A stretch of DNA of 51,575 nucleotides from Ruminococcus sp. (lineage in GTDB: Bacteria > Bacillota > Clostridia > Oscillospirales > Ruminococcaceae), in the NCBI GenBank assembly GCA_017620025.1, contig JAFZRF010000021.1:1-51575 (forward strand). Reading direction: 5' to 3'. Positions 1 to 51,575 of the stretch are shown piece after piece (within the stretch, counting starts at the first letter, position 1; each line of letters starts with the position of its first letter). The notes below the pieces were generated by a model. The model made no database searches, had not been told where the DNA came from, and was given only the letters and a program-made list of their open reading frames with translations. Made by a program: the position numbers and the translations under genes.

Positions 1-34
1 CTCCGCTAAAGGGGCGCAGCCCCTTTAGAATCCC
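1..34 (+). repeat. Partial copy A of the dispersed multi-hairpin repeat
   Basis: The last 34 bases of the 174-bp repeat found complete at 23651-23824 and 47858-48031. It includes the terminal hairpin CTAAAGGGGC-GCA-GCCCCTTTAG and ends in AATCCC. The rest lies outside the window. It sits downstream of the bioY stop codon, again at a gene 3' end. Confidence 0.9.
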
Positions 35-44
35 AAACTATTTG

Positions 45-72
45 ATAAAATGAAAGGGCGCATCAGCGCCCT
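45..72 (-). terminator. Rho-independent terminator of bioY
   Basis: On the reverse strand, AGGGCGC-TGAT-GCGCCCT is followed by TTCATTTTATC. It starts a few bases after the bioY stop codon. Confidence 0.75.
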
Positions 73-76
73 CGAC

Positions 77-646
77 TTATATCTTCACATACTTTTTTAT
101 CCGTTCACTGAGAACAAAGGCAACAACAAGCTTTATCAGGTCAAACATCACAAACGGAGCAACACACCATTTCAAAGCGGTTGATATCTCCAAAGCACCT
201 TGTTCCGATGTGTACACTTTTATGAACCATATAGTTCCAAAAGCGTAGCAGACAGCTGTGCCCGCAACAAGAGAGGACAGGCGCAGAATATTCCTGACAG
301 CTTTCTTCTCTGCAGGTATCTTCTCAAAAACCATATACAAAAGAGCAATGAAAACAAATCCGATAAGGTAACCTCCGGTAGAGCCGAAAACCACTCCGGC
401 GCCGCTTTTTAAGCCTGCAAACACCGGAACACCTACAAGCCCTGTCATCAGATATACAACTATAGACAGAAGTCCGTTTCTGCCTCCGGTCAGCAATACC
501 GCAAGATATACGGCAAATGTCTGAAGCGTGAATGGCACGGCTGTCGGTATCTCTATCCAAGAACAGACTGCGATCAGAACTGTCATCAGCGCAGCGAGTA
601 CAAGTTCCTTTGTACTTAACAACGGTTTTGAAACTGAATTTTCCAT
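77..646 (-). CDS. bioY: BioY, substrate-binding subunit of a biotin ECF transporter
   Basis: BioY binds biotin in the membrane and works with the shared energy-coupling ATPase and transmembrane module of ECF transporters, which is not in this window. The 189-residue protein is almost wholly hydrophobic, with about six membrane segments. It shows the BioY-type stretches GLVGVPVFAG and GSTGGYLIGF. I start it at the ATG at 646 because a strong GGAGGT lies just upstream. An in-frame start 14 codons earlier has no such site and would fall inside the promoter's transcribed leader. The gene is monocistronic, with a consensus promoter buried in a biotin operator and its own terminator. The family call is firm; biotin is further supported by the operator. 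Confidence 0.95.
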   Translation of the reverse strand: MENSVSKPLLSTKELVLAALMTVLIAVCSWIEIPTAVPFTLQTFAVYLAVLLTGGRNGLLSIVVYLMTGLVGVPVFAGLKSGAGVVFGSTGGYLIGFVFIALLYMVFEKIPAEKKAVRNILRLSSLVAGTAVCYAFGTIWFIKVYTSEQGALEISTALKWCVAPFVMFDLIKLVVAFVLSERIKKYVKI

Positions 647-676
647 AATATACCTCCGATGTGATTTCTGAAGTAT

Positions 677-705
677 ATTATAGCACACAAATAAGCGCTT
701 GTCAA
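677..705 (-). promoter_or_regulatory. bioY promoter
   Basis: On the reverse strand, TTGACA (700-705) and TATAAT (677-682) are separated by exactly 17 bases, a perfect sigma-A match. The -35 box lies within the biotin operator at 695-734, so a bound repressor would block RNA polymerase directly. Confidence 0.9.
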
Positions 706-734
706 CCTATATTCAATATAAGGTTGACAAGCGC
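695..734. promoter_or_regulatory. BirA-type biotin operator
   Basis: TTGTCAACC (699-707), 14 bases, then GGTTGACAA (722-730) matches the known TTGTnAACC-N14/16-GGTTnACAA pattern bound by BirA repressors. The inverted repeat extends to 14-bp perfect arms (GCGCTTGTCAACCT at 695-708 and its complement at 721-734). It overlaps the -35 box of bioY. This implies a bifunctional BirA with a DNA-binding domain elsewhere in the genome; no birA is in the window. Confidence 0.9.
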
Positions 735-740
735 CTCTCG

Positions 741-3239
741 TTATTCAGTTTTAATTAGCTTATAGCCTGCATCTGTGACAGCTTTTTTCAAGTCACTTCG
801 GGATATTCCGGAACTTAAAATGATGACCGCAGTCCCGTCGGTATGGCTGACCTTGGCCTCTTCAACCTGAGGAAGAGCTTCAAGTGCCTTTTTAACTCTT
901 GCCTCACAGTGTTCACACATCATACCCTTGATATGCAGCGTTACAGTACCCGAGAGGCCGCTGCTTTTCTTTCGCTTGTTTACAGGTCTGTCGTGCTTCG
1001 TGCTGTGTATGTCAAGCAGATTAAGCCGCAGTGCGTTGCTCACAACGCAGAAGCTCGAAAGTGACATCGCTGCCGCCCCGAACATCGGCTGAAGCGTCCA
1101 GCCTGTGATCGGTATCCAGAGTCCGGCTGCAAGCGGTATGCCTATAACGTTGTAGATAAAGGCCCAGAACAGGTTCTGTTTGATATTGCGGAGGACTCCC
1201 TTGCTCAGACGTATCGCTGCCGGTACATCGCTCAGACGGCTTTTTACAAGGACGACATCAGCAGCATCTATGGCAACGTCGGTTCCGGCACCTATAGCTA
1301 TCCCGTTATCGGCACGTGTCAGTGCGGGCGCATCGTTTATGCCGTCACCGACCATAGTCACCTTTCCCTGAGACATCAGCCTGCGTATCTCCGATTCCTT
1401 ACCCGCGGGAAGAACGCCCGCAACTACTTCATCAACGCCGGCCTGTACTCCTATGGCATCGGCTGTGCGCTGATTATCACCGGTGAGCATCACAACACGG
1501 ATGCCCATATTTTTCAACTCTGATACGGCCTGTGCGCTTTCTTCCTTTATCACATCCGCTATGCCTATGGCTCCTATTACTTTGCCGTCAGCGGTAAATA
1601 GTACCGGGGTCTTACCTTTCTCCGCAAGCTCCTCGCAGGAGCGTCTGAGTTCATCGGAGACCTCTGCGATATCCGATATATATGCAAGACTTCCGCCGAC
1701 AAGAGCCTGACCGCCGCAGACGGCAGATACGCCGTTTCCGGCAAGTGCAGTGAATTCTGACACCGGTTCCGGTGATATACCGAGTTCAGCCGCCTTAGCT
1801 TTGACAGCCTCGGCAAAAAGATGTTCGCTTCCGTATTCGAGAGAGACAGCTTTCAACAGCAGTTCTTCCTCCGTAATGCCCGGAACAGGTATGATATCCG
1901 TTACTACCGGCTTTCCTGCTGTTACAGTACCTGTCTTATCAAGAACCGCTATCTCTGTACGGCCTGTATTCTCAAGTGATTCGGCAGTCTTGAAGAGTAT
2001 CCCGTTCTTCGCGCCTACTCCGCTTCCGACCATTACAGCGACCGGAGTTGCAAGACCGAGTGCACAGGGGCAGCTGATAACAAGAACGGATATACCTCTT
2101 GCAAGTGCAAATCCGGTGTCCTTTCCGGCAAGCAGCCATATTACCACAGTAATGAAGGCTATAGCTATAACAGCAGGTACGAAAACTCCCGATACCTTGT
2201 CTGCTGTTTTGGCAATAGGCGCTTTTGTTGCGGCGGCATCACTGACCATTCGTATCACCTGGGAGAGTGTCGTATTCTCTCCGACACGTGTAGCACGGCA
2301 GCGGAGGAAGCCTGTTGTATTGATCGTACCGGCAGATACTGCATCGCCGGCAGACTTATCTGCCGGAACGCTTTCTCCCGTAAGTGAAGCTTCATTCACG
2401 GCACTCGTTCCTTCAATAACTGCCCCGTCTACCGGGATATTCTCGCCCGGGCGCACAAGGAAGATATCCCCTGCCGAGACTTGTTCGACCGGTACATTTA
2501 GCTCTTTGCCCTCACGCTCAATGCAGGCAGTTTTCGGAGCAAGCTTCATCAGGCTTTTCAGTGCGTCAGTTGTCTTGCCTTTAGATCGTGCTTCAAGCAG
2601 TTTGCCTACGGTGATAAGGGTGAGTATCATGGCTGCCGATTCAAAATACAAGCCGTGAAGTCGTTCATGTGCCGCAGAGGTATCGCCTTTTGTAAGCTCG
2701 GACAGCATACCGAACAGCTGAATCGTGCTCCATATAAATGAAGCGCCGGAACCCATCGCTACAAGCGCATCCATATTCGGAGCACGGTTAAGGATGCTGC
2801 GTGCGCCGCTGATAAAGAACCGCTGATTTATTATCATAACAACGGCAGACAGAAGCAGCTGCAGGAGCGCATTTGCTGCTGGTGTCTCTTCAAGCAAGGA
2901 CGGCAGCGGAAGGCCAAGCATATTATGCCCCATCGACAAATACATCAGGATAAGAAGGAATACCAGAGAAGAGAAAAGTCTTTTCTTCATAACAGAAGTC
3001 TCGTCGGTCTGTTCCGCTTTTTCAGAAGCCTGAGGGGCGCCTTTTACAGAGGCACCGTACCCAGCCTTTTCTACGGCGTTTATTACAGCTTCAGGACTTG
3101 CACTGCCTTCTACGCCCATCGATCCGGTAAGAAGGTTCACGGAACAGCTTTCAACTCCGGGTACGCTGCTCACAGCTTTCTCTACTCTTGCACTGCACGC
3201 TGCACAGCTCATGCCTGTAACGCTGTACTGATCCATCAT
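741..3239 (-). CDS. copA: CopA-type copper-translocating P1B ATPase
   Basis: Exports cuprous ions across the cytoplasmic membrane at the cost of ATP. The 832-residue protein has an N-terminal heavy-metal domain with GMSCAAC (residues 9-15), membrane segments, the TGES actuator motif, the CPC transport motif near residue 390 (ISCPCALG), the phosphorylated aspartate in DKTGT near 434, and the GDGINDAP hinge. A second heavy-metal domain with GMMCEHC occupies about the last 67 residues. Having metal-binding domains at both ends is less common than two N-terminal ones. Two adjacent ATGs (3239 and 3236) share the same GGAG site. It is a single gene with its own promoter; I see no copper chaperone gene or clear CsoR or CopY site beside it. 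Confidence 0.95.
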   Translation of the reverse strand: MMDQYSVTGMSCAACSARVEKAVSSVPGVESCSVNLLTGSMGVEGSASPEAVINAVEKAGYGASVKGAPQASEKAEQTDETSVMKKRLFSSLVFLLILMYLSMGHNMLGLPLPSLLEETPAANALLQLLLSAVVMIINQRFFISGARSILNRAPNMDALVAMGSGASFIWSTIQLFGMLSELTKGDTSAAHERLHGLYFESAAMILTLITVGKLLEARSKGKTTDALKSLMKLAPKTACIEREGKELNVPVEQVSAGDIFLVRPGENIPVDGAVIEGTSAVNEASLTGESVPADKSAGDAVSAGTINTTGFLRCRATRVGENTTLSQVIRMVSDAAATKAPIAKTADKVSGVFVPAVIAIAFITVVIWLLAGKDTGFALARGISVLVISCPCALGLATPVAVMVGSGVGAKNGILFKTAESLENTGRTEIAVLDKTGTVTAGKPVVTDIIPVPGITEEELLLKAVSLEYGSEHLFAEAVKAKAAELGISPEPVSEFTALAGNGVSAVCGGQALVGGSLAYISDIAEVSDELRRSCEELAEKGKTPVLFTADGKVIGAIGIADVIKEESAQAVSELKNMGIRVVMLTGDNQRTADAIGVQAGVDEVVAGVLPAGKESEIRRLMSQGKVTMVGDGINDAPALTRADNGIAIGAGTDVAIDAADVVLVKSRLSDVPAAIRLSKGVLRNIKQNLFWAFIYNVIGIPLAAGLWIPITGWTLQPMFGAAAMSLSSFCVVSNALRLNLLDIHSTKHDRPVNKRKKSSGLSGTVTLHIKGMMCEHCEARVKKALEALPQVEEAKVSHTDGTAVIILSSGISRSDLKKAVTDAGYKLIKTE

Positions 3240-3265
3240 ATCATCTCCTTTGTTATCTTATACTA

Positions 3266-3294
3266 ATTATATCAGTTTATACCACGGCAGTCAA
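3266..3294 (-). promoter_or_regulatory. copA promoter
   Basis: On the reverse strand, TTGACT (3289-3294), a 17-base spacer and TATAAT (3266-3271), 26 bases upstream of the copA start. It is transcribed away from the promoter at 3313-3341. Confidence 0.85.
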
Positions 3295-3312
3295 GGCACT
3301 GATCCGGAAGTG

Positions 3313-3341
3313 TTGACTAATATTCGTTGAAATGCTATAAT
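3313..3341 (+). promoter_or_regulatory. Promoter of the small membrane protein gene
   Basis: TTGACT (3313-3318), 17 bases, TATAAT (3336-3341). It lies 33 bases before the start at 3375 and is divergent from the copA promoter. Confidence 0.85.
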
Positions 3342-3374
3342 ATGATTATAAATGACACAATGGAGGGACATATC

Positions 3375-3668
3375 ATGGCTATAAAAAACAAAAAGACAAG
3401 AAGATTATTCATCATAGCTTTCATGCTGTTCGTGCTTCTTTTCCCGTTCAGGCTCAATACAGCAGAACGTTCTCTTTGCTATCAGTCTGTTCTCTTCGGT
3501 TTTGAACGCACAAGAGAAGGAAACGAAAAACCTGTACCGACAACACCAAACGATCCGAACTCAGTAGGTGTTGTCAGTTACGAGGACAGAGATGTAATAA
3601 GGCTCCTGTTCTTTAAAGTATCCGACAAGACTACCAATTACGAAGGCTGGGTCAATCCGCCGTACTAA
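3375..3668 (+). CDS. Small single-pass membrane or secreted protein, unknown function
   Basis: I do not recognise this 97-residue protein. A lysine-rich start (MAIKNKKTRR) is followed by one hydrophobic segment at about residues 11-25, so it is either membrane-anchored by its N terminus or secreted. The remainder is polar, with TTPNDPNS and ending GWVNPPY. The start at 3375 is set by the GGAGGG at 3362-3367; an upstream in-frame ATG has no ribosome site. It has its own promoter and terminator, so it is a monocistronic gene and not a shadow frame. Divergence from copA may be coincidental. Confidence 0.75.
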   Translation: MAIKNKKTRRLFIIAFMLFVLLFPFRLNTAERSLCYQSVLFGFERTREGNEKPVPTTPNDPNSVGVVSYEDRDVIRLLFFKVSDKTTNYEGWVNPPY

Positions 3669-3676
3669 ATCAGAAT

Positions 3677-3712
3677 GCCCGCAGGAATCAAACCTGCGGG
3701 CAATATTATTAT
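3677..3712 (+). terminator. Rho-independent terminator
   Basis: GCCCGCAGG and CCTGCGGGC (3677-3701) with a 7-base loop, followed by an A/T-rich run. It ends the gene at 3375-3668. The following 220 bases up to the histidine kinase contain no gene that I can support. Confidence 0.85.
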
Positions 3713-3933
3713 ATATGATCATTACACAGAAATATCTGCACAAAACAAATGAGCCTCCTCTTCAGGAAGCTCATCTGCCATGATATAGGGATTATTGGGG
3801 ATTTAATAATATAATGTTGGGGTAAACATTATACTACCATGAAAATCAGCTTTGGGATCTCTCCCTTAGCAACTATATTATAACCCACCTATGTGATGAT
3901 TCTGTGAAAATAATAGTCGTACTATCAACGGAT

Positions 3934-5415
3934 TTAATCAACGCTTTTCACTGATTTTTGTTCATGTTCAACATTTTTGACATCTCCGATCTTGAACCAG
4001 AATGTCGAACCTTTTCCGATCGTGCTGCGGACACCGCAATCATAGCCATGAAGTTTCAGGACAGCCTTTACGATCGAGAGACCGAGACCTGTTCCGACGA
4101 CCTCACGCTTGTGGTTCTCGGAACGGTAATACTTGTCGAATATCAGCTTGATCTTATCTTCCTCGATGCCGTTGCCGGTATCCTCGACTTCAATTATTAC
4201 ACCGTCAGCAACATTTTTCTGCCGGACGAAGACCTGCTTGTCGTCTCCGGTATAGTTGATAGCGTTATTGATAAGGTTGTATATGACCTGCTCGATCTTG
4301 ACGACATCACAGTATACCATGCGTTCCTCGTCGGGAGTAAAATGTATACTATAGCCCATCTGATCGGATATTCCCTTGAAACGTCCGATGATCGCAGTGA
4401 GCTTGTCACGTATCTCGAACTCTGATGGAGATAGCTTCTGCCTGCCGCTCTCAAGCTTGGAAAGATCGAGAATATCGTTTACCATAGCAGAAAGCCGGTC
4501 GGTCTCATTGATGATTATTCCAAGATGCTCGTTGCGCTTGACGGGATTATCGCCGGAGAGATCACGAATCATCTCGGCGTATGCCTTGAGCATGGTAAGC
4601 GGAGTGCGCAGATCGTGTGAGACGTTGGCTATCAGGTCACGCTGCATGGTATCAACACGCATAAGCTCCTTTTCCGCATAGGTCAGCGTCTCTGCAAGCT
4701 TGCGCACCTCAAGGTATCCCCTTCCGTCAAACTGTGTATCAAATTCACCGTGTGCAAGATGCTCTGCGGAATCGGTTATCCTGTCGATAGGTCTTGCTAT
4801 ACGTCTTGCCATGAAAAGCGATATCACAAGGGCAAAGAGTATCAGTATGGCCGTAATGATGAGCAGCTGACGCTTTATGATCGTTACAGTCGAATCGACA
4901 GGTTCAAGTGCAGCATTTATAAGGAGATAGCACTCCGGCTGATCCGGAGACATAAGAAGTCCGCCATAGATGATCATCTTGTACTTTGTTCGCGGATTCT
5001 CGTCAAGCAGCAAGGATGGCTGATAGTTGTTATCTTTGATCATGGATGTGTATTTCTTCACGTTTACGCTGTTCTCACGTCCATGTATCATACAGTCACC
5101 GAGAATATGCTTGCTGGTGTATGATCTGCCGTATCTGTCAAGTATCTCGACACAGACGTTATTCTTTACCGCAAAGGTGTTTATCGTGTCTAAGAATGCC
5201 TTCTCGTCGCCTGATTCGTAAGCCTTGGTTATCTGCTCCGCCGTCTTGCTTACATCAAGCTTCGTCATCTTCCTGTAGAAGGACTCAAAGAACAGAGCCT
5301 GAAAAAGCCAGAGCAGGACGAATACTATGATCGTGAAGACAATAAAGTACGTCCATATAGTGAATTTCAGCGGCACCTGCCCCATCAGGGCACGGTACTT
5401 CTTAGTTAACTTCAA
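3934..5415 (-). CDS. Membrane sensor histidine kinase (HAMP, HisKA, HATPase)
   Basis: Partner kinase of the adjacent response regulator. The 493-residue protein has a first membrane segment at about 17-43, an extracellular sensing region of about 140 residues, a second membrane segment near 182-202, HAMP, the phospho-accepting His267 in VSHDLRTPL, and ATPase boxes NLINNAINY, EDTGNGI and GTGLGLSIV. The reading frame overlaps the regulator's end by 14 bases, so they are translationally coupled. The first possible start is TTG at 5415 with a weak ribosome site; an ATG at 5385 is the alternative and would shorten the cytoplasmic tail by 10 residues. The signal it senses cannot be told from sequence. 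Confidence 0.93.
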   Translation of the reverse strand: MKLTKKYRALMGQVPLKFTIWTYFIVFTIIVFVLLWLFQALFFESFYRKMTKLDVSKTAEQITKAYESGDEKAFLDTINTFAVKNNVCVEILDRYGRSYTSKHILGDCMIHGRENSVNVKKYTSMIKDNNYQPSLLLDENPRTKYKMIIYGGLLMSPDQPECYLLINAALEPVDSTVTIIKRQLLIITAILILFALVISLFMARRIARPIDRITDSAEHLAHGEFDTQFDGRGYLEVRKLAETLTYAEKELMRVDTMQRDLIANVSHDLRTPLTMLKAYAEMIRDLSGDNPVKRNEHLGIIINETDRLSAMVNDILDLSKLESGRQKLSPSEFEIRDKLTAIIGRFKGISDQMGYSIHFTPDEERMVYCDVVKIEQVIYNLINNAINYTGDDKQVFVRQKNVADGVIIEVEDTGNGIEEDKIKLIFDKYYRSENHKREVVGTGLGLSIVKAVLKLHGYDCGVRSTIGKGSTFWFKIGDVKNVEHEQKSVKSVD

Positions 5416-6079
5416 ACTTGTATCCCATTCCTCTCAGGGTTACGATGAATTTCCTGTACTCACCAAGACTGTTTCTGAGCATCTTGATATGAGTATCAAC
5501 AGTTCTGTCATCACCGAAGAAATCATAGCCCCATACCTCTTCAAGGAGCTTGTCTCTTGAAAGAGCAATATTCTTGTTACGCACAAGGTAGAACAGGAGA
5601 TCGTACTCCTTGGGAGTCATTGAAGCCTTTTCGCCGTTGACATAGACCTCACGGCCGGATATATCCACCTCGAGCCCTTCAAACACATATTTGTCAGGCT
5701 GTGCTGCGTCGGCAACCTTGGTATTGCGCTTGAGCACTACCTTGACTCTTGCCATGAGCTCCTTTGGTGAGAAGGGCTTTACCACATAATCGTCAACGCC
5801 TATCTCGAAGCCGAAGAGCTTGTCGTACTCCTCGCCTCTTGCAGACAGCATGATGACAGGGATATTCTTACTCTTGTGTATCTCCTTGCAGGCCGAATAA
5901 CCGTCAAGTCTCGGCATCATAACGTCCATGATGATGAGATCATAGTCGTTATCGTGGCAGAGAGTTACCGCCTCCATGCCGTTCTCAGCCTCTGTAACCT
6001 CGTAACCTTCAAATTCCGCATACTCTCTTACGACCTTGCGGATATTGATTTCATCGTCTACTATAAGAATGTGAGCCAT
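5402..6079 (-). CDS. OmpR/PhoB-family response regulator
   Basis: DNA-binding output of the two-component pair with the kinase encoded just downstream. The 225-residue protein has a receiver domain with the acidic pair near residues 8-10, the phosphorylation site Asp52 (IIMDVMMPRLDG) and Lys102 (VKPFSP). A C-terminal winged helix carries TPKEYDLL and the usual RTVDTHIKMLR recognition helix. I start it at 6079, where a GGAGGT lies 5-10 bases upstream. The open frame extends 53 codons further upstream, but that stretch is not protein-like. Its targets are unknown. Confidence 0.95.
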   Translation of the reverse strand: MAHILIVDDEINIRKVVREYAEFEGYEVTEAENGMEAVTLCHDNDYDLIIMDVMMPRLDGYSACKEIHKSKNIPVIMLSARGEEYDKLFGFEIGVDDYVVKPFSPKELMARVKVVLKRNTKVADAAQPDKYVFEGLEVDISGREVYVNGEKASMTPKEYDLLFYLVRNKNIALSRDKLLEEVWGYDFFGDDRTVDTHIKMLRNSLGEYRKFIVTLRGMGYKFEVN

Positions 6080-6246
6080 AAAAACCTCCGTAGTATTGGT
6101 ATATTCGTTATATGCATCAACAGGGCAGACATACGCCCCGCAACTATACAAGTCTATTTTAACATACAAAAGTGAATAAATTGTGAAGTTTTCTTGTACA
6201 TTTACAGTAAATTTATAAAAAATGTATTGTAAGTACAAAAATCATA

Positions 6247-6275
6247 TTGACTTTTTAGGTTATAATTGCTATAAT
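6247..6275 (+). promoter_or_regulatory. Promoter of the GGDEF/EAL operon
   Basis: TTGACT (6247-6252), 17 bases, TATAAT (6270-6275), 52 bases upstream of the TTG start at 6328. Confidence 0.85.
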
Positions 6276-6327
6276 AGTAATAAGTGGAGCTATAAATCTG
6301 CTAATTTGAACGAAGGAGGCGGAGAAT

Positions 6328-8568
6328 TTGAAGAAGAGCAAGCCTCTTGCTGCGGCTGTTATTATTGCTGCTGCTACTGCTCTTATCATTATCCTTTCAC
6401 TGATCAGACCAGAACAAAGCAAGATAATGATAGTTATTTACATCTGTACTATTCTCGGCCTCGGACTGCTGACCTACCTTATGAGCAAGCTGTATCTCTC
6501 TTTGCGTTCGTCAGTGGATATGGACGATTTTACAGGCATCGCAGAAGGTCTCAATACAGAGATCGTTGTATGGAGCGATGACCTTTCATATATCTTTATG
6601 AACGATCAGCTCCGAAAGCTGCTCGCCATCCCCGAGGAGAAGAAGGATCTCAAGCAGGATCTTATCAAGGCCTTCGGCGGAGAGCATGACGGTGCCAATA
6701 TATTCAAAACAATCACAGAGAACGGCAGCCATGAGGCAAGCTTTACAAACACTTACGGACAACTGATAACTATCGCATGGAGCACTTCCCTTATCAAGAA
6801 ACGCAAGAAGAATGCTCTTTATCTCAGCAACGGCTTCAACCTCACCGACATCAAGAAGATGAGAACAAGCCTTGCAAGCGCTAACGACTTCTTTAACAAC
6901 GCAATGAATCTCGCCGAGATCGGTTTCATTATGAGTACCGACAGGAAGAGATATGCCGCCTCTCCCGAAACCGTCAGGATGCTCGGACTCAGAGCTACGA
7001 GCGTGGATCTGAAGGAGTTCCGTTCACTCATCGAGCCCAGCACAAGAATGGAATTCGACCACGCTATCAAGACCGCCTTCGACAACTACGGTGAGGTTAA
7101 GAACATCGAACTGAGGATAAAGTCTGCCAACGGCACATACAGATGGTATTCCTTCCGTTACAAGGCCATCAAGGCTACCGGCAACACCCTTCCCCTCTTC
7201 GGCGGCGCTCTTATGGATATCACCCATGAGCACGAGAAGGACGCTATCATCGAAAAGCTCGCTTTTACCGACGAGGTCACAAAGAACGCCAACCGCAACA
7301 AGCTCCTTGACTGGGGTAAGACTGTGTATGAGCGCTGTAAGACCGGAAACTCCTCCTACTGGATAATCGTATTCGATATCGACCGTTTTCACATCATCAA
7401 TGATACCTGCGGCTACGAGCAGGGAAACAAGATCCTCAAGGATTTCTCCGACATACTCTGCAAGGTGAAGGAGAACTACAAATCAGACGCACTTGCAGCA
7501 CGTATCAGCGGTGATAATTTCGCCCTGATTCTCCCGTACAATCCGTTTGAAAAGGACGAGCCCTCCGCAACCATCAAGAGGGTACAGCTCGAGTTCTCAA
7601 AGCTCGATATAGACGACTTTGCCGCTATCAATCTCAGCTGCTCTGCAGGCTATTCACGTATGCCCGATGACGGAAGATCATTCCTTGATGTCATGGAGCA
7701 CGCTGAATTTGCACTCAAATCTGCAAGCGGCTTCCAGAATTCCATACGTGCATACGAGCCTAAGATGCACGATTCGATCATCGACAGCACAGAGCTTGAA
7801 AAGGCACTTGCCCGTGCAATCGAAAACAACGAGCTCAAGCTCTATTACCAGCCCAAGATCGACCTCAAATCAGGAAGGCTCATGGGCGTTGAGGCTCTTA
7901 TACGCTGGATAAAACCCGACGGTACCATTGTAAAGCCCGATAATTTCGTCCCCGTTGCAGAAAGCTCACACCTTATCAGCAAGATAAGCGATTTCGTTCT
8001 CAACGAGGGCTGCCGTCAGAACAAGATGTGGCAGAGAATGGGCTTTCCCAATATAGTTATGTCAATAAACTTCACCTCGAGTGACTTCTACCAGAAGGAT
8101 CTCAAGGAGAAGGTATCAGAAGCACTCAGGCGCAATAATCTCGAACCGCAGTGGCTCGAGGTAGAGCTCACAGAAACACTTGCGCTGAGCGATATAGATT
8201 TTGCAGTAAGTCAGATGAACAAGCTGCGTGAGCTCGGAGTTAAGCTCGCTATGGACGATTTCGGAACCGGCTATTCGTCTCTGAGCTATCTGCAGATACT
8301 TCCCATAACTCTGCTGAAACTCGATCGTTCTTTCATAACAGACATCCAGAACGATAATATAGCTTATGAGATCGTATCAGCCGTTATCAGGATCGCCAAG
8401 TCCAAGAAGATCGAGACGATCGCTGAAGGCATTGAAAACCTCGAGCAGCAGAAGATCCTGCGTGAGGCAGGATGTGACCTTGGTCAGGGCTACCTCTACG
8501 GAAGACCTATGCCTCATACCGAGCTTGAGGAATTCTTCCGCAGGAACATGAGGAGAAAGAAAAGATGA
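6328..8568 (+). CDS. PAS-GGDEF-EAL protein, probable c-di-GMP phosphodiesterase with degenerate GGDEF
   Basis: Predicted to hydrolyse cyclic di-GMP at the membrane. The 746-residue protein has two N-terminal membrane segments (about 7-27 and 33-53), PAS-like sensing regions, a GGDEF domain at about 300-440 and an EAL domain at about 480-735. The GGDEF signature reads SGDNF (394-398), so cyclase activity is unlikely; such domains often bind GTP and regulate EAL. The EAL domain keeps the expected residues: Glu522 in EALIRW, NFTSSDF, ELTET, DDFGTGYSS, KLDRSF, EGIEN and GQGYLYGRP. Translation starts at TTG, fixed by the GGAGGCGGAG just before it. The next gene overlaps it by 4 bases. Confidence 0.92.
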   Translation: MKKSKPLAAAVIIAAATALIIILSLIRPEQSKIMIVIYICTILGLGLLTYLMSKLYLSLRSSVDMDDFTGIAEGLNTEIVVWSDDLSYIFMNDQLRKLLAIPEEKKDLKQDLIKAFGGEHDGANIFKTITENGSHEASFTNTYGQLITIAWSTSLIKKRKKNALYLSNGFNLTDIKKMRTSLASANDFFNNAMNLAEIGFIMSTDRKRYAASPETVRMLGLRATSVDLKEFRSLIEPSTRMEFDHAIKTAFDNYGEVKNIELRIKSANGTYRWYSFRYKAIKATGNTLPLFGGALMDITHEHEKDAIIEKLAFTDEVTKNANRNKLLDWGKTVYERCKTGNSSYWIIVFDIDRFHIINDTCGYEQGNKILKDFSDILCKVKENYKSDALAARISGDNFALILPYNPFEKDEPSATIKRVQLEFSKLDIDDFAAINLSCSAGYSRMPDDGRSFLDVMEHAEFALKSASGFQNSIRAYEPKMHDSIIDSTELEKALARAIENNELKLYYQPKIDLKSGRLMGVEALIRWIKPDGTIVKPDNFVPVAESSHLISKISDFVLNEGCRQNKMWQRMGFPNIVMSINFTSSDFYQKDLKEKVSEALRRNNLEPQWLEVELTETLALSDIDFAVSQMNKLRELGVKLAMDDFGTGYSSLSYLQILPITLLKLDRSFITDIQNDNIAYEIVSAVIRIAKSKKIETIAEGIENLEQQKILREAGCDLGQGYLYGRPMPHTELEEFFRRNMRRKKR

Positions 8569-9083
8569 AGCTATATATAAAACAAAAGGTCTTTTCATGG
8601 AATGACAAGTTCATAGTGAAGGACGAGGAAGACAATGATGCATATGTAGTCAGCGGCGAGATTTTCTCCCTGAAGCGCAAGCTTCATATAAGGGACACAG
8701 AGGACAGAGAGCTCGCCAATGTTCAGCAGAAGCCCTTGTCATTTATGCCGAGGTACGCTGTCGCACTCCATACCGGTGAAAAGCTGACTGTACATCAGCG
8801 TATGTCATTTCTCAGATCAAAATATGATGTCGAGCCTATCGGCTGGAGAGTCGAAGGCAAGGTGAATCAGCATGAGTTTTCGATATTCAGCGGAAACAAC
8901 ACTGTCGCAGTGATTAAAAAGGCTTATTTCACATGGGGCGACAGCTACGAGATCACGATAGAAGATCCGGAAAATGAGCTTGCAGTCCTCTCAGTTGTGC
9001 TAACTATAGACTGCATGAAGGCTGACTGTGATTCTGTCATGATTTCAAGTCCCGGCTTCGGTATCAATGCCGGTGCGGTATAA
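8565..9083 (+). CDS. LURP-one-related (tubby-like fold) protein
   Basis: The 172-residue protein fits the LURP-one-related family (DUF567), a beta-barrel fold related to tubby. It begins with the family's typical pattern of a short strand followed by FSWNDKFIVKDEED, then alternating beta stretches including GWRVEGKVNQHEFSIF and a WGDSYEITIED segment. It has no signal peptide or membrane segment. Biochemical function in bacteria is not established, although membrane or lipid binding is suggested by the fold. The start codon overlaps the stop of the phosphodiesterase gene (ATGA), so the two are co-translated. That pairing may mean it acts with the c-di-GMP protein, but this is inference. Confidence 0.8.
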   Translation: MKLYIKQKVFSWNDKFIVKDEEDNDAYVVSGEIFSLKRKLHIRDTEDRELANVQQKPLSFMPRYAVALHTGEKLTVHQRMSFLRSKYDVEPIGWRVEGKVNQHEFSIFSGNNTVAVIKKAYFTWGDSYEITIEDPENELAVLSVVLTIDCMKADCDSVMISSPGFGINAGAV

Positions 9084-9115
9084 ACGCACTGCGAATAAAC
9101 AACGGAGGTATTACT

Positions 9116-10198
9116 ATGAAAAGAAGAATCGGAATCCTCACAAGCGGAGGAGACTGTCCCGGTCTGAACGCCACAATCAGAGGAGTTGCCAAAGCCTGCT
9201 ATGAGCGCTTCGGCGAGGACAATGTTGAGATCGTAGGCATATCCAACGGCTATTACGGACTTATAAACAACCTCTGCAAGGATATGACACCCTCCTCCTT
9301 CTCGGGAATCCTTACTCAGGGCGGCACTATCTTCGGTACGAAGAGACAGCCGTTCAAGATGATGCAGGTCATCGGTGAGGATAATGTCGATAAGGTAAAG
9401 AATATGAAGGAGACCTACAAGAAGCAGAAGCTCGACTGTCTGCTCACTCTCGGCGGCAACGGTACTCACAAGACCTCCAAGCTGCTCTCCGATGAAGGTC
9501 TGAATGTAATCGGTCTTCCCAAGACCATCGACAACGATATCTACGGTACAGATGTTACCTTCGGTTTCCATACCGCTGTTGATATAGCTACGGACGTTAT
9601 CGACAGACTTCATACAACAGCCGCTTCTCACAGCCGTATACTCGTCTGCGAGATCATGGGCAATAAGGCAGGATGGCTCACGCTCAACGCCGGTATCGCT
9701 GGCGGTGCGGATATAATCATTATCCCCGAGATACCCTACGATATCGACAAGGTTTGCGATGCCGTCATGGCAAGAAGCGCATCCGGAAAAGCTTTCTCAA
9801 TACTCGCTGTTGCAGAGGGTGCTTACGATATAAACGAGGCTCAGATGAAGAAGAAGGAGCGTGCAAAGAAGCGCTCTGAGGCAGGCATAATCACTGCCAC
9901 AGGACGTATCGCTGCTCAGATACAGGCAAACACCGGCATGGAGGCCCGTGTATGCGTTCCCGGACATATGCTCAGAGGCGGCGCCCCGAGTGCTTATGAC
10001 CGTGTACTCTCAACTCAGTTCGGTGTACACGCTGCATACATGATATCTCAGGAGAAGTACGGCAGGACTGTTGCCAAGATAGGCAACAAGATAACCTCCA
10101 ATAAGCTCTCAGACATCGCAGGCAAGACCAAGTTCGTCAATACAGACAATCATCTTGTAATTGCCGCCCGTGATATCGGCGTTTCATTCGGCGACTGA
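9116..10198 (+). CDS. pfkA: 6-phosphofructokinase, mixed-signature clade
   Basis: Phosphorylates fructose 6-phosphate to fructose 1,6-bisphosphate, the committed step of glycolysis. The 360-residue protein starts with the nucleotide-loop motif GILTSGGDCPGLNA and contains PKTIDND with the catalytic Asp139. Two residues bear on the phosphoryl donor. GGNGT at 113-117 has Asn115 where Escherichia coli PfkA has Asp103 (GGDGS), followed by the Gly that allows ATP. Lys136 (PKTIDND) is the residue typical of pyrophosphate enzymes. This combination is like the mixed-substrate group, so ATP or PPi use cannot be decided. The 32-base gap and strong GGAGG suggest co-transcription with the two genes before it; a terminator follows. 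Confidence 0.93.
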   Translation: MKRRIGILTSGGDCPGLNATIRGVAKACYERFGEDNVEIVGISNGYYGLINNLCKDMTPSSFSGILTQGGTIFGTKRQPFKMMQVIGEDNVDKVKNMKETYKKQKLDCLLTLGGNGTHKTSKLLSDEGLNVIGLPKTIDNDIYGTDVTFGFHTAVDIATDVIDRLHTTAASHSRILVCEIMGNKAGWLTLNAGIAGGADIIIIPEIPYDIDKVCDAVMARSASGKAFSILAVAEGAYDINEAQMKKKERAKKRSEAGIITATGRIAAQIQANTGMEARVCVPGHMLRGGAPSAYDRVLSTQFGVHAAYMISQEKYGRTVAKIGNKITSNKLSDIAGKTKFVNTDNHLVIAARDIGVSFGD

Positions 10199-10244
10199 TA
10201 ATACTGAAACTCACCGGATAAGTCGGATCCCTTTATAAAAATCC

Positions 10245-10285
10245 TGCCCCGAAGCATTGCAATTTGCTTCGGGGCATTGTATTTG
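10245..10285. terminator. Bidirectional terminator between pfkA and the hydrolase gene
   Basis: TGCCCCGAAGCA (10245-10256) pairs with TGCTTCGGGGCA (10265-10276). T-rich tracts follow on both strands (TTGTATTTG forward, GGATTTTTAT reverse). It serves the two convergent genes. Confidence 0.85.
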
Positions 10286-10293
10286 TCTGACTG

Positions 10294-11595
10294 TTAAGAC
10301 AGATCAGAATCCAGCTGTTTTTCTGCAATATCGTGAACAAACGCCGCAAGCTCCTCCGAGCGCAGCATCGGGGACATATGTCCGCCGTTTTCAAGATACC
10401 GGAAATCCTTGTCCGGTGCCGTAACACTGTCATAATAGTTTTTGATGATGCCGCACGGATCATCGTGATCGCCCTGCAATACATAGAACGGCATTTGGTA
10501 TTCTGTATTGTCTTTGAGCGTCTGCGCAAAGCTATCGCCGATCAGATTGACTTTGTCAGAAGAGATAAAGCTTTCAGAGTTGTAGGTCAGAATTCTGCAA
10601 AGCTCTGGCAATGTGTAGTACGGATTGAACCACACGGAAGAAAGAACGCTGAAATCCGCATCGAAAACGGTCTCCTGCCACCCAAGCTGCCAGCCAAAAT
10701 GAAGTTGATCACCGTATTTTTCTTGGAATTTATAATCTATCGGAAAGATTCGTTCCGTATAGGCTTCCCTCAGATCACTGTTATCAGGATCAAGAAGCGC
10801 CTGTGTCAGCAGTTCCGTATCATATTGCTCTGCCATTGCGTGAAGTTCAGGATCGTTTTCAGTCCATTCAAGATAAACCAGCTTGATTCCATCGTTCATT
10901 TTCTGAATATCCGCAGACTCGGTTATGCCCAGTTCATCTTTTCCGGCACAGCGGAAGAAATCATAGCTGTATTTTGCGAGTATGTCATCATAGGAAAGCA
11001 GACCGTCGCAGTAATCTCTTGCGTCCTGCCGCATTTGCTCCGTATAGATTCCGGCATGAACACCGACCGAGAGGTCGATGACACATTCCACCTTTTCCGG
11101 ATGACGGAGCGCATAATCATCGGCATACAGCGTTCCGAACGAAATACCGAGCAGCGTCAGCTTATCCTTGCCCGTAAATTCGAGTATCTGATCGGTCAGC
11201 ACTTCAAGGTCGCTGCGCATCAGCTCCGGCGTGATCTCGCTGTCCTGAGAATTGTGCAGCCATGTTCTGCCCGCATTGCGCTGATCCCAGTTGACAACTG
11301 TGTAATCCTTTGCGAGCTTTCGCCAGATCTGAAAGTCGGCATAGCTGTAGGAATCGCCAGGACCGCCGTGCAGAAACAGCAGCACGGGATTGTCTTTGTT
11401 TTCGCCGTAAATGCTGATCCACTGCTCCTGTCCGTTGACATCAAGATACATGGATTCGTTGATGCCGCCGTCAGGCGTTCTGTTATAATACATCTTTCCG
11501 ATCAGGCGAACGATCAGAAGAATGATGATCATTCCAAGAAGAACGAGCCCTATCCATCTGAGCATCTTTATAAGCTTTTTCACTGCCTTTTGCAT
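10294..11595 (-). CDS. Membrane-anchored alpha/beta hydrolase, proline iminopeptidase-like
   Basis: Serine hydrolase of the peptidase S33 type. The 433-residue protein has an N-terminal membrane segment at about residues 13-34, then the oxyanion-hole motif HGGPGDS, WDQRNAGRT (as in prolyl aminopeptidases), the nucleophile elbow GISFGT, an acidic residue in QGDHDDP and the C-terminal histidine in NGGHM. The substrate is unknown; an N-terminal prolyl peptide or another small ester or amide is possible. I start at the ATG at 11595, because the GGAGGAG ribosome site lies inside the longer open frame. The anchor should place the catalytic domain outside the cell. It is monocistronic with its own consensus promoter. 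Confidence 0.85.
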   Translation of the reverse strand: MQKAVKKLIKMLRWIGLVLLGMIIILLIVRLIGKMYYNRTPDGGINESMYLDVNGQEQWISIYGENKDNPVLLFLHGGPGDSYSYADFQIWRKLAKDYTVVNWDQRNAGRTWLHNSQDSEITPELMRSDLEVLTDQILEFTGKDKLTLLGISFGTLYADDYALRHPEKVECVIDLSVGVHAGIYTEQMRQDARDYCDGLLSYDDILAKYSYDFFRCAGKDELGITESADIQKMNDGIKLVYLEWTENDPELHAMAEQYDTELLTQALLDPDNSDLREAYTERIFPIDYKFQEKYGDQLHFGWQLGWQETVFDADFSVLSSVWFNPYYTLPELCRILTYNSESFISSDKVNLIGDSFAQTLKDNTEYQMPFYVLQGDHDDPCGIIKNYYDSVTAPDKDFRYLENGGHMSPMLRSEELAAFVHDIAEKQLDSDLS

Positions 11596-11632
11596 GACCG
11601 TCTCCTCCAAATTCCTGTTTACGTTAGTAACA

Positions 11633-11661
11633 ATTATATCATGGCATTACTGCACTGTCAA
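11633..11661 (-). promoter_or_regulatory. Promoter of the hydrolase gene
   Basis: On the reverse strand, TTGACA (11656-11661), 17 bases, TATAAT (11633-11638). Its -35 region abuts the T-run of the preceding terminator. Confidence 0.88.
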
Positions 11662-11709
11662 TAAAAAGGCCATAGTACTTCTGACATTACATCAGAAATA
11701 CTATGGCCT
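11662..11709 (-). terminator. Terminator of the LysR-family gene
   Basis: An 18-bp stem (11667-11684 with 11692-11709, one G:T mismatch) beginning AGGCCATAGTA and with a 7-base loop. It is followed on the reverse strand by TTTTTATTG. Confidence 0.85.
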
Positions 11710-11756
11710 GATACTTCCATGTGAGTACCGACTTCTCCCCCCTCTGGGAAGATTTT

Positions 11757-12668
11757 TCATACTGTGCTCTTGCTTATTATATCGTTCAGCTTTTCTATGT
11801 AGAGCCTGCCGAGCTCGGAAAGCACGGCATCCTTACGGGTGATATAGCCTATCTCCATCTCGTCGGTACCTCCTGTAATAGGTACAGCGGTATAGTCCGG
11901 GCCGTTTAGCGGGCCGCAGATAATACCTGAGCAGAAGGTATAGCCGTTAAGTCCCTTCATCAGATTCAGCATAGTCGATCTATCACAGGCGTGTATGACC
12001 CTTGAGAAGCCCTCTGTGCTGAATATCTCCTCGGCATAGTAGAAGGAACTCTTGTCACCCTGCTCAAATGTAAGGCATGGATATTCCTCAAGCTCCTCTA
12101 CGGTAACGCTCTCACGCTGTGCAAGAGGATGCTCGTTCCACATATACGCATACACCTGGCAATCGGTAAGATGCGTGAATTTTAGTCCGTTCACCTGAAG
12201 GAGCTTCGTGATGACCTGACGGTTGAAGCCGCTGAGATAGAGAACGCCTATCTCGCTCTTCATAGTTACGACGTCACTGATTACCTCTGAGGTCTTTGTC
12301 TCACGGATAGCGAAATCGTAGTCGGCAGTGTTGAAATCCCTGACCAGCTCTACGAAGGCCTCCGTCACGAATGAGTAGTGCTGCGAGGATACGCCGAACT
12401 TTCTGCGTATGTTGCCGTCGATGTAATGCTCACGCAGCACCTCGTACTGCTGGTATACCTGACGGGCATAGGTTATGAACTCGGCACCGTCGGCAGTAAG
12501 AGTCACTCCCCTTCCGCTCCGGTTGAATATGGTTATTCCAAGCTCCTTTTCAAGCTCACGCACTGCGCTTGTAAGTGAAGGCTGTGCAACATACAGAAGC
12601 TCCGAGGCTTTGTTCATGGAACCGGTCTCAGAGATCGTGATAACATAATTGAGCTGCTGAAGAGTCAT
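11757..12668 (-). CDS. LysR-family transcriptional regulator
   Basis: The 303-residue protein has an N-terminal winged helix (MTLQQLNYVITISETGSM, with the recognition helix around VAQPSLTSAVRELE), followed by the effector-binding domain of the family. The start at 12668 has GGAAGGAG upstream. LysR proteins usually respond to a small metabolite and often regulate a neighbouring gene. Here the divergent neighbour is an Rrf2 regulator, and cysK is beyond it. A sulfur or cysteine role, as with CysB or CysL, is possible, but nothing in the sequence shows it directly. It has its own terminator. Confidence 0.92.
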   Translation of the reverse strand: MTLQQLNYVITISETGSMNKASELLYVAQPSLTSAVRELEKELGITIFNRSGRGVTLTADGAEFITYARQVYQQYEVLREHYIDGNIRRKFGVSSQHYSFVTEAFVELVRDFNTADYDFAIRETKTSEVISDVVTMKSEIGVLYLSGFNRQVITKLLQVNGLKFTHLTDCQVYAYMWNEHPLAQRESVTVEELEEYPCLTFEQGDKSSFYYAEEIFSTEGFSRVIHACDRSTMLNLMKGLNGYTFCSGIICGPLNGPDYTAVPITGGTDEMEIGYITRKDAVLSELGRLYIEKLNDIISKSTV

Positions 12669-12716
12669 GTCTGCTCCTTCCTTCAGAACTTATATCTGAA
12701 TAAATGAAAATAATAC

Positions 12717-12745
12717 TTGAAAACATAGTAAACCTATGTTATAAT
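12717..12745 (+). promoter_or_regulatory. rrf2 promoter with embedded operator
   Basis: TTGAAA (12717-12722), 17 bases, TATAAT (12740-12745). The spacer holds a 7-5-7 inverted repeat, AACATAG-TAAAC-CTATGTT (12722-12740). That placement suits repression, probably by the Rrf2 protein itself (inference). Confidence 0.8.
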
Positions 12746-12775
12746 AAGAAAAAGAAAACTCCCGGGAGGAACTAT

Positions 12776-13213
12776 ATGAAAATATCTACTAAAGGACGGT
12801 ATGCACTCAGACTGGTCATCGACCTTGCAGAGCACACCGGTGAAGGCTTTATATCACTCAAGGATGTTGCTGACAGGCAGTCCATATCCAAGAAGTATCT
12901 CGAACAGATCGTACCTATGCTCAACAAGAGCGGTATACTCCATACGAACCGCGGCAACCGCGGAGGATACATCCTTTCCGCCGATTCCTCAGAGCTGAGC
13001 GTAGGAGATGTACTCAGGGCAACTGAAGGAAGCCTTGCACCTGTATCCTGCCTCGATTACGAGCCTAATACCTGCGACAGAGCCGATGAATGTGCAACAC
13101 TGTACGTATGGGAGGGACTGTTCAAGGCAGTTACCGAATACCTCGACGGCATCTCAATAAAGGATATCATCGAGCACACCTCGGACAAGATCGGAGACGA
13201 TTATATTATCTGA
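12776..13213 (+). CDS. Rrf2-family regulator with three conserved-position cysteines
   Basis: The 145-residue protein has the Rrf2 winged helix (MKISTKGRYALRLVIDLA, then YLEQIVPMLNKSG and NRGNRGGY). Cys92, Cys100 and Cys106 occur in the segment where IscR carries its iron-sulfur ligands Cys92, Cys98 and Cys104, so a cluster-binding sensor is plausible; the CymR branch lacks these. The start at 12776 follows GGGAGGA; the open frame 24 codons upstream spans the promoter and is not coding. No isc or suf genes are in the window. The nearest candidate target is the convergent cysK gene, whose promoter has an inverted repeat at its transcription start. Confidence 0.93.
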   Translation: MKISTKGRYALRLVIDLAEHTGEGFISLKDVADRQSISKKYLEQIVPMLNKSGILHTNRGNRGGYILSADSSELSVGDVLRATEGSLAPVSCLDYEPNTCDRADECATLYVWEGLFKAVTEYLDGISIKDIIEHTSDKIGDDYII

Positions 13214-13217
13214 AATA

Positions 13218-13258
13218 CGCCGTACACCCCGGTTCCGGAGTGTACGGCGCTTTATTTT
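13218..13258. terminator. Terminator between rrf2 and cysK
   Basis: A 15-bp stem starting CGCCGTACAC (13218-13232 with 13235-13249, one mismatch) and a 2-base loop, then CTTTATTTTCC on the forward strand. It lies between convergent genes and probably also serves cysK. Confidence 0.85.
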
Positions 13259-13275
13259 CCGGGATATTTCCAGTC

Positions 13276-14202
13276 TTATTCAAACATGGGTGTTGAGAGG
13301 TAACGCTCTCCTGTATCAGGGAGAAGCGCTACAATTGTCTTGCCCTTGTTCTCAGGACGCTTTGCAAGCTCGATAGCTGCCCAGAGAGCTGCACCTGAGG
13401 AAATACCAACGAGGATACCCTCCGTACGTGCTGCAAGGCGGCCTGCTGCGAATGCGTCATCGTTCTCTACTGTGATGATCTCGTCATAGATACCTGTATC
13501 AAGAGTCTCAGGAACGAAGCCTGCGCCGATACCCTGGATCTTGTGCGGGCCTGCCTTGCCCTCTGAGAGAACGGGAGAGCTCTTAGGCTCAACTGCAACT
13601 ACCTTTATATCCGGGTTTACAGACTTGAGGTATGCGCCTGTACCGCTGATAGTTCCGCCTGTACCTACACCGGCAACGAAGATATCTACCTTGCCGTCAG
13701 AATCCTTCCATATCTCGGGACCTGTGGTCTCCTTATGGATCTTCGGGTTTGCAGGATTTGTGAACTGTGAAGGAATGAAGCTGTCCGGAATCTCTGCTGC
13801 AAGCTCGGAAGCCTTTGCGATAGCGCCCTTCATTCCCTTTGTTCCCTCTGTAAGAACAAGCTCTGCACCGTAAGCCTTCATCAGGTTGCGGCGCTCAATG
13901 CTCATGGTCTCAGGCATTGTGATGATGAGTCTGTAGCCTCTTGAAGCAGCTACGGAAGCAAGACCGATACCCGTATTACCGCTGGTGGGCTCAATGATTA
14001 CGCTGCCGGGCTTGAGAAGTCCCTTCTCCTCTGCATCGTCGATCATTGCCTTTGCGATCCTGTCCTTAACGCTTCCGGCAGGATTGAAGAATTCGAGCTT
14101 TGCAACGATCTTAGCTCCGATCTCTGCATCCTTCTCAATGTTTGTGAGTTCTACGAGGGGTGTACCTCCGATAAGGTCTGTAATTCTTGTGTATACTGAC
14201 AT
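13276..14202 (-). CDS. cysK: Cysteine synthase (O-acetylserine sulfhydrylase)
   Basis: Makes L-cysteine from O-acetylserine and sulfide with pyridoxal phosphate. The 308-residue length is typical. It shows IGGTPLVEL at the start, the PLP lysine Lys46 in [10 protein letters not shown], the substrate loop TSGNTGIG (73-80), the PLP phosphate loop GTGGTISG and a C-terminal [10 protein letters not shown]. The start at 14202 has a GGAG nine bases upstream. The gene has a strong promoter and a leader of about 145 bases, where an inverted repeat at the transcription start suggests repressor control. No cysE lies beside it. An O-phosphoserine or cystathionine-beta-synthase specificity is less likely given the close match to CysK motifs. 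Confidence 0.95.
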
Positions 14203-14330
14203 GGTTCATTTCTCCTTTATATAAATATTAATTGTAAACTGTTATAATAATGATGAAAACCAGTTTCAACATCGTTTATCAGATAAACTGACATACCATT
14301 CAGACACGGTCCTCACATCCTTTCTTATTT

Positions 14331-14347
14331 TACCTATCTGTTTGGTA
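14331..14347. promoter_or_regulatory. Possible operator at the cysK transcription start
   Basis: TACC (14331-14334), 9 bases, GGTA (14344-14347). This sits immediately downstream of the cysK -10 box, where repressors often bind. A second ACC...GGT pair occurs nearby at about 14294-14310. The arms are short, so this is a candidate only. Confidence 0.35.
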
Positions 14348-14354
14348 TGTTTAT

Positions 14355-14383
14355 AGTATAGCACTCTTTATAGCTTTTGTCAA
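14355..14383 (-). promoter_or_regulatory. cysK promoter
   Basis: On the reverse strand, TTGACA (14378-14383), 17 bases, TATACT (14355-14360). This predicts a leader of about 145 bases before the cysK start. Confidence 0.88.
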
Positions 14384-14435
14384 TAGCTGATTGAAAAAAC
14401 TCTCAAAAATATTTATAACTCTTTCTTATAACAGG

Positions 14436-14798
14436 TTATCCGGTCAATGTATAGCTGATATCTATAGCTGATATGACTTCCTCCTCCGGGACTGTTCCGT
14501 CAAGGAGTATTGATATCCATGCCTGCTTGTTCATATGATAGCCGGGGAAATAACCCTCCTTTTTAATAAGAGAGCCTCCCATCAGAGGATCGCATTTCAC
14601 GTTGAGTATGCGCACCCTTCTGTCGCTGCCGATGCCGAGCTTTGATGCCTGAACTGTCATTATGAGAGCGAACCACTTATTATTATCGCTCCGGCGCAGT
14701 ACGGCTGCATCAGGTGTCCTTTTCCAGAGATACTCCGGCTCAGCCCCGTAATGCTCCTTGACATGATCGAACAGCTGTCGGTCGGTTATCTTATCCAT
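14436..14798 (-). CDS. MmcQ/YjbR-family protein
   Basis: A small 120-residue cytoplasmic protein of the MmcQ/YjbR fold, which resembles DNA-binding domains but whose role is not established. It has the family's features: an N-terminal helical YGAEPEYLW segment, then WFALIM, a K-C-DP stretch (VKCDPLMGG), a GYHMNKQAWISI motif and an acidic end. The start at 14798 has GGAGAGG upstream. It has its own promoter at 14906-14935, so it is probably monocistronic, and is transcribed towards cysK. Confidence 0.85.
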   Translation of the reverse strand: MDKITDRQLFDHVKEHYGAEPEYLWKRTPDAAVLRRSDNNKWFALIMTVQASKLGIGSDRRVRILNVKCDPLMGGSLIKKEGYFPGYHMNKQAWISILLDGTVPEEEVISAIDISYTLTG

Positions 14799-14905
14799 GA
14801 TCCTCTCCTTTCAGATTGTCTCCGTATTTAGATGTGCGGAGAACAGGCGGCGATCCTGTGGTGCTGACCTATTTGAGGCAGCATTTCATTTTCGTGCTTT
14901 TCCTT

Positions 14906-14935
14906 ATTCTATCATAGTATATAATGTTATGTCAA
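14906..14935 (-). promoter_or_regulatory. Promoter of the YjbR-like gene
   Basis: On the reverse strand, TTGACA (14930-14935), 18 bases, TAGAAT (14906-14911). The transcript has a leader of about 100 bases. The divergent stretch 14936-15007 towards the sigma-factor promoter holds nothing I can name. Confidence 0.75.
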
Positions 14936-15007
14936 TAGAATGCGCTGTAATACTACAAGATGCACAATCACGAACAGAACAAATTGTCATATATTTACTG
15001 CTTTTCA

Positions 15008-15036
15008 TTTACAAATCAGGATAAATATGCTATAAT
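15008..15036 (+). promoter_or_regulatory. Promoter of the sigma/anti-sigma/dockerin operon
   Basis: TTTACA (15008-15013), 17 bases, TATAAT (15031-15036): a housekeeping-type promoter about 100 bases before the sigma-factor start. I find no convincing ECF-type -35/-10 pair in the leader, so autoregulation by the sigma factor is not visible. Confidence 0.75.
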
Positions 15037-15140
15037 TTAAGGTGATTATAAGTCTGACATCGTGTTCACAAAATGTTTACAATTCAACCCGCACATAACG
15101 GGCACACCGATCGTTAAACTGTATGAAGGGAGGAATACTA

Positions 15141-15617
15141 TTGTCAATTGACTTAAAAGAACAGTACGATAAGATATATCGTTACTGCTGGATACGTGTA
15201 CATAACCGTGAAATAGCCGAAGATATAACCCAGGAAACCTTCCTTCGATACCTGGAAAAGCCGGAATATCACGATGTATCAAAGAAGCTGCAGCTTCTGT
15301 ACACTATCGCAGGCAATCTTTGCAAGGATCACTACAAAAAGCCTTCCGAATCGGATATTTCCGATTATTCTGACATACTTGAAGCCCCCGGATCCGGAGA
15401 GCTCGAGAGAAATACTCTGACAAGCCTCGCTTTAAGGCAGGCGCTTGCCTCTCTTTCACAGGATGAGAGAGAAATGGTGCTTTTAAGGTATGTCAACGAA
15501 GTTCCGGTCAATGTCATAAGTGAAATGTATGGTATTTCAAGATTTTCGGTCAACCGCCGGCTGAAAGGCCTTCTTGACCGGCTTAAAGACGCACTCGTAG
15601 AGGAGGGAGAAAGTTGA
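15141..15617 (+). CDS. ECF-like sigma-70 family RNA polymerase sigma factor
   Basis: Directs RNA polymerase to a small set of promoters, probably when released by the membrane protein encoded next. The 158-residue protein has region 2 (YCWIRVHNREIAEDITQETF, core-binding and -10 recognition) and region 4 (EVPVNVISEMYGISRFSVNRRLKGL, a helix-turn-helix) joined by a short linker, as in ECF sigma factors. I start it at TTG 15141 because GGGAGG ends 7 bases upstream. An in-frame ATG at 15123 precedes that site and has none of its own. The stop overlaps the TTG start of the anti-sigma candidate, a strong sign of coupled synthesis. It is not SigI: no SigI-type region or RsgI N-terminal domain is seen. 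Confidence 0.9.
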   Translation: MSIDLKEQYDKIYRYCWIRVHNREIAEDITQETFLRYLEKPEYHDVSKKLQLLYTIAGNLCKDHYKKPSESDISDYSDILEAPGSGELERNTLTSLALRQALASLSQDEREMVLLRYVNEVPVNVISEMYGISRFSVNRRLKGLLDRLKDALVEEGES

Positions 15618-17500
15618 AGAACGATATTCGTGATAGATTAACAGAAGCATTCGGTATTCCGGATCCGGTCAGAAAGGATGAATTCTTCAGCAAGCTTGAG
15701 GAAGCTCAGGAAGAGCGTGAAAAAGACGATAAGGCCATGGCTCTCCTGTTTACCTTCGGCGACTCCGGAAAAACCGAGAAAAAGCAGTCAAAGCTCCCCA
15801 TTATCCTGAAGATAGGCTCAATTGCAGCAGCTGCCGCAGCAGCCTTCTCTATATGGGTAGCCGGAAAAGCAACTCCTGACCTTGTGCAGGATCATCATAA
15901 TCATCCTGATTATATTACAGAGACCGAATTTTCTACAGAAACACATACCACTGCAGCCCCTGATGAGCAGCAGCCTACAGACGACGAGGAACCTACAGCT
16001 ACCACAGCAGCTACAGAACCCGCAACAAAGAAGGGACGCACAACAGAGCCTGCCATCACAACAGCCGGTGCTCAGACAGAAACAGCCGGTACAGGCACAC
16101 AGACTCAGGCAACGCAGAGCCCCGGATTTCAGGGAACAGCAGCTTCGCCTGCACCTACCTCACCTTCATCCCCTGAGACAGGACGCACTCCCGAGTCAAC
16201 ACGTGCTCACGATACAGGCCGCTCTCATGAGACAGCTACAACAGCCGTATCAACAAGGGCTCACGGCAGTTCAGCGACAACAGCAGCTGTTACATCGTCC
16301 AGAACAGTTCGTGTAACTACAACGGCATCTGCAACTTCGTCAAAGTCTGCTCGTATTACCACTACGGCCAGCGCTGTAAGCACCGGACCGGCAGCAACGA
16401 CAATAAGGACAAAGTCCACAGAAAAGGTCAAGGTGACGAGTGTACCAAAGGCCACTACGGCGGAAGCACCTCCGGAAACACAGACCGAACCGGTTAGAAC
16501 GAAGCCTGCCGACAATATACCTACGCCTACAGAGGGACGCGAAGATCCAAGCACAGATCCGATTGTAGCTCCGATTGAAGAGCCGGGTACAGATCAAATC
16601 GAATTTTCGACAGAGGCAGCGACATATGTTCCGGCTGAAACCACTCCGCCTGCAACTTATGTATATCCCCCGCCGGCTATGACTCAGCCTGCAACAAGGG
16701 ACAACGGAAGCAATTCGGTTGAAGCAACAGAACCTGTATACACCTGGCCGTCCGGTTACGACACGCCAAACTGCACAATGGTGCCGACACAACCGGCTCG
16801 TGAAGACGTAACACCTACCACTCCGACAGATACGTATAAAAAATCGATACATAACGGAGATTATTACATTGATCCCGTTAATGCATTGAATACTCCGTCA
16901 TACTGCATTCCGCTTTCTGAATTATATAACGAAGAGCGGACGAGTGATAACGAATACGGATATGACAAATTTACTTACTTGAGATATATCCGCTATGAAC
17001 AGGCATTTGTAGGATACGTCGATGAAGTATTCTGTACAGTAAACTCTAACGGAACTAATCTGATAGTTCAGAATGTCACCGTTCTGGATGCTCTGTACGG
17101 AGATGTTGAGCCTGATGATGTCTGCTCAGTCGTCACTTTCGGAGGATATAAAAAGGCTGATAAGCTTTCTGATTATCAGATAGAGAAAATAAAGGACAAC
17201 TCTCCTGATTCAGAAATTAGTCAGTACTTCATTGAAACTGATGATGGCCATTATATCTATGACGGACCTTCTTACGTATACGTTTATGACGATACAGCTC
17301 TCTCAAGAGAACCCAGACCCGGAGATATATGCTTATTCCTGACATACACCTTACAAGACAAACTGCTGCCGGCAAGAAACAGCTCTCAGGGCATCTTCCT
17401 GCTGCATTCAGACTACTTCCAGAATGACAGATACACTGATTATAAGTACACAATGGAAGAGATCATCGCATTCTTCCAGAAGAAAAAAGAGGATGGTTAA
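15614..17500 (+). CDS. Candidate anti-sigma factor: single-pass membrane protein with Thr/Pro linker and extracellular domain
   Basis: Probable transmembrane partner of the sigma factor. The 628-residue protein has a short charged cytoplasmic part (1-60), one membrane segment (about 62-83), a Thr/Ala/Pro/Glu-rich linker of about 320 residues, and a C-terminal domain (409-628) beginning KKSIHNGDYY. That domain is clearly homologous to the C terminus of the secreted dockerin protein encoded next (shared stretches GDYYI, LYGDVE, DDVCSV, IYDGPS, PGDICLFLT, LHSDYF, FFQKK). No zinc-binding anti-sigma motif is seen in the short N terminus, so the anti-sigma role rests on gene order, topology and the TTGA overlap. 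The start is TTG with GGAGGGAG just upstream. Confidence 0.75.
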   Translation: MKNDIRDRLTEAFGIPDPVRKDEFFSKLEEAQEEREKDDKAMALLFTFGDSGKTEKKQSKLPIILKIGSIAAAAAAAFSIWVAGKATPDLVQDHHNHPDYITETEFSTETHTTAAPDEQQPTDDEEPTATTAATEPATKKGRTTEPAITTAGAQTETAGTGTQTQATQSPGFQGTAASPAPTSPSSPETGRTPESTRAHDTGRSHETATTAVSTRAHGSSATTAAVTSSRTVRVTTTASATSSKSARITTTASAVSTGPAATTIRTKSTEKVKVTSVPKATTAEAPPETQTEPVRTKPADNIPTPTEGREDPSTDPIVAPIEEPGTDQIEFSTEAATYVPAETTPPATYVYPPPAMTQPATRDNGSNSVEATEPVYTWPSGYDTPNCTMVPTQPAREDVTPTTPTDTYKKSIHNGDYYIDPVNALNTPSYCIPLSELYNEERTSDNEYGYDKFTYLRYIRYEQAFVGYVDEVFCTVNSNGTNLIVQNVTVLDALYGDVEPDDVCSVVTFGGYKKADKLSDYQIEKIKDNSPDSEISQYFIETDDGHYIYDGPSYVYVYDDTALSREPRPGDICLFLTYTLQDKLLPARNSSQGIFLLHSDYFQNDRYTDYKYTMEEIIAFFQKKKEDG

Positions 17501-17526
17501 ACCGCCATCAAGGGGAGGAATCAATC

Positions 17527-19761
17527 ATGAAAAAAACTGCTTCACTAATCATCTCAGCCGTTCTTGCAGCGACAGCAGCAGCACCTGCTGTCTCTGCATC
17601 GGCAGCAAGCATCACTGTACCGGAGGTAACCGCCGTTACCGGTGATATCAACTCCGACGGCAGCATTGCAGTATCGGACGCTGTTCTGATCATGGAGTAT
17701 CTGCTCGGCAAGGAAGAGTTTACCGAGACACAGTACAAGGCAGCTGACCTCAACACGGACGGAAATGTTGATACCTTTGACTTCGTCGTTATGCGTGAGA
17801 AGATCATCGCAGAGATAAAGTCTGATATCAAGGAGAACGGTATATCCTACAGGTACGACGGTACTGCAATGGTAAAGTACCTCGGCTGCAAAAAGCTTCT
17901 GAACGGTATCGATGCTGTGATCACCTCAACAGATGAGCTTAAAGCAACCTTTGACGGTGTGTTCCGTCCGTTCGTCGTAACTGCGCTTTGCGATATCTAT
18001 GACGAGAATTACTTCAAGGATAATGTGCTCTTCATTGATGCAGAGCTCTGGGATGACAGATACGCAGTTCCCGACGGAACTGATATCAGCGAAGAAAACG
18101 GCGTTATAACGATAACCAAGCACAGAAAGAGCCTTGATGATTCCGATGATACGGACTGCACAAAGAAACAGGCTATCCTGCATCAGGTGAGCTATCCTAA
18201 GGAGAATTACACAGGACAGAACGTCGTATGGCGTGAGGAAGATGCCATAAACCTCAGTTATACACGCAAAACAGCTGATCAATGCGATATTAGCGACGGC
18301 TTCGTAACATCCTTTGATGAATTAAAGAATTACATTAAAGAATACAACTGGTCGACGGATTTTACTGACGAGGAATTAACACAGGAAGCACTCGATACTC
18401 TCAACCAGTTCTATGGAAGCAGAGTATATGACCCGGATCTTGATAAAATGGTCGTTCCTGCTTACTTCACCGAAGAATCAGCAACTGTGTTCTTTGAGAG
18501 CCACGCTGTATTATTCAGAAGTGCCGGATATCTGACCCACGATCAGTTTGTTAATGCTTCCAAAGCTGTACTCAGAGGAAACACGCTCTGTCTTGATTAT
18601 CTTATTGATCCAGACATTTTCGGTGATGTAGTTGTGCAGGGCGGCGAGATGTATATATTCGATAAAATGGAGCTTAAGGGAGCTGATCTGAATAATATCG
18701 AGTTTGAGATGACGCAGTGCAATCCCGAGAAAGAGGAAATGATCCTTAAAGACGGCCCCGGCAAAGGCGGCTACAATGACAACACAGTATATGTCTTTAA
18801 GTCGGATTTCGCCGGAAGAAGCTTTATCTCTATCGATGCAGATTATGTACAGTTCATGTCACCTTGCTACAATTACAAGTATATCGACGATATTGAAATA
18901 GATCATGATATTGCTGACAGTTTCACTAACGCTGATATCAAAGTGAAAAAATATGTAGTCTCATTTGATGATTTTGAAATATCTTTTCCGATCAATAAGA
19001 ACGGAGATATCTACACCCATATTTATCCGTTGCCCACTTTCAGTTCAGGATCAGATAATGACACGTCAACCAAAACAGAAACGACTCCTGCTCCGGAAGA
19101 TACAGAAGATACAAATAAAAAATCCATACATAACGGAGATTACTACATTTCTCCCGATTCTGCAATAGATACTCCGTCAGATTCTTTTAGTCTTTCAGAG
19201 CTTTGCGGTTATGAATGTGATTATGATCCCGACAGATTTAATCCTTTAAAGCTTAGTTTATACGATCGGGCATTTATCGGATCAGTAGATGATGTTTTCT
19301 ACACAGTTCTCGATGATGGAACACATTTATTAGTTCAGAACGTAACTGTCATCGACCCTTTATATGGTGATGTTGAAAAGGATGACGTATGTTCGGTCGG
19401 CATGTACGGAGGATATATAAAGCCTGATCAGCTTGAAAATAATCAGATAAGAAGTATGCTTGTAATATCACCTGAGGCAGAGATCTGTCAATATTTTTCA
19501 GAAAACAGTGAGCATAAATACATCTATGACGGACCTTCTGATATATACATCTATGATGATACAGATATCAAAAGAGAACCGAAGCCGGGAGATATATGCC
19601 TATTCTTAACACATGATGTCACAGACACTCCGTGTCTGACGACATGGGGTTCATGGTATATCTTCCATTTAGATTCAGATTACTTCCGGAACGATGAATT
19701 CAATGACTATAAGCTCACCATGGAAGAAATCACTGAGTTTTTCCAAAAGAAGAGAAATTAA
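17527..19761 (+). CDS. Secreted protein with N-terminal dockerin-like domain and C-terminal domain shared with the anti-sigma candidate
   Basis: A 744-residue exported protein of unknown activity. A signal peptide (about 1-27) is followed directly by a dockerin-type pair of calcium loops (38-97: GDINSDGSIAVSD and DLNTDGNVDTFD), which in ruminococci dock proteins to cohesins of a cellulosome-like scaffold. Residues about 100-500 include a module that recurs in the next gene's product. Residues 531-744 match the extracellular domain of the upstream membrane protein, and even the DNA at the domain start (KKSIHNGDYY) is nearly identical, pointing to recent duplication or gene conversion. GGGGAGG precedes the ATG and the gap to the previous gene is 26 bases. 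I see no glycoside hydrolase or carbohydrate-binding motif. Confidence 0.8.
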   Translation: MKKTASLIISAVLAATAAAPAVSASAASITVPEVTAVTGDINSDGSIAVSDAVLIMEYLLGKEEFTETQYKAADLNTDGNVDTFDFVVMREKIIAEIKSDIKENGISYRYDGTAMVKYLGCKKLLNGIDAVITSTDELKATFDGVFRPFVVTALCDIYDENYFKDNVLFIDAELWDDRYAVPDGTDISEENGVITITKHRKSLDDSDDTDCTKKQAILHQVSYPKENYTGQNVVWREEDAINLSYTRKTADQCDISDGFVTSFDELKNYIKEYNWSTDFTDEELTQEALDTLNQFYGSRVYDPDLDKMVVPAYFTEESATVFFESHAVLFRSAGYLTHDQFVNASKAVLRGNTLCLDYLIDPDIFGDVVVQGGEMYIFDKMELKGADLNNIEFEMTQCNPEKEEMILKDGPGKGGYNDNTVYVFKSDFAGRSFISIDADYVQFMSPCYNYKYIDDIEIDHDIADSFTNADIKVKKYVVSFDDFEISFPINKNGDIYTHIYPLPTFSSGSDNDTSTKTETTPAPEDTEDTNKKSIHNGDYYISPDSAIDTPSDSFSLSELCGYECDYDPDRFNPLKLSLYDRAFIGSVDDVFYTVLDDGTHLLVQNVTVIDPLYGDVEKDDVCSVGMYGGYIKPDQLENNQIRSMLVISPEAEICQYFSENSEHKYIYDGPSDIYIYDDTDIKREPKPGDICLFLTHDVTDTPCLTTWGSWYIFHLDSDYFRNDEFNDYKLTMEEITEFFQKKRN

Positions 19762-19838
19762 ATTATATTCATCCAAAGGTATCACCAGAGTCAAAAATAA
19801 AAGTTTTATTCATTAAATCATAACAAGGAGGCGTAATT

Positions 19839-22217
19839 ATGAAAAAGCTAAACAAGCTATTCGCTGCTGCATCAGCTGCTGCCATGCTGCTGTGCGCAGT
19901 ACCTGTATTCACTTCGGCTGCCGATATTGACTATCCCAAAAACGCAAGGGATTTTGAGGAATTTCTGGCAAAGCATCCCGACGGATATATAATCAATGAT
20001 GACGGCAGTATCTACCTGTACCCTATCGACATAGAGCATTCAGTATTCTCAACTGGATATCTCGTCAGCTCGTCACTGTCCTATCAGACTGAGGATCTTG
20101 ATATCGGTATGACGATCCGTCCTGAAACTAAAGAAAAAGGAAGATACCTCGTATCGCTTTATTCCAGTTTCGAGAGCATAATCCAATTCAAAATACCGGA
20201 GAACAGCAGCGGCAATACTGAATGCCACTTCCACTGCTTCTATCCGTGTCTCGAATCCTATCTTATCGATACCACTGACGGTGTAAAGGTAGAGTATCTC
20301 GGTAATGCAAATATGTGTCCCGAAGAAGAAATAGAAGCCTACGTCAAGAAATGCGAGGAGGAGGCTGAAAAGGATCCCGAGAAATACAACGCCTGCTTTA
20401 CACACAATTTTATCTCGCTGGATGACCTGACGAACGGCATCTATATTTCATATGTCAACAGCAAGCTTTCCGATGACGGCTGCGCTTCTCCGTTCGTTAT
20501 GTCACAATACGAATATAACGCTTCACAGAAGCTCGTTATCGGTACTCCCTCAGCTGAGACAAAATTTGAGATCCGTCCCTCTGTTGATCCTCCTGTAATA
20601 TACGAAGGTAAGACCGGAGCATCAGATGACCTTATGACACGTACCGGAGAAGACAGATACTACCGCATCTATGATCTTCCTGAAAGGGATTCGCAGCGTC
20701 TGTTAAACATTACTATAGATCTGTCATACAATGCTTATGACTTCTGTCCTGCAGAGAACGGCTGGTCTGAATATGTCAGATTCTCACCTCCTCTCCCTTA
20801 TATGCCTACAGAAGCGCCTACAGAGGTAAGTGTTCCGGCTGTTCAGAACGACGTAAACGGTGACGGCAGCTTCAACGTAGCCGATCTCGTTTCACTGAAC
20901 AAGTATCTCCTTTCAGGCGGTACTAAGATAACAGCTGCCGCTGATATCAACGGTGACAGCTCCGTTGATTCCTTCGATCTGGTATTCCTCCGCAAAAAGC
21001 TGATAAAGACAGATGCCGAGGAAAAGAGATATTCCTATATCAAGGATGTCACAAAGTACGGCACAGATAAGGGCATCAAGTCAGCTATTATGGGCGAGAG
21101 CTACGTTATCACTGATTACAACGAGCTGACAACTACCCTTCGTTCACTGCTGCGTGAGGCTGTTTGCAGAGATCTTGAGAAGCGCTATGACCCGGGCTTC
21201 TTCAAGAACAACGTACTGCTTCTCCGTCTGACCAACAACTCAGGCGGTCTTGATCCTCAGATGGTTGAAAGCGTCGATTTCAATATCGCTGACGACCGTG
21301 AAGGCAACAACATCACTGTCAATATGAAGGCAGATCCGGCTGAGACAGCAAAAGAATACATCGAGATCCATCAGGTAAGCATCAGCAGGAACATGACCGG
21401 CATAAATAACGGCAATCCTGAGTTTATCTGGAAAGACGCAGACAGAAAGAACATAAACTGTGATGTATGTGAGATAATGTATTCCTATCCGAAGAACGAA
21501 CAGGAAGATAAGCTTATCACATCGTACGACGAATTCCTTTCCTACCTCAGCGAAGAAAACTTTGAACTGAACTATGACAAATCAAACTATAGATCATTCA
21601 TGGATTATTTTGCAGCTGATGTAAAAGACCGCTGCGGAATAGAATTCAATGAAGCACTGTTTGACACAAAATCTGTCTATGCTCACCTGACAAGCAACTT
21701 CAATGAAGATGATTTCTGCAGAGCTGAGATCAGCGGCGATAAGCTCACCATACACGAGAAGCATATACCCGATTACGGCGACATTGCTTATATGATGATC
21801 AAATTCTATGTATTCGATAAGAATGATATCTCAGGTGTTGATACCATTGAAATGAGAAGCCACAGGCTGCTTGATCAGAGGTATGATCCCGGTGAGAACA
21901 AATCAGGCAACTGGTACCTTGCTGTATGTCAGTATGATTTCAATGACGAGAGTTCTCTTGCACTGTACTCACGCTACAGTCTCGGCTTCGCTCCGGCAAG
22001 CGGATACAAGCTCGTGGATGAATTTGAATTAACTCCCGGATTCAAGCCCTTCGGCGAAGATATAGAAAACCTGCTCAGAAGCGAAAACGATATATCCGGA
22101 GAGAATTTCAGCATAAAGTACGGAGAGGAAAGTGCTGAGGTAAGATTCAGGACTTCCCCCGGCGGTGAATTCACCACCGTTGAAATACCCTATACTTACA
22201 ATCAGTATTTTATATGA
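19839..22217 (+). CDS. Secreted protein with central dockerin-like domain
   Basis: A 792-residue exported protein of unknown activity. It has a signal peptide (about 1-28), an N-terminal region of about 300 residues, a dockerin-like pair of calcium loops in the middle (336-395: DVNGDGSFNVAD and DINGDSSVDSFD), then a C-terminal region. After the dockerin it has a module related to the previous protein: YVITDYNELTTTLRSL with FFKNNVLLLR here, against VITSTDELKATFDGV with YFKDNVLFID there. Both then have a HQVS stretch and a SYDEFLSYL or SFDELKNYI stretch. It lacks the domain shared with the anti-sigma candidate. AAGGAGG precedes the start; the 77-base gap has no terminator that I can see, so it may be in the same operon. 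Confidence 0.78.
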   Translation: MKKLNKLFAAASAAAMLLCAVPVFTSAADIDYPKNARDFEEFLAKHPDGYIINDDGSIYLYPIDIEHSVFSTGYLVSSSLSYQTEDLDIGMTIRPETKEKGRYLVSLYSSFESIIQFKIPENSSGNTECHFHCFYPCLESYLIDTTDGVKVEYLGNANMCPEEEIEAYVKKCEEEAEKDPEKYNACFTHNFISLDDLTNGIYISYVNSKLSDDGCASPFVMSQYEYNASQKLVIGTPSAETKFEIRPSVDPPVIYEGKTGASDDLMTRTGEDRYYRIYDLPERDSQRLLNITIDLSYNAYDFCPAENGWSEYVRFSPPLPYMPTEAPTEVSVPAVQNDVNGDGSFNVADLVSLNKYLLSGGTKITAAADINGDSSVDSFDLVFLRKKLIKTDAEEKRYSYIKDVTKYGTDKGIKSAIMGESYVITDYNELTTTLRSLLREAVCRDLEKRYDPGFFKNNVLLLRLTNNSGGLDPQMVESVDFNIADDREGNNITVNMKADPAETAKEYIEIHQVSISRNMTGINNGNPEFIWKDADRKNINCDVCEIMYSYPKNEQEDKLITSYDEFLSYLSEENFELNYDKSNYRSFMDYFAADVKDRCGIEFNEALFDTKSVYAHLTSNFNEDDFCRAEISGDKLTIHEKHIPDYGDIAYMMIKFYVFDKNDISGVDTIEMRSHRLLDQRYDPGENKSGNWYLAVCQYDFNDESSLALYSRYSLGFAPASGYKLVDEFELTPGFKPFGEDIENLLRSENDISGENFSIKYGEESAEVRFRTSPGGEFTTVEIPYTYNQYFI

Positions 22218-22267
22218 TCCTGCTGCCCGGCAACGGGCTGTAAGATAGATGATACGGCAGAGATACG

Positions 22268-22312
22268 GTCTGACTTTTCTGCACTGTCTGACTGTTCTGC
22301 ACAGTCTGCCTG
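22268..22312 (+). repeat. Short tandem repeat, 18-bp unit
   Basis: Two near-identical 18-base units start GTCTGAC (22268-22285 and 22286-22303) and a partial third starts GTCTGCC. Flanking GATACGGCAGA and TCTGCCTGTATC could pair around them. It lies in the 279-base gap downstream of the second dockerin gene, before the terminator. Confidence 0.6.
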
Positions 22313-22369
22313 TATCATAATTCTTTGATACATTTTTTGTATTCCGATGTATCAGGGGACAAACAGATA

Positions 22370-22400
22370 CCGCACCTTGTCAAAAGGTGCGGATTTTTTG
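22370..22400 (+). terminator. Rho-independent terminator after the dockerin operon
   Basis: CCGCACCTT (22370-22378) pairs with AAGGTGCGG (22384-22392), followed by ATTTTTTG. Confidence 0.9.
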
Positions 22401-22409
22401 TCAACAGAC

Positions 22410-22438
22410 TTGATTTTGTGCCGTATATATGGTAAAAT
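22410..22438 (+). promoter_or_regulatory. Promoter of the DUF3592-like gene
   Basis: TTGATT (22410-22415), 17 bases, TAAAAT (22433-22438), 58 bases before the start codon. Confidence 0.75.
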
Positions 22439-22496
22439 TAAGGTATAACAGCAGGAACTGTCAGACGATGTATAAAAACGACAAAAGAGGTGTAAC

Positions 22497-23576
22497 ATGG
22501 CTACTACAAGCAGAAATCATCCTATAAATTCAGCAGATTTCTATACGCTGAACAGAGAAGAGATAGAATATACACGCAGGATCAAGAAACGTCACTATAT
22601 CATGTTTGCGATTGCCGGTATTGTTATTATACTGATCGCTGGCGCAATGACACTTTCATTCAGCGGCGGAAAAGCATTCTCCTCCGCTCTGATAGGTTTC
22701 CTTATCTTCAGTTTCCTCGGATGGATATTCGTCATGCTTTCCATATATCAGATCTATCGTACACCGGCCGGCGGCAGGTACGCCACTATAGTATCCTGCT
22801 ATACAACTACCGAGACCACAGGCACGGGCGAGGATACTTCAACATCCACCTACTACCACTTCACAGTCAGGTTTGATGATACAGGCGAAATCATGAACAG
22901 CTTTGTCGGGACTATGTACGGAAAGACATTCCGCACAGGATCAAGGGTATTTATCGTAAAGAACAAGGTGAGCAATTTCGATGTATTCCCGGCTGATGAG
23001 CTTATCGATGCAGGCGTATATACTCCCCCGCTTGCGCCTCCCGAGGAGACTCCCGAAGAAAAAGCACATGAACTCGGCGGAGTTTCAGCAGATATTGACA
23101 GTCTTCTGTTCTATCCGATGTCAGATTCTGATGTACAGTCTATACGCTCACTTAAAAAGAGCCAGGTCAAGACTCTCATAATCATTGCGGCAGTGTTTGC
23201 TTTATTCCCGCTTGGATTCGTTGTAATGAGCGTTCTTATAAGCGATGATTTTCTTATTACACTATTCATCCTGCTTGCAATAATTCTGGTAATCGTTGTT
23301 GCGTTAGCAGTCTTCTTCAGCAAGTTTCTCAATGAAGATCCGGGTGAAAAATATACTTCAAGACACGTTATCGTAAGAGACAAAAGAACAGAGAGCGTTA
23401 TGAATTCAAGCGGCACAAGCCAGCAGACCTATTACTATACACTTGAAACCACCGATACCCATGAGATACTTACCGATGTAAAGGTCGATACATCCGCAGT
23501 TTATGGCATAGCCGCCAACACGGAAGTAATACTCACCAGGGACAATAACGGCAAATACAAGCTGTTCAAGATCTGA
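22497..23576 (+). CDS. Membrane protein, DUF3592-like
   Basis: A 359-residue protein with two membrane segments near the N terminus (about 33-55 and 63-82) and two near residues 225-275. Each pair is followed by a soluble beta-rich portion: YYHFTVRFDDTGEI in the first and QQTYYYTLETTDTHEI in the second. The two halves therefore look like an internal duplication of a DUF3592-type unit (a domain that follows a membrane hairpin and ends in a VFIV or VILT strand). The function of that family is unknown. The start has AGAGGTG upstream. It has its own promoter and terminator and is not part of the dockerin operon. Confidence 0.75.
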   Translation: MATTSRNHPINSADFYTLNREEIEYTRRIKKRHYIMFAIAGIVIILIAGAMTLSFSGGKAFSSALIGFLIFSFLGWIFVMLSIYQIYRTPAGGRYATIVSCYTTTETTGTGEDTSTSTYYHFTVRFDDTGEIMNSFVGTMYGKTFRTGSRVFIVKNKVSNFDVFPADELIDAGVYTPPLAPPEETPEEKAHELGGVSADIDSLLFYPMSDSDVQSIRSLKKSQVKTLIIIAAVFALFPLGFVVMSVLISDDFLITLFILLAIILVIVVALAVFFSKFLNEDPGEKYTSRHVIVRDKRTESVMNSSGTSQQTYYYTLETTDTHEILTDVKVDTSAVYGIAANTEVILTRDNNGKYKLFKI

Positions 23577-23598
23577 TACGGGTACAATACATAAAAAC

Positions 23599-23630
23599 AC
23601 AAGGGCACCGCGGTGCCCTTGTTTCATTCT
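23599..23630 (+). terminator. Terminator of the DUF3592-like gene
   Basis: ACAAGGGCACCG directly followed by its complement CGGTGCCCTTGT (23599-23622), then TTCATTC. The palindrome is perfect and would fold with a small loop. Confidence 0.8.
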
Positions 23631-23650
23631 TTCAATAAACCATAGTTAAA

Positions 23651-23824
23651 TCAGGGGACGCCTTCACTTGCAAGGCGTCCCCTCTTCCAAAACAGTCCCC
23701 CGGACTGTTTTGGAATTCACCCCTTGCGAAGCGCCCTGCGGATATTCGTGGGACGCTGTCCCACACCCTGCCAGAGGCGCTGCCTCTGGACTCCGCTAAA
23801 GGGGCGCAGCCCCTTTAGAATCCC
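23651..23824 (+). repeat. Complete copy B of the 174-bp multi-hairpin repeat
   Basis: It starts TCAGGGGACGCC and ends AGAATCCC. Five consecutive inverted repeats: GGGGACGCCT...AGGCGTCCCC; TTCCAAAACAGTCC with its complement around CCC; GTGGGAC-GCT-GTCCCAC; CCAGAGGC-GCT-GCCTCTGG; CTAAAGGGGC-GCA-GCCCCTTTAG. It lies between two convergent genes. Nearly identical to copy C at 47858-48031; differences cluster between the second and fourth hairpins. It encodes no plausible protein. Confidence 0.95.
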
Positions 23825-23831
23825 GAATCTT

Positions 23832-24371
23832 TTATCTCTTGCGCCTGAACAGAGGGCGCATTTTCTTTACGTAGTAAGCATGGATAAAGCCGAGATTGAA
23901 GTCGTGGCAGGCAAGTATGAAATTGCATACCAACAGCGCCCCGACAAGTCCGGCTTTTCCGAGATCGCCAAGTGAATCATCAGCAGACTGGAGACCGAGC
24001 AGCGTAACGGTTATCCAGTAGTAAATGACAAGTGTTGTGTTGAAGAGCAGTAGCTTGACGAAGGTGCGCAGCGGACGGCTCTTTATCTTCTGAATATAGT
24101 ACCGGAGCATAGGATAATGACCGAACACGATGATAAAGAGCAGTGATGCCTCCTTATCGGCGCATATTATCATTGACAGCAGCCCGACCGCTATATACGT
24201 GAGCGCTGCCCAGCCTACACTGACCTCTGTTACTATTATCATCAGCAGCACTCCGGCTATCATGGGTAGTATGATATACAGCGCCGGCATTATGCCCGCA
24301 AGGAACATACATATCAGACAGAGCGCAGCAACTATACCTCCGAGAGCTACACGATAGCTGATATCCCTCAT
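23832..24371 (-). CDS. Small polytopic membrane protein, possibly ECF S-component-like
   Basis: A 179-residue protein, mostly hydrophobic, with about six membrane segments and a basic C terminus (KKMRPLFRRKR). The start MRDISYRVALGGIVAALCL and the arrangement of segments recall substrate-binding subunits of ECF transporters and YybS-like proteins, but I see no diagnostic motif, so the substrate and even the family are uncertain. Its start overlaps the stop of the SDR gene (ATGA), so it is the last gene of the long reverse-strand operon. Repeat copy B begins a few bases after its stop codon. Confidence 0.7.
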   Translation of the reverse strand: MRDISYRVALGGIVAALCLICMFLAGIMPALYIILPMIAGVLLMIIVTEVSVGWAALTYIAVGLLSMIICADKEASLLFIIVFGHYPMLRYYIQKIKSRPLRTFVKLLLFNTTLVIYYWITVTLLGLQSADDSLGDLGKAGLVGALLVCNFILACHDFNLGFIHAYYVKKMRPLFRRKR

Positions 24372-25129
24372 TTACTGTCTCCGAGTTTGCTCTTCTGTAT
24401 CTCGTAGGTAATAGCTGAGAGCAGCTTATGCGGTGCGAACCTTGAGGCAAATACTCCTGCTCTTACTCCGATACCAGGTATAGCGATCAGCTTGCGGGCA
24501 AAGGCTCTGCGGAGAGCATACTCCGCTGCTTCATCGGCGGATATCGGCTTTACGCTGAATGTAACGCCTGCACGGTTATTGAAGTTGGTATCAACAGGAC
24601 CGGGACAAAGCACGGTTATGCTTACGTCAGAGCCGACACGTCTGAGCTCCTCTGCAATGGCAAGTGAAAGTCGCACTACATAGTTCTTTGAGGCGTAGTA
24701 TGAGGAGAGCAGAGGTCCGGTGAGGAAGCCTGCACTTGAAGCAACGTTCAGTATTATTCCCCTGTTCTGCTTTTTGAAGTCACGCAGGAAAAGCTTTGTG
24801 AGGATATGGACTGCAACGATATTGACCTCTATCATATCGAGCTCGTCATCAAGGCTCGTCTCGTCGAATCTGCCGAAGATACCATAGCCGGCATTGTTTA
24901 CGAGCATATCCACGCCCTTGTCTGTGCAGAAGCTGTATACCCTGAATATCTGCTTGCGGTCTGCGAGGTCGGCGGCTATAGTTTCTACTCCGTCTCCGAG
25001 TTCCTTTTTCAGTGAGGCAAGTGCCTCCTCGTTGCGGCCTGTCAGGATGAGTTCCCAGCCTCTCGCCTTAAGCTTGCGTGCTATGCTTTTTCCGATGCCT
25101 GATGTGGCGCCTGTTACAAGTGCTTTCAT
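24368..25129 (-). CDS. Short-chain dehydrogenase/reductase
   Basis: NAD(P)-dependent oxidoreductase of 253 residues. It has the cofactor motif TGATSGIGKS at 7-16, a following TGRNEE that suggests NADPH preference (Arg after the second strand), NNAGYG, the catalytic serine region NVASSAGF and the YxxxK pair in YYASKNY. The C terminus (AFARKLIAIPGIGVRAGVFASRFAPHKL) resembles the DltE/YqjQ-like group. The substrate is unknown. It overlaps both neighbours by 4 bases, so it is co-translated with the DHHW-like and membrane proteins. Confidence 0.9.
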   Translation of the reverse strand: MKALVTGATSGIGKSIARKLKARGWELILTGRNEEALASLKKELGDGVETIAADLADRKQIFRVYSFCTDKGVDMLVNNAGYGIFGRFDETSLDDELDMIEVNIVAVHILTKLFLRDFKKQNRGIILNVASSAGFLTGPLLSSYYASKNYVVRLSLAIAEELRRVGSDVSITVLCPGPVDTNFNNRAGVTFSVKPISADEAAEYALRRAFARKLIAIPGIGVRAGVFASRFAPHKLLSAITYEIQKSKLGDSK

Positions 25130-26277
25130 ATCAATCTGTCTCCTTTGGTGTATTCACTGAGCAGTTCCTCGAGAATGTTCTCTCCGCACAGGCTGTCTAT
25201 GCCGAAGAGGAAGAGGGTTCGCTCGTATTCTGTATTGTCTGTGTAGCTGCTGAGAGGCAACGTTGTATGCTCCGGATATATTACCGTTACCTCACTGTAG
25301 TGCTGCAGGAGGAACGGAACAAAGCTGGCTGCGTAATCATCGCCGATCACAAGGAGCTTTCTTCCGTTTCCGTTGGAGGTTCGTATATTGATCATAGGGT
25401 GACCTACGCCGGGATAAAGCGCATACATATTATCGGAGCGGAGAGCATCTCTGTTATACAGAGGACATTCCGTTTCCGTTCCGTCGTTCTCACGCAGAGT
25501 ACATCCTGTTACCTCCGTGTCGCCGTCATAGGTATATATATCGAGAAGATCGGGACTGCAGTGCATATACTGTGTCCTGCTGTAGAGATCTCCGCAGTAG
25601 GAATCAGCGGCGTGCTCTATAGAGTACTTGTCATAGGAAAGAGGCTGGAAGCCGAGCTTCTGGATGACTGTCCTGTATACACAGTATGCGCCGTAGCTCG
25701 TCCATTTATTATCACTGCGGAAATAAACATAGTTATCGCTGAGCATTTTCAGACGGTTGTATGCGTCGATACGGCGGACACCTGTGTCGAGCAGCTCATA
25801 GAAGCGGTCTATCAGCTGCTTCTGTGTACGTGAATCCATATACTCCGGCAGCAGTTCGGAATAAACTCCGGCTGAACCAGGTACTGCAACAAGACATACC
25901 GCTCCGTCATATACATTGGTGTAACTGAGTATCGAGGATGCACATTTTCCCGATACCGTCCGTGCTGTATTATCTGCCTCGATAAGGCGTGAATCGGCGA
26001 TATATACACCGTTTACAATGTTCTCGCAGATGGCCGATTCTGTCTTGGCATCGATCGCGACCCAGTCTATCCTTCCGGAAAAGCTTCCGGCAAAATCCTT
26101 TGTGATCTTCTCACCGATACTTCCGTCAACAAGTGAGATCACCGTACTGAGAGCGCTCCCCTTTTTCGCGTTACCGCTGCCTTCTCCGGTAACAGCACTG
26201 ATAAGGGTCAGAACAAGCATAACTGCAATGAACAGAGTGACCGAAACGGCTGTTATGACATTTGATATTCTTTTCAT
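25126..26277 (-). CDS. DHHW/AlgJ-like membrane-anchored protein with degenerate catalytic motifs
   Basis: A 383-residue protein with one N-terminal membrane segment (about 7-29) and an extracellular SGNH-hydrolase-like domain. In the DHHW family, next to MBOAT acyltransferases, the expected motifs are DHHW and GDSY. Here they read SDNKWTSYGAY (Asp189, Asn190, Lys191, Trp192) and LLVIGDDYAASFVPF (Asp314 in place of the nucleophilic serine). The surrounding motif context is well kept, so the family call is sound but esterase or acetyltransferase chemistry is not expected. The frame is open and full length, with AGGAGG before its ATG. It lies 12 bases after the MBOAT gene, which has lost its own catalytic histidine. 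Confidence 0.8.
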   Translation of the reverse strand: MKRISNVITAVSVTLFIAVMLVLTLISAVTGEGSGNAKKGSALSTVISLVDGSIGEKITKDFAGSFSGRIDWVAIDAKTESAICENIVNGVYIADSRLIEADNTARTVSGKCASSILSYTNVYDGAVCLVAVPGSAGVYSELLPEYMDSRTQKQLIDRFYELLDTGVRRIDAYNRLKMLSDNYVYFRSDNKWTSYGAYCVYRTVIQKLGFQPLSYDKYSIEHAADSYCGDLYSRTQYMHCSPDLLDIYTYDGDTEVTGCTLRENDGTETECPLYNRDALRSDNMYALYPGVGHPMINIRTSNGNGRKLLVIGDDYAASFVPFLLQHYSEVTVIYPEHTTLPLSSYTDNTEYERTLFLFGIDSLCGENILEELLSEYTKGDRLI

Positions 26278-26289
26278 ACTTACCTCCTG

Positions 26290-27669
26290 TCAGAGCCTGA
26301 GAAGTATCATATCCGATGAACCGCTGTATGACATCAGTGCAGTGCAGGATATCAGGAGCAGCAGCACTATCACCGGTCTTGCTCCTGTCAGCACCGACCT
26401 GAGCTTCGCGCTGCCTGACCTGATGAGCATGGTGCGCAAAAGATCGGATGATGCATACATAGCGATAAGGAGAAGCACGCTGTATGAGCGCAGAAGATAT
26501 ACGGTCAGGGAGTCTGCAAGCTCCCTTGAAGAGCCTGTCATCGCTCCTATGAACCTCATGGAAGAGGATACTGTATTTCCTGAGAACAGTACTCCGAGAA
26601 GTATTATCAGAACTGAGGTATACATCACTCCTGTGGGCTTCATGATCTTGAAACCGCTCAGGAATCTCTCGATCAGCAGGAGCAGTCCGAAGATAAGACC
26701 GCAGAGAAGTCCGTTGGTATTGAAACGGTACCAGAAGCCGATAATGCCGCATACTGATACGGATATCAGTGCCTGAAGCCATCTGTGTGAAGTGAGCTTC
26801 TGCAATGGGCGCTCAATGTATCTGACAAACCAGCGAACAGGCTGGATATGCCATTTCGTCGCAAAGTAGCCGAGCCTGCTGCTGAAGAGCGGGTATCTGA
26901 AGCTGTCAGGGAAGGTATATCCGAAGCATCGGGCTGTGCCCGCTCCCATATCTGCAAAACCGGACAGAGTGAAATATAGACAGAGGACATAGGCAACGGC
27001 ACCGGTCCATGCCGTCAGCGCTGTGAGCTCCTTTACCTTCACACCGTTTACGGCGGAATAGAGCATATACAGATTATCTGCTGCAAGCACCTTCTTTGCA
27101 AGGCCTTTCATAAAAAGAGTAAGACCTGCTCCGAGAGCCTCCGCAGACTGTGAGCGCTTATCCATGATGCGGGCATACCTGTTATAGGTAAGCACCGGCC
27201 CCATTATGATCTTCGGGAACATGAGTATGAAAAGGCCGAAACGTACCATATCCTTTTCGGCTCTCTGTCTGCCGAAGTATATATCCATAAGGTATCCGGC
27301 AGCCGAGAGTGTAACAAGACTGAGACCGAGCGGACACAGTATACGGTGGAGACCGATGACTCCGCTCAGACCTGTAAGTATCCTTGAACGGAGGAGTATC
27401 ATAATGCCGATATCCGCAGACAGGAATGCTGTAAGCGGGATCACAGACAGACCTTTTGCGTCCTTTGCACGCTGTATCACAAGGCCGCCGGAATAGTTGA
27501 GTGCGGCATAGGCTATTGCGAATACAAGCACGGCAAGGCCGGAAAATGATATGAATACAAGACTGAGTATCAGAAGAACGAGCTCCTTGTACTTTGCCGG
27601 TGCAATCTTATGAGCAAGAAGAGACAGCGGAAGAAAGGCGTATATAAAGATAAGGCTGCTATATATCAT
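26290..27669 (-). CDS. MBOAT-family membrane protein lacking the catalytic histidine
   Basis: A 459-residue polytopic membrane protein of the MBOAT family (AlgI/DltB type), which normally O-acylates extracellular polymers with a DHHW or AlgJ-type partner. The first family motif is present as TKWHIQPVRWFVRYIERPL (His274). The second, normally LWHG, reads GFWYRFNTNG, with Tyr314 where the essential histidine belongs; the later YHG is IFG. About 10 membrane segments are evident and the frame is intact. It overlaps the RNase M5-like gene by 11 bases, with GGAGG just before its ATG. It is either a pseudoenzyme kept for another role or a recently inactivated system. Confidence 0.82.
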   Translation of the reverse strand: MIYSSLIFIYAFLPLSLLAHKIAPAKYKELVLLILSLVFISFSGLAVLVFAIAYAALNYSGGLVIQRAKDAKGLSVIPLTAFLSADIGIMILLRSRILTGLSGVIGLHRILCPLGLSLVTLSAAGYLMDIYFGRQRAEKDMVRFGLFILMFPKIIMGPVLTYNRYARIMDKRSQSAEALGAGLTLFMKGLAKKVLAADNLYMLYSAVNGVKVKELTALTAWTGAVAYVLCLYFTLSGFADMGAGTARCFGYTFPDSFRYPLFSSRLGYFATKWHIQPVRWFVRYIERPLQKLTSHRWLQALISVSVCGIIGFWYRFNTNGLLCGLIFGLLLLIERFLSGFKIMKPTGVMYTSVLIILLGVLFSGNTVSSSMRFIGAMTGSSRELADSLTVYLLRSYSVLLLIAMYASSDLLRTMLIRSGSAKLRSVLTGARPVIVLLLLISCTALMSYSGSSDMILLRL

Positions 27670-28258
27670 CTTCTTCCTCCTTCAGCTTTCTTACGTGTTC
27701 TCCGAGCTCTTCGGCTGTCATCATTGTATTGAGCACCTCTATGAGGGCTCCGGCAGACATCAGTGAGGGCAGATCGAGCGAGCGCTGCAGCTTCTGTCTG
27801 AGTGCGCTGCTGTCCTTTCCGCCGCTGAGACCGAGCTCGTAAAGAGTGAGCTTGGTTATATCCGGCTCACTTGTTCTCTCATCGGAGAAGACACCCGCCT
27901 TCTCGAATGCGGCTGTGAGCGTTTTGACATCTATCCCCTCGACGCCGAGTTTTCCCTCCGCCGAGGGCTTTTCCTTGCGCTTTTCCTTGCCGAAGACATC
28001 GGGGATGTACACGTTGATGATGCGCCCTTCATTGACGGCGCTGCGTATGTAGCCTCTTATCTTCCTTCCGGCGCTGTCGGAATCGGTAAGGATTATTATG
28101 CCCGTCTTCCGGGCGTAGTATCTTATCAGCTCGAGCTTCTCCCTGTCACGGAAGATGCCGAAGCCGTTTGTTACTATTATGACTGCGTCAACGACTGAGG
28201 CAAGCTTTATCTTGTCGTACTTGCCTTCAACGATTATGGCTTCCTTTACACTTATCAT
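27659..28258 (-). CDS. rnmV: RNase M5-like Toprim protein
   Basis: The 199-residue protein has an N-terminal Toprim domain with the catalytic glutamate in EAIIVEGKYDK and the paired aspartates in ILTDSDSAGRKI. A C-terminal part of about 90 residues fits DUF4093. In Bacillota, proteins of this layout are RNase M5, which matures 5S rRNA, or close relatives. The C terminus is charged (KLKEEEDDI). It starts one base after the holA stop and has only a weak ribosome site, so translation is likely coupled. M5 usually neighbours ksgA rather than holA, so the exact RNA substrate is open. Confidence 0.82.
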   Translation of the reverse strand: MISVKEAIIVEGKYDKIKLASVVDAVIIVTNGFGIFRDREKLELIRYYARKTGIIILTDSDSAGRKIRGYIRSAVNEGRIINVYIPDVFGKEKRKEKPSAEGKLGVEGIDVKTLTAAFEKAGVFSDERTSEPDITKLTLYELGLSGGKDSSALRQKLQRSLDLPSLMSAGALIEVLNTMMTAEELGEHVRKLKEEEDDI

Positions 28259-28259
28259 A

Positions 28260-29336
28260 TTATCTGCGCCTGCCGTTCTCTGTCATGAGCATCGATGCCA
28301 CTGCCTTTTCAAGAAGCACACGGGGATCGGCTGATGAGGAATTCATCGTAAGTGCCATATCACGAAGTATGCCTATGCACTTCCTGAGATGCGAGGGACT
28401 CATGCGTGTACTGCTGCGGAAGGCGTTCTTTACCTTGAACTCCCACTTATAGCCGAAATCGTGCATGACGTCCGGTATCTGCTTTCCGGATGCCCTTGCG
28501 GCCATGGCACGGTAGAGGTCTATGAATGAGCTTGTTATGGCATAGAACACCTCGACCCTGTTGTTCTTGTCGATATTGATCTCGCTTATGGCTTCAAAGG
28601 CTGCATTGCGGTTCATGGATACTACCGCATCAGCAAGCTTGTAGGCGTTGATATCGCTCTGCTGATGAACGAGGAGAGTGAGCATATCACGGGTTATCTC
28701 ACGCCCTGCCGCATATGCGCAGAGCTTGTCTATCTCGTTCTCTATCATCAGTGTGTCGGAAAGACACATCTCGCTGAGCTCACGGGCACAGTCAAGGGAC
28801 ATCAGACCGCCCCTTGCAGATACCTTCGCCGAGATCTCTCTCGCCATATCGGCAGGTGCGGGTACGTTCAGCTCGCAGACAGTGCCGTTCTTGTCGGCGA
28901 AATCGGCAAGCTTCTTGTTCTTGTCTGCAATAGCGCCCTTCTTGAGCTTTATCTCGAAGCCGGTGACATTGAAGATCACGACGGTATGCGGCGGTATCTC
29001 CTTCAGGACTGCAAGCAGGGACTTCGTGATATCGTCCGGAGACTTGCCGCGGAGGTCTTCATAGGGCTTCTCGCAGTTATAGTCATTGATGAAGACGCAG
29101 TTGTACTCCGTCATCATCGGCATCTGCTGGATAGTGTCCTCAAGAAGGGACATATCAAGCTTTCTGCCCTCAAAGCGGGTAAGGCCGAAGTCCTCGTTTT
29201 CACCGACTGCGGCTTCGATGAGCCTCTTTGTAAGAGCCTGCACCTTTATAACGTCGGTACCGTATATATAGTAAAGCCTGTCAGGCCCGTCCTTCCTGGC
29301 ACGGGCGAGGGCTGTTCGTGCATCTGTTTTAGGCAT
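28260..29336 (-). CDS. holA: DNA polymerase III delta subunit
   Basis: Clamp-loader subunit that opens the sliding clamp. The 358-residue protein has the HolA layout: the early RLYYIYGTDVIKVQALTKRLIEA segment, a divergent AAA+ region without a working Walker A, then SDTLMIENEIDKLCAYA and the C-terminal collar helices with FYAITSSFIDLYRAM. The length is usual. The comEC stop and holA start overlap (TGATG), with AAGGAGG inside the end of comEC. The comEC-holA pair is a common arrangement in Bacillota, which supports both calls. Confidence 0.93.
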   Translation of the reverse strand: MPKTDARTALARARKDGPDRLYYIYGTDVIKVQALTKRLIEAAVGENEDFGLTRFEGRKLDMSLLEDTIQQMPMMTEYNCVFINDYNCEKPYEDLRGKSPDDITKSLLAVLKEIPPHTVVIFNVTGFEIKLKKGAIADKNKKLADFADKNGTVCELNVPAPADMAREISAKVSARGGLMSLDCARELSEMCLSDTLMIENEIDKLCAYAAGREITRDMLTLLVHQQSDINAYKLADAVVSMNRNAAFEAISEINIDKNNRVEVFYAITSSFIDLYRAMAARASGKQIPDVMHDFGYKWEFKVKNAFRSSTRMSPSHLRKCIGILRDMALTMNSSSADPRVLLEKAVASMLMTENGRRR

Positions 29337-31384
29337 CAGAGCCTCCTTATGTAGTATTCGTCGTCTGAGCTGAAAACGAGCTCGAAATTGCTTATATCCG
29401 GCATGGCGGGAATATACCCTGCTGACCTGCTGCCGTAGATGATCTCTGCGCCGTCTGCTGTATCGCAGGGCGTATCGTATCTGTGTACAGTCATTAGTCT
29501 TTTTCCGTCCGGCAGTGAGACGGTCAGTATGCCGTCAGAGAGGCTGTAATGCAGGCTCTCTGTATCGATCTCGGCTTCGCCTTCCGTGAGCATGACAGCT
29601 TTGTCTTCTTCACTTACCGGAGCATCACCGGATATTATCCATGTACCGATATCGCAGAGGGCAAGCTCCTCTGCGTAGGCGGAGTAGAGTGACTGCACCT
29701 TATCTGTGAGTATCACGGTATCAACACTGCTTATGCCGTTTACCGAGAGATACTTCCTTACGTACCTCGGGTCGGAATAGTAGCCGCTGAGGTCTATTAC
29801 ATCAGCTCTGCCCCTGTAGGTAACCACTATTGCGGCACGTCCGTTCTCACCGAGCACTGCTGCGGTAAGAGTATTATAACGGCTGCGGTTCACAACGACC
29901 GATACGGCGGCGGCTGATACCATTGCGGCAGATATCAGGACTGCCGTTATCCTCCTGCTGCGGAATGCGAGGTACATTATTACAGCTGTGATGCCGAATG
30001 CAAAGACAACTGCGCATACCTCATAGCCGGAGCGGTTGACATAGACGCCCGGAACGGATGCTATCCGCTGCGATGCTGATATCATACCGTCAAGGAGAAT
30101 ACCGGCTATCCAGAGGAAATTGACGTAACCGCCGGATATGGCATAAAGGAGTCCGGTCACCATAGCTGCAGCGCATACCGGTACGGCTGCGATGTTCGTT
30201 ACCGGTGATATTATAGAAGTCTCGTCAAAGAACCACAGAGACAGCGGAAAGACTGACAGCGTCGTGAAGAAGCCTGTAAGCAGTATCATTCCGGCCTTGC
30301 GTACAGGAGTATCCGCTGTATGGCCTTTGAGCATAAATGGTGCAAGCACGGCAATGCCGAATGTTCCTGCTAAGGAAAGCAGGAATCCGGCGGAATATAT
30401 CGCACAGGGGTCTGTGATACTGATGAGCAGTGAAGCTATGGCAAGACCGTTGAGCGGATCGCTGCGGCGCCGGAAGAGCTTTGCGAGCACGACAAGATCG
30501 AGCATCAGTGCGGCTCTTATAGCTGACACGGGGCTGCCTGCCATTAGTATCAGCAGTATCATAAAGATATTGAGGACTGTGAATGACAGCACTCTGCCTG
30601 CTCTCAGCTTTCTCAGGAGGAGCAGTATCATACCTGCAAGTATCGAGACATGAAGTCCCGATACAGCAAGCAGATGACCGATTCCCGTCCTGTAGAGGAC
30701 AGTCTTTGCAGAGCGGTCAAGAGTACCCTTTTCACCGAAAACTATGCCGGCAAGGAAGCTGCCGCTGTTTTCACCGAGGGCTATACGGAAATCGGATATC
30801 ATGCGCTCACGGTAAGAAGCTATGGCTCGTTTAAGCACAAAGCCATCCCGTCCTATAAGCTCAGTATCCTTCACCCGCTTCGCCTCAAGGAAGATATGCT
30901 GTGAAAAGCTGTAGTTCCTTGTAGAGTAGAGGTAGGTGTCCTCCGGAGCTGTGATCATACAGCTGCCGATACGGATAGTATCACCGACCGATGCACCTGT
31001 ATCAGCGCCGTAGTAAGTTATACGTGCATTCACCGGCTCCATGCCGTCGGAAACGACAGCTCCACGGAGCACATATGATGCAGTATCACCGGTATAGCGG
31101 TCTATGTCCTCAACAGTACCGGCAAAGGTGCATTCCCTGCCGATAAAGGCCTGCTGCGGTGATATGACAAAATGCTCATAACCAAGGCGCATACATACGG
31201 CCGCTGCAAAGAACACAGTAATAAGCACTGCATCATAACGGTCAAGGCCGATACGCTTTCGCAGTACAAAGAGCATGACGGCGGCTATGGCTGTTATAAC
31301 GAGACCGTTTATACCTAAAAGAAAAGAAGCGAAAAACGATCCCGACATATATGCTGCTGCCGCTCCAATAGTTTTTCGCTTCAT
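29336..31384 (-). CDS. comEC: ComEC/Rec2 family membrane protein with degenerate nuclease-like domain
   Basis: ComEC forms the inner-membrane channel for single-stranded DNA in transformation. The 682-residue protein has an N-terminal membrane region, a DUF4131-like beta domain (about 80-190), the Competence domain with GIGHLLAVSGLHVSIL, many membrane segments, and a C-terminal region of about 180 residues in the position of the metallo-beta-lactamase-like domain. The metal-binding HxHxDH pattern is absent: the strand expected to read like LSHPDADH reads VILTDKVQSLYS. DNA uptake without strand degradation, or loss of function, are both possible. No other com genes are here apart from a TfoX-like protein at 44743. 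Confidence 0.9.
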   Translation of the reverse strand: MKRKTIGAAAAYMSGSFFASFLLGINGLVITAIAAVMLFVLRKRIGLDRYDAVLITVFFAAAVCMRLGYEHFVISPQQAFIGRECTFAGTVEDIDRYTGDTASYVLRGAVVSDGMEPVNARITYYGADTGASVGDTIRIGSCMITAPEDTYLYSTRNYSFSQHIFLEAKRVKDTELIGRDGFVLKRAIASYRERMISDFRIALGENSGSFLAGIVFGEKGTLDRSAKTVLYRTGIGHLLAVSGLHVSILAGMILLLLRKLRAGRVLSFTVLNIFMILLILMAGSPVSAIRAALMLDLVVLAKLFRRRSDPLNGLAIASLLISITDPCAIYSAGFLLSLAGTFGIAVLAPFMLKGHTADTPVRKAGMILLTGFFTTLSVFPLSLWFFDETSIISPVTNIAAVPVCAAAMVTGLLYAISGGYVNFLWIAGILLDGMISASQRIASVPGVYVNRSGYEVCAVVFAFGITAVIMYLAFRSRRITAVLISAAMVSAAAVSVVVNRSRYNTLTAAVLGENGRAAIVVTYRGRADVIDLSGYYSDPRYVRKYLSVNGISSVDTVILTDKVQSLYSAYAEELALCDIGTWIISGDAPVSEEDKAVMLTEGEAEIDTESLHYSLSDGILTVSLPDGKRLMTVHRYDTPCDTADGAEIIYGSRSAGYIPAMPDISNFELVFSSDDEYYIRRL

Positions 31385-31405
31385 ATTATTCCTCTGTATC
31401 AGGGA

Positions 31406-31945
31406 TCACTTGAAGAACAGAGGCAGCTTTTCAAGGAATATGATATCGTCTCTGTCGGCAGCGTCGCCCTCTGCAAGGACTGCTGCCTTGCCGGTGATAG
31501 TTCCTCCGGCTGCTTCTGTGAGCTTTTCGAGTGCGTTGAGTGACTCGCCCGTGCTGATAACATCATCAAGTATCAGAACCTTCTTGCCGTTTATCAGCTC
31601 GGCCTTCTCCTTTGAGAGGTGGAGCACCTGCTCTGCGGCAGTGGTGATTGACTTGACTGTTACTGATATGGGATCGGTCATGTAGAGCTTTACGGACTTG
31701 CGGGCTACTACATAGGGCTTGCCGCTCTGTCTTGCCATTTCGTATGCAAGCGGGATACCCTTGGATTCGGCTGTTATGATAACATCGAAATCCGGGCACT
31801 TTTTCAGAAGCTCCTCTGCCGACTTCACTGTGATCTCCACATCGGAGAACATTACGAAAGCGGCGATATCGAGCTTGTCGTTGAGCGGGCATATCGGCAG
31901 CTCTCTTTCAAGACCTGCTATAGTCATCTTGTATGTTCCGGCCAT
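31406..31945 (-). CDS. Phosphoribosyltransferase, adenine PRTase-like
   Basis: The 179-residue protein has the PRPP-binding loop VLILDDVISTGES (about 120-132) and the TAESKGIPLAYEMAR and VVARKSVK segments seen in adenine and xanthine phosphoribosyltransferases. It would make a nucleotide from a free base and PRPP. The N terminus does not match classical Apt (no FPKPGI-like stretch), so the base used is uncertain and a purine-regulator-like role is possible. It lies 10 bases after the HIT gene in the long operon, with GGAGAA before its start. HIT proteins hydrolyse adenosine phosphoramidates, so a purine link between the neighbours is reasonable. Confidence 0.85.
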   Translation of the reverse strand: MAGTYKMTIAGLERELPICPLNDKLDIAAFVMFSDVEITVKSAEELLKKCPDFDVIITAESKGIPLAYEMARQSGKPYVVARKSVKLYMTDPISVTVKSITTAAEQVLHLSKEKAELINGKKVLILDDVISTGESLNALEKLTEAAGGTITGKAAVLAEGDAADRDDIIFLEKLPLFFK

Positions 31946-31955
31946 GGTGTTCTCC

Positions 31956-32309
31956 TTATTCGGTCTTGCCGAGAGACTCAGGTCCCCAGCCCATTTTAAC
32001 GCCTGCGAGCATATGGAAGTGGAGGTGCTTTACGGTCTGGCCTGCGTCATCGCCGCAGTTGTTGATGATACGGTAGCTCTCGATACCCTCGGCCTTTGCA
32101 ATCTTTGCAGCTGCCTCGAATACCTTTGCCACGAGAGAGGAGTTCTCCTCTGTAATGTCATTTGCACTTGTGATATGCACCTTGGGGATGATGAGGTAGT
32201 GTACAGGTGCGATAGGAGCTATGTCCTTGAATGAGTATACATATTCGTCTTCGTATACCTTTGTGCTCGGGATCTCGCCGTCGATGATCTTGCAGAAAAT
32301 GCAGTCCAT
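31956..32309 (-). CDS. HIT-family (HinT-like) nucleotide-binding protein
   Basis: A 117-residue HIT protein, of the group that hydrolyses AMP-lysine and related adenosine phosphoramidates. It shows the N-terminal CIFCKIIDGEIPS with the zinc-type cysteine pair, the YSFKDIAPIAPVHYLIIPK segment and the histidine triad HLHFHML near the end. I start at 32309, where AAAGGAG lies upstream; the open frame continues 32 codons further into the previous gene without a ribosome site. Confidence 0.95.
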   Translation of the reverse strand: MDCIFCKIIDGEIPSTKVYEDEYVYSFKDIAPIAPVHYLIIPKVHITSANDITEENSSLVAKVFEAAAKIAKAEGIESYRIINNCGDDAGQTVKHLHFHMLAGVKMGWGPESLGKTE

Positions 32310-32322
32310 AATTATTACTCCT

Positions 32323-32733
32323 TTACTTGTTTTCAAAATACTTCTTCCACGAAGGTTTGATATACAATTCATCATGCCGGTACAGTATATCGTCATCAAA
32401 TTCACTGGTCAGGTACAGATCGCCGTCGATACTGTCAAGCAGCCGGCTCACAAGGCGGCAGATCATTTCATCTGTTCCGTCAGGATACAGCTGGAAACTG
32501 ATCTTATGATTCACCGTCACACCGTAATCCTCTTTCAGGAAGCGGTAAGATATCTTATCGCTCTCATCAGGAGTATGGCTCCATATCACGTAATAATCCG
32601 TTACTACGGTTATACTGCCGTCTTTTTCATATTTCTTTTCATGATCAATGCTTTCATTTTTCAGAAATGAAGCCATGATCATGAAAAGCTCTTCAACTGT
32701 TCCGCTGAAATACAATTTAAGATAGAATTGCAT
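32323..32733 (-). CDS. Hypothetical cytoplasmic protein
   Basis: I do not recognise this 136-residue acidic protein. It has no signal peptide or membrane segment. It alternates short strands and helices, including a VTDYYVIWSHTPDES stretch and a helix EMICRLVSRLLDSIDGD before a strand-rich end (DGDLYLTSEFDDDILYR). The size and pattern faintly recall SitI3-like immunity proteins, but no toxin gene is near and I do not assert that. It sits 24 bases after alaS and 13 before the HIT gene in the same direction, and the frame is clean, so it is a real member of the operon. Confidence 0.7.
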   Translation of the reverse strand: MQFYLKLYFSGTVEELFMIMASFLKNESIDHEKKYEKDGSITVVTDYYVIWSHTPDESDKISYRFLKEDYGVTVNHKISFQLYPDGTDEMICRLVSRLLDSIDGDLYLTSEFDDDILYRHDELYIKPSWKKYFENK

Positions 32734-32757
32734 ATCATAGACCTCATAGGAAGCTTA

Positions 32758-35388
32758 TCACTTAATAGTAGTTGTTACTATCTCCTCAAACTTTGCAAGT
32801 GCTTCGTCGATCTTTGTGATGTCTCCTGCACCTGCCATAGCGCCGTCGGGCTTTCCGCCGCCCTTGCCGCCTGTTACTGCAGCAGCTTCACGGACGATCT
32901 TGCCTGCGTTTCCGCCCTTTGCAACAGCGTCCTTTGTACATACGCAGTAAAGTGTGCCCTTCTCGCCGTTTACTGCTGCAAACAGTGCGATGATAGCTTC
33001 TTCCTTATCCTTTACGCTGTCGCCGAGCTTTCTGAGTGCATCGGGTGCTGTGCCGTCCATACGTGCAGATACAAGCTTTATGCCGTCTACTGTCTTTGCA
33101 TTGTCAAACAGAGCGGAGGTCTTGGCATTTGCTATCTGCTGGTTGAGGCTTTCAAGCTTCTTGTCCTTCTCCTTGAGCTCTGCTGCTACTGCTGCGCACT
33201 TCTCGGGGAGCTCTGTAACGTTTGCAAGCTTCAGAGCCTTTGCTGCACGGCTGATTGAATCCTTGTAGCCGTTGAGGAGCTCAAGCACGCCTGTACCTGT
33301 AACTGCCTCGATACGTCTTACGCCTGCTGCTACTGAGCTCTCTGATACGATCTTGAAGAGACCGATCTGAGCTGCGTTGGATACGTGTGTACCGCCGCAG
33401 AACTCTACAGAGTCGCCGGCCGTTACTACTCTTACAGTATCGCCGTACTTCTCGCCGAAGAGAGCCATTGCGCCGAGCTTCTTTGCCTCCTCGATAGGCA
33501 TCTCCTCCATAGTTACGGGGATAGCTGACATAATGATCATATTTACGATGTTCTCAACATCTGCAATCTCCTGCTCTGTCATTGCGGAGAAGTGGTTGAA
33601 GTCGAAACGGCAGGCCTTCTCGTTTACGAGCTGTCCGGCCTGGTGTACATGGTCGCCGAGTACTGCACGGAGCGCGTACTGGAGAAGGTGTGCGGATGTA
33701 TGATTACGCTTGATTGCGTTTCTTCTGTTGGTATCGATAGAGGCTGTTACCTTGTCACCCTTTGAGATCGTACCCTCTGTAACAGATGCGATGTGGAGGA
33801 AGTGACCCTCGTTCTTCATGGTATCGGCAACGGCTGCTGTAGCAGAGCCTGTGGAGATGATACCGGTATCGCCTACCTGTCCGCCGCTCTCTGCATAGAA
33901 GGGAGTCCTGTCAATGATGATTACTACGTCCTCACCCTCGTTTGCGGACTCTACCTCCGTGCCGTCCTTATAGATAGCAAGTACTGTGGAATCATCGGAT
34001 ACAACGTCGGTATAGCCTGTGAATACTGTCTTTGGAGCATCTACCTTGATGCTGTTGTCAGCCCATGAAGAGCCTGCCTTTGCAAGGTGATCCGCCTTTG
34101 CTCTCTGGCGCTGCTCGAGTGCGAGCTCCTTGAAGCGGTCGGAATCAACGGTAAGGCCCTTCTCCTCGCAGATCTCGATAGTAAGGTCTATCGGGAAGCC
34201 GTAGGTATCGGAGAGCTGGAATGCATGATCGCCGGAGAGAACGTTCTTGCCGGACTCTGAGAGCTCTGCGATGAAGCCGTTGAGGAGCTCTGTGCCCTTG
34301 TCTACTGTACGTGCGAATGCTTCTTCCTCTACGCCGATGATCTTCTTGATATAGTCACGCTTCTCTGCAAGCTCAGGATATGCGCCTGCATTCTCGTTGA
34401 TAACTGTATCGCATACCTCACAGAGGAAGGGACGCTTGATGCCGAGGAGTCTGCCGTGACGTGCGGCTCTTCTCAGGAGACGGCGGAGAACATAGCCTCT
34501 GCCCTCGTTGGAAGGCATGATGCCGTCGCCTACCATGAAGGTAGTGCTTCTGATATGGTCTGTGATTACACGGAGGGATACGTCAGTCTTCGCATCCTTC
34601 TTGTACTCAACTCCTGCGATGGAGGAGATGTGCTTCATGATGTTCTGTACTGTATCTACCTCGAAGATATTGTCAACACCCTGCATTACACAGGCAAGTC
34701 TCTCAAGACCCATACCTGTATCGATGTTCTTGTTCTTCATTTCCTCGTAGTGGCCGTTTCCGTCGCTGTCGAACTGGCTGAATACAAGGTTCCATATCTC
34801 AATGACTCTGTCGCAGTCGCTTGCCTGCTCAAAGTTCTCGAAGGGGCCGTAAGCCTCTCCGCGGTCGAAGTGTATTTCGGAACATGGGCCGCAGGGACCT
34901 GAGCCGTGCTCCCAGAAGTTGTCCTTCTTGCCGAGACGGATGATCCTGTCGTGGGGGATGCCGATATTGTTCTCCCAGATCTGCTCAGCTTCGTCGTCGC
35001 TCTCGTATATGGTTATCCAGAGACGGTCTGCGGGGATCTCAAGTGTCTTTGTAAGGAACTCCCATGCCCAGTCGATAGCTTCGGTCTTGAAGTAATCACC
35101 GAAGGAGAAGTTTCCGAGCATCTCGAAGTATGTGCCGTGACGTGCTGTCTTTCCTACGCTCTCGATATCGGGAGTACGGATACACTTCTGGCAGGTGGTC
35201 ACTCTCACATTCGGAGGAGTAGCCTGTCCGAGGAAGAACTTCTTCAGAGGAGCCATACCTGAGTTGATGAGCAGGAGGCTCTTGTCGCCCTGAGGCACAA
35301 GAGAAGCGCTCGCCATACGGGTATGGTTCTTGCTCTCAAAGAACGAAAGATACTTTTCACGTAGATCATTAAGACCTGTCCACTGCAT
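32758..35388 (-). CDS. alaS: Alanyl-tRNA synthetase
   Basis: Charges tRNA-Ala with alanine and edits mischarged tRNA. The 876-residue length is standard. It has the class II catalytic core (RMASASLVPQGDKSLLLINSGMAPLK, GRGYVLRRLLRRAARHGR), the tRNA-recognition region, and the editing domain with zinc-type motifs HTSAHLLQYALR and CGGTHVSN. The C-terminal oligomerisation domain has a GGKGGGKPDGAMAGAG loop. I start at the ATG at 35388, preceded by AAAGGAG; the 70 extra codons of open frame upstream are the T-box leader. It is the first gene of a predicted 11-gene operon. Confidence 0.97.
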   Translation of the reverse strand: MQWTGLNDLREKYLSFFESKNHTRMASASLVPQGDKSLLLINSGMAPLKKFFLGQATPPNVRVTTCQKCIRTPDIESVGKTARHGTYFEMLGNFSFGDYFKTEAIDWAWEFLTKTLEIPADRLWITIYESDDEAEQIWENNIGIPHDRIIRLGKKDNFWEHGSGPCGPCSEIHFDRGEAYGPFENFEQASDCDRVIEIWNLVFSQFDSDGNGHYEEMKNKNIDTGMGLERLACVMQGVDNIFEVDTVQNIMKHISSIAGVEYKKDAKTDVSLRVITDHIRSTTFMVGDGIMPSNEGRGYVLRRLLRRAARHGRLLGIKRPFLCEVCDTVINENAGAYPELAEKRDYIKKIIGVEEEAFARTVDKGTELLNGFIAELSESGKNVLSGDHAFQLSDTYGFPIDLTIEICEEKGLTVDSDRFKELALEQRQRAKADHLAKAGSSWADNSIKVDAPKTVFTGYTDVVSDDSTVLAIYKDGTEVESANEGEDVVIIIDRTPFYAESGGQVGDTGIISTGSATAAVADTMKNEGHFLHIASVTEGTISKGDKVTASIDTNRRNAIKRNHTSAHLLQYALRAVLGDHVHQAGQLVNEKACRFDFNHFSAMTEQEIADVENIVNMIIMSAIPVTMEEMPIEEAKKLGAMALFGEKYGDTVRVVTAGDSVEFCGGTHVSNAAQIGLFKIVSESSVAAGVRRIEAVTGTGVLELLNGYKDSISRAAKALKLANVTELPEKCAAVAAELKEKDKKLESLNQQIANAKTSALFDNAKTVDGIKLVSARMDGTAPDALRKLGDSVKDKEEAIIALFAAVNGEKGTLYCVCTKDAVAKGGNAGKIVREAAAVTGGKGGGKPDGAMAGAGDITKIDEALAKFEEIVTTTIK

Positions 35389-35460
35389 AATAAAAATCTC
35401 CTTTAATAATATTTGCGGTGTGCTGTCAGGCTTCCGCCTGCCCTTGTACGGTGCGGTAAA

Positions 35461-35690
35461 ACAAAAAAGGCCCCGCCGCCAAAATGGGACGAAGGCTCTC
35501 GTGGTACCACCCAAATTCAGAGGAGATACTTTCTCCTCCCTCTTCTGTCCGTAACGCTGAACTGCGTCCGGTTTCCCGGATACGCTCAGGGGTAGCACCC
35601 GCCTGCCGTCCGGAAGCTTTCACCAGCGTCCCTGCGGACACGCTTCCTCTCTGATAGAACGGCTCAAACGGTCAGTCCCGTCATTGCTTA
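35461..35690 (-). promoter_or_regulatory. Alanine T-box riboswitch leader
   Basis: Regulates alaS and probably the genes after it according to tRNA-Ala charging. On the reverse strand it shows AGAGAGGAAGC at the start of stem I, a distal GGTGAAAGC loop, a specifier candidate GCT followed by A (GCT at 35594-35596, an alanine codon) before CCCCTGAGC, and the antiterminator bulge GGGTGGTACCACG (35500-35512). A G+C-rich terminator arm ends in CCTTTTTTG at about 35461-35470. The terminator stem as I read it contains mismatches, so its exact pairing is uncertain. The leader is about 300 nt from the start site to alaS. Confidence 0.93.
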
Positions 35691-35696
35691 TGGTCT

Positions 35697-35725
35697 ATTA
35701 TAGCCGATTTCACAGAAAAAGTCAA
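35697..35725 (-). promoter_or_regulatory. alaS operon promoter
   Basis: On the reverse strand, TTGACT (35720-35725), 17 bases, TATAAT (35697-35702). It lies just upstream of the T-box leader. Confidence 0.9.
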
Positions 35726-35838
35726 GTGTTTTCTGAAATATTCCCGTTCAGGGAGGGCAAAGACAGTCCCCGGCACTGCGGGAATAGTGTTCAAGCAGTC
35801 GTGAATACTATTGTCTATCTGAAAAGGAGGTATGCCCC

Positions 35839-36519
35839 ATGCTGTTACATCTTCTGAGAAAGCTTTTCCTGTTTGCCCTTCACGCCGAGAGCCAGACCTT
35901 CCCGAAGCCGCTGTCAAAGGCCGATGAGGAGGAGTGCTTCCGCAGGAAGGCTGAAGGCGACAAGGAGGCAAGAGACAGGCTTATCGAGCACAATCTCAGG
36001 CTCGTTGCACACATCGCAAAAAAGTATGCCGGCTCGCCTCAGGAGAATGATGAACTGATATCCACGGGAACCATAGGGCTGATAAAGGCTGTGAACACCT
36101 TCGACTATACCAAGGGTGCAAGGTTTGCGACCTATGCGAGCAGGTGCATAGAGAATGAGATACTGATGGGCTTCCGTGCAGCAAAGCGCTCCGCAGGCGA
36201 TCTTTATATCAACGATCCGGTTGAGACAGACAAGGACGGCAATTCCATGTCGCTGCTCGATCTGATAGATGACGGGACGGATATACACGAACAGGTGCTG
36301 CTGAATATCCGCTCCCGTCAGCTCTACGGGATCATTGACAAGGTACTCGACGGCCGTGAGCTTGAAATTATAGTCTACAGGTACGGGCTGTACAATACTC
36401 CTCCGCACACGCAGAAGGAGACCGCAGCAAAGCTCGGTATCTCACGCTCCTATGTATCGAGGATAGAAAAGGGCGCCGTCGCAAAGCTGAAGGAAGCCTG
36501 CGACAGCGCCATGCTGTGA
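35839..36519 (+). CDS. sigK: Sporulation sigma factor SigK
   Basis: Late mother-cell sigma factor. The 226-residue protein has a hydrophobic N-terminal stretch MLLHLLRKLFLFALHAESQ like the pro-sequence removed from SigK, then PLSKADEEECF, the core-binding IEHNLRLVAHIAKKY, ELISTGTIGLIKAVNTFD, YASRCIENEILM and a C-terminal HTH in ETAAKLGISRSYVSRIEKGA. The match to Bacillus SigK is close along the length. The gene is intact, with no skin-type element inserted. AAAAGGAGG precedes the start. I cannot call its promoter with confidence. It ends exactly where the convergent phosphoesterase gene ends. Confidence 0.92.
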   Translation: MLLHLLRKLFLFALHAESQTFPKPLSKADEEECFRRKAEGDKEARDRLIEHNLRLVAHIAKKYAGSPQENDELISTGTIGLIKAVNTFDYTKGARFATYASRCIENEILMGFRAAKRSAGDLYINDPVETDKDGNSMSLLDLIDDGTDIHEQVLLNIRSRQLYGIIDKVLDGRELEIIVYRYGLYNTPPHTQKETAAKLGISRSYVSRIEKGAVAKLKEACDSAML

Positions 36520-37311
36520 TCATATTTCTTCATCGCCGAGAGACATAAGATAATCAAAGTCTTCGTCGGATATCTCTCCGTCAGGAAAGAACCTGCCGTC
36601 TTCATCATCACGCACCACTTCAAAGCCCTCGTCATTAAGCTTTACTATGGCATTGTACAGAAGGATGTGATCATCGTCGATGATCACCGACCTGTGATAA
36701 TGGCCGGAGAACCAGAAGCTGTAATCGAGCTTTTCAGATATCTCGTCAAAGTAATCATTCAGTGAATTGCTCGGGTACTCGCTGCCGAAGACAGCGTTCT
36801 GAAGTCTGCCGGGAAGAGTATGGGTTATTACGACATCTACGCTCCAGCCGGCTGCGTCAAGAGCCTTTCTTCCGGCCTCCTTATCGTTGTCTGAAGGCAT
36901 TTCAGCCTCCCACCAGCTCCTGCCGGGGATACGGCTCTCCTTGTCGTGGCTCTCAGCACCGCCGAAAGCAAAGAAGATATATCCCTCGAGCTCAAATACA
37001 GAGCCGCGCATGATATGGATGATATTTCCGGTAATGAACTGCACCTTTGCTCCGTGCCAGTCAACAATATCGTATTCGTCAAGGAGGTCGAAATTCTCAT
37101 GGTTGCCGTCGATCCATAGGGTCGTCCAGGGCTTCTTGTCAAGCCATCTGAGCCAGTAGCGCTCCTCGGAGGAGTTATCCCAGATAAGTCCGAAATCACC
37201 GCATACGATAACATAGTCATTGCGTGTGAGTTCATTTCCTTCGGGGAAGCCGTCACTCGTAAGCTTGTGTATGTCGATGTTTCCGTGAGTATCTCCGGTT
37301 ATGTAGATCAT
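36520..37311 (-). CDS. Calcineurin-like metallophosphoesterase
   Basis: The 263-residue cytoplasmic protein has all five metal-ligand motifs of the family: GDTHGN (6-11), GDFG, GNHEN, the histidine in ITHTLPG and GHYH. The substrate is not evident; relatives act on phosphoproteins, nucleotides or RNA ends. The C terminus is acidic. GGAGGG precedes the ATG at 37311, and the ABC exporter gene ends 17 bases upstream, so the exporter and this gene are probably one transcript. Its stop codon abuts that of sigK with no intergenic base. Confidence 0.9.
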   Translation of the reverse strand: MIYITGDTHGNIDIHKLTSDGFPEGNELTRNDYVIVCGDFGLIWDNSSEERYWLRWLDKKPWTTLWIDGNHENFDLLDEYDIVDWHGAKVQFITGNIIHIMRGSVFELEGYIFFAFGGAESHDKESRIPGRSWWEAEMPSDNDKEAGRKALDAAGWSVDVVITHTLPGRLQNAVFGSEYPSNSLNDYFDEISEKLDYSFWFSGHYHRSVIIDDDHILLYNAIVKLNDEGFEVVRDDEDGRFFPDGEISDEDFDYLMSLGDEEI

Positions 37312-37328
37312 ACTCTGCCCTCCTTCCG

Positions 37329-39194
37329 TCAGTCGTCAGCGTCCTCCCCTTCTGTGTAGTCAAAGGAGACCTCCTTCTCTTTTCCTGCTGCTTTGCTGAA
37401 CTGCGTTTCATAGAGCTGTGTATATACGCCGCCGAGGCCTACGAGCTTGTCGTGTGTGCCTCTCTCCGCTATCTCGCCGTCCTTGATGACGAGTATCTCG
37501 TCGGCAGCAAGGATAGTGGACAGGCGGTGTGCTATAAGGATACTGGTTCTGGACTGTATCAGAGGCTCGATGGCCTCCTGTATCTTCTGCTCCGATATTG
37601 AATCGAGAGCGGATGTTGCTTCGTCAAATATCATAAGCGCAGGATCCTTGAGGAGTATTCTTGCGATGGAGATACGCTGCTTCTCTCCGCCGGAAAGCTT
37701 CAGTCCCCTGTTGCCGACCTTGGTATCAAGGCCGTCTTCCTGCTTGGATATGAATTCATAGATGTTTGCCTGCTTGCAGGCGTCTATCAGTTCTTCCTCC
37801 GTAGCGTCAGGTTTTGCGTAGAGGAGGTTGTCACGTATGGTGCCGTTGAAGAGGTATGTCTCCTGGCTCACTATTCCGATATTCTTCCTGAGGAAATCTA
37901 GATCGAGCCTGCGGACATCTACTCCGTCGAAGCGAACCTCACCGCCGTCAACATCATAGAGTCTCGGTATCAGGTTTATCAGTGTACTCTTTCCCGAACC
38001 GGACGGGCCTACTATCGCAAAGCACTTGCCGTTGTCGAGACGGAAGTTGATGTCCCTGAGAATCGGACGCTCCGGCTCATAGCTGAAGCTTACATGGCGG
38101 AACTCAACTTCTCCGGATACCTTCGAGGGAGTAACGGGATGCGGAGGATTCTCTATCTCCACGGGCATATCGTAATACTCGAAGATACGTGTGAACATTG
38201 CCATTGAACGGATCCAGTCGACCTGTATATTGAGAAGCTGGTTCACAGGGCCGTACATCCTGCCGAGAAGTGCTACAAGGACTGTTATCTCACCGACTGT
38301 GAGAGTATCATCGTACTTCATCATGATGATACCGCCGACAAGGTATATCAGCATAGGTCCGATATTGGTGAAGGTGCTGAGCGCCATTCTGAACCATCGG
38401 CCGGCCATGCTCTCCTTGATGTTGAGATCGATCATCTTCTTGTTGACCTTCTCGTAGCGCTCGAACTCCGCGTCCTCCTTGCCGAAGAGCTTTACAAGGA
38501 GCTGTCCGCTGACGGAAAGTGTCTCGTTGAGGATGCCGTTTATCTCATCGCTGCACTCCTGCGAGTCCTTTGTGATAGACCAGCGGTTCTTGCCGGCGCT
38601 GCGGGTAGGTATCGCAAAGAGCGGCACGATGATAACGCCTATGAGAGCAAGTATCCAGTTCTGTTTGAACATGACCACAAGCGCCACTACAAGCGTAACA
38701 GAATTGGATATGATGCTTGTAAGAGTGTTGGTTATTATCTGCTGAACTCCGGATATATCACTCGTCATTCGTGTGATGATGTCACCCTGATTGTTTGTAG
38801 TGAAGAACTTCTGCGGCATACGCTGCAGATGACGGAACATGGAATTGCGCATATCGTAGGTGATGTGCTGGGCTATCCATGTATTCATGTAGCTCTCAAG
38901 TATTCCTATCAGGTTTGCTCCGAGAGTAACTGCAAAGGAAAGAACTATGTACTTTACAAGGGCATTCATGCTGCGTGCGATGAGTCCCTCGTCGATTATC
39001 TTTCCGGTCAGCACTGAAGGGAGAAGGGTAAGTATCGCAGAACAGAGTATCGCTGCAAGGACGAGCATGAGCTGTTTCCAGTACGGCTTGAGGTATGAGA
39101 ATATCCTTTGTATCAGTTCTTTCGTCACTTTAGGTTTGTTCTGCTTTTCTTCCTCTGAAAGAAAGCCGGGACCGAGTCTTCCTCCGGGCGGCAT
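37329..39194 (-). CDS. ABC transporter, fused permease and ATPase (exporter type)
   Basis: A half-transporter of 621 residues that works as a dimer. About six membrane segments occupy residues 45-310, followed by the ATPase domain with Walker A GPSGSGKST, Q-loop VSQETYLF, signature LSGGEKQR, Walker B LMIFDEATSALD and the switch histidine in AHRLS. It resembles the MsbA/BmrA-type multidrug or lipid exporters, and the substrate is unknown. I start at the ATG at 39194 because an AAAGGTG lies upstream; the open frame begins 13 codons earlier with a TTG. Only one half-transporter gene is present, so a homodimer is likely. Confidence 0.93.
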   Translation of the reverse strand: MPPGGRLGPGFLSEEEKQNKPKVTKELIQRIFSYLKPYWKQLMLVLAAILCSAILTLLPSVLTGKIIDEGLIARSMNALVKYIVLSFAVTLGANLIGILESYMNTWIAQHITYDMRNSMFRHLQRMPQKFFTTNNQGDIITRMTSDISGVQQIITNTLTSIISNSVTLVVALVVMFKQNWILALIGVIIVPLFAIPTRSAGKNRWSITKDSQECSDEINGILNETLSVSGQLLVKLFGKEDAEFERYEKVNKKMIDLNIKESMAGRWFRMALSTFTNIGPMLIYLVGGIIMMKYDDTLTVGEITVLVALLGRMYGPVNQLLNIQVDWIRSMAMFTRIFEYYDMPVEIENPPHPVTPSKVSGEVEFRHVSFSYEPERPILRDINFRLDNGKCFAIVGPSGSGKSTLINLIPRLYDVDGGEVRFDGVDVRRLDLDFLRKNIGIVSQETYLFNGTIRDNLLYAKPDATEEELIDACKQANIYEFISKQEDGLDTKVGNRGLKLSGGEKQRISIARILLKDPALMIFDEATSALDSISEQKIQEAIEPLIQSRTSILIAHRLSTILAADEILVIKDGEIAERGTHDKLVGLGGVYTQLYETQFSKAAGKEKEVSFDYTEGEDADD

Positions 39195-39216
39195 CGGGAT
39201 CACACCTTTCCATTCA

Positions 39217-39675
39217 TTATTTGCCGGAATCAAGCGAAAGCTTTACAAGCGGCACCCATTCATCCTCGATCATCTTCTCACCGGTCAGTTCAAAGCCGTG
39301 ACTGCGGTAGAAGGCGATGCCTCTGGTATTGTATTCGAGCGCCCACAGCCACCTGCAGCCGCACTCCCTGACAGCATACTCGAGAAGAGCCGCTCCTACA
39401 CCGCAGCTCTGGAACTGCGGTTCTACATAGAGCTTCACGATCTCGTCACCGCTGATCCTTATCATGCCCTTTACGATACCGTCATCGTATACCGATGTGT
39501 TCTCAAGTTCCTCGGAGTCTTCGGTATAATCCTTAGCGGTATCAATCACGTTGAGTTCGCCGAAGTAAAATTCGTCATTACGGAAAAAGGGATAGAAATT
39601 GATCCTGTAGTTTATAACGATCATTTCTGCGATACGTGATGCATCGGAAGTTTTCGCTTTTCTGATATTGTCCAT
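39217..39675 (-). CDS. GNAT-family N-acetyltransferase
   Basis: The 152-residue protein transfers an acetyl group from acetyl-CoA to an unknown acceptor. It shows the N-terminal IRKAKTSDASRIAEM helix, the core strand KLYVEPQFQ, the CoA loop QSCGVGAALL and the late NTRGIAFYRSHGFELTGE segment. The ribosome site is weak (GGGAA). A consensus promoter lies 36 bases upstream. The ABC exporter gene starts 22 bases after its stop, so GNAT, exporter and phosphoesterase may be one operon. Confidence 0.9.
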   Translation of the reverse strand: MDNIRKAKTSDASRIAEMIVINYRINFYPFFRNDEFYFGELNVIDTAKDYTEDSEELENTSVYDDGIVKGMIRISGDEIVKLYVEPQFQSCGVGAALLEYAVRECGCRWLWALEYNTRGIAFYRSHGFELTGEKMIEDEWVPLVKLSLDSGK

Positions 39676-39710
39676 GTTAATAGATTCCCATCATGTTATA
39701 TTCTAAACTA

Positions 39711-39739
39711 ATTATATCACTTCATGTAAATAATGTCAA
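39711..39739 (-). promoter_or_regulatory. Promoter of the GNAT-ABC-phosphoesterase operon
   Basis: On the reverse strand, TTGACA (39734-39739), 17 bases, TATAAT (39711-39716). Confidence 0.88.
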
Positions 39740-39754
39740 TAAAAAGCTGTATAA

Positions 39755-39790
39755 GCAAAAAAGAACTGATCCCCGGCAGAGATCAGTCCT
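39755..39790 (-). terminator. Terminator of the SleB-like gene
   Basis: ACTGATC (39765-39771) pairs with GATCAGT (39781-39787). On the reverse strand the extended stem is followed by TTCTTTTTTGC. A T-rich stretch follows on the other strand too. Confidence 0.85.
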
Positions 39791-39801
39791 TTTCTTTAGC
39801 A

Positions 39802-40776
39802 TTATGAGAAATGGTTCTGGGTACCGTCGCCCCAGAAGCTGTAGTAGCCGTGGCTGAATGCTGAAGGATCGCTGAAATAGAGATCTACAGCATCCTTAAC
39901 GCTCTGGCTTACGTAGCATGAGTATGTTCCGAGATAAACATACGTCGATGATCCGGTGAACTGGTAAGGCTGTGTAAGTACTCCGACGATAGAATCGGGG
40001 TAAAGCGGACTGTAGACACGGTTCATGATAACCTCTACTACCTTTGCCTTATCGTATGTGCTGATCCAGTCGCATCCGGCTTCGTGTGCAACTGCGTTAC
40101 ACAGGACTATATAGTCGGAATCCGACAGACCTGTATTTACAGGCTGTGTATAGCTCTCTGTAACGGTCTCGGCAACGGGCTCTGAGTATGCTTCACTCAT
40201 GGGCTCGCTGAAGGACTCAGTAATTGCCTCGGTAGCGTCGAGCACAGGCTCACCGGGAGCCTCTATCTGCGGTGCTGCCTCAGCGGGTGCAGCAGGAGCT
40301 GCTGTCTCTGCTTCTGTAGCGGGTGCCTCTGTGGCAGGTACAGTAGCATCTGTCGGAGCTGCTGTGAGCTGCTCCGTCGGTGCCTCAGTGGGAGTTGCGG
40401 TCTCCTCTTCTGTGGGCGCCTCAGTATTGGGGGCTGTTGTTTCAGCCTCGGTGGGTTCTGCGGTCTCGGTGACAGCCTCGGTAGCGGCTGCTGTAGCAGC
40501 AACGCCGTAAATCTCAAATTCTGCGGGGGACTCGTTAACAGTGGCTGCCTTACGTACAGTAGTTTTTGCTTCGCCGGTAGTGGTTGCAGTGCTTCTGATA
40601 GAAGTTAATGCAGCAATTTTAGCGGATACGTTGTCTTTGACATCGTATACGTATATGCTCTCTCTCGGACCTGCCTTGCCGACAACGGGGGAAGATTTGT
40701 ATGTAGCAAATGCTCCACCTGTAAGTATTGCGGCTGCACTTCCGATAGCGATCGCTGCAGTCTTAGCTTTTCTCAT
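39802..40776 (-). CDS. Exported cell wall hydrolase, SleB-like, with low-complexity linker
   Basis: A 324-residue protein with an N-terminal membrane segment or signal peptide (about 7-27), a linker of about 150 residues rich in Thr, Glu, Ala and Pro (repeated TEAPTEE-like units), and a C-terminal SleB-type domain from about 220. That domain keeps the likely catalytic glutamate in AVAHEAGCDW (Glu232), VIMNRVYSPLYPDSIVGVL and QPYQFTG. SleB enzymes cleave peptidoglycan, first known in spore cortex lysis. The start is the ATG at 40776, eight bases after AAAGGA. It may act in germination, given sigK nearby, or in vegetative wall turnover. Confidence 0.88.
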   Translation of the reverse strand: MRKAKTAAIAIGSAAAILTGGAFATYKSSPVVGKAGPRESIYVYDVKDNVSAKIAALTSIRSTATTTGEAKTTVRKAATVNESPAEFEIYGVAATAAATEAVTETAEPTEAETTAPNTEAPTEEETATPTEAPTEQLTAAPTDATVPATEAPATEAETAAPAAPAEAAPQIEAPGEPVLDATEAITESFSEPMSEAYSEPVAETVTESYTQPVNTGLSDSDYIVLCNAVAHEAGCDWISTYDKAKVVEVIMNRVYSPLYPDSIVGVLTQPYQFTGSSTYVYLGTYSCYVSQSVKDAVDLYFSDPSAFSHGYYSFWGDGTQNHFS

Positions 40777-40836
40777 CAACTCAATCCTTTCCTCGAAAAG
40801 CGTTCGTAAAATACTGTCCTCGTCAGGACACTATGT

Positions 40837-40865
40837 ATCATAACACATTTGCCTGAAAATAGCAA
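40837..40865 (-). promoter_or_regulatory. Promoter of the SleB-like gene
   Basis: On the reverse strand, TTGCTA (40860-40865), 17 bases, TATGAT (40837-40842). A small hairpin, TGTCCT-CGTC-AGGACA (40815-40830), lies in the 5' leader. Confidence 0.75.
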
Positions 40866-41300
40866 TATTTTTCAGAGCGATTCCATTTTTGGAACAAAAA
40901 AGAAAGTCGATTAAAGTTGACTATGGTGAAAATGCCACATATTATATTTCTAAAATATGAATACAAATATTACATAATATGAACATTTCAAAAGTAAATA
41001 CAACTAAATGTTACAGAAAGGTTACAATATCTACTCATTTATTACTTTACAATCTGTATAACCGCTGGTTTTGATAACGGTGATACGTCCACTGCATTTA
41101 CTGCCTTCGTCTCATTTGCCTATGTACCGTGTCAGCCATTTACAAGTTGTATTTACATAAAGTGCAACACTTGTATTCATACTGTAACCTTTTATTTTGT
41201 AGACACATTCCAACGCAATATTTTATTCGTCATTTTGGATAAAGGCTAAATGCTGTGTCAGAGCGCCTGATAAAGCACGTTTCATATACCGGAAAATCTC
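40866..41300. other. Long A+T-rich intergenic region without a recognised gene
   Basis: No open frame here has a ribosome site or protein-like composition. It lies upstream of the SleB-like gene and downstream of the GGDEF gene, both on the reverse strand. An imperfect inverted repeat with TACAAGT and ACTTGTA arms occurs around 41150-41190. GTTACA words recur near 41010-41030 but form no clear array. No terminator for the GGDEF gene is obvious. It may be an extended control region or hold an RNA gene that I cannot identify. Confidence 0.6.
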
Positions 41301-43082
41301 TCAGATAAAGAACCTCTTACGGAGTATCGATGCTATCAGCCGGCCCATTACTGCAAGGTAATTCGTATCGGAAACTGACCATTTCTTGAACCTGCCGATA
41401 TAACAGAATGATATCATACCCTTGATGATGCTGTTCTCTGTGACGATATACTGCACTGCTCCGCCGATATTCTCGGAGGAGAGCTGTGCAAAGGCCGCAT
41501 CGTCACGTCCCTCAAGCTCATTTACGTTGTCTATCACGAATATGCCGTCTCCCGAAAAGCGGTCGCTGTAGCTGTTTTCAAGGAAATATGAAGCATTTCT
41601 CGAAGCAGCATTTCCGCAGCTGAGTATCAGATTCATATCATTTCCCGCAAACACACATATATCGTCTATTTCAAAACGTGTGCGTATCTGCTCAAGAAGT
41701 ACTGATATATCAGGCAGCTTGCCCATGACTGCGTTCTCGATAAGGTCTGAGGTGAAGGCAAGCTTCTCGGTAGTATCTTTTTTGCTGCTCAGAAATGCTA
41801 TCCTGTTCTCAATATCCTTCTCGACAGGGCCATGCTTTTCTATGTCGTAGATAACATAACGGTTCCGGCCTTTCTGCTGTGCAATATATAGCGCCTTGTC
41901 CGCTTGCATGAACAGCTCGTCATAATCACTGCTGCCGGAGGGATATGTGGAGACGCCCATGGAACAGGTCAGTGCGAAGTTCTCAAAACGGTCGGCAAAG
42001 GCATTTTCGGTATTAGTGCGTATCGCTCTGAGCACGGCACGGAGTTCGGTTTCATCTTCCGCTCCTTCAAGGACGATAAGGAAGCCGCCGCCGCTTATCC
42101 TGCCGGCAAAGCCTCTCTCCCCTATTTCTGCCTTGACTATGGAGGCTATAGTGAATAATACTTCATCTCCGAAAAGGTGGCCGTAGCTGCTGTTGATTTC
42201 GGTGAAATTGTCAATGTCGAGTATGATGAGATTGACGTTATACGGCGGTTTATCGGCAAGTATTTCCATTGCTATCGACGTAACTGCATTCTTGTTGAGA
42301 AGACCGGAAATTGAATCTTTATTCGCTTCGAGCGCAAGATTAACGTCCTTTGACCTGTGCCTTGATGACACTACCGAGATAAGGCCTATGACTGCTCTTT
42401 CGGAAGGTGTTTCAAAGCGGGTCAGTCCGCGGAAAAGGCACTGCTCTCTCGTTTTTCCGGAGGTGAGAACGGAGGTCTCAAGTTCGTGATCGAAACGGTA
42501 TGTGCCTTCACGGATGTCAGCACACAGCTGCTCAAAAGTATCCATATTGCGTGAGAGGACATATCCCTTACTGATGCATCTTTCCCGCCATGCTTCAAGA
42601 GGCTCGTCTGTGAGAACCACCTCACGGCAGCCGTCAAACATATATATGCGGATATGCTTCGTATCAAAACGGTATTCAAAAGCGAGGTCACTCGTCAGGC
42701 TGAGTATATACCGCTGATCAGAGAACTTTCTTTCAGATGAAGCAGATATCGCTTCAAGCGAAACAATATCGCTGAGCGTGATCCCGAAAAGAGGCTCGCC
42801 GTTCCTTTCGCCTGCTGTGCGTACTGCTGCAAGCACCCACCTGAGCTCACCGCTGAGTCCCTTCATACGAATGACTGTACGGCGCACTTCACCGGGAGAT
42901 ACAGCTCCGACAGCTTCTTCTATCCTTTCAAAATCGCTGTCATCTATAGTACGACGTATCGAGTAGATAACATCATTGCCGAAATATCTGAAAAAGGCTT
43001 CGTCTGCGCTCTGTGTATGAAAGCTGCTGTCTATCACGACTCTGCCGAGCCTGTAAGCATCTGATGAAAGAGTGGTATCCAT
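41301..43082 (-). CDS. PAS-GGDEF-GAF-like signalling protein with degenerate GGDEF
   Basis: A 593-residue cytoplasmic protein with no membrane segment. It has two PAS-like sensing regions in the first 240 residues, a GGDEF domain at about 260-415, and a C-terminal GAF-like domain of about 170 residues. The GGDEF fold is clear (IILDIDNFTEINSSYGHLFGDEVL, CSMGVSTYP, ADKALYIAQQKGRNRY), but the active-site motif reads SGGGF (330-334), losing the metal and catalytic acidic pair. Cyclase activity is therefore unlikely; it may bind a nucleotide or be structural. AAAGGAGG precedes the start. It is a single gene with its own promoter. Confidence 0.88.
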   Translation of the reverse strand: MDTTLSSDAYRLGRVVIDSSFHTQSADEAFFRYFGNDVIYSIRRTIDDSDFERIEEAVGAVSPGEVRRTVIRMKGLSGELRWVLAAVRTAGERNGEPLFGITLSDIVSLEAISASSERKFSDQRYILSLTSDLAFEYRFDTKHIRIYMFDGCREVVLTDEPLEAWRERCISKGYVLSRNMDTFEQLCADIREGTYRFDHELETSVLTSGKTREQCLFRGLTRFETPSERAVIGLISVVSSRHRSKDVNLALEANKDSISGLLNKNAVTSIAMEILADKPPYNVNLIILDIDNFTEINSSYGHLFGDEVLFTIASIVKAEIGERGFAGRISGGGFLIVLEGAEDETELRAVLRAIRTNTENAFADRFENFALTCSMGVSTYPSGSSDYDELFMQADKALYIAQQKGRNRYVIYDIEKHGPVEKDIENRIAFLSSKKDTTEKLAFTSDLIENAVMGKLPDISVLLEQIRTRFEIDDICVFAGNDMNLILSCGNAASRNASYFLENSYSDRFSGDGIFVIDNVNELEGRDDAAFAQLSSENIGGAVQYIVTENSIIKGMISFCYIGRFKKWSVSDTNYLAVMGRLIASILRKRFFI

Positions 43083-43110
43083 TGCCGACCTCCTTTATAT
43101 ATATAATAGT

Positions 43111-43140
43111 ATTATATCATGACAGTACTGTAAGAGTCAA
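43111..43140 (-). promoter_or_regulatory. Promoter of the degenerate GGDEF gene, with a palindrome
   Basis: On the reverse strand, TTGACT (43135-43140), 18 bases, TATAAT (43111-43116). The spacer contains the perfect palindrome ACAGTACTGT (43122-43131), a possible operator. Confidence 0.8.
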
Positions 43141-43198
43141 GAATACAAGGCACGTTTGCAGTGTAAATGAAGAGACAGCGCATATTTGAGATAATAAT

Positions 43199-43228
43199 TT
43201 AACCATATACATCTGCCTGTTTTATACT
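43199..43228 (+). promoter_or_regulatory. Possible promoter of the AI-2E family gene
   Basis: TTAACC (43199-43204), 18 bases, TATACT (43223-43228). This is the best pair that I see; the -35 match is weak. A second TATAAT at 43309-43314 has no good -35. Confidence 0.45.
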
Positions 43229-43257
43229 ATTATAATATATAAGGGATGTGCAGGCCG

Positions 43258-43278
43258 TTGTTAACAGTATGTTAACAA
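43258..43278. promoter_or_regulatory. Perfect 21-bp palindrome, probable operator
   Basis: TTGTTAACA, GTA, TGTTAACAA: 9-bp perfect arms. It lies in the leader of the AI-2E family gene, downstream of the candidate promoter. The arms resemble Rex half-sites, but the spacing is 7 rather than 4 between TTGTTAA and TTAACAA, so the regulator is unknown. Confidence 0.65.
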
Positions 43279-43353
43279 TTATTTCTCCGTGTTGTCACAA
43301 TTATGCGTTATAATCAAATCAGTTATTTGTCTGTGATATAAGGGAGTATTTAT

Positions 43354-44619
43354 ATGGATAAAAAGGAGATCAACCGTTATATATTCATTTCGATGCTTGC
43401 GGTAGTTGTTTGCTTTATCGTGAAGCATTTTGAGCTGTTCGGCAAGCTTATCGGGATCGGGCTTAATGCCCTCTATCCACTCTTCCTCGGTGCCGCTATA
43501 GCGTATGTCTTCAATATCGTTCTTGCATGGTTTGAGCGGCATTTCTTCCCCAAAACAAAGGACGGCATCATCGGATATATCAGAAGGCCTCTGTGTCTCC
43601 TGTTCTCGTTCATTGTCGTTATTGCGATCATATTCCTCATACTGAAGATCGTTATCCCTGAGATCATCGCTGCTATCGCTCTTATCACTTCAAAGGTCCC
43701 GCCGCTGTTCACTAAGGCAACTGACTACATACTTCTTAAATTGCAGGAATACCCCGATGTACAGGAGGAGGCAGAAAACTTCCTTAATCAGTTCGATCTC
43801 ACAACCATCAACTGGGAGTCCATTATAAATAAGGTAATGACCTTCCTCAGAACAGGCGCTCTCGGCATCATCAATTCAGCAGTCGGCATCATAAGCACCG
43901 TTACAGGAGCTATAACCACATTTGTAGTCGCACTTATATTCTCGATATACATCCTGCTCCGCAAGGATAAGCTCCTCAAGGATACAAAGCGTATGCTCAA
44001 CGCCTACGCAAGCGAGAAGACCAACAACAGGCTCCGCCGCTTCTTTGCCACAGCTCACGATACCTTCCAGAGTTTCTTCATCGGGCAGTTCGTGGAGGCC
44101 ATAATCCTCGGTTCGCTCTGCTTCATCGGTATGTCTATCATGAAGCTGCCCTACGCAGGTATGTCAGGAGTACTCGTCGGAGTAACTGCTCTCATCCCGA
44201 TTGTCGGTGCATTCATCGGCGCCGGAGTAAGTGCTTTCATCATCGCTACAGAGAACCCCATGCAGGCTCTCATATTCATCATCTTCCTTGTTATACTCCA
44301 GCAGCTTGAAGGCAACATCATCTACCCGAAGGTAGTCGGTGAGTCTGTCGGACTTCCCGGCATCTGGGTACTTGCCGCCGTTACTGTAGGCGGAGGCCTT
44401 TACGGCATCATCGGTATGCTGCTCGGCGTTCCGCTTGCAGCTACAATATACAAGCTCATGTTCGACACCCTTGAGAACAAGGAAAAAGAGCTCGGTATCG
44501 CAGCTGCTGAAACACCGACAGTAAAAAAGGAAAAGGCTCCCGTCAGGGTCGATGTAAAGGCGCCTAAAGAAAAGAAAGTCACTCCTGCAAGGAAGAATGC
44601 AAAGAGCAAAAAGAAATAA
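43354..44619 (+). CDS. AI-2E family membrane transporter
   Basis: A 421-residue polytopic protein of the AI-2E (TqsA/PerM) family, whose members have been linked to autoinducer-2 export or to sodium/proton antiport. It has about eight membrane segments. A long amphipathic middle segment (about 105-150) and the family stretches FIGQFVEAIILGSLCFIGM, VTALIPIVGAFIGAG and GLPGIWVLAAVTVGGGLYG are present. The C terminus is an unusual lysine-rich tail of about 45 residues (KKEKAPVRVDVKAPKEKK...). The start has AGGGAG upstream. It is a single gene with its own terminator; the substrate is unknown. Confidence 0.92.
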   Translation: MDKKEINRYIFISMLAVVVCFIVKHFELFGKLIGIGLNALYPLFLGAAIAYVFNIVLAWFERHFFPKTKDGIIGYIRRPLCLLFSFIVVIAIIFLILKIVIPEIIAAIALITSKVPPLFTKATDYILLKLQEYPDVQEEAENFLNQFDLTTINWESIINKVMTFLRTGALGIINSAVGIISTVTGAITTFVVALIFSIYILLRKDKLLKDTKRMLNAYASEKTNNRLRRFFATAHDTFQSFFIGQFVEAIILGSLCFIGMSIMKLPYAGMSGVLVGVTALIPIVGAFIGAGVSAFIIATENPMQALIFIIFLVILQQLEGNIIYPKVVGESVGLPGIWVLAAVTVGGGLYGIIGMLLGVPLAATIYKLMFDTLENKEKELGIAAAETPTVKKEKAPVRVDVKAPKEKKVTPARKNAKSKKK

Positions 44620-44642
44620 GCTTCTCCGTTTCTCATTTAACG

Positions 44643-44684
44643 CACAGCATTTCCGTATAACCTTCGGAAATGCTGTGTTTTTTA
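44643..44684 (+). terminator. Terminator of the AI-2E family gene
   Basis: CACAGCATTTCCG (44643-44655) pairs with CGGAAATGCTGTG (44665-44677), followed by TTTTTTA. The T-run abuts the next promoter. Confidence 0.92.
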
Positions 44685-44713
44685 TTGACAAAGAGGAATG
44701 GAGGATATATAAT
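44685..44713 (+). promoter_or_regulatory. Promoter of the TfoX-like gene
   Basis: TTGACA (44685-44690), 17 bases, TATAAT (44708-44713), 29 bases before the start. Confidence 0.88.
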
Positions 44714-44742
44714 TAAAGTAAGATAAAACAGCGAGGTGCCTT

Positions 44743-45066
44743 ATGGCTTCAAAGAAAGACTACCTTGAATTCGTCCTTGAGCAGCTTTCCGGGCTCAGCG
44801 ATATATCCTACAGAGCTATGATGGGCGAATACATTATATATTACAAAGGAAGAATCACCGGCGGCATCTATGATGACCGATTCCTTGTAAAGATAACTCC
44901 TTCCTCTGAGATGCTGCTGAATGGTGCTCCCCTTGAAACTCCTTATGAAGGGGCAAAGCAGATGTTGCTTGTCGAGGACATAGAGAACAGAGAACTGCTT
45001 GAAAACCTGTTCACAGCTATGTACGATGAGCTCCCCGAACCGGCAAAAAGAAAAAAGCGTTCCTGA
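44743..45066 (+). CDS. TfoX/Sxy N-terminal domain protein
   Basis: The 107-residue protein consists of just the TfoX N-terminal domain: YLEFVLEQLSGLSDISYRAMMGEYIIYYKG, GGIYDDRFLVKITP and the PYEGAKQMLLVEDIENRELL end. In gammaproteobacteria, full-length TfoX/Sxy promotes competence gene expression. Stand-alone domains of this kind are common in Bacillota, with no proven role. GAGGTG precedes the start. It has its own promoter. A link with the comEC gene in this window is speculative. Confidence 0.88.
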   Translation: MASKKDYLEFVLEQLSGLSDISYRAMMGEYIIYYKGRITGGIYDDRFLVKITPSSEMLLNGAPLETPYEGAKQMLLVEDIENRELLENLFTAMYDELPEPAKRKKRS

Positions 45067-45135
45067 CAGCTTAGTTAAATGATGCTTGACGTTAACAGAA
45101 TATTCCGTAGTTTGTATGGTCTGAACTGTTGTTGC

Positions 45136-45150
45136 AAGATTGACAATCTT
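45136..45150. promoter_or_regulatory. Inverted repeat over the pfl -35 box
   Basis: AAGATTG, A, CAATCTT: perfect 7-bp arms around one base, overlapping the TTGACA of the pfl promoter. This is a candidate operator for an unidentified regulator. Confidence 0.55.
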
Positions 45151-45168
45151 TCGACAATGTGATAGAAT
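45140..45168 (+). promoter_or_regulatory. pfl operon promoter
   Basis: TTGACA (45140-45145), 17 bases, TAGAAT (45163-45168), giving a leader of about 65 bases. Confidence 0.85.
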
Positions 45169-45241
45169 TAAACTGAGGGCGGATGTCATGGTCAGTGACG
45201 CGCCGCCTGCAAGTAAAATGAATCCAAAGGAGTCCTGAAAT

Positions 45242-47314
45242 ATGCTGCATTACATAAGTGAGTTCCCGAAGGAATGGGAAGGCTTCAATGAAGGACGCTG
45301 GTGCAATACATCAGTCAATGTCCGTGATTTCATCAAGAAGAACTATACACCGTATGACGGAGACGAGAGTTTTCTCGAAGGTCCTACTGACGCTACAGTA
45401 AAGCTGTGGGATCAGATAATGGATCTTTCAAGACAGGAGCGTGAGGCAGGCGGAGTTCTTGATATGGATACAAGTGTGGTATCCACGATCACATCACATC
45501 CCGCCGGTTACCTCAACAAGGATCTCGAGCAGATCGTCGGTCTTCAGACAGACAAGCCCTTCAAGCGTTCGCTGCAGCCCTTCGGCGGTATCCGCATGGC
45601 TGTGAATGCCTGCGAGACGAACGGCTACACTGTTGATCCGGAGATAGTAAAGATCTTCACCAAGTACAGAAAGACTCACAATCAGGGCGTCTTTGATGCA
45701 TATACACCCGAAATGAGGATGGCCAGAAAGTCCGCTATCATCACCGGTCTCCCCGATGCCTACGGCAGAGGAAGAATCATCGGCGATTACAGACGTGTCG
45801 CTCTCTACGGCGTTGATATCCTCATTGCCGACAAGAAGCATCAGATAGATACCTCTCTTGTCAGAATGACATCCAAGAACATCAGGCTTCGTGAGGAGCT
45901 TGCCGAGCAGGTTCGTGCTCTTGAAGAACTCAAAGAGCTCGGAAATATCTACGGCTTCGATATCTCAAAGCCTGCCGCTACCGCCAAGGAGGCTGTACAG
46001 TGGCTCTACTTCGGCTACCTTGCAGCAGTCAAGGAACAGAACGGCGCTGCTATGTCCCTCGGACGCACCTCCACCTTCCTTGACATCTATATCAAGCGTG
46101 ACCTGGACAGAGGCATCATCACAGAGAAGCAGGCTCAGGAGCTTATTGATCACTTCATCATGAAGCTGCGTATCGTAAGATTCGCACGTACCCCCGAGTA
46201 TAACGCACTCTTCTCCGGTGATCCTACCTGGATAACAGAGTCCATCGGCGGTGTTGACGTAGACGGTCACCACATGGTAACCAAGAACAGCTTCCGTTAC
46301 CTGCATACACTCGAGAACCTTGGTACTGCACCGGAGCCGAATATGACGGTCCTCTGGTCACAGAAGCTGCCGAGAAAGTTCAAGGAGTATTGTGCAAAGA
46401 TATCCATTCAGACTTCATCGATACAGTATGAGAACGACGACATGATGCGTGTTGTTCACGGTGATGATTATGCCATCGCCTGCTGTGTATCTTCAATGCG
46501 TGTCGGCAAGGAGATGCAGTTCTTCGGCGCAAGAGCAAACCTTGCAAAGTGTCTTCTCTACGCTATAAACGGCGGTGTCGACGAGAGGATGAAGGTACAG
46601 GTAGGCCCGAAGTACAGGCCCGTTGAGGGAGATGTCCTCGATTTCGATGACGTATGGGAGAAGTACGAAGCCATGATGGAATGGCTCGCAGGTCTCTATG
46701 TAAATACCCTCAATGTCATTCACTATATGCACGACAAGTACAACTACGAGAAAATACAGATGGCTCTCCACGACAGGGACGTTAAGCGTTACTTCGCTAC
46801 GGGAATCGCTGGTCTCTCAGTAGTTGCAGATTCCCTTTCAGCTATCAAGTATGCCAAGGTAAAGCCCATACGTGACGAGGACGGAGTAGTCGTTGATTAC
46901 GAGATAGAGGGAGATTTCCCCAAATACGGAAACAATGACGACCGTGTCGATCAGATAGCTGTTACCGTAGTACGCACCTTCATGGATATGATACGCAAGC
47001 ATCATACCTACCGTGACGGCGTACCTACAATGTCAATACTCACTATCACATCAAACGTTGTCTACGGCAAGAAGACCGGTAACACTCCCGACGGCAGAAA
47101 ACAGGGCGTTCCGCTCGCACCAGGAGCCAATCCGATGCACGGAAGGGATACTCACGGCGCTGTAGCATCACTCTCATCCGTATCAAAACTCCCGTTCCGC
47201 CATGCACAGGACGGAATCTCCAATACCTTCTCCGTGATCCCCGATGCTCTCGGAAAGGATATGCAGATATTCATGGGAGACATAGATCTCGACTCACTCG
47301 CAACGGAGGACTAA
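45242..47314 (+). CDS. pflB: Pyruvate formate-lyase catalytic subunit lacking the glycyl-radical domain
   Basis: Converts pyruvate and CoA to acetyl-CoA and formate in anaerobic fermentation. The 690-residue protein matches formate C-acetyltransferase from its start ([17 protein letters not shown]) to GKDMQIF, including the active-site pair Cys414-Cys415 in IACCVSSM (418 and 419 in Escherichia coli) and the [10 protein letters not shown] stretch. It stops at the point where about 75 residues with the radical glycine normally follow. Those residues are encoded by the separate gene at 47557. The stop is followed by a new start with GGAGG in the end of this frame, so the split is by design rather than by a simple frameshift. 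No activating enzyme gene is in the window. Confidence 0.93.
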
Positions 47315-47315
47315 T

Positions 47316-47534
47316 ATGTCAGATATCATCACACCGTCAGCTGCCAAGACAGCGGAGGATCTTGTTGCTCTTATCGATCAGCTGATGGCACACGGGAGCG
47401 GTCATGTAAATGTTGCTGCCTCTCCCGACAGTCAGGAGCTCACAGTTCAGACCGTAAAGAGCACGGACTGCTCCGGCGGACAGAATGCCTGCTGTCAGCC
47501 CACTGAAACAGGCATAGACCCTGACGAAGACTAA
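47316..47534 (+). CDS. Small protein, divergent relative of the PFL glycyl-domain N-terminal half
   Basis: A 72-residue protein encoded between the two parts of pyruvate formate-lyase. Residues 13-35 (AEDLVALIDQLMAHGSGHVNV) resemble the start of the glycyl-radical domain encoded next ([21 protein letters not shown]) and the corresponding segment of ordinary PFL. The rest diverges: it has no RVSGYAV motif and instead has a cysteine-containing tail (CSGGQNACC) and acidic end. Its GGAGG ribosome site lies in the last codons of the catalytic subunit. It cannot carry the radical glycine. A role in assembly, regulation or metal or redox sensing is open. Confidence 0.75.
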   Translation: MSDIITPSAAKTAEDLVALIDQLMAHGSGHVNVAASPDSQELTVQTVKSTDCSGGQNACCQPTETGIDPDED

Positions 47535-47556
47535 GAGACCATAAGGAGGGATAACT

Positions 47557-47796
47557 ATGGCAAATGACAAGCAGATAGATAACCTTATCAACCTTATCGA
47601 CGGTTATGTTGAAAAGGGCGGTCATCACCTCAATGTAAACGTGTTCACGAGAGATACACTGCTCGATGCTCAGGCGCATCCTGAGAAATACCCGCAGCTG
47701 ACTGTAAGGGTTTCCGGATATGCTGTTAATTTCGTAAAGCTCACCAAGGAGCAGCAGGACGATATCATTTCAAGAACGTTCCATTCAAGTCTATAA
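47557..47796 (+). CDS. Separate glycyl-radical subunit of pyruvate formate-lyase (GrcA-like)
   Basis: The 79-residue protein is equivalent to the C-terminal domain of [38 protein letters not shown] with the radical glycine at Gly54, and [14 protein letters not shown] at the end. In Escherichia coli a similar free-standing protein (GrcA/YfiD) is a spare part for oxygen-damaged PFL. Here the catalytic subunit has no such domain of its own, so this protein is probably an obligatory subunit. The two together are 769 residues, close to the 760 of a one-piece PFL. AAGGAGGG precedes the start. It would need activation by a PFL-activating enzyme encoded elsewhere. Confidence 0.92.
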
Positions 47797-47802
47797 GCTA
47801 AG

Positions 47803-47840
47803 TAAAGCCGGTATCCTTTCGGGTACCGGCTTTATTATGT
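47803..47840 (+). terminator. Terminator of the pfl operon
   Basis: TAAAGCCGGTA (47803-47813) pairs with TACCGGCTTTA (47824-47834). A 28-base segment (47804-47831) is repeated exactly at 48062-48089. Confidence 0.85.
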
Positions 47841-47857
47841 CTATAAGCATAATTGTA

Positions 47858-48031
47858 TCAGGGGACGCCTTCACTTGCAAGGCGTCCCCTCTTCCAAAAC
47901 AGTCCACCGGACTGTTTTGGAATTCACCCCTTGCGAAGCGCCCTGCGGATATATGCGGGACTCCGTCCCACACCCTGCCAGAGGCGCTGCCTCTGGACTC
48001 CGCTAAAGGGGCGCAGCCCCTTTAGAATCCC
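47858..48031 (+). repeat. Complete copy C of the 174-bp multi-hairpin repeat
   Basis: Same length and hairpin order as copy B at 23651-23824. Differences from it lie mostly in the loop of the second hairpin (ACC for CCC) and the third hairpin (GCGGGAC-TCC-GTCCCAC). It is inserted between two copies of the same terminator, between convergent genes. Confidence 0.95.
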
Positions 48032-48051
48032 AAACTTTTGAAAACACGATT

Positions 48052-48093
48052 TTGACAAACAAAAGCCGGTATCCTTTCGGGTACCGGCTCTTT
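48052..48093 (-). terminator. Terminator of the LacI-like GGDEF gene
   Basis: AGCCGGTA (48064-48071) pairs with TACCGGCT (48082-48089). On the reverse strand TTTTG follows. It is identical over 28 bases to the terminator at 47804-47831. Confidence 0.8.
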
Positions 48094-48109
48094 ATCTATT
48101 ATAATAGTA

Positions 48110-50011
48110 TCATACCTTTTCCGATTTGCGTGCCTTCTTCTTCTGCTTCTTGATATCATACATCTTGTCATCGGCCAGCTTTATCATACTGTAGAGCGTA
48201 TCGCCCTCCTTCAGGTTCTGTATGACGCTGCCAAGACTTGCAGACAGCTTGTAGGGCTTGTTGATTATACGGTTCATGTTTTCCAGATCTTCGTTGAAGC
48301 GCCTTTCAAGGTTGACATCTTCGTCACGCTTTACGTTTACGCTGAATATAATGAACTCGTCACCGCCGAAGCGGGCACAGATACTGTTTCTGCTGCAGCA
48401 GTCCTGTATGATCGTTGCAAGACGCTGTATAGCAAAATCGCCCTCGTTGTGGCCGTAGTTGTCATTGATGAATTTAAGCCCGTCCATATCTATGAAGCTC
48501 AGCATTACCCTTCTGTGCTCATCAACACATCTGCGGAACATATCATCGGCTTTGTTTATGAAGCCGTTACGGTTGTAGATATTGCAGAGCGGATCGATTA
48601 CATAGAGACGATTGAGTTCCTCCATCGCCTTGTTGAGGTGATGCAGCTTGCGGACGTTCTCTATCGAGTTGCTTATATTCATTGTCAGTGTATAGCAGAG
48701 CAGGCTGTAGATAAGATATTCTCCGTTGGATATGATATAGTATCCGAGACATCTCTCACCAAAGTGAAGCGGAAGGAAATAGTTTATATTTCCGCCTGTT
48801 GTCAGTTTCTCCGGGAACATCTGGCTGCTCGGGAAGTAGGAGATCTTCCTTCTCTCCCCCTTTTCCCATATAAGCGGTGCTGTCATGAACTCGGAGTAGT
48901 CTATATCGATCGATACATTCCGGTCAATGTCATAGTTGTCCTGCCAGTCGGATGTAAGACAGAGACAGAACTTGTCACAATCAAGCTCACGTACGATGCT
49001 CTCGATCACATCAAAGGTCTCCTCTGAGGTCTTGGTGTCGGAAAGTCCGGCAGTAAGACGGTTCAGAAGATTGATGTTCGAGTTGGTGTCCTCGATCCGT
49101 CGGTATGTACGCTTGCGGTATTCCTTTAGGTCTTCGGCTGTTACTGTATTGCAGCCGCAGCTCTCAGCCAATACTACGGAGGCTTCGAGCTTTGTGGACT
49201 TAGGCTGCTCCTTGCCGCACAATACGTTATATAGTATCTCACAGGCTGTATAACCGGCATTGAAGAGCGGCCGGCTCACAGTCGTAAGAGACGGGCATGA
49301 ATTACGTGCGCTGAAGGTATTGTCAAAACCGGTAACTATCACGTCCTCCGGTACACGGTAGCCAAGCTTCTCAAGAGCTGATGCAGCAGTCAGGGCCATA
49401 CTGTCATTGGCACATATAAAAGCATCCGGCAGGGCCATGCCTGATTCTACAAATTCTTCTATCGCACGCTTTCCGTCATAGCTGCGGAAAAAACCGTAGA
49501 ATATGCGGTCCTCGTCGATCTCAATGCCGTTCTCCTCCATTGCTGCACAGAAGGCATCATAACGCTGCCGTGCCTCCGGGTTGGCAAGAGGGCCGGATAT
49601 GTAGTTTATGACCTTTGCAGAATGATGCCTGATGATATGCTCAACAAGCTCCTTCATGACGGAATAGTTGTCAATGCTTATCTCGTAGAACTCAGGATAA
49701 TCGTCACTTTCAAAGATAACGACAGGTATGCCTGATTCACGTACCCTGTCCACGATGTGGCCGCGTATCTCCGGATCACTGAATGTATTTGCCATCAGCA
49801 GCGCACCGTCAAAGGCCGAGAAATTTGTAAGGTTATAGATACTGTATTCGCCAAGGTCGAACCTTCTGCTTTCAACAACTCCGCCGAAGGCAGCAAAGTA
49901 GGATACATTGATCTCATGCTCCAGGGCAAACTGATTGATACCCTTTATTATATTGTACTGGTACTCTTCATCAAGACCTGAAACAACAACGGCAATGTTC
50001 TTGAAATCCAT
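48110..50011 (-). CDS. LacI-type ligand-binding domain fused to an intact GGDEF domain
   Basis: Predicted diguanylate cyclase controlled by a small molecule. The 633-residue protein begins at once with a periplasmic-binding-protein-like domain of the LacI/GalR type (NIAVVVSGLDEEYQYNIIKGI, VVIFESDD, AFICANDSMALTAASALEKLGYRVPEDVIVTGFDN; residues about 5-290). It has no DNA-binding helix-turn-helix and no signal peptide, so it is a cytoplasmic sensor. A helical and GAF-like middle leads to a GGDEF domain at about 465-625 with the intact motif ARFGGDEF (GGDEF at 549-553). A sugar-like ligand is the natural guess from the fold. GAGGGG precedes the ATG. It is a single gene. Confidence 0.9.
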   Translation of the reverse strand: MDFKNIAVVVSGLDEEYQYNIIKGINQFALEHEINVSYFAAFGGVVESRRFDLGEYSIYNLTNFSAFDGALLMANTFSDPEIRGHIVDRVRESGIPVVIFESDDYPEFYEISIDNYSVMKELVEHIIRHHSAKVINYISGPLANPEARQRYDAFCAAMEENGIEIDEDRIFYGFFRSYDGKRAIEEFVESGMALPDAFICANDSMALTAASALEKLGYRVPEDVIVTGFDNTFSARNSCPSLTTVSRPLFNAGYTACEILYNVLCGKEQPKSTKLEASVVLAESCGCNTVTAEDLKEYRKRTYRRIEDTNSNINLLNRLTAGLSDTKTSEETFDVIESIVRELDCDKFCLCLTSDWQDNYDIDRNVSIDIDYSEFMTAPLIWEKGERRKISYFPSSQMFPEKLTTGGNINYFLPLHFGERCLGYYIISNGEYLIYSLLCYTLTMNISNSIENVRKLHHLNKAMEELNRLYVIDPLCNIYNRNGFINKADDMFRRCVDEHRRVMLSFIDMDGLKFINDNYGHNEGDFAIQRLATIIQDCCSRNSICARFGGDEFIIFSVNVKRDEDVNLERRFNEDLENMNRIINKPYKLSASLGSVIQNLKEGDTLYSMIKLADDKMYDIKKQKKKARKSEKV

Positions 50012-50214
50012 ATAATCCCCTCACAATCCGAGATAAGTTTATATATATAATATTATAACACTTATTTATATATATTTAAAGTAGTAAGGCGAAAAATCGG
50101 GATTATGCACATCTGAAAAGTGGTTTGTTTGTTCAAAAAGTCAATAAGGATATAAGCGATTTATCGGCAAGTATCTATTTATATTCCTGAATACAGTTCA
50201 CAGTAAAAAACTGT

Positions 50215-50243
50215 TTGCTTTTTTTCCGGCCTTGTGATATAAT
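50215..50243 (+). promoter_or_regulatory. Promoter of the anion permease gene
   Basis: TTGCTT (50215-50220), 17 bases, TATAAT (50238-50243), 31 bases before the start. Confidence 0.8.
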
Positions 50244-50274
50244 GGTACTGTTTGAATGATCAGGAGGAATAGAT

Positions 50275-51369
50275 ATGAAGAAATTTATCCGCTCGCAGCC
50301 GGTGCTCGTCATCGCCTTTATCGCTGCGGCTTTGTCAATGCTTGCTGTGCCGCCCGACAGAGAATACCCGGGCTATATCAACCGCACAGTTCTTATACAG
50401 CTGTTCGCTCTGATGACTGCTGTTGCGGGCTTCAGGAGCGCCGGGATTTTCGAAAAGGTCACGGCATATATGCTCAAAGAAGCAGGGACTCTCAGAAGGC
50501 TCGGCATTGTATTCGTAGTACTCTGCTGGGTATCCTCTATGCTTGTTACAAATGACGTGGCGCTGCTCACGTTTGTGCCGCTTACGCTGCTTATATACAC
50601 TGGTGTAAAGGACGAAAAGAGCCGCATCATAACTGTCGTGCTGGAGACGGCTGCTGCGAATATGGGAAGTATGCTTACTCCTATAGGCAATCCTCAGAAT
50701 ATCTTCCTGTACACGAAATACCATATGTCTCCGTGGGAGTTTACCTCTGCGATGCTGCCGACAGGGCTTCTGAGCATGGGTATAATACTCACTCTGACAC
50801 GCCTGCTGCCGGGTACTTCACTTGAGACAAAGCAGGAAAAAGAAGGCAGTATTCTGAAAATACCGGCTATAGCCTTCACCATACTCTTCATGATCTGTCT
50901 TTCCTCTGTACTCAGGCTCACTCCGGACTGGGTATGTCTTCTTGCCGCACTTATTATCGCCCTTATCATTGATCCGAAGATACTTCTCAAGGTCGATTAC
51001 GCTTTGCTTGCTACATTCGTCTGCTTCTTCGTCTTCGTCGGAAATATCGCAAGGATAGAGCCTGTTAGGGATTTCTTCTCCGGAATGATCGGCGGCAGGG
51101 AGCTTATAGTATCCGCCCTTCTCTCTCAGTTCATAAGTAATGTTCCGGCTGCTGTCATGCTTTCAGGCTTCACAGATAACGGACGTGAGCTGCTTCTCGG
51201 TGTTGATATCGGAGGCCTCGGCACTATCATCGCCTCGCTCGCAAGTCTTATCTCCTTCCAGATATACCGCAAATCCGAGGGCGCACAGCCTTTGAGGTAT
51301 ATGAAGTACTTCTCCGTTACCGGATTTGCCATGCTTGCTGTACTGCTCGGCGTGAATATGATACTTTAA
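50275..51369 (+). CDS. SLC13/ArsB-NhaD-type permease
   Basis: A 364-residue polytopic membrane protein of the ion-transporter superfamily that includes ArsB, NhaD and citrate carriers. About ten membrane segments are evident, with the two family hairpins in VTNDVALLTFVPLTLL plus SMLTPIGNPQN (first half) and SQFISNVPAAVMLSGF (second half). These form the ion and substrate site. The substrate may be an organic or inorganic anion or a cation; the sequence does not decide. AGGAGG precedes the start. It is a single gene with its own promoter and terminator, and the length is slightly short for the family. Confidence 0.88.
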   Translation: MKKFIRSQPVLVIAFIAAALSMLAVPPDREYPGYINRTVLIQLFALMTAVAGFRSAGIFEKVTAYMLKEAGTLRRLGIVFVVLCWVSSMLVTNDVALLTFVPLTLLIYTGVKDEKSRIITVVLETAAANMGSMLTPIGNPQNIFLYTKYHMSPWEFTSAMLPTGLLSMGIILTLTRLLPGTSLETKQEKEGSILKIPAIAFTILFMICLSSVLRLTPDWVCLLAALIIALIIDPKILLKVDYALLATFVCFFVFVGNIARIEPVRDFFSGMIGGRELIVSALLSQFISNVPAAVMLSGFTDNGRELLLGVDIGGLGTIIASLASLISFQIYRKSEGAQPLRYMKYFSVTGFAMLAVLLGVNMIL

Positions 51370-51374
51370 AGATC

Positions 51375-51411
51375 AAGGCTGCATGAGATCATCATGCAGC
51401 CTTTGTTTTGT
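51375..51411 (+). terminator. Terminator of the permease gene
   Basis: AAGGCTGCATGA (51375-51386) pairs with TCATGCAGCCTT (51392-51403), followed by TGTTTTG. Confidence 0.9.
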
Positions 51412-51435
51412 AATTAGTAAGCTTTCAATCAGTTT

Positions 51436-51575
51436 GGGATTCTAAAGGGGCTGCGCCCCTTTAGCGGAGTCCAGAGGCAGCGCCTCTGGCAGGGTGTGGG
51501 ACAGAGTCCCGCATTTTTCCGCAGGGCGCTTCGCAAGGGGTGAATTCCAAAACAGTCCGGGGGACTGTTTTGGAA
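51436..51575 (-). repeat. Partial copy D of the multi-hairpin repeat, inverted
   Basis: Reverse-strand copy of the 174-bp repeat with four of its five hairpins; the remainder is beyond the window. The window ends exactly at the last base of the second hairpin (51545-51575). It follows the terminator of the permease gene. Confidence 0.95.

What the first reader, a model, noticed from the sequence alone, without database searches (positions are those of the whole stretch)
15141..22217. Sigma factor, membrane anti-sigma candidate and dockerin proteins in one operon, with the extracellular domain shared between sensor and secreted protein
The sigma factor and the membrane protein overlap by 4 bases. 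The membrane protein's extracellular domain (residues 409-628) is homologous to the C terminus (531-744) of the dockerin protein encoded next; near-identical DNA at the domain boundary indicates recent copying. In Clostridium thermocellum, SigI/RsgI pairs sense polysaccharide through an extracellular domain resembling that of the enzymes they regulate. Here the sigma factor is ECF-like and no RsgI domain is seen, so this may be an independent system with the same logic: sensor and secreted effector bind the same target, or each other. Homology and gene order are seen; the sensing role is inference.
Basis: partly seen in the sequence, partly recalled or inferred. Interest (0 to 1): 0.8.

Follow-up and report, generated by a model that had tools for sequence, protein, structure and literature searches.

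The report
Cellulosome-linked ECF sigma switch in Ruminococcus
A gut fibre-degrading bacterium carries a gene switch whose membrane sensor shares its outer domain with a secreted protein of the fibre-degrading machine; many relatives in the genus carry the same kind of switch, it appears to control docked proteins that include many protease inhibitors, and in some relatives the sensor and a secreted protein seem to be made from a single gene.

Summary
Window 15141-22217 encodes an ECF sigma factor, a single-pass membrane protein overlapping it by 4 bases, and two secreted dockerin proteins. The membrane protein's C-terminal domain recurs at the end of the first dockerin protein (53% identity, E 8e-74). 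The generalisation needs correcting. (1) The domain is the usual ectodomain of this anti-sigma family (75 of 105 sigma loci). Its copy on a dockerin protein is lineage-specific: the nearest relative's syntenic protein lacks it. (2) Nothing points to polysaccharide sensing. A promoter motif conserved before these operons also precedes distant genes; 32 of 40 fetched sites open onto dockerin proteins, many of them serpins. (3) In 26 of 105 loci the anti-sigma frame runs on into a dockerin protein with its own internal signal-peptide-like stretch; 14 of 26 have an internal ribosome-binding site of 6 or more bases, against 3 of 531 other start codons. One gene may make both sensor and secreted protein. 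Best reading: a Ruminococcus counterpart of the clostridial SigI/RsgI and sigma24C/Rsi24C switches, not a member of SigI/RsgI.

The parts
15008..15036 (+). housekeeping-type promoter-like site TTTACA-17-TATAAT (11 of 12)
   Evidence: consensus match only (21 found, 15.5 expected in the region)
15076..15116 (+). predicted autoregulatory ECF promoter: TTTACAATT..CCGCACAT-15/16-CGTTA
   Evidence: conserved before the homologous operons; 1 match in the window, 0 in 100 shuffles
15141..15617 (+). ECF sigma factor, 158 aa, TTG start
   Evidence: homologues in 74 of 125 genus genomes
15614..17500 (+). anti-sigma candidate, 628 aa, TTG start, 4-base overlap with sigma gene
   Evidence: position, one hydrophobic segment, cytosolic motif shared with homologues; no biochemical proof
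15794..15865 (+). transmembrane segment, residues 61-84
   Evidence: hydropathy
15866..16837 (+). Thr/Ser/Pro-rich extracellular stalk
   Evidence: 23.6% T, 11.9% P, 8.2% S over residues 91-408
16838..17497 (+). ectodomain, residues 409-628
17527..19761 (+). secreted dockerin protein 1, 744 aa, dockerin at residues 39-92
   Evidence: signal peptide by inspection
19117..19758 (+). lineage-specific copy of the anti-sigma ectodomain, residues 531-744
19839..22217 (+). secreted dockerin protein 2, 792 aa, dockerin at residues 337-388; homologous to protein 1 outside the ectodomain
   Evidence: signal peptide by inspection
22370..22392 (+). terminator-like stem with T run
   Evidence: pattern match only

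Best explanation
The locus is one copy of an ECF sigma / membrane anti-sigma switch, widespread in Ruminococcus and wired to the cellulosome. SHOWN by sequence: the gene order, the ectodomain family, the conserved promoter motif, the dockerin genes behind it, and the ectodomain copy on the neighbouring dockerin protein. INFERRED: the membrane protein holds the sigma factor through its short cytosolic segment (motif ALKxAFxIPEPxxKxxF). A signal at the ectodomain or its long stalk (a ligand, or attack by an outside protease) leads to stepwise proteolysis of the anti-sigma and frees the sigma. The sigma then fires the GCACAT-N15/16-CGTYA promoter of its own operon and, in relatives, of scattered dockerin genes, many encoding docked serpins. 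In the window the sensor's ectodomain was copied onto the co-encoded dockerin protein, so what the sensor recognises could also be bound on the cellulosome; this would act as decoy feedback or as targeting. The signal is most plausibly a threat to the cellulosome itself, such as proteolysis, rather than a sugar; I give that step about 0.35.
For: Sigma homologues at E<=1e-20 in 74 of 125 genus genomes. In 105 of 106 loci examined (window included) an ORF follows the sigma gene, with a 4-base overlap in 59 of 76 non-fused, non-polytopic loci. A profile built without the window rows finds both window proteins (E 8e-11 and 2e-6). Motif: 73 matches in 1.17 Mb of loci against 1 in shuffled sequence, 72 of them before the sigma gene or before genes 5' of it on the same strand, 1 before an opposite-strand dockerin gene (positions read). 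Genus-wide it is present in 65 of 74 genomes with the sigma and 1 of 51 without (Fisher p 2e-24); the pattern read backwards gives 1 hit. Remote sites: 32 of 40 lead into dockerin proteins; Pfam on 37 products gives Dockerin 31, Serpin 15, LRR_5 9, Inhibitor_I42 2. Next-door dockerin gene on the same strand in 49 of 75 non-fused loci against 17 of 270 more distant ORFs; of those 65 neighbour genes, 29 have Serpin and 19 Transglut_core. Ectodomain copy: tree 100/93 and absence in the relative's syntenic gene.
Against: No experiment. No Pfam anti-sigma domain hits the cytosolic segment. In the window's own genome, 75.9% complete, the strict motif finds only two sites, both the promoters of the two sigma copies, so a remote regulon there is not shown. 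9 of 74 genomes with the sigma lack the strict motif. The window's two dockerin proteins are not serpins by Pfam. Motif conservation partly reflects common descent of orthologous operons and targets. 8 of 40 remote sites do not lead to a dockerin hit; three of their products are D-Ala-D-Ala carboxypeptidase-like.
Confidence: 0.74

Rival explanations
1. Polysaccharide sensing as in RsgI or Rsi24C: the ectodomain is an undescribed carbohydrate-binding module, and the dockerin copy targets the cellulosome to the same polysaccharide.
For: Precedents in C. thermocellum with CBM3, PA14, GH10 or GH5 ectodomains (PMC4711584, PMC3990059, PMC3526467; passages). The ectodomain differs between the window and its nearest relative far more than six flanking proteins do (34% against 87-98%), as a specificity module might.
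Against: No CBM or GH hit in 76 ectodomains. The predicted regulon is rich in serpins, LRR and unknown proteins, and no GH family appears among the Pfam hits of 37 remote products.
Confidence: 0.25
2. The ectodomain is a homotypic or heterotypic interaction domain: the dockerin protein itself binds the sensor and reports whether it has been incorporated into the cellulosome.
For: Co-encoded, and the copies form a sister pair. Fused loci place a dockerin directly on the anti-sigma.
Against: In the other 74 ectodomain loci no neighbouring ORF has the domain, so partner binding through a shared domain cannot be the general rule.
Confidence: 0.15
3. The shared domain is an accident of gene duplication without functional meaning.
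For: Seen once: of 76 frames with the domain in the sigma loci, only this one is a dockerin protein; nearest relative lacks it.
Against: Both copies keep open frames and 53% identity, and the dockerin copy scores higher against the family profile than the anti-sigma copy (129.4 against 102.7 bits), which suggests constraint. Selection on the copy was not measured.
Confidence: 0.2
4. For the fused genes: the internal signal-peptide-like stretch is not a start of translation but a signal-peptidase site in the full-length protein, which sheds the dockerin part and arms the anti-sigma, as signal peptidase does at site 1 in RsiV and RsiP.
For: RsiV and RsiP precedents (abstracts of PMC4183432 and PMC8844934). 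The stretch is visible by eye in all 26 rows. Six loci (L046, L058, L110, L113, L115, L135) have the stretch and an ATG but no ribosome-binding match by the criterion used, and L129 has no start codon there.
Against: 14 of 26 carry a ribosome-binding match of 6 or more bases at proper spacing against 3 of 531 other start codons. Arg codons in the ERS motif are AGG in 14 of 15 against 19% elsewhere. L041 and L061 keep the site with different amino acids.
Confidence: 0.25

Closest known systems
SigI/RsgI pairs of Clostridium thermocellum and Acetivibrio-type cellulosome producers
   Same: Sigma gene followed by a bitopic anti-sigma with an extracellular sensing part; tied to cellulosome genes; autoregulation.
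   Different: SigI lacks region 4, and its ectodomains are CBM3, PA14, GH10 and others (PMC4711584 and PMC6056542, passages read). Here regions 2 and 4 are present, there is no RsgI hit, and the ectodomain is unknown. PMC11557425 (passages and section 11 read) says that only Acetivibrio-type cellulosome producers use RsgI receptors.
sigma24C-Rsi24C of C. thermocellum
   Same: An anti-sigma with a large extracellular domain in a cellulosome producer.
   Different: GH5-like module that binds cellulose (PMC3990059, PMC3526467; passages read). No GH5 hit in the window protein or the 76 ectodomains. That sigma24C is ECF-like is recalled.
sigmaV-RsiV of Bacillus subtilis
   Same: ECF sigma whose anti-sigma is itself the receptor for an extracellular protein; signal peptidase is the site-1 protease (abstract of PMC4183432).
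   Different: RsiV senses lysozyme. Ligand here unknown; no sequence relation tested.
Cellulosomal serpins (PinA of C. thermocellum; Doc-SERPIN ORF01368/01369 of R. flavefaciens FD-1)
   Same: Docked serpins of the kind that follow the conserved promoter; suggested to protect the cellulosome (PMC2930009, PMC5301203, PMC12484212; passages read).
   Different: The passages name no regulator; the word 'sigma' does not occur in PMC2930009 or PMC5301203.

Membership tests
ECF sigma factors | Regions 2 and 4 only, about 150-190 aa | tested here: met
   Sigma70_r2 E 8e-8, Sigma70_r4 E 2e-8, TIGR02937 E 5e-20; 158 aa
ECF sigma factors | Anti-sigma gene next door | tested here: inconclusive
   An ORF follows the sigma in 105 of 106 loci, 3 of them polytopic; binding to sigma not testable here
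ECF sigma factors | Autoregulated promoter | tested here: inconclusive
   Conserved motif before the operon and co-occurrence with the sigma; no transcription data
SigI/RsgI | Sigma without region 4 | tested here: not met
   Region 4 present
SigI/RsgI | RsgI N-terminal domain in the anti-sigma | tested here: not met
   No Pfam or NCBIfam RsgI hit up to E 1
SigI/RsgI | Autoproteolytic juxtamembrane domain | not tested
   Not examined
Cellulosomal (dockerin) proteins | Dockerin above curated cut-off | tested here: met
   45.6 and 40.8 bits against 22.9
Cellulosomal (dockerin) proteins | Binding to a cohesin of the same organism | not testable with these tools
   -
NTR/TIMP-like OB fold (ectodomain) | Fold | tested here: inconclusive
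   Agrin NtA hits in 4 of 76 ectodomains, best E 1.8e-4, none for the window's anti-sigma copy; the one shown in detail (L106) is below cut-off; 0 PDB hits up to E 10; structure prediction off. That NtA is an NTR/TIMP-like OB fold is recalled
Docked serpins | Serpin domain in the window's dockerin proteins | tested here: not met

The most novel reading that the evidence does not exclude
In the fused clade one gene makes two proteins in the same frame. The full-length product is a membrane anti-sigma factor displaying a dockerin. The product of an internal start with its own signal peptide is the same dockerin protein set free. The membrane form then senses free cohesins, or loss of docked partners, on the cell's own cellulosome, while the free form competes for the same sites: a cohesin-occupancy or cellulosome-integrity sensor that releases an ECF sigma to make docked serpins and other dockerin proteins. 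The window reaches a similar end by duplicating the sensor domain onto its neighbour.
Probability: 0.3. Interest if true: 0.9.

Novelty: new variant of a known kind. Interest (0 to 1): 0.72.

Why it matters
How ruminococci regulate their cellulosomal components in the rumen is described as yet to be understood (PMC4081043, passage), and RsgI receptors are reported only for Acetivibrio-type producers (PMC11557425, passages read). This work gives a testable candidate: a sigma factor, its putative anti-sigma, a promoter motif and candidate target genes. The predicted targets shift the expected signal from sugar to attack on, or loading of, the cellulosome. If the internal start is used, it is an unusually compact way to build a receptor and its soluble counterpart from one gene. 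I found no paper on a Ruminococcus ECF system for cellulosomes: the search ruminococcus + ecf sigma + cellulosome gave 0 papers. Their listings were seen and only some papers opened, in a library that lacks most subscription journals.

Tried and rejected
A reading of the window's dockerin proteins as hidden serpins or chagasin-like inhibitors was tried by Pfam on three segments and found no support. A relaxed promoter pattern in the own genome gave 5 sites against 2 for the reversed control; only the two sigma promoters look real. About a dozen remote promoter sites were not fetched. An earlier count gave 16 of 26 internal sites of 6 or more bases; the correct count is 14 of 26, and 16 of 26 at 5 or more. 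No signal-peptide predictor was run: in the hydropathy scan only 9 of 26 internal stretches pass the threshold that marks the membrane segment, while 25 of 26 have a loose [AVSG]-x-A site, and the internal starts were found with a looser hydropathy filter of mine. The control of 531 start codons is not matched for amino-acid context; the codon test addresses that in part. Related sequences make all counts less independent than the p-values suggest; the fused sigmas are one clade.
Full report
WHAT IS THERE. The window is contig C23 of a 2.7 Mb draft genome (70 contigs, 75.9% complete) with 146 Dockerin_1 matches, so very likely a cellulosome producer. The genus name rests on a relative: the same-genus genome G133 carries the nearest sigma (96%) on a contig of 104,100 bases, and a public contig of that length with a 96% identical sigma is titled uncultured Ruminococcus sp.. 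Four genes run on the + strand: sigma (TTG 15141-15617), membrane protein (15614-17500), dockerin proteins (17527-19761 and 19839-22217), with a 4-base overlap and gaps of 26 and 77 bases and a terminator-like stem at 22370-22392. The sigma has regions 2 and 4 and matches generic ECF models. The membrane protein has no Pfam hit above noise, one hydrophobic segment, a stalk rich in T, P and S, and the ectodomain.

THE SHARED DOMAIN. Residues 374-625 of the membrane protein and 501-743 of the first dockerin protein align at 53% identity. The two dockerin proteins are also related to each other outside this domain (27% over 444 columns). A single-sequence search of the own genome finds only these two copies; the later profile adds one distant copy on C32.

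THE FAMILY. The sigma occurs at E<=1e-20 in 74 of 125 genomes of the genus; relatives at 48-51% identity also exist in Lachnospiraceae and Epulopiscium records. I examined 106 loci, the window's and 105 fetched. In 105 of them an ORF follows the sigma (L144 is the exception). 75 of these proteins carry the ectodomain, 26 are the fused type described below, 3 are polytopic (L064, L065, L137) and 1 (L072) is cut by a contig end. A profile made from relatives without the window rows finds both window proteins at 36.1 and 21.6 bits; the best of 1000 shuffled domain sequences scored 13.0. Over the called ORFs of these loci, 76 carry the domain: 75 anti-sigmas and the window dockerin protein. Genus-wide more distant hits exist; I fetched 19 further regions, one a repeat. 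In 14 of L146-L160 (15 loci) the hit lies directly behind another ORF of sigma size; 8 of these ORFs were scanned and all 8 have Sigma70 hits, those of L154 weak and below cut-off. L153 has only a short frame there, L161 is a lone lipoprotein, and L162 and L163 are cut by contig ends. In a sample of 394 genomes of the order only 2 outside the genus hit. So the ectodomain is mainly an anti-sigma sensor domain of this genus, used by more than one ECF family.

WHEN THE COPY AROSE. Genome G133 has the same locus (L068): six flanking proteins are 87-98% identical, one neighbour (window 22497-23576) 53%, sigma 96%, anti-sigma cytosolic part 79%, transmembrane part 88%, stalk 45%, ectodomain 34%, dockerin proteins 48% and 56%. 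Its first dockerin protein is 503 aa long and lacks the C-terminal domain. In the tree the two window domains are sisters (100/93) with G133 next (100/100); the program warns of long branches, G133's among them. Among the 45 closest pairs listed, window/G133 has the lowest ectodomain identity apart from three pairs with the truncated L072. The extracellular parts of this locus therefore evolve unusually fast, or are replaced. No control on other secreted proteins of the two genomes was run, except that the fused copies L054/L092 differ less (70% in the secreted part).

PROMOTER AND REGULON. Upstream of 101 sigma genes, words such as GTTTACAA (46) and CCGCACAT (29) stand out over shuffles. A composite TTTACA-N8-GCACA-N15/16-CGTYA is found before 44 of 102 sigma genes with a first pattern. 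A slightly looser one gives 73 matches in 1,167,631 bases against 1 in shuffled sequence: 44 before the sigma gene, 2 labelled as before the anti-sigma through ORF calling (L047, L119), 23 before a dockerin gene (22 of these 5' of sigma on its strand, 1 on the other strand in L101) and 4 before short frames in front of the gene 5' of sigma (read). Genus-wide, 65 of 74 genomes with the sigma have the strict motif and 1 of 51 without. Of 40 fetched sites outside the sigma loci, 32 lead into a dockerin protein by my profile. Pfam on 37 of the products (two unlikely short frames left out, one site had no ORF): Dockerin 31, Serpin 15, LRR_5 9, LRR_8 5, VanY 2, SH3_3 2, Inhibitor_I42 2, Peptidase_S11 1, EF-hand_1 1. 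For comparison 17 of 270 distant ORFs in the loci have dockerins. Next-door genes: 49 of 75 non-fused loci, and 6 of 26 fused ones, have a same-strand dockerin gene directly up- or downstream; of the 65 such genes in non-fused loci, 60 hit Dockerin_1, 29 Serpin and 19 Transglut_core. In the own genome only the two sigma promoters match.

THE FUSED TYPE. In 26 loci the anti-sigma frame runs on, without a stop, from the stalk into a protein with Pfam dockerin hits in 24 of 26. At the junction stands a start codon in 25 of 26 (L129 has GTC), followed by a basic start, a hydrophobic stretch and, in 25 of 26, a loose [AVSG]-x-A site. The stretch is weaker than a membrane segment in 17 of 26. A ribosome-binding match of 6 or more bases precedes it in 14 of 26, of 5 or more in 16, of 4 in 3, and none in 6. 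Among 531 other in-frame start codons of the same ORFs, 3 have 6 or more and 30 have 5 or more (Fisher 2e-18 and 9e-13). Where the peptide reads ERS, Arg is AGG in 14 of 15 cases (19% elsewhere) and Ser is AGT or AGC in 15 of 15 (39% elsewhere). Two loci keep the site with other amino acids (L041, L061). In 11 pairs of relatives, some sharing a member, the stalk between membrane segment and internal start has dN/dS 0.35-0.74, so it is probably translated: both the long and the short product look selected. The fused sigmas form one clade (SH-aLRT 97). Two loci (L060, L102) carry a second pair upstream with the same arrangement and the same GAAAGGAGT site; Sigma70 hits were checked for L060, not for L102. 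The own genome has a third kind on C10 without the site. The own genome's fused copy is L054 (C43), with a weaker site and a GTG start. How a full-length product would pass its internal hydrophobic stretch through the membrane is unexplained.

MECHANISM. Shown: anatomy, conservation, promoter association. Inferred: that the membrane protein binds the sigma, that the sigma reads the motif, and what is sensed. The predicted output (docked serpins, two products with chagasin-like inhibitor hits, docked proteins of unknown function) fits protection or upkeep of the cellulosome better than choice of polysaccharide. Serpins in cellulosomes have been suggested to protect against proteolysis (PMC5301203, passage). 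A long T/S/P stalk and a bitopic anti-sigma fit regulated proteolysis, and RsiV shows that an anti-sigma can itself be the receptor (abstract of PMC4183432).

LITERATURE. Passages only were seen of PMC4711584, PMC6056542, PMC11557425 (also its section 11), PMC3573020, PMC12484212, PMC5814915, PMC2930009, PMC2721979, PMC5301203, PMC4081043, PMC3990059 and PMC3526467; PMC6118326 was opened and had no match; abstracts and outlines of PMC4183432 and PMC8844934. None of these passages describes an ECF/anti-sigma system tied to Ruminococcus cellulosomes.

Noticed in passing
window 22497-23576: The 359-aa membrane protein after the operon matches two separate 188-aa proteins in G133 (53% and 35%), so it looks like a tandem fusion, or the relative's genes a split.
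   Followed up: no
L054:7093-9618 (own genome contig C43): Second copy of the same sigma system in the own genome, of the fused anti-sigma/dockerin type.
   Followed up: yes
L216:900-3828 (own genome contig C10): A different ECF sigma followed by a 795-aa protein related to the fused type, with an internal MKK stretch but no ribosome-binding site before it.
   Followed up: partly
L146:3601-6675 (own genome contig C32): An ECF sigma of another family with an 829-aa partner that holds a distant copy of the ectodomain.
   Followed up: partly
L060:9618-12289 and L102:663-3334: Another sigma/anti-sigma-like pair directly upstream whose membrane protein also runs into dockerin repeats with the internal GAAAGGAGT start site.
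   Followed up: partly
window 15064-15116 and relatives: Upstream of the TTTACAATT element a second element, TTCACA, recurs about 11 bases earlier in many loci; its role (UP element or regulator site) is unexplained.
   Followed up: no
L161:4436-5185: A lone 249-aa lipoprotein with the ectodomain, in a genome (G030) without a hit for this sigma.
   Followed up: no
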